The translations under genes were made by a program, and so were the position numbers. DNA of 11,999 nt from Elusimicrobiota bacterium (GTDB taxonomy: Bacteria > CG03 > SLGR01 > PWQF01). The notes beneath the pieces were generated by a model that was not told where the DNA came from, made no database searches, and saw only the letters and a list, made by a program, of their open reading frames with translations. Position 1 is the stretch's first letter. The number at the start of each line of letters is the position of its first letter. The stretch is taken from the NCBI GenBank assembly GCA_003557485.1, contig PWOI01000152.1, positions 1 to 11,999 on the forward strand. Reading direction: 5' to 3'. Below, in pieces: positions 1 to 11,999 of this stretch.

Positions 1-571
1 CGGAGCCTTTTCCGGGACAATGAAAAATGCGGAAGTGATAAAAAAAATAGCCTCTTTTGTGAATGTTCCCCTTCAGGTTGGCGGCGGAATAAGGGATTTT
101 CGGGCTATTGAAGAACTGTTTGGGTCTGGTGTATCAAGAGTAATAATGGGAACATCTGCCATCAAGGACAGGGATCTGCTTCGCCGGGCTTTAAATAGCT
201 GGCCCGGCAGAATAAGCGTGGGAATAGACTCTGAATCTGGAAAAGTGGCTATAGGCGGCTGGAAAGATGTTACGTCTGTTAAAGCTGAAACGCTGGCAGC
301 CGAAATTGAAGCAGAAGGAGTGGACGAAATAATTGTGACGGATATAAAAACAGACGGAATGCTTACAGGGCCTAATTTGAAGTGGGTTGAAGAAATAGCA
401 CGAAGAGTTAGTATTTCCGTTGTTGCTTCCGGGGGTGTTTCTTCAATAAGCGATATAGAAAGAATAAGAGACCTGGAACCGGCAAATATTACCGGGGTAA
501 TAGTGGGGAAGGCGCTTTACAGCGGAGGCTTTTCCCTGAAAGAAGCAATCGAAGCAGGCGGGAAGAAATAA
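1..571 (+). CDS. hisA: HisA (phosphoribosylformimino-AICAR-P isomerase), 5' end missing
   Basis: Isomerase of the fourth step of histidine synthesis (ProFAR to PRFAR), a cytosolic TIM barrel. The reading frame is already open at base 2 and gives GAFSGTM before the first ATG at 20, which matches the conserved HisA stretch that follows 'DLDGA'. So the ATG at 20 is internal, and about 50 N-terminal residues, including the first catalytic Asp, lie outside the window. Visible HisA marks are the phosphate-binding GGGIR (near 77-94), GVSRVIMGT, the second catalytic Asp in TDIKTDG (near 338-358), SGGVSS and GVIVGKALYSG near the end. HisF is the main paralogue, but GGW and the TDG/GPN loop are HisA-like. 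hisI follows after 12 bases, so this is the end of a his gene run, with hisF not between the two genes as it often is. Confidence 0.95.
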   Translation, partial: GAFSGTMKNAEVIKKIASFVNVPLQVGGGIRDFRAIEELFGSGVSRVIMGTSAIKDRDLLRRALNSWPGRISVGIDSESGKVAIGGWKDVTSVKAETLAAEIEAEGVDEIIVTDIKTDGMLTGPNLKWVEEIARRVSISVVASGGVSSISDIERIRDLEPANITGVIVGKALYSGGFSLKEAIEAGGKK

Positions 572-583
572 AAAGAGGAAAAA

Positions 584-964
584 ATGGATATCAGTAAACT
601 CAAATTTGATTCGCAGGGTCTTATACCCTGTATTGCGCAGGACTGCGATGATGGGCGTGTTCTTATGCTTGCCTATATGAATGCCGAGTCTATTAAAAAA
701 ACAATTGAGGAGAAAAAAGCCTGTTATTTTTCGCGTTCCCGCAACTCTCTCTGGCTTAAAGGAGAGGAGTCCGGAAATTTTCAGTATGTAAAGGAAATAT
801 ATACAGACTGCGACGGAGACACTATTCTTATTAAAGTGGAGCAACAGGGGTCGTGCGCCTGCCATAAAGGGTACAGGTCCTGTTTTTTCAGAAAATATGA
901 TAAAGGTGAGTTTGGTGTTTGCGAAAACAAAGTCAAAGACCCCGGGGAAATGTATAAAAAATAA
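584..964 (+). CDS. hisI: Phosphoribosyl-AMP cyclohydrolase HisI
   Basis: Hydrolyses the adenine ring of phosphoribosyl-AMP to give ProFAR, the third step of histidine synthesis and the one just before HisA. The 126-residue product is a single-domain cyclohydrolase with no fused HisE pyrophosphohydrolase, which must be encoded elsewhere if the pathway is complete. Family marks include MLAYMN (residues 28-33), [14 protein letters not shown] (48-61), the acidic metal site DCDGD (75-79, Asp75/77/79) and the [15 protein letters not shown] segment. The three conserved cysteines are Cys76, Cys93 and Cys100, expected to bind zinc; Cys91 is extra. The ATG at 584 has an AGAGGA ribosome binding site 5 bases upstream and follows hisA by 12 bases, so the two are cotranscribed. 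The last 20 residues after the SCFFR motif are lysine-rich and unremarkable. Confidence 0.95.
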
Positions 965-984
965 GCAGACGCGGAGTAAACCAG

Positions 985-1593
985 GTGAATAAGTTTCAGT
1001 TTCCCCGGAGAGGAGTCTACCTTCTCTTTGATCCCCTGAAGTGGAAAAAAAAGCCCTGGGAAAAGACCCTTGAAGAAGTTTTTCCGTTTGTCTGCGCTGT
1101 TCAGCTCAGAAGCCCTTCTATGTCCCTTGAGGAAACCGAAGATACAGCGGCTATATTAAGAAACATTACTTTAAGGGCGGGAGTTCCTCTCATAATAAAT
1201 AACTTTCCCGGTATTGCCGCTGGTTGCCGGGCGGATGGGGTCCATCTTGGAAAAGAAGATATGTCCGTCTCCCGGGCAAAGAAAGTTTTCAGCGGTATAA
1301 TAGGCGTTTCCCGTCATAATCAGCATGGAGCTGATGAAGCTGTAGAAGAGGGAGCTTCATACATAGGTGCCGGACCCGTATTTGCAACGGAAACAAAAGA
1401 TACCGGAAGAAAAACACTCGGGCCTGAAGGGTTCAGTAAAATAAAAAAGTCTTCGCCAATACCCGTTATACCTGTAGGAGGTATAAATCCGTCAAACCGG
1501 CGGCTTCTTTACGGCATATCAGATATTGTAGCGGTATCCTCAGCAATAAACAGCTCTCCGGACCCGGGAAAAACAGTAAACCTGCTTGTTTAA
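985..1593 (+). CDS. ThiE/TenI-like thiamine phosphate synthase family protein
   Basis: A 202-residue TIM-barrel protein of the thiamine phosphate synthase (ThiE/TenI) superfamily. ThiE joins HMP-pyrophosphate and thiazole phosphate. Family landmarks in order: AVQLR (residues 38-42), LIINN (69-73), ADGVHLGKED (83-92), GVSRH (107-111), GAGPVFATETK (128-138) and the phosphate-binding VGGI (164-167). Two residues differ from classical ThiE. The Lys two places after Arg42 is Pro44 (QLRSP instead of QxRxK), and the Mg-binding Asp of the IND motif is Asn73. Asp92, Ser109, Thr135 and Lys138 are kept. It may be a ThiE with altered chemistry or a TenI-like relative, so I give no symbol. Start is GTG at 985 with a GGAG 8 bases upstream, 20 bases after hisI. 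No other thi gene is nearby. Its stop overlaps by 4 bases the stop end of the convergent protease gene. Confidence 0.75.
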   Translation: MNKFQFPRRGVYLLFDPLKWKKKPWEKTLEEVFPFVCAVQLRSPSMSLEETEDTAAILRNITLRAGVPLIINNFPGIAAGCRADGVHLGKEDMSVSRAKKVFSGIIGVSRHNQHGADEAVEEGASYIGAGPVFATETKDTGRKTLGPEGFSKIKKSSPIPVIPVGGINPSNRRLLYGISDIVAVSSAINSSPDPGKTVNLLV

Positions 1594-2702
1594 ATTTTGG
1601 ATTGCGCGCGAAGAATTCTTTCCCTGGCGGGAGGATGAGAATAATAAAACCATTTAATTATTTTCGGAGGGTCGGCGTATGACAGGTATTTATTGGCAAA
1701 CGAGGCCATTACCGATATAAATTTTTCGGGCATACCGCTAAGCTCGATAGAGTCCCTATCGGCCTGCTTTTCAAATTTACGCGAGAGCATAAGAAGAAAA
1801 GGCTTAAATGCGAAATTAATAATTCCTAACGTAAGCATTACTGCAGGAAGCGAATAAATTGTATCAATCCGCCCAATCTGAAGGCTACGGGATATAAAAG
1901 GAAAGGCCCTGAATAAAATATACAGCGAAACCAGGGATGCAAATCCGTCAGCGGCGAGGAGTTTTGGTATGTGGCGGCGCACTGAATGACTCAGTTCGTG
2001 CGCCATAACAGCCTCAACTTCAGCATTGTCATAATTTTCAATAAGAGTGTCTCCGAGCAGCATTCTTCTGGTCTTTCCGAGTCCGGAAACTGCAGCGTTG
2101 GGCTTTTTAGTTTTATCCCCGAGGAAGATCTTGCATATTTCCACAATGTCAGCGCCGGCCTTTGATGCCATGCGGGTCAGGGACTGCTTAAGCCCTTCAT
2201 CCTCCAGAGGCTCAAGCCGGTAGAATATAGGTATAAGAAGAACAGTAGCCAGTCGCTGAAGAAGAGAGGTGAAAGCAAAAATGAAGATAGCGGTCCAGAG
2301 CCACCACAGGTTTTCGGATAGTCCCGTAAGATAATAGAATACGTTAACTGCAATAAGTCCGATTACCAGAGAGAGAAGAAAAGATTTAAAATAATCAAAT
2401 ACCCATTTCCCGAAGCTCTGTTTTGAGAATCCGAACCTGTGTTCAATCCTGAATCCGCCTATGTAGCTGAATATAAAAGTCAGAGCCTTCAGAAGTAAAA
2501 AGAAAACTGAAAAATAGATTGAACGCAGTATTAAAGGAGTCTCAAAAGAAGAGAATAAATTTCTCTGCAGGTTCTGGACTGAAGGAAGAAGAAGTATAAG
2601 CAGAAAGACGGCTGCTGTAATTGAAGAAAGTGAATCAGAATAAAGCTTACTGAAAAAATATTTTTTTGCTTTCTCCTGTTTTTTAGCATCAATTAATTCC
2701 AT
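1590..2702 (-). CDS. M48 family (Ste24/CAAX-protease type) membrane zinc metalloprotease
   Basis: A 370-residue multi-pass membrane peptidase. It carries the zinc motif HELSH (residues 235-239) with the third ligand Glu311 in the segment FEKQADRDS, which matches the family's ExxxAD pattern. PNAAVSGLGKTRR (201-213) is the conserved strand before the catalytic helix, and SHPPARERI (355-363) is the conserved C-terminal signature of Ste24-like enzymes. Hydrophobic segments lie near 27-40, 60-80, 108-126, 133-158, 252-270 and 283-304. Ste24 relatives remove residues from prenylated proteins in eukaryotes; bacterial homologues are mostly linked to membrane protein quality control, so the substrate here is unknown. 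The ATG is preceded by AAGGAG (plus-strand 2711-2716) at an 8-base spacing, which fixes the start. It is divergent from the cyclase gene and convergent with the ThiE-like gene. Confidence 0.93.
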   Translation of the reverse strand: MELIDAKKQEKAKKYFFSKLYSDSLSSITAAVFLLILLLPSVQNLQRNLFSSFETPLILRSIYFSVFFLLLKALTFIFSYIGGFRIEHRFGFSKQSFGKWVFDYFKSFLLSLVIGLIAVNVFYYLTGLSENLWWLWTAIFIFAFTSLLQRLATVLLIPIFYRLEPLEDEGLKQSLTRMASKAGADIVEICKIFLGDKTKKPNAAVSGLGKTRRMLLGDTLIENYDNAEVEAVMAHELSHSVRRHIPKLLAADGFASLVSLYILFRAFPFISRSLQIGRIDTIYSLPAVMLTLGIINFAFKPFLLMLSRKFEKQADRDSIELSGMPEKFISVMASFANKYLSYADPPKIIKWFYYSHPPARERILRAQSKI

Positions 2703-2775
2703 AAAAAAATCTCCTTAGTTGACGGTTCAAGTTGTCAATTTCAGGTATTTTAACTATAATAACGCCAACGGTCAA
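2703..2775 (-). promoter_or_regulatory. Promoter and ribosome binding site of the M48 protease gene
   Basis: Read on the minus strand there is a -35 TTGACC (plus-strand 2770-2775), a 17-base spacer and a -10 TAAAAT (plus-strand 2747-2752), five of six matches each to the sigma-70 consensus. Transcription would start near 2740 and reach the ribosome binding site AAGGAG at 2711-2716. The promoter overlaps the opposite promoter of the cyclase gene. This is a prediction from motif and spacing only. Confidence 0.5.
2732..2760 (+). promoter_or_regulatory. Sigma-70 type promoter of the CHASE2 cyclase gene
   Basis: The -35 is TTGTCA (2732-2737), the spacer is exactly 17 bases and the -10 is a perfect TATAAT (2755-2760). 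The predicted start of transcription is near 2767, only about 9 bases before the ATG at 2776. This supports that ATG over the TTG at 2719, which lies upstream of the -35. No Shine-Dalgarno is visible in the short leader, so the message would be nearly leaderless. Confidence 0.65.
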
Positions 2776-4716
2776 ATGAAAAAGAAAACCAGTTTAATAC
2801 TTCTTTGCCTTCTCCTTCCCGCTCTTGCGGCTGTAATGTTTGCGGCGGGTATAGGCAGCGCTCTTGAGCTTAAGACGCTGGACTGGCGATTTGTCCTGCG
2901 CGGGCCCGATCCTGTAAAAGATAACGTTCTTGTTGTAGCAATAGGAGACGAGAGTGTTTCACCCGAAGTTCTTGGGCGATGGCCATGGCGCCGCGCCTAT
3001 ATGGCGTCTTTTATTAATATAGTATCAAGATATTCTCCCCGGTCAATAGTTTTTGATATTCTTTTTACCGAACCTTCAGTAGATTTCCCAACTGATGATG
3101 TTATGTTTGCGGAACAGGCCGAAACGGCCGCAAATGTATATTTCCCTTTCTTTGTACGGGCTGAGGATGCGCCCCGCGCGCGGGGATACTCTGCTGTTAT
3201 GGATGAGGCCAACAGGGAGCTTCTTGAAAAGATTTCACTTGGTTCGGCATCGGAATATGCAGGTGCCCTTTTCATAGAAGCAGATAGTATTGTTATGCCA
3301 ATAAGTATATTAAGCGAGCATGCAGCCGGTTCCGGCTATGTTAATGCTACACCGGATCACGACGGGATAACACGAAGAATACCCCTGATAATAAACCACC
3401 GGGACAGCCTTCTGCCAAGCGTATCATTTAAAGCGGCCCTTGATTACCTGGGAGCTTCAAGTGAGGATGTAACTATCAATCCTGGCAGAAACATAACGGT
3501 CAGAACACCGGAAAGGACTATCAGGATACCTGTTGACAGCAGGCAGAGGATGCTGGTAAACCATTCTGGAGAGTTCAGTACGGAAAATATGCCTCTTCTT
3601 TCTTTTATCGGGCTTATAGTTGATCATGAGGATTTTCTGTCAGGAGAAGAGAAACCGGACTCTCTTAAAAAGATTGAAGACAAGGTCGTATTTCTTGGAC
3701 TTACTGCAACCGGAACGGTTGATTTAAGGCCGACGCCTTTTTCAACAGTATTCCCAATGGTTTCGTTTCTTGCAAACGGCACTGCAAACATTATAGAAGG
3801 AAATTTTCTTAAACAGGCTTCTCCCTTTACCGATATTCTTATCATACTCTTTTTAGGCTTTGCCGCGGCGCTAATAACAGTAAAGTTTAAAGCTGTGCCT
3901 TCCGCAGTTTTCAATATGATTCTTTTATCGGCTTTTTTTCTTGTGAGCTTTTACCTGTTCAGGAATAACTACGTAATAAGTGCTTTCTATCCTTTTGCTT
4001 CCGTTATTTTTTCTTATGCCGGAATTACCGTTTATAAATTTACAGGGGAAGAGCAGGAGAAAAAAGTTATACGGAATATGTTTCAGAGATACGTTTCATC
4101 GCAGGTGGTTGATAGCCTCCTCCAGCATCCCGAAACGATTAAGCTTGGAGGAGAAAAAAGATACCTTACCATGTTTTTTTCTGATATAAGGGGTTTTACA
4201 ACCATGTCGGAAAATCTTCAGCCGGAAGAAGTTGTGCATATACTCAACGAGTACCTTACTAAAATGATTGAAATCATTTTCAAATATAACGGTACCCTTG
4301 ATAAATTCATGGGAGACGCGATAATGGCTATATGGGGCGCTCCTACAGGAGAGGAGAAACACGCTGAAAAAGCTTTGCGAGCAGCTGTTGAAATGAGAGA
4401 TAGCCTGGAGCAGCTTCAGAAAAAATGGAAGGCCGAGGGCAAAAAATCCATTGCCGTGGGAATGGGCATCAATACCGGGAATGTGGTCGTAGGCAATATG
4501 GGCTCGGAACAGTTTGCCGACTATACAGTCATAGGGGACGATGTTAACCTTGCCGCCCGCCTTGAACAGAATGCCGGCCCCGGACAGATTCTCCTATCGG
4601 AAGAGACCTATAAAATTGTAGAAGATATTGTAAATGCAAGAAAACTTGAGCCACTCAAGGTAAAAGGAAAGGAAAAGCCGATCAACGTATACGAGGTTTA
4701 CGGACTTAAAAACTGA
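2776..4716 (+). CDS. CHASE2 sensor-class III adenylate cyclase
   Basis: A 646-residue membrane receptor expected to make cAMP from ATP. An N-terminal membrane anchor (residues 5-27) leads to an extracytoplasmic CHASE2 domain (about 28-345) with hallmark segments GRWPWRR (67-73) and VFDILFTEP (92-100). Three membrane helices follow (352-371, 374-395, 399-422), then a linker containing MFQRYVSSQVV, then the catalytic domain (462-645). Metal ligands are Asp470 (FFSDIRGFT) and Asp514 (KFMGDA). Base-recognition residues are Lys510 and Thr584 (DYTVIGD), and transition-state residues are Asn591 and Arg595. The Lys/Thr pair is that of class IIIb adenylate cyclases, not guanylate cyclases. All catalytic residues are present, so it should work as a homodimer. 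The frame is open back to a TTG at 2719, but that lies upstream of the promoter, so I chose ATG 2776. The CHASE2 ligand is unknown. Confidence 0.93.
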   Translation: MKKKTSLILLCLLLPALAAVMFAAGIGSALELKTLDWRFVLRGPDPVKDNVLVVAIGDESVSPEVLGRWPWRRAYMASFINIVSRYSPRSIVFDILFTEPSVDFPTDDVMFAEQAETAANVYFPFFVRAEDAPRARGYSAVMDEANRELLEKISLGSASEYAGALFIEADSIVMPISILSEHAAGSGYVNATPDHDGITRRIPLIINHRDSLLPSVSFKAALDYLGASSEDVTINPGRNITVRTPERTIRIPVDSRQRMLVNHSGEFSTENMPLLSFIGLIVDHEDFLSGEEKPDSLKKIEDKVVFLGLTATGTVDLRPTPFSTVFPMVSFLANGTANIIEGNFLKQASPFTDILIILFLGFAAALITVKFKAVPSAVFNMILLSAFFLVSFYLFRNNYVISAFYPFASVIFSYAGITVYKFTGEEQEKKVIRNMFQRYVSSQVVDSLLQHPETIKLGGEKRYLTMFFSDIRGFTTMSENLQPEEVVHILNEYLTKMIEIIFKYNGTLDKFMGDAIMAIWGAPTGEEKHAEKALRAAVEMRDSLEQLQKKWKAEGKKSIAVGMGINTGNVVVGNMGSEQFADYTVIGDDVNLAARLEQNAGPGQILLSEETYKIVEDIVNARKLEPLKVKGKEKPINVYEVYGLKN

Positions 4717-4733
4717 GGAAAAGTTTTTGGTTC

Positions 4734-4762
4734 TTGCAGTCATTGAATAAAATTATTATACT
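4734..4762 (+). promoter_or_regulatory. Candidate promoter of the purU-rnf operon
   Basis: A -10 TATACT (4757-4762, five of six) lies 17 bases after TTGCAG (4734-4739), which keeps only the TTG of the -35 consensus. Transcription would start near 4769, giving a leader of about 58 bases that holds the two hairpins at 4775-4816. It is the only promoter-like sequence I see in the 110-base gap before the operon. Readthrough from the cyclase gene is the alternative. Confidence 0.4.
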
Positions 4763-4774
4763 TTTTCTCAATTA

Positions 4775-4816
4775 CCGGGTTAGCCGGATGTTTTAAACCC
4801 GGGGCCGTCGGGCCCC
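4775..4816 (+). promoter_or_regulatory. Two overlapping leader hairpins upstream of purU
   Basis: Hairpin A pairs CCGGGTT (4775-4781) with AACCCGG (4796-4802) around a 14-base loop. Hairpin B pairs GGGGCC (4801-4806) with GGCCCC (4811-4816) around the loop GTCG. The two share bases 4801-4802, so full versions of both cannot form together. Hairpin B ends 10 bases before the purU ATG, where no clear Shine-Dalgarno is seen, and it is followed by TATAAATAAT rather than a T-run. This does not look like a plain terminator. A role in controlling translation or elongation is inference. Confidence 0.4.
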
Positions 4817-4826
4817 TATAAATAAT

Positions 4827-5693
4827 ATGAAAGACAATGCAATCCTATTAATATCCTGTCCCGACCGGAAAGGACTGATAGCAGCAGTTACTGATTTTGT
4901 TTTTTCCCGGGGAGGCAATATAGAGCATGCCGACCAGCATGTAGACAAGGACAGAAATATCTTTTTTATGCGGATAGAATGGTCTCTTGAGGGTTTTGAT
5001 ATTCCGCGCGGAGAGATATCCGGATGCTTCAGCCGGCTTGCAGAAAAATTTGATATGGAGTGGCAGCTTCACTTTAGCAGGGAAAAGACAAATACGGCGC
5101 TATTCGTTTCGGGAGAGTTGCACTGTCTTTATGACATCCTCTACAGATACTCCGAAGGCCAGTTCAATATAAACATTCCCCTTATAATATCCAATCACCC
5201 GGAAGCCGGTGAGGTTGCCGAAAGTTTCGGGGTGGATTTTGAGTTTATACCCGTTGAAAAAGAAAACAAAACTGAACAGGAAGAGCTCCAGCTTCAGCTG
5301 CTTAAAAAGTATGAAATAGAGACAGTTGTGCTTGCCAGGTATATGCAGATTCTTACCGGCCGGTTTGTAGATGAGTACGCTAACAGGATAATAAACGTTC
5401 ATCATTCCTTTCTTCCCGCTTTTGCCGGCGCCCGGCCCTATGAGAGGGCTTTCCGACGCGGAGTTAAAGTAATAGGTGCGACCAGTCATTACGTAACTGA
5501 AAAACTGGATGACGGGCCCATAATAGAACAGGATGTCGCAAGGGTAAGCCACCGGGACAGCGTCAGGGAGATGAAAAGAAAAGGCCAGGACCTGGAAAAG
5601 GCGGTTCTGTCAAGGGCGCTGAAATGGCATTCCGACCGGAAAATACTTGTTTACGGTTCTTCCGAAGAGGTAAAAACGGTAGTTTTTGACTGA
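4827..5693 (+). CDS. purU: Formyltetrahydrofolate deformylase PurU
   Basis: Hydrolyses 10-formyl-THF to formate and THF. PurU balances one-carbon folate pools and can supply formate. The 288-residue protein has an N-terminal ACT domain (residues 5-82, with CPDRKGLIAAVT and NIEHADQHVD), the usual regulatory part of PurU. A formyltransferase-fold domain follows (89-288), starting at HCLYDILYRY and IISNHPEAG. The active site is intact: Asn190 and His192 in INVHHSFLPAF, and Asp228 in EKLDDGPIIEQDV. The GARPYERAF and GVKVIGATSHYVT segments also fit PurU rather than PurN. Length is typical for the family. The stop TGA overlaps the rnfC start as TGATG, so translation of the two is probably coupled. 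No good ribosome binding site precedes the ATG, and a GC-rich hairpin ends 10 bases upstream. Confidence 0.95.
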   Translation: MKDNAILLISCPDRKGLIAAVTDFVFSRGGNIEHADQHVDKDRNIFFMRIEWSLEGFDIPRGEISGCFSRLAEKFDMEWQLHFSREKTNTALFVSGELHCLYDILYRYSEGQFNINIPLIISNHPEAGEVAESFGVDFEFIPVEKENKTEQEELQLQLLKKYEIETVVLARYMQILTGRFVDEYANRIINVHHSFLPAFAGARPYERAFRRGVKVIGATSHYVTEKLDDGPIIEQDVARVSHRDSVREMKRKGQDLEKAVLSRALKWHSDRKILVYGSSEEVKTVVFD

Positions 5694-6964
5694 TGGGCAT
5701 AGGGATTAAGCCTTTAACAAATAAAGAAACCGCCAGGTTTGAGCCGATACAGAACCTCCCTGTTCCTGAAGAGGTAATCCTTTATACGTCACAGCATATC
5801 GGGGCTCCTTCGGAAGTAATAGTTGAAAAGAAAGATACAGTCCGGAAGGGGCAGTTAATAGCTTCGCCCAAAGGAGGGTGCTCGGCGGCGCTCCATTCTT
5901 CAATTGCCGGAGTTGTCCGTGATATATCTAAGGTCAACATGTGCGGCGGCCGGTCCGGAAAAGCTGTTACTATTAAAAAAGAGAAAGTGCAGGAGCAGGA
6001 AAAAGATTTTATGAAGCCGCTTTCTTCTCCGGATGCCGATAAAATAATAAAAAGAATAGCCGATGCCGGAATAGTCGGAATGGGCGGAGCCGGGTTCCCG
6101 ACACATGTTAAGATAGTTCCGCCGAAGCCTGTGGATATCGCTTTTTTAAACGGATGCGAATGCGAACCTTTTCTTACAGCCGATGAAAGAGTAATGACCG
6201 AATATAACAAAAAAGTGGTTGAGGGGTTTGCCCTCCTGAAAAAAGCAACCGGAGCAGAAAAAGGCATAATAGGGATAGAAGACGACAAACCTGTTGCCAT
6301 AGAAAAAATAACCGAAGCTGCCGCCGCCTGCGATGACATCGAAGTGAAAATACTTGAAAAAATATACCCCCAGGGTTATGAGAAAATGCTTATTACAAAT
6401 ACGACAGGCCGGACGATACCCCCCGGGAAATTACCCTTTGACGTTGGCGTAACGGTCCATAACGCCTCCACTTGCCTGGCTGTTGCGGAAGCAGTCTTTG
6501 AAGGCAAACCGCTTATAGAAAGAGTGGTAACTGTTTCCGGGGAATGCCTGCCTCATCCGGTCAATTACAGGGTGCCTCTGGGTATGCCTGTCAGTGAAGT
6601 TTTGAGATACTCTATTTCAGGTATTTCCAAAATGGGAGAATTTGATGTTTATATGGGGGGGCCGATGATGGGTGTCTCCCTGGACAGCCTGGACTACGGG
6701 ATCCTGAAAACTACTTCCGGCATAATAGTGCAGCGCCCTTTTTTCAGGAAACAGGCTCCCTGTGTTAAATGCGGCCGCTGCGTGGATACCTGTCCTATGG
6801 GACTCTGCCCCCAGAGGCTGAATATGTTTTATGAAGGCAGGGATTTCGGATCTATGTCCGAAGCCGGACTGGAAAACTGTATGGAATGCGGATGCTGCAG
6901 TTATGAATGCCCTTCTGAAATCTGCCTTACCGAAAGGTTCAAGGAGGCCAAGATAAACCTGTGA
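5693..6964 (+). CDS. rnfC: RnfC, NADH-facing subunit of the Rnf complex
   Basis: Peripheral subunit of the ion-translocating ferredoxin:NAD+ oxidoreductase, on the cytoplasmic face, and the site of NAD(H) and FMN binding. The 423-residue protein has an N-terminal barrel/hybrid domain (residues 1-100). The nucleotide and flavin fold follows, with GMGGAGFPTHVK (129-140) and LNGCECEPFLTADERVM (152-168). A SLBB-like region covers about 275-345. Two [4Fe-4S] motifs are complete: Cys357/360/363/367 (CVKCGRCVDTCP) and Cys396/399/402/406 (CMECGCCSYECP), with an extra Cys401. The C-terminus ERFKEAKINL matches the usual end of RnfC, so the protein is not truncated although the next expected gene is missing. 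The ATG overlaps the purU stop by one base, and the TGA stop lies within the GTGA overlap with rnfG. Confidence 0.95.
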   Translation: MGIGIKPLTNKETARFEPIQNLPVPEEVILYTSQHIGAPSEVIVEKKDTVRKGQLIASPKGGCSAALHSSIAGVVRDISKVNMCGGRSGKAVTIKKEKVQEQEKDFMKPLSSPDADKIIKRIADAGIVGMGGAGFPTHVKIVPPKPVDIAFLNGCECEPFLTADERVMTEYNKKVVEGFALLKKATGAEKGIIGIEDDKPVAIEKITEAAAACDDIEVKILEKIYPQGYEKMLITNTTGRTIPPGKLPFDVGVTVHNASTCLAVAEAVFEGKPLIERVVTVSGECLPHPVNYRVPLGMPVSEVLRYSISGISKMGEFDVYMGGPMMGVSLDSLDYGILKTTSGIIVQRPFFRKQAPCVKCGRCVDTCPMGLCPQRLNMFYEGRDFGSMSEAGLENCMECGCCSYECPSEICLTERFKEAKINL

Positions 6965-7491
6965 CCAGAGAAAAAAGTACTTCATTAAAGATGGTTTCCG
7001 TTCTGCTTGGATTCTGCCTTGTGTCGGCGGCATCGCTTGGCTATATTTACGGTATTTCCGCAGAACGCATTGAGGAGAACCGGCGGCAGGTTATAAGGCA
7101 GTCAATATTCAATGTTATACCCGGCATAGATGACTATGACGTCCATCCGGAAGACAGGTCTTTTTTCCGGGGCCTGTCTGAAGACGGTATCGTTGCGGGT
7201 TATGCGCTACAGAGGGGCGGGATAGGGTTCCAGGGTGAAATAGTCCTGGTTGTCGGGATTGCCGAAAGCCTTGAGAAAATAACCGGGGTGGATGTTGTAG
7301 AGACCGTTGAGACCCCTGGCCTCGGGGACAGGATCAGGGACGGGAGTTTTCTAAATCAGTTTATAAACATGGATATCCCAGATGACGGAAAAATTAAGAT
7401 TGACGGCATAACGGGTGCGACTATGTCGTCTGATGCAGTTAAAAGAATCATAGAGAACGCTATAAAAGATGCTGAAAAAAGAATTTATTAA
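6961..7491 (+). CDS. rnfG: RnfG, covalent-FMN subunit of the Rnf complex
   Basis: Membrane-anchored subunit with a large extracytoplasmic FMN-binding domain. One N-terminal helix (residues 11-30) is followed by the flavin domain. GFQGEIVLVVGI (89-100) and VETPGLGDRI (116-125) are family signatures. The covalent attachment motif is DGITGATMSS (148-157), with Thr154 as the expected phosphoester-linked FMN site; an ApbE flavin transferase would be needed and is not in this window. The 176 residues are a little shorter than many RnfG proteins, but all motifs are present. It starts at GTG 6961, overlapping the rnfC stop by 4 bases, and overlaps rnfE by 23 bases at its end. In known clusters rnfD stands between rnfC and rnfG; here nothing does. 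Confidence 0.93.
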   Translation: MTREKSTSLKMVSVLLGFCLVSAASLGYIYGISAERIEENRRQVIRQSIFNVIPGIDDYDVHPEDRSFFRGLSEDGIVAGYALQRGGIGFQGEIVLVVGIAESLEKITGVDVVETVETPGLGDRIRDGSFLNQFINMDIPDDGKIKIDGITGATMSSDAVKRIIENAIKDAEKRIY

Positions 7492-8065
7492 AGGACTCTG
7501 GAAAGAGAACCCGGTGCTGCGCCAGCTTCTGGGAATGTGTCCGACACTGGCGGTAACCACTTCGTCTTTAAACGGAGCGGCTATGGGCCTTGCAACTACT
7601 TTTGTTGTTCTTTCTTCCGGCATTGTTGTTTCCATTCTCAGAAAGATTATACCGCCCCAGGTGAGAATACCGGTCTTTGCGGTCATAATAGCGACCTTTG
7701 TAACGATTGCAGATATTGTGCTAAAGGCGCATTTTCCTTTAATAAGCCGAGAACTTGGGCCGTATGTCCCTCTTATTGTTGTAAACTGCCTGATAATGGG
7801 CAGGCAGGAGGCTTTTACTTCTAAAAACCCGATACACCTATCTATCGCAGATACGCTCGGTATGGGACTGGGGTTTACCTGGCTCCTGGTGCTACTGGGT
7901 TCAATCAGGGAGATTATGGGAATGGGAACCGTTTTCGGTATGAGAATTATGCCCTCAACTTTTGAAGAATGGATAATAATGGTTCTGCCAGCAGGCGCTT
8001 TTATTACTCTCGGGCTTCTGGCAGCTTTCTATAATATGATAAACGAAAAGAAAATGAGGAGCTGA
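7469..8065 (+). CDS. rnfE: RnfE, integral membrane subunit of the Rnf complex
   Basis: One of two homologous membrane subunits (with RnfA) that form the core of Rnf and resemble NqrD/NqrE. The 198-residue protein starts with the typical cytoplasmic KKEFIKGLWKENPVL and has about six hydrophobic helices. Cys24 in GMCPTLAV and Cys107 in VVNCLIMGRQEAF are the conserved half-membrane cysteines that share an intramembrane [2Fe-2S] cluster with RnfA. SIADTLGMGLGFT and GSIREIMGMGTVFG are further RnfE marks that separate it from RnfA. ATG 7469 lies inside rnfG with a 23-base overlap, and no strong ribosome binding site is seen, so coupling to rnfG is likely. The stop is followed after one base by the rnfA ATG. 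Confidence 0.95.
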   Translation: MLKKEFIKGLWKENPVLRQLLGMCPTLAVTTSSLNGAAMGLATTFVVLSSGIVVSILRKIIPPQVRIPVFAVIIATFVTIADIVLKAHFPLISRELGPYVPLIVVNCLIMGRQEAFTSKNPIHLSIADTLGMGLGFTWLLVLLGSIREIMGMGTVFGMRIMPSTFEEWIIMVLPAGAFITLGLLAAFYNMINEKKMRS

Positions 8066-8066
8066 A

Positions 8067-8660
8067 ATGGCGGCGGAACTTATTACAATTTTTGTATCGG
8101 CGGTACTGGTAAACAATTTTGTTCTTTACTATTTCCTCGGGATATGCCCGTTCCTGGGAGTTTCGTCAAAACTGGATTCTTCCGTCGGCATAGGAATGGC
8201 TACTACTTTTGTTATGACTATGACCGCTCTGGTAACCTGGCCGGTATATTATTACTTTATTTCCCCGGAAACAGGACTCAACCTTCCTTTTCTTGAGTAT
8301 ATAGCTTTTATAATTGTTATTGCTTCGTTGGTACAGTTTGTAGAGATGTTTTTGAGAAAGTTTTTTCCGCATCTTTACAGGGCACTTGGTATTTATCTTC
8401 CTCTTATAACAACAAACTGCGCGATACTAGGTATGGCTCTTTTTATGGTCCTAAGACAGTATAATTACATACAGTCCGTGGTTTTCGGTTTCGGCGCTGG
8501 CTGCGGCTTTACTCTTGTCATTATAATAATGGCCGGGATAAGAGAGCAGCTTAAGTTCTCCCCGGTTCCGGGAGTTTTTAAAGGAGCTCCTATAACTCTT
8601 ATTACCGCAGGGCTCCTGGCTCTTGCATTTATGGGGTTTGCCGGGATAATAACGCCGTAA
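8067..8660 (+). CDS. rnfA: RnfA, integral membrane subunit of the Rnf complex
   Basis: Six-helix membrane partner of RnfE in the ion-translocating core. The 197-residue length is usual. The opening VNNFVLYYFLGICPFLGVSSKLDSS carries conserved Cys27, and ITTNCAILGMALF carries Cys118; together with RnfE Cys24 and Cys107 they are the expected ligands of the shared [2Fe-2S] cluster. GAGCGFTLVIIIMAGIREQL (143-162) and the C-terminal GLLALAFMGFAGI are characteristic of RnfA. The ATG sits one base after the rnfE stop, with GAGGAG about 8 bases upstream, one of the better ribosome binding sites in this operon. rnfB begins one base after the stop codon. Confidence 0.95.
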   Translation: MAAELITIFVSAVLVNNFVLYYFLGICPFLGVSSKLDSSVGIGMATTFVMTMTALVTWPVYYYFISPETGLNLPFLEYIAFIIVIASLVQFVEMFLRKFFPHLYRALGIYLPLITTNCAILGMALFMVLRQYNYIQSVVFGFGAGCGFTLVIIIMAGIREQLKFSPVPGVFKGAPITLITAGLLALAFMGFAGIITP

Positions 8661-8661
8661 G

Positions 8662-9468
8662 ATGACTCTTTATCAGAGTATTGCAGTTCTGGGGTCGCTC
8701 GGAGTTGTTTCGGGCATAGTGCTTGCTGTCTCTTTTTCACGCCTCAAAGTTGAAGATGATCCGCTCGTTGAAGAAATTCTACAGGCGCTTCCGGATATAA
8801 ACTGCGGAGCCTGCGGGTACGCCTCCTGCCATGCATACGCCGAACTTGTGGCTGAAGGGAAAGCCCCCGCTGATATGTGCGCTCCCGGCGGCCCGGAAAC
8901 CGAAGAGAAAATAATCCGTATTAAAGGCGGAGATTTATCTTCCGAAAAGAAAATTCCCAAAAATGCTGTTGTGCATTGTAAACCACAGAAAAGAATCTTT
9001 TCAGCCGGGTATTGCGGTATTGAAACCTGTTCTGCAGCAAATATTTCCGGTGCGGGCCTGCTCTGCAGATTTGGATGCCTGGGTTTCGGAGATTGTCTGG
9101 CTGCTTGTCCTTTCGACGCAATAAAAATAAACAGCAGCGGGGCTGCCGAAGTAATCCCGGAAAAATGTACGGCCTGCGGATTATGTGTCAGGAGCTGCCC
9201 CAGGGATATTATCCTTATGGTAGACTATAATGACGGCCGCGCAAGCTATGTAGGCTGCTCAAATACTCAGGAAGGCAAGAATACGCGGAAAGTCTGCGGT
9301 TCCGGCTGCATTGCCTGCGGACTCTGTGTAAAGCGCGCCCCGGAAGGGACTTTTGTTCTTGAAGATAGCCTTGCCCGTGTCGAACACTCCGGAGGGGAAA
9401 TAAATGTTGAAGAAATAAAATGCCCGACCGGGTGCATATACGAAAGCGTTGAAAAAACTAAGAATTGA
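8662..9468 (+). CDS. rnfB: RnfB, ferredoxin-accepting iron-sulfur subunit, C-terminal ferredoxin reduced
   Basis: Electron entry subunit that takes electrons from reduced ferredoxin. A membrane anchor (residues 5-25) is followed by the Fe-S domain DINCGACGYASC with ligands Cys48/51/56/73. A two-cluster ferredoxin domain follows, with Cys135/139/145/149 (CRFGCLGFGDCLAACP) and Cys169/172/175/179 (CTACGLCVRSCP). A second ferredoxin-like region begins at Cys212 with CIACGLC (Cys216/219/222). Here the next Cys of the motif is replaced by Ala226 (VKRAP), and the matching CxxCxxC of the last motif is absent, leaving only Cys254 of KCPT plus Cys258. In a 2[4Fe-4S] fold this leaves ligands for just one cluster (216/219/222/254). 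The 268-residue length agrees with RnfB having this extra domain. It is coupled to rnfA (1-base gap) and overlaps rseC by 20 bases. Confidence 0.94.
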   Translation: MTLYQSIAVLGSLGVVSGIVLAVSFSRLKVEDDPLVEEILQALPDINCGACGYASCHAYAELVAEGKAPADMCAPGGPETEEKIIRIKGGDLSSEKKIPKNAVVHCKPQKRIFSAGYCGIETCSAANISGAGLLCRFGCLGFGDCLAACPFDAIKINSSGAAEVIPEKCTACGLCVRSCPRDIILMVDYNDGRASYVGCSNTQEGKNTRKVCGSGCIACGLCVKRAPEGTFVLEDSLARVEHSGGEINVEEIKCPTGCIYESVEKTKN

Positions 9469-9838
9469 GGCCCTGGTCCTTGAATCATCCCCGGAAGAAA
9501 TTAAAGTTGAGATATCCCCGCCCGGGGAATGTTCTTCCTGCAACTGCTGCGCATATTCTAAAAAAAGAAAAATAACAGTTCCCGTAAAAGAAAGCATCTC
9601 TACCGGAGAAAAAGTTTCTTTAACTGTTGATTGCAGCAATCTTGCCGGTATGTCCTTTATTGCATATTTTATTCCGTCAGTTTTTCTACTCACAGGATTC
9701 GTATCCGGGTATTTGATTTTTGGAAACTTAGGAGCCCTGGCCGGTGCTATATCTCTTCTTGCAGCCGGCAGTTTTGTTACAGGACGTCTCAGTTCCGGTA
9801 AATACCGGTCTGCTGTGCAGGTAGAAAGGAGTGACTGA
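9449..9838 (+). CDS. rseC: RseC/MucC family membrane protein
   Basis: A 129-residue inner-membrane protein of the RseC/MucC family. In E. coli, RseC is linked to sigma-E control and, together with the Rsx (Rnf-like) complex, to reduction of the SoxR iron-sulfur protein. Linkage to rnf therefore supports the call. The N-terminal domain has a cysteine cluster Cys28, Cys31, Cys33, Cys34 (ECSSCNCCAY), then a basic KKRK stretch and a strand TVPV. Two membrane helices follow at about 67-91 and 93-112, then a short basic tail. The frame opens with TTG at 9449, overlapping rnfB by 20 bases. No ATG or GTG lies before the Cys cluster, so a TTG start coupled to rnfB is the best reading. It is the last gene of the rnf run; 89 bases separate it from the next clear gene. 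Confidence 0.85.
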   Translation: MKKLRIEALVLESSPEEIKVEISPPGECSSCNCCAYSKKRKITVPVKESISTGEKVSLTVDCSNLAGMSFIAYFIPSVFLLTGFVSGYLIFGNLGALAGAISLLAAGSFVTGRLSSGKYRSAVQVERSD

Positions 9839-9927
9839 GTTTCATATAATTACAAGGAACGGGAGACATGAGGGAGCAGATAGTGCAGCTTCTGACCTAA
9901 TCTTATAATTAATAAGCGGGAATCAAG

Positions 9928-10290
9928 ATGATGTCAGATAATGAAAAGAGACAATATGTAAGGGTCACGCTGGATGTTCCTGCCGCAGTAAATTCTGCGG
10001 ATGTAACAATACCTGAGAGCGAAGCAGTGCTTAAAGACATAAGCGCCGGGGGACTGATGATTGAAACAGAGCTAAAACTTTATACCGGGCTTCAAGTCAG
10101 TCTTCATATTTCCATTGCCGGCGACACCGGTCCTCTTTACGGAAGCGTAGTATGGCAGAAAGATAAAGAGTCCGGAAGATATTTTACAGGAATAAAACTT
10201 GACGATACTTTCAGTGAACAGAATGATAAAATAATCGGAATTATCGTCGAGAAAATAATCAAAGGCATTAAAGAAAAATATCTCGTCTGA
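9928..10290 (+). CDS. PilZ domain protein, likely c-di-GMP binding
   Basis: A 120-residue single-domain PilZ protein, cytosolic. Both c-di-GMP-binding signatures are intact: RxxxR as Arg8-QYV-Arg12 after an acidic/basic N-terminus, and DxSxxG as Asp37-I-Ser39-AG-Gly42 followed by LMIE. The later segment GSVVWQKDKESGRYFTGIKL is the usual PilZ strand pair. The C-terminus is a basic amphipathic helix (IIGIIVEKIIKGIKEKY). Such stand-alone PilZ proteins act as receivers of c-di-GMP signals, often on motility, pili or polysaccharide, but no target can be read here. Start is either ATG 9928 or the adjacent ATG 9931; only a weak GGGAA precedes them. A TATAAT at 9904-9909 lacks a good -35 partner. Confidence 0.92.
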   Translation: MMSDNEKRQYVRVTLDVPAAVNSADVTIPESEAVLKDISAGGLMIETELKLYTGLQVSLHISIAGDTGPLYGSVVWQKDKESGRYFTGIKLDDTFSEQNDKIIGIIVEKIIKGIKEKYLV

Positions 10291-10321
10291 GAATAGTTGA
10301 AGATTCAGTCGAGAATTGTTG

Positions 10322-10350
10322 TTGACATGGACGGAAAAATTTGCTAAAAG
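10322..10350 (+). promoter_or_regulatory. Strong promoter of the repeat-protein gene
   Basis: A perfect -35 TTGACA (10322-10327) is followed by a 17-base spacer and an extended -10, TGC plus TAAAAG (10342-10350). The predicted start is near 10357, leaving a leader of about 60 bases to the ATG at 10417. This is the best -35 in the window and suggests a well-expressed gene. Confidence 0.6.
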
Positions 10351-10416
10351 AATTTCTAAAGGATAGAAAAGAGGTAGGTTTTTAATAGATGGAAGGACGA
10401 TTCGAAGGAGGAAGAA

Positions 10417-10650
10417 ATGGCGAAGAAAGAAAAAGTTGCAAAGGCCGGAATTAAAAAGAGCCCGGGAAATCTTTATTATGTTGACAAGCAGGGCGATATT
10501 GCCGAAGTAAAAATGGCCCGCGGCGGCAAAAGAAAAGGAACCCCCAAGAAAATCGCCAAGACAGGAGTAAAGAAAGAAAAAGGATACCTTTATTTCGTAG
10601 ATAAAGACGGCGATGTAGGCAGAACAAAAATGGCAAGAGGCAGAAAGTAA
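10417..10650 (+). CDS. Small basic protein of two 33-residue repeats, function unknown
   Basis: A 77-residue, strongly basic protein I cannot assign to a named family. It consists of two imperfect copies, residues 6-38 and 45-77, joined by RKGTPK. Twenty of 33 positions are identical, with the shared pattern KxAKxG(I/V)KKxxGxLY(Y/F)VDKxGD(I/V) followed by KMARGxK. Each copy looks like a short beta-hairpin core (LYYVDKQGD / LYFVDKDGD) flanked by lysine-rich arms. There is no signal peptide, membrane helix or cysteine. A strong GGAGG ribosome binding site 6-7 bases before the ATG, a consensus promoter and an efficient-looking terminator make it a monocistronic, probably abundant product. The basic charge would suit nucleic acid binding, but that is inference. 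Similar short repeat proteins exist as hypotheticals in environmental bacteria as far as I recall. Confidence 0.85.
   Translation: MAKKEKVAKAGIKKSPGNLYYVDKQGDIAEVKMARGGKRKGTPKKIAKTGVKKEKGYLYFVDKDGDVGRTKMARGRK
10432..10647 (+). repeat. In-frame tandem duplication within the small basic protein
   Basis: Two 99-base units, 10432-10530 and 10549-10647, start 117 bases apart and encode the two 33-residue repeats. Amino acid identity is 20 of 33, and most of the remaining pairs are conservative (Ile/Val, Tyr/Phe, Asp/Gln). The DNA is clearly more diverged, so the duplication is old and kept by selection on protein sequence. Confidence 0.85.
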
Positions 10651-10678
10651 CTGACTCGTACCGTTAAAACTAAGAATT

Positions 10679-10716
10679 AAGAATGGCCCCTTGAAAGAGG
10701 GGCTATTCTTATTTTA
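10679..10716 (+). terminator. Rho-independent terminator after the repeat-protein gene
   Basis: AAGAATGGCCCC (10679-10690) pairs with GGGGCTATTCTT (10699-10710) with one G-T pair. The stem can extend by a T-A and a T-G pair to close a GAAA tetraloop at 10693-10696. TATTTTA follows as a modest U-tract. The hairpin lies 28 bases after the stop of the repeat protein and ends just before the fabZ-like gene. Confidence 0.85.
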
Positions 10717-10726
10717 TAGCAGTAAA

Positions 10727-11143
10727 GTGAAAAAAAGCACACTTAACAAGGAAGACCTTATGGATCTGATCCCTCACCGTGATCCCTACCTTATGATTGA
10801 TGAATGCGAGATTTCGGAGCCGGGAAGAAAAGGGACCGGAATAAAAAAACTTACGGGAAAAGAATTTTTTTTTGAAGGGCATTTCCCCGGCCGCCCCATA
10901 ATGCCGGGAGTACTCGTTATAGAAGCAATATACCAGACAGCGCTGGCAGTAACTGCCCGGAGAGATTTAAAGCTTTTGAAGATAAAAAAGATAAAATTCA
11001 GGCAGACCATAGAGCCCGGCGATATAGTGCGGTTTGAAGTTGAACTAACCGGAAGTTCTGAAAAAGAGATTGATTTTTCCGCGCAGGTCTCCGTGGATGA
11101 AGGCCTGGCTGCATCGGGCGAAATAGTCCTCTCTTCAGAATAA
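10727..11143 (+). CDS. fabZ: FabZ-like 3-hydroxyacyl-ACP dehydratase
   Basis: Hot-dog-fold enzyme that removes water from 3-hydroxyacyl-ACP in fatty acid elongation. With the GTG start at 10727 it has 138 residues, typical for FabZ. The N-terminal signature is LIPHRDPYLMIDE (residues 14-26). The catalytic motif GHFPGRPIMPGVLVIEAIYQ holds His52 and Glu66. A basic strand KKIKFRQTIEPGD follows, as in the family. The frame is open back to a TTG at 10691, but that lies in the terminator hairpin. ATG 10760 has a better Shine-Dalgarno (AAGGAAG, 5-base spacing) but would cut off the conserved N-terminal helix NKEDLMD, so GTG is preferred with moderate certainty. No other fatty acid gene is adjacent, so a role in a variant lipid pathway cannot be excluded. 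Confidence 0.85.
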   Translation: MKKSTLNKEDLMDLIPHRDPYLMIDECEISEPGRKGTGIKKLTGKEFFFEGHFPGRPIMPGVLVIEAIYQTALAVTARRDLKLLKIKKIKFRQTIEPGDIVRFEVELTGSSEKEIDFSAQVSVDEGLAASGEIVLSSE

Positions 11144-11188
11144 ACTGCCCTTGAAAAAATTAACCGGGTGAATTAGCATTAAAGTGTA

Positions 11189-11575
11189 ATGCTGTGTAAA
11201 AAAACCGGTAAAAACAGGGGAATAACCTACATAGAGATCATGATCGCCGTGGCCATAATCACATTTGTGACAATGGTTTTTGCGCGCATGTTTCTTATCC
11301 ATAACTTATCCGTAACAAGTTCAAAGTTTCATACACTTGCGTCAAATTACGCCGCTCACAGGATGGAAGAGATAAAAAGCTCACCTTACGTCTCGATTAC
11401 TACAAATACTTTTACATCCGGAAGCGATCTACTTGGAGGAACAAAAGAATTTACCAGTGATATAAATATAGTAGAAATAAAGGAGGGACTTAAGGAAGTT
11501 GAAGTCATTGTCAGGTGGGAGGAAACAGGCGAAAACAGGTCTCTCAGGATAGTATCATTTATTGCTGATTACTGA
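11189..11575 (+). CDS. PilV-like type IV pilus minor prepilin
   Basis: A 128-residue protein with a type IV prepilin N-terminus. A short basic leader MLCKKTGKNRG is followed by ITYIEIMIAVAIITFVTMVFARMFL. Cleavage by prepilin peptidase is expected after Gly11, placing Glu at position +5 (Glu16), as required for pilin assembly. The +1 residue is Ile rather than the usual Phe or Met. The remaining domain is short and beta-rich, with NYAAHRMEEIKSSPY resembling PilV/GspI-type minor pilins in which 'A...AxxxLExlr' follows the helix. There are no cysteine pairs outside the leader. It is followed by a PilX-like gene 17 bases downstream, consistent with a minor pilin operon continuing past the window. 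No good ribosome binding site precedes the ATG. Confidence 0.82.
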   Translation: MLCKKTGKNRGITYIEIMIAVAIITFVTMVFARMFLIHNLSVTSSKFHTLASNYAAHRMEEIKSSPYVSITTNTFTSGSDLLGGTKEFTSDINIVEIKEGLKEVEVIVRWEETGENRSLRIVSFIADY

Positions 11576-11592
11576 TCAGGGAGGTAGACGGG

Positions 11593-11999
11593 ATGTTTAA
11601 TAATAATAGGAACAATTCAGGAATGGCTCTTGTAGGCGCCATACTTCTGATGATTGTTCTTGTAATCTTGGGATTTGCGATGGTGCAGCTTGCAGGAAGC
11701 GAAACCCGCCGTGAAGTCCAGAGCCGCATGCGGGAAAGCGCTCTATATGTCGCCGACGCCGGAATAGAGAAAGCAATACACGATATATTAAACGGCGACC
11801 ATCAACACAGTTTTACTGTCAGGGTGGGGACTTATACCGGAGATCTTGCCGGAGAAGCCGATGTGGAAATAAACCTAAGCGGCAGAATTTATACTCTGAC
11901 TTCTGTTGGCTACTCCCCTTCAAAGGGTAATCCCGTAGCAAAAAGAACAGTAGAAGTCAAAGGAGAGATAGAGCCCGCCCAGCCGCAGGAAGCGCTCCG
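11593..11999 (+). CDS. PilX-like pilus assembly protein, 3' end outside window
   Basis: An open frame from ATG 11593 runs off the right edge, giving 135 residues. It begins with MFNNNRNNSGMALVGAILLM, then a single hydrophobic helix to about residue 34. SETRREVQSRMRESALYVADAGIEKAI follows. The Gly-Met-Ala-Leu-Val start, lacking Glu at +5, and the Ala-Asp-Ala-Gly-Ile-Glu segment are typical of the PilX N-terminal family, minor components that sit with PilV/PilW in type IV pilus operons. The later part is beta-rich (SFTVRVGTYTGDL, VEINLSGRIYTLTSVGYS) and turns proline-rich at the edge. AGGGAGGT at 11578-11585, 7 bases before the ATG, is an excellent ribosome binding site and fixes the start. It lies 17 bases after the PilV-like stop. 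Confidence 0.82.
   Translation, partial: MFNNNRNNSGMALVGAILLMIVLVILGFAMVQLAGSETRREVQSRMRESALYVADAGIEKAIHDILNGDHQHSFTVRVGTYTGDLAGEADVEINLSGRIYTLTSVGYSPSKGNPVAKRTVEVKGEIEPAQPQEAL

Follow-up and report, generated by a model that had tools for sequence, protein, structure and literature searches.

Rnf is an ion-pumping ferredoxin:NAD+ oxidoreductase, and the locus described here raises the question of whether it can be built from an operon in which one standard subunit gene is missing. The window, which is the whole contig of 11,999 bases (contig C32; PWOI01000152.1 of assembly GCA_003557485.1), carries six genes head to tail at positions 5693-9838, identified from open reading frames and NCBIfam matches as rnfC-rnfG-rnfE-rnfA-rnfB-rseC (Table 1). 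No rnfD- or nqrB-like sequence was found in the window. The original prediction had offered three explanations: that rnfD is encoded elsewhere, that another membrane flavoprotein replaces its product, or that the complex works in a reduced form with a changed ion-pumping mechanism.

The predicted gene content and order were borne out by open reading frames and by NCBIfam and Pfam matches, as was the 4-base overlap between rnfC and rnfG, where the rnfC stop (TGA, 6962-6964) and the rnfG start (GTG, 6961-6963) share the sequence GTGA. A purU-like gene precedes rnfC, its last base doubling as the A of the rnfC ATG, and it is the upstream neighbour of rnfC in all members of the order in which the site is assembled. 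Genes for RnfA, RnfB, RnfC, RnfE and RnfG are all present. The weakest call of the operon is rnfG, whose score lies just under the TIGR01947 cut-off of 102 bits; its assignment is supported by the FMN_bind domain and the flavinylation motif. Cofactor motifs are kept in RnfC, RnfG, RnfE and RnfA, and the cysteines of RnfE and RnfA listed in Table 1 are located as would be expected of the RnfA/E [2Fe-2S] site.

Table 1. Features of the rnf operon in the window and of the separately located rnfD (window positions unless a contig is named).
Feature	Position	Strand	Matches and motifs
purU-like formyltransferase	4827..5693	+	ACT and Formyl_trans_N domains
rnfC, 423 aa	5693..6964	+	TIGR01945 439 bits; two CxxCxxCxxxC [4Fe-4S] motifs
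GTGA overlap, rnfC stop/rnfG start	6961..6964	+	position of rnfD in the rnfCDGEAB type
rnfG, 176 aa	6961..7491	+	TIGR01947 89 bits (best match); PF04205 FMN_bind domain; flavinylation motif DGITGAT (Thr154)
rnfE, 198 aa	7469..8065	+	TIGR01948 233 bits; two Cys (24, 107)
rnfA, 197 aa	8067..8660	+	TIGR01943 255 bits; Cys27 and Cys118
rnfB, 268 aa, ferredoxin-type subunit	8662..9468	+	TIGR01944 99 bits; NF005503 192 bits
rseC-like gene, 129 aa	9449..9838	+	PF04246 58 bits
rnfD, 334 aa, intact	G000:C109:1861-2865	minus	TIGR01946 307 bits, cut-off 207, full length

A further RnfC-like protein, about 440 aa long, is encoded in the genome (L134:5043-6368, on G000:C84), and most of the phylum's genomes have similar proteins at comparable sites. 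Its match to the RnfC profile has the two segments exchanged (profile positions 114-419, then 16-108), and it looks circularly permuted. The adjoining gene is aldehyde dehydrogenase-like, an arrangement that we take to be reminiscent of PduS in microcompartment operons.

The assembly as a whole, a metagenomic draft that comprises 212 contigs totalling 2.07 Mb and has a completeness of 86.6%, was searched with PF03116. A single match (331 bits) was obtained, on contig C109 rather than in the window, consistent with the predicted absence of any rnfD remnant from the operon. The protein encoded there scores far below the NqrB cut-offs, and among solved structures it is closest to the RnfD chains 7zc6_D, 9eri_D and 8ahx_D. 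In Acetobacterium woodii RnfD, T156 carries the covalent FMN and N123 and D249 contact riboflavin (PMC11889175). We regard 9eri_D as the A. woodii protein, since these three residues fall exactly on the named positions in our alignment. Thr175 of the C109 protein aligns with T156, and Asn131 and Asp274 with N123 and D249, all three being invariant among the eight RnfD proteins aligned. Contig C196 encodes an ApbE flavin transferase (PF02424, 299 bits). RnfC and RnfD both score far below the cut-offs for NqrA and NqrB, and the operon includes rnfB, arguing against an NQR-type enzyme. The genome contains a single rnfE, and the C109 RnfD therefore has no other partner operon.

Three lines of evidence place C109 in the same organism as the window. 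In the RnfD tree its protein groups with the order's other RnfDs in a single clade (support 1.0). The fur-ZIP part of the contig has 78% DNA identity to a congener (G001), with which the window shares 78-86%. Finally, the tetranucleotide correlation between C109 and the window is 0.64, as compared to 0.61 between the window's own halves. On the strength of the tree, the congener identity and the composition, we assign C109 to the window's organism with high confidence and reject the alternative that it is a contaminant contig.

The arrangement was then compared across 98 genomes searched with PF03116 and the window's RnfE. Both rnfD and rnfE were found in 48 genomes, 5 within the order (the window's own, G002, G004, G005 and G007) and 43 outside it. 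Within the order the two genes are on different contigs in every case (5/5). In 41 of the 43 genomes outside the order a single contig carries both, no more than 1,295 bases apart; the two that deviate are G072, in which they are separated by a contig break, and G042, with its scattered genes. Fisher's test of this contrast gives p ~1e-5, with the proviso that members of the order are related and not independent. In two relatives contig ends do not account for the separation: rnfD is well inside contigs of 40 kb in G002 and 66 kb in G005, and the G002 operon is inside a contig of 138 kb. These interior positions show that rnfD is truly separated from the operon. In addition to the operon studied here, G002 carries a second, divergent Rnf-like cluster (G002:C57; L074:3012-7096), consisting of genes for RnfC-like (325 aa) and NqrB/RnfD-like (245 aa) proteins, a split RnfA/E-like piece and an RnfB-like protein (200 aa), with small genes downstream.

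The draft state of the metagenome assembly leaves room for an artefact: either a collapse at the rnfC/rnfG junction that removed rnfD, or the inclusion of C109 as a contig foreign to the genome. We regard this as exceedingly improbable. A direct rnfC-rnfG junction without rnfD is present in five independent assemblies (the window's own, G002, G003, G004 and G005), the GTGA overlap itself recurring in G003, and there are no repeats at the junction. Together these observations rule out an assembly collapse, which had been considered for positions 6940-6980 and is contradicted by the same junction in the four other assemblies. The location of the relatives' rnfD genes inside long contigs, away from the junction, and the evidence given above for the origin of C109 weigh against the artefact as well.

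The operon by itself would also be compatible with a true loss of RnfD, leaving an RnfCGEAB complex with an altered ion-pumping mechanism, and PF03116 searches of the draft genomes of G003 (88% complete) and the congener G001 (82% complete) likewise returned no rnfD match. In G003, however, only about 245 bases separate the end of proS from a contig end, which is where one would expect rnfD, and an assembly gap may therefore hide the gene, loss being the alternative. In G001, rnfB and rseC are on a contig that starts just before rnfB, indicating that its Rnf locus is only partly assembled. Against the reduced complex, the window's genome encodes an intact RnfD that retains the cofactor residues, and RnfD is present in 5 of the 7 other genomes of the order. 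Retention of rnfD as an orphan gene argues for selection and against a complex that dispenses with it, and no route from RnfG to RnfC is known in the absence of RnfD (PMC11889175, PMC12174285). We consequently consider a reduced complex highly unlikely, and an RnfD-free enzyme is rejected for the window's genome on account of the intact gene on C109. Replacement by another membrane flavoprotein need not be invoked, given that rnfD is in the genome. Of the three explanations originally proposed, the first is thus upheld by the gene on C109, while the other two are disfavoured by the preserved cofactor residues, motifs and ApbE.

The surroundings of rnfD differ among members of the order; neighbouring genes were named here by reading the sequences and not by family searches. 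In most relatives rnfD is beside proS and/or nifS-iscU-cysE-mnmA. It follows proS, directly or one or two genes on, in G004-G007, and is directly upstream of nifS in G002, G005 and G007 (with iscU in G002 and G007, and cysE), while the next gene after rnfD is mnmA-like in G004 and G006. The window's genome has rnfD upstream of a fur gene and a gene for a ZIP transporter, and none at its proS and nifS loci. The congener G001 has fur-ZIP directly before an Rrf2-type regulator and nifS, with no rnfD upstream of fur. RnfD, RnfE and RnfA trees each place the order in one clade (support 1.0, 0.994 and 1.0, respectively); the exact sister group of the order differs between these small trees. The three concordant clades fit a single enzyme whose rnfD moved once, in the ancestor of the order. 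The simplest history would be that one move, followed by local rearrangement in the window's family.

These neighbourhoods could be taken to mean that the orphan RnfD works in some other electron-transfer system, as it adjoins proS or Fe-S assembly genes (nifS-iscU) in relatives and fur and ZIP in the window's genome, and NqrB/RnfD-like proteins do occur in partial NQR/RNF-like systems (PMC8238504). Those systems, however, carry a fused NAD-binding domain that is absent from the 334-aa C109 protein, which matches only TIGR01946 over its full length. Moreover, no second FMN-binding or RnfC partner is found beside C109 rnfD, and this is the only RnfD available to an otherwise complete Rnf. A role outside the Rnf complex is for these reasons very unlikely. 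We attach similarly little weight, indeed slightly less, to the idea that rnfD is kept apart so as to be controlled differently, together with Fe-S assembly or metal-regulation genes, allowing a switch between full Rnf and a D-less RnfCGEAB sub-complex.

Taken together, these data argue, with a probability of about 0.93, that the window carries five of the six standard Rnf genes and that rnfD, having moved in the ancestor of the order, persists intact elsewhere as the genome's only RnfD. The separately encoded RnfD would join the operon products in a normal six-subunit complex, with flavinylation presumably carried out by ApbE. Electrons would then pass from ferredoxin through RnfB, RnfA/E, RnfG, RnfD and RnfC to NAD+, which is the usual route (PMC12174285, PMC11889175). 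Nothing in the sequences suggests an altered enzyme: it is very likely a complete, ordinary one, unusual in its gene order alone. Any consequence would be regulatory, in that rnfD may be expressed separately from its partners.

The locus is thus a split rnf operon that encodes a standard complex. As a variant in the gene order of a known system it is minor and holds limited interest. It nevertheless cautions that a subunit absent from an operon is not necessarily absent from the genome, a point of relevance to annotation pipelines in which a single cluster decides whether Rnf is scored as complete or incomplete. No description of a displaced rnfD was found in the literature available under open licences. 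Three operon types have been described, rnfABCDGE, rnf(B)CDGEA and rnfCDGEAB (PMC5736913), and all of them include rnfD (PMC5736913; PMC4014512).

A division of the Rnf genes between loci is also seen in a sister lineage of the same phylum (families f5 and f6), where the displaced gene is rnfC and rnfDGEAB remain together, whereas in the window's order it is rnfD. The rnfDGEAB cluster is preceded by an lgt-like gene (L075-L078 of family f5; G008:C2, G009:C68 and G014:C157), and rnfC of this lineage is on another contig, beside a murB-like gene. The phylum's Rnf operons have therefore been opened at two different points, so that operons that are usually intact are broken differently in neighbouring lineages. 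G042, from another phylum, is also split, with rnfD-rnfG, rnfA-rnfB and an rnfE fragment on three contigs (L135, L136 and L137). The closest counterpart of the window's operon is the rnfCDGEAB type of Acetobacterium woodii, Clostridium and Methanosarcina, with which it shares the subunits, the order C-(D)-G-E-A-B and the cofactor motifs; the similarity of the C109 RnfD to 7zc6_D and 9eri_D extends along the entire protein. The difference is that rnfD is between rnfC and rnfG in that type and at another locus in the window's genome. The operon in the window is rnfCDGEAB minus D.
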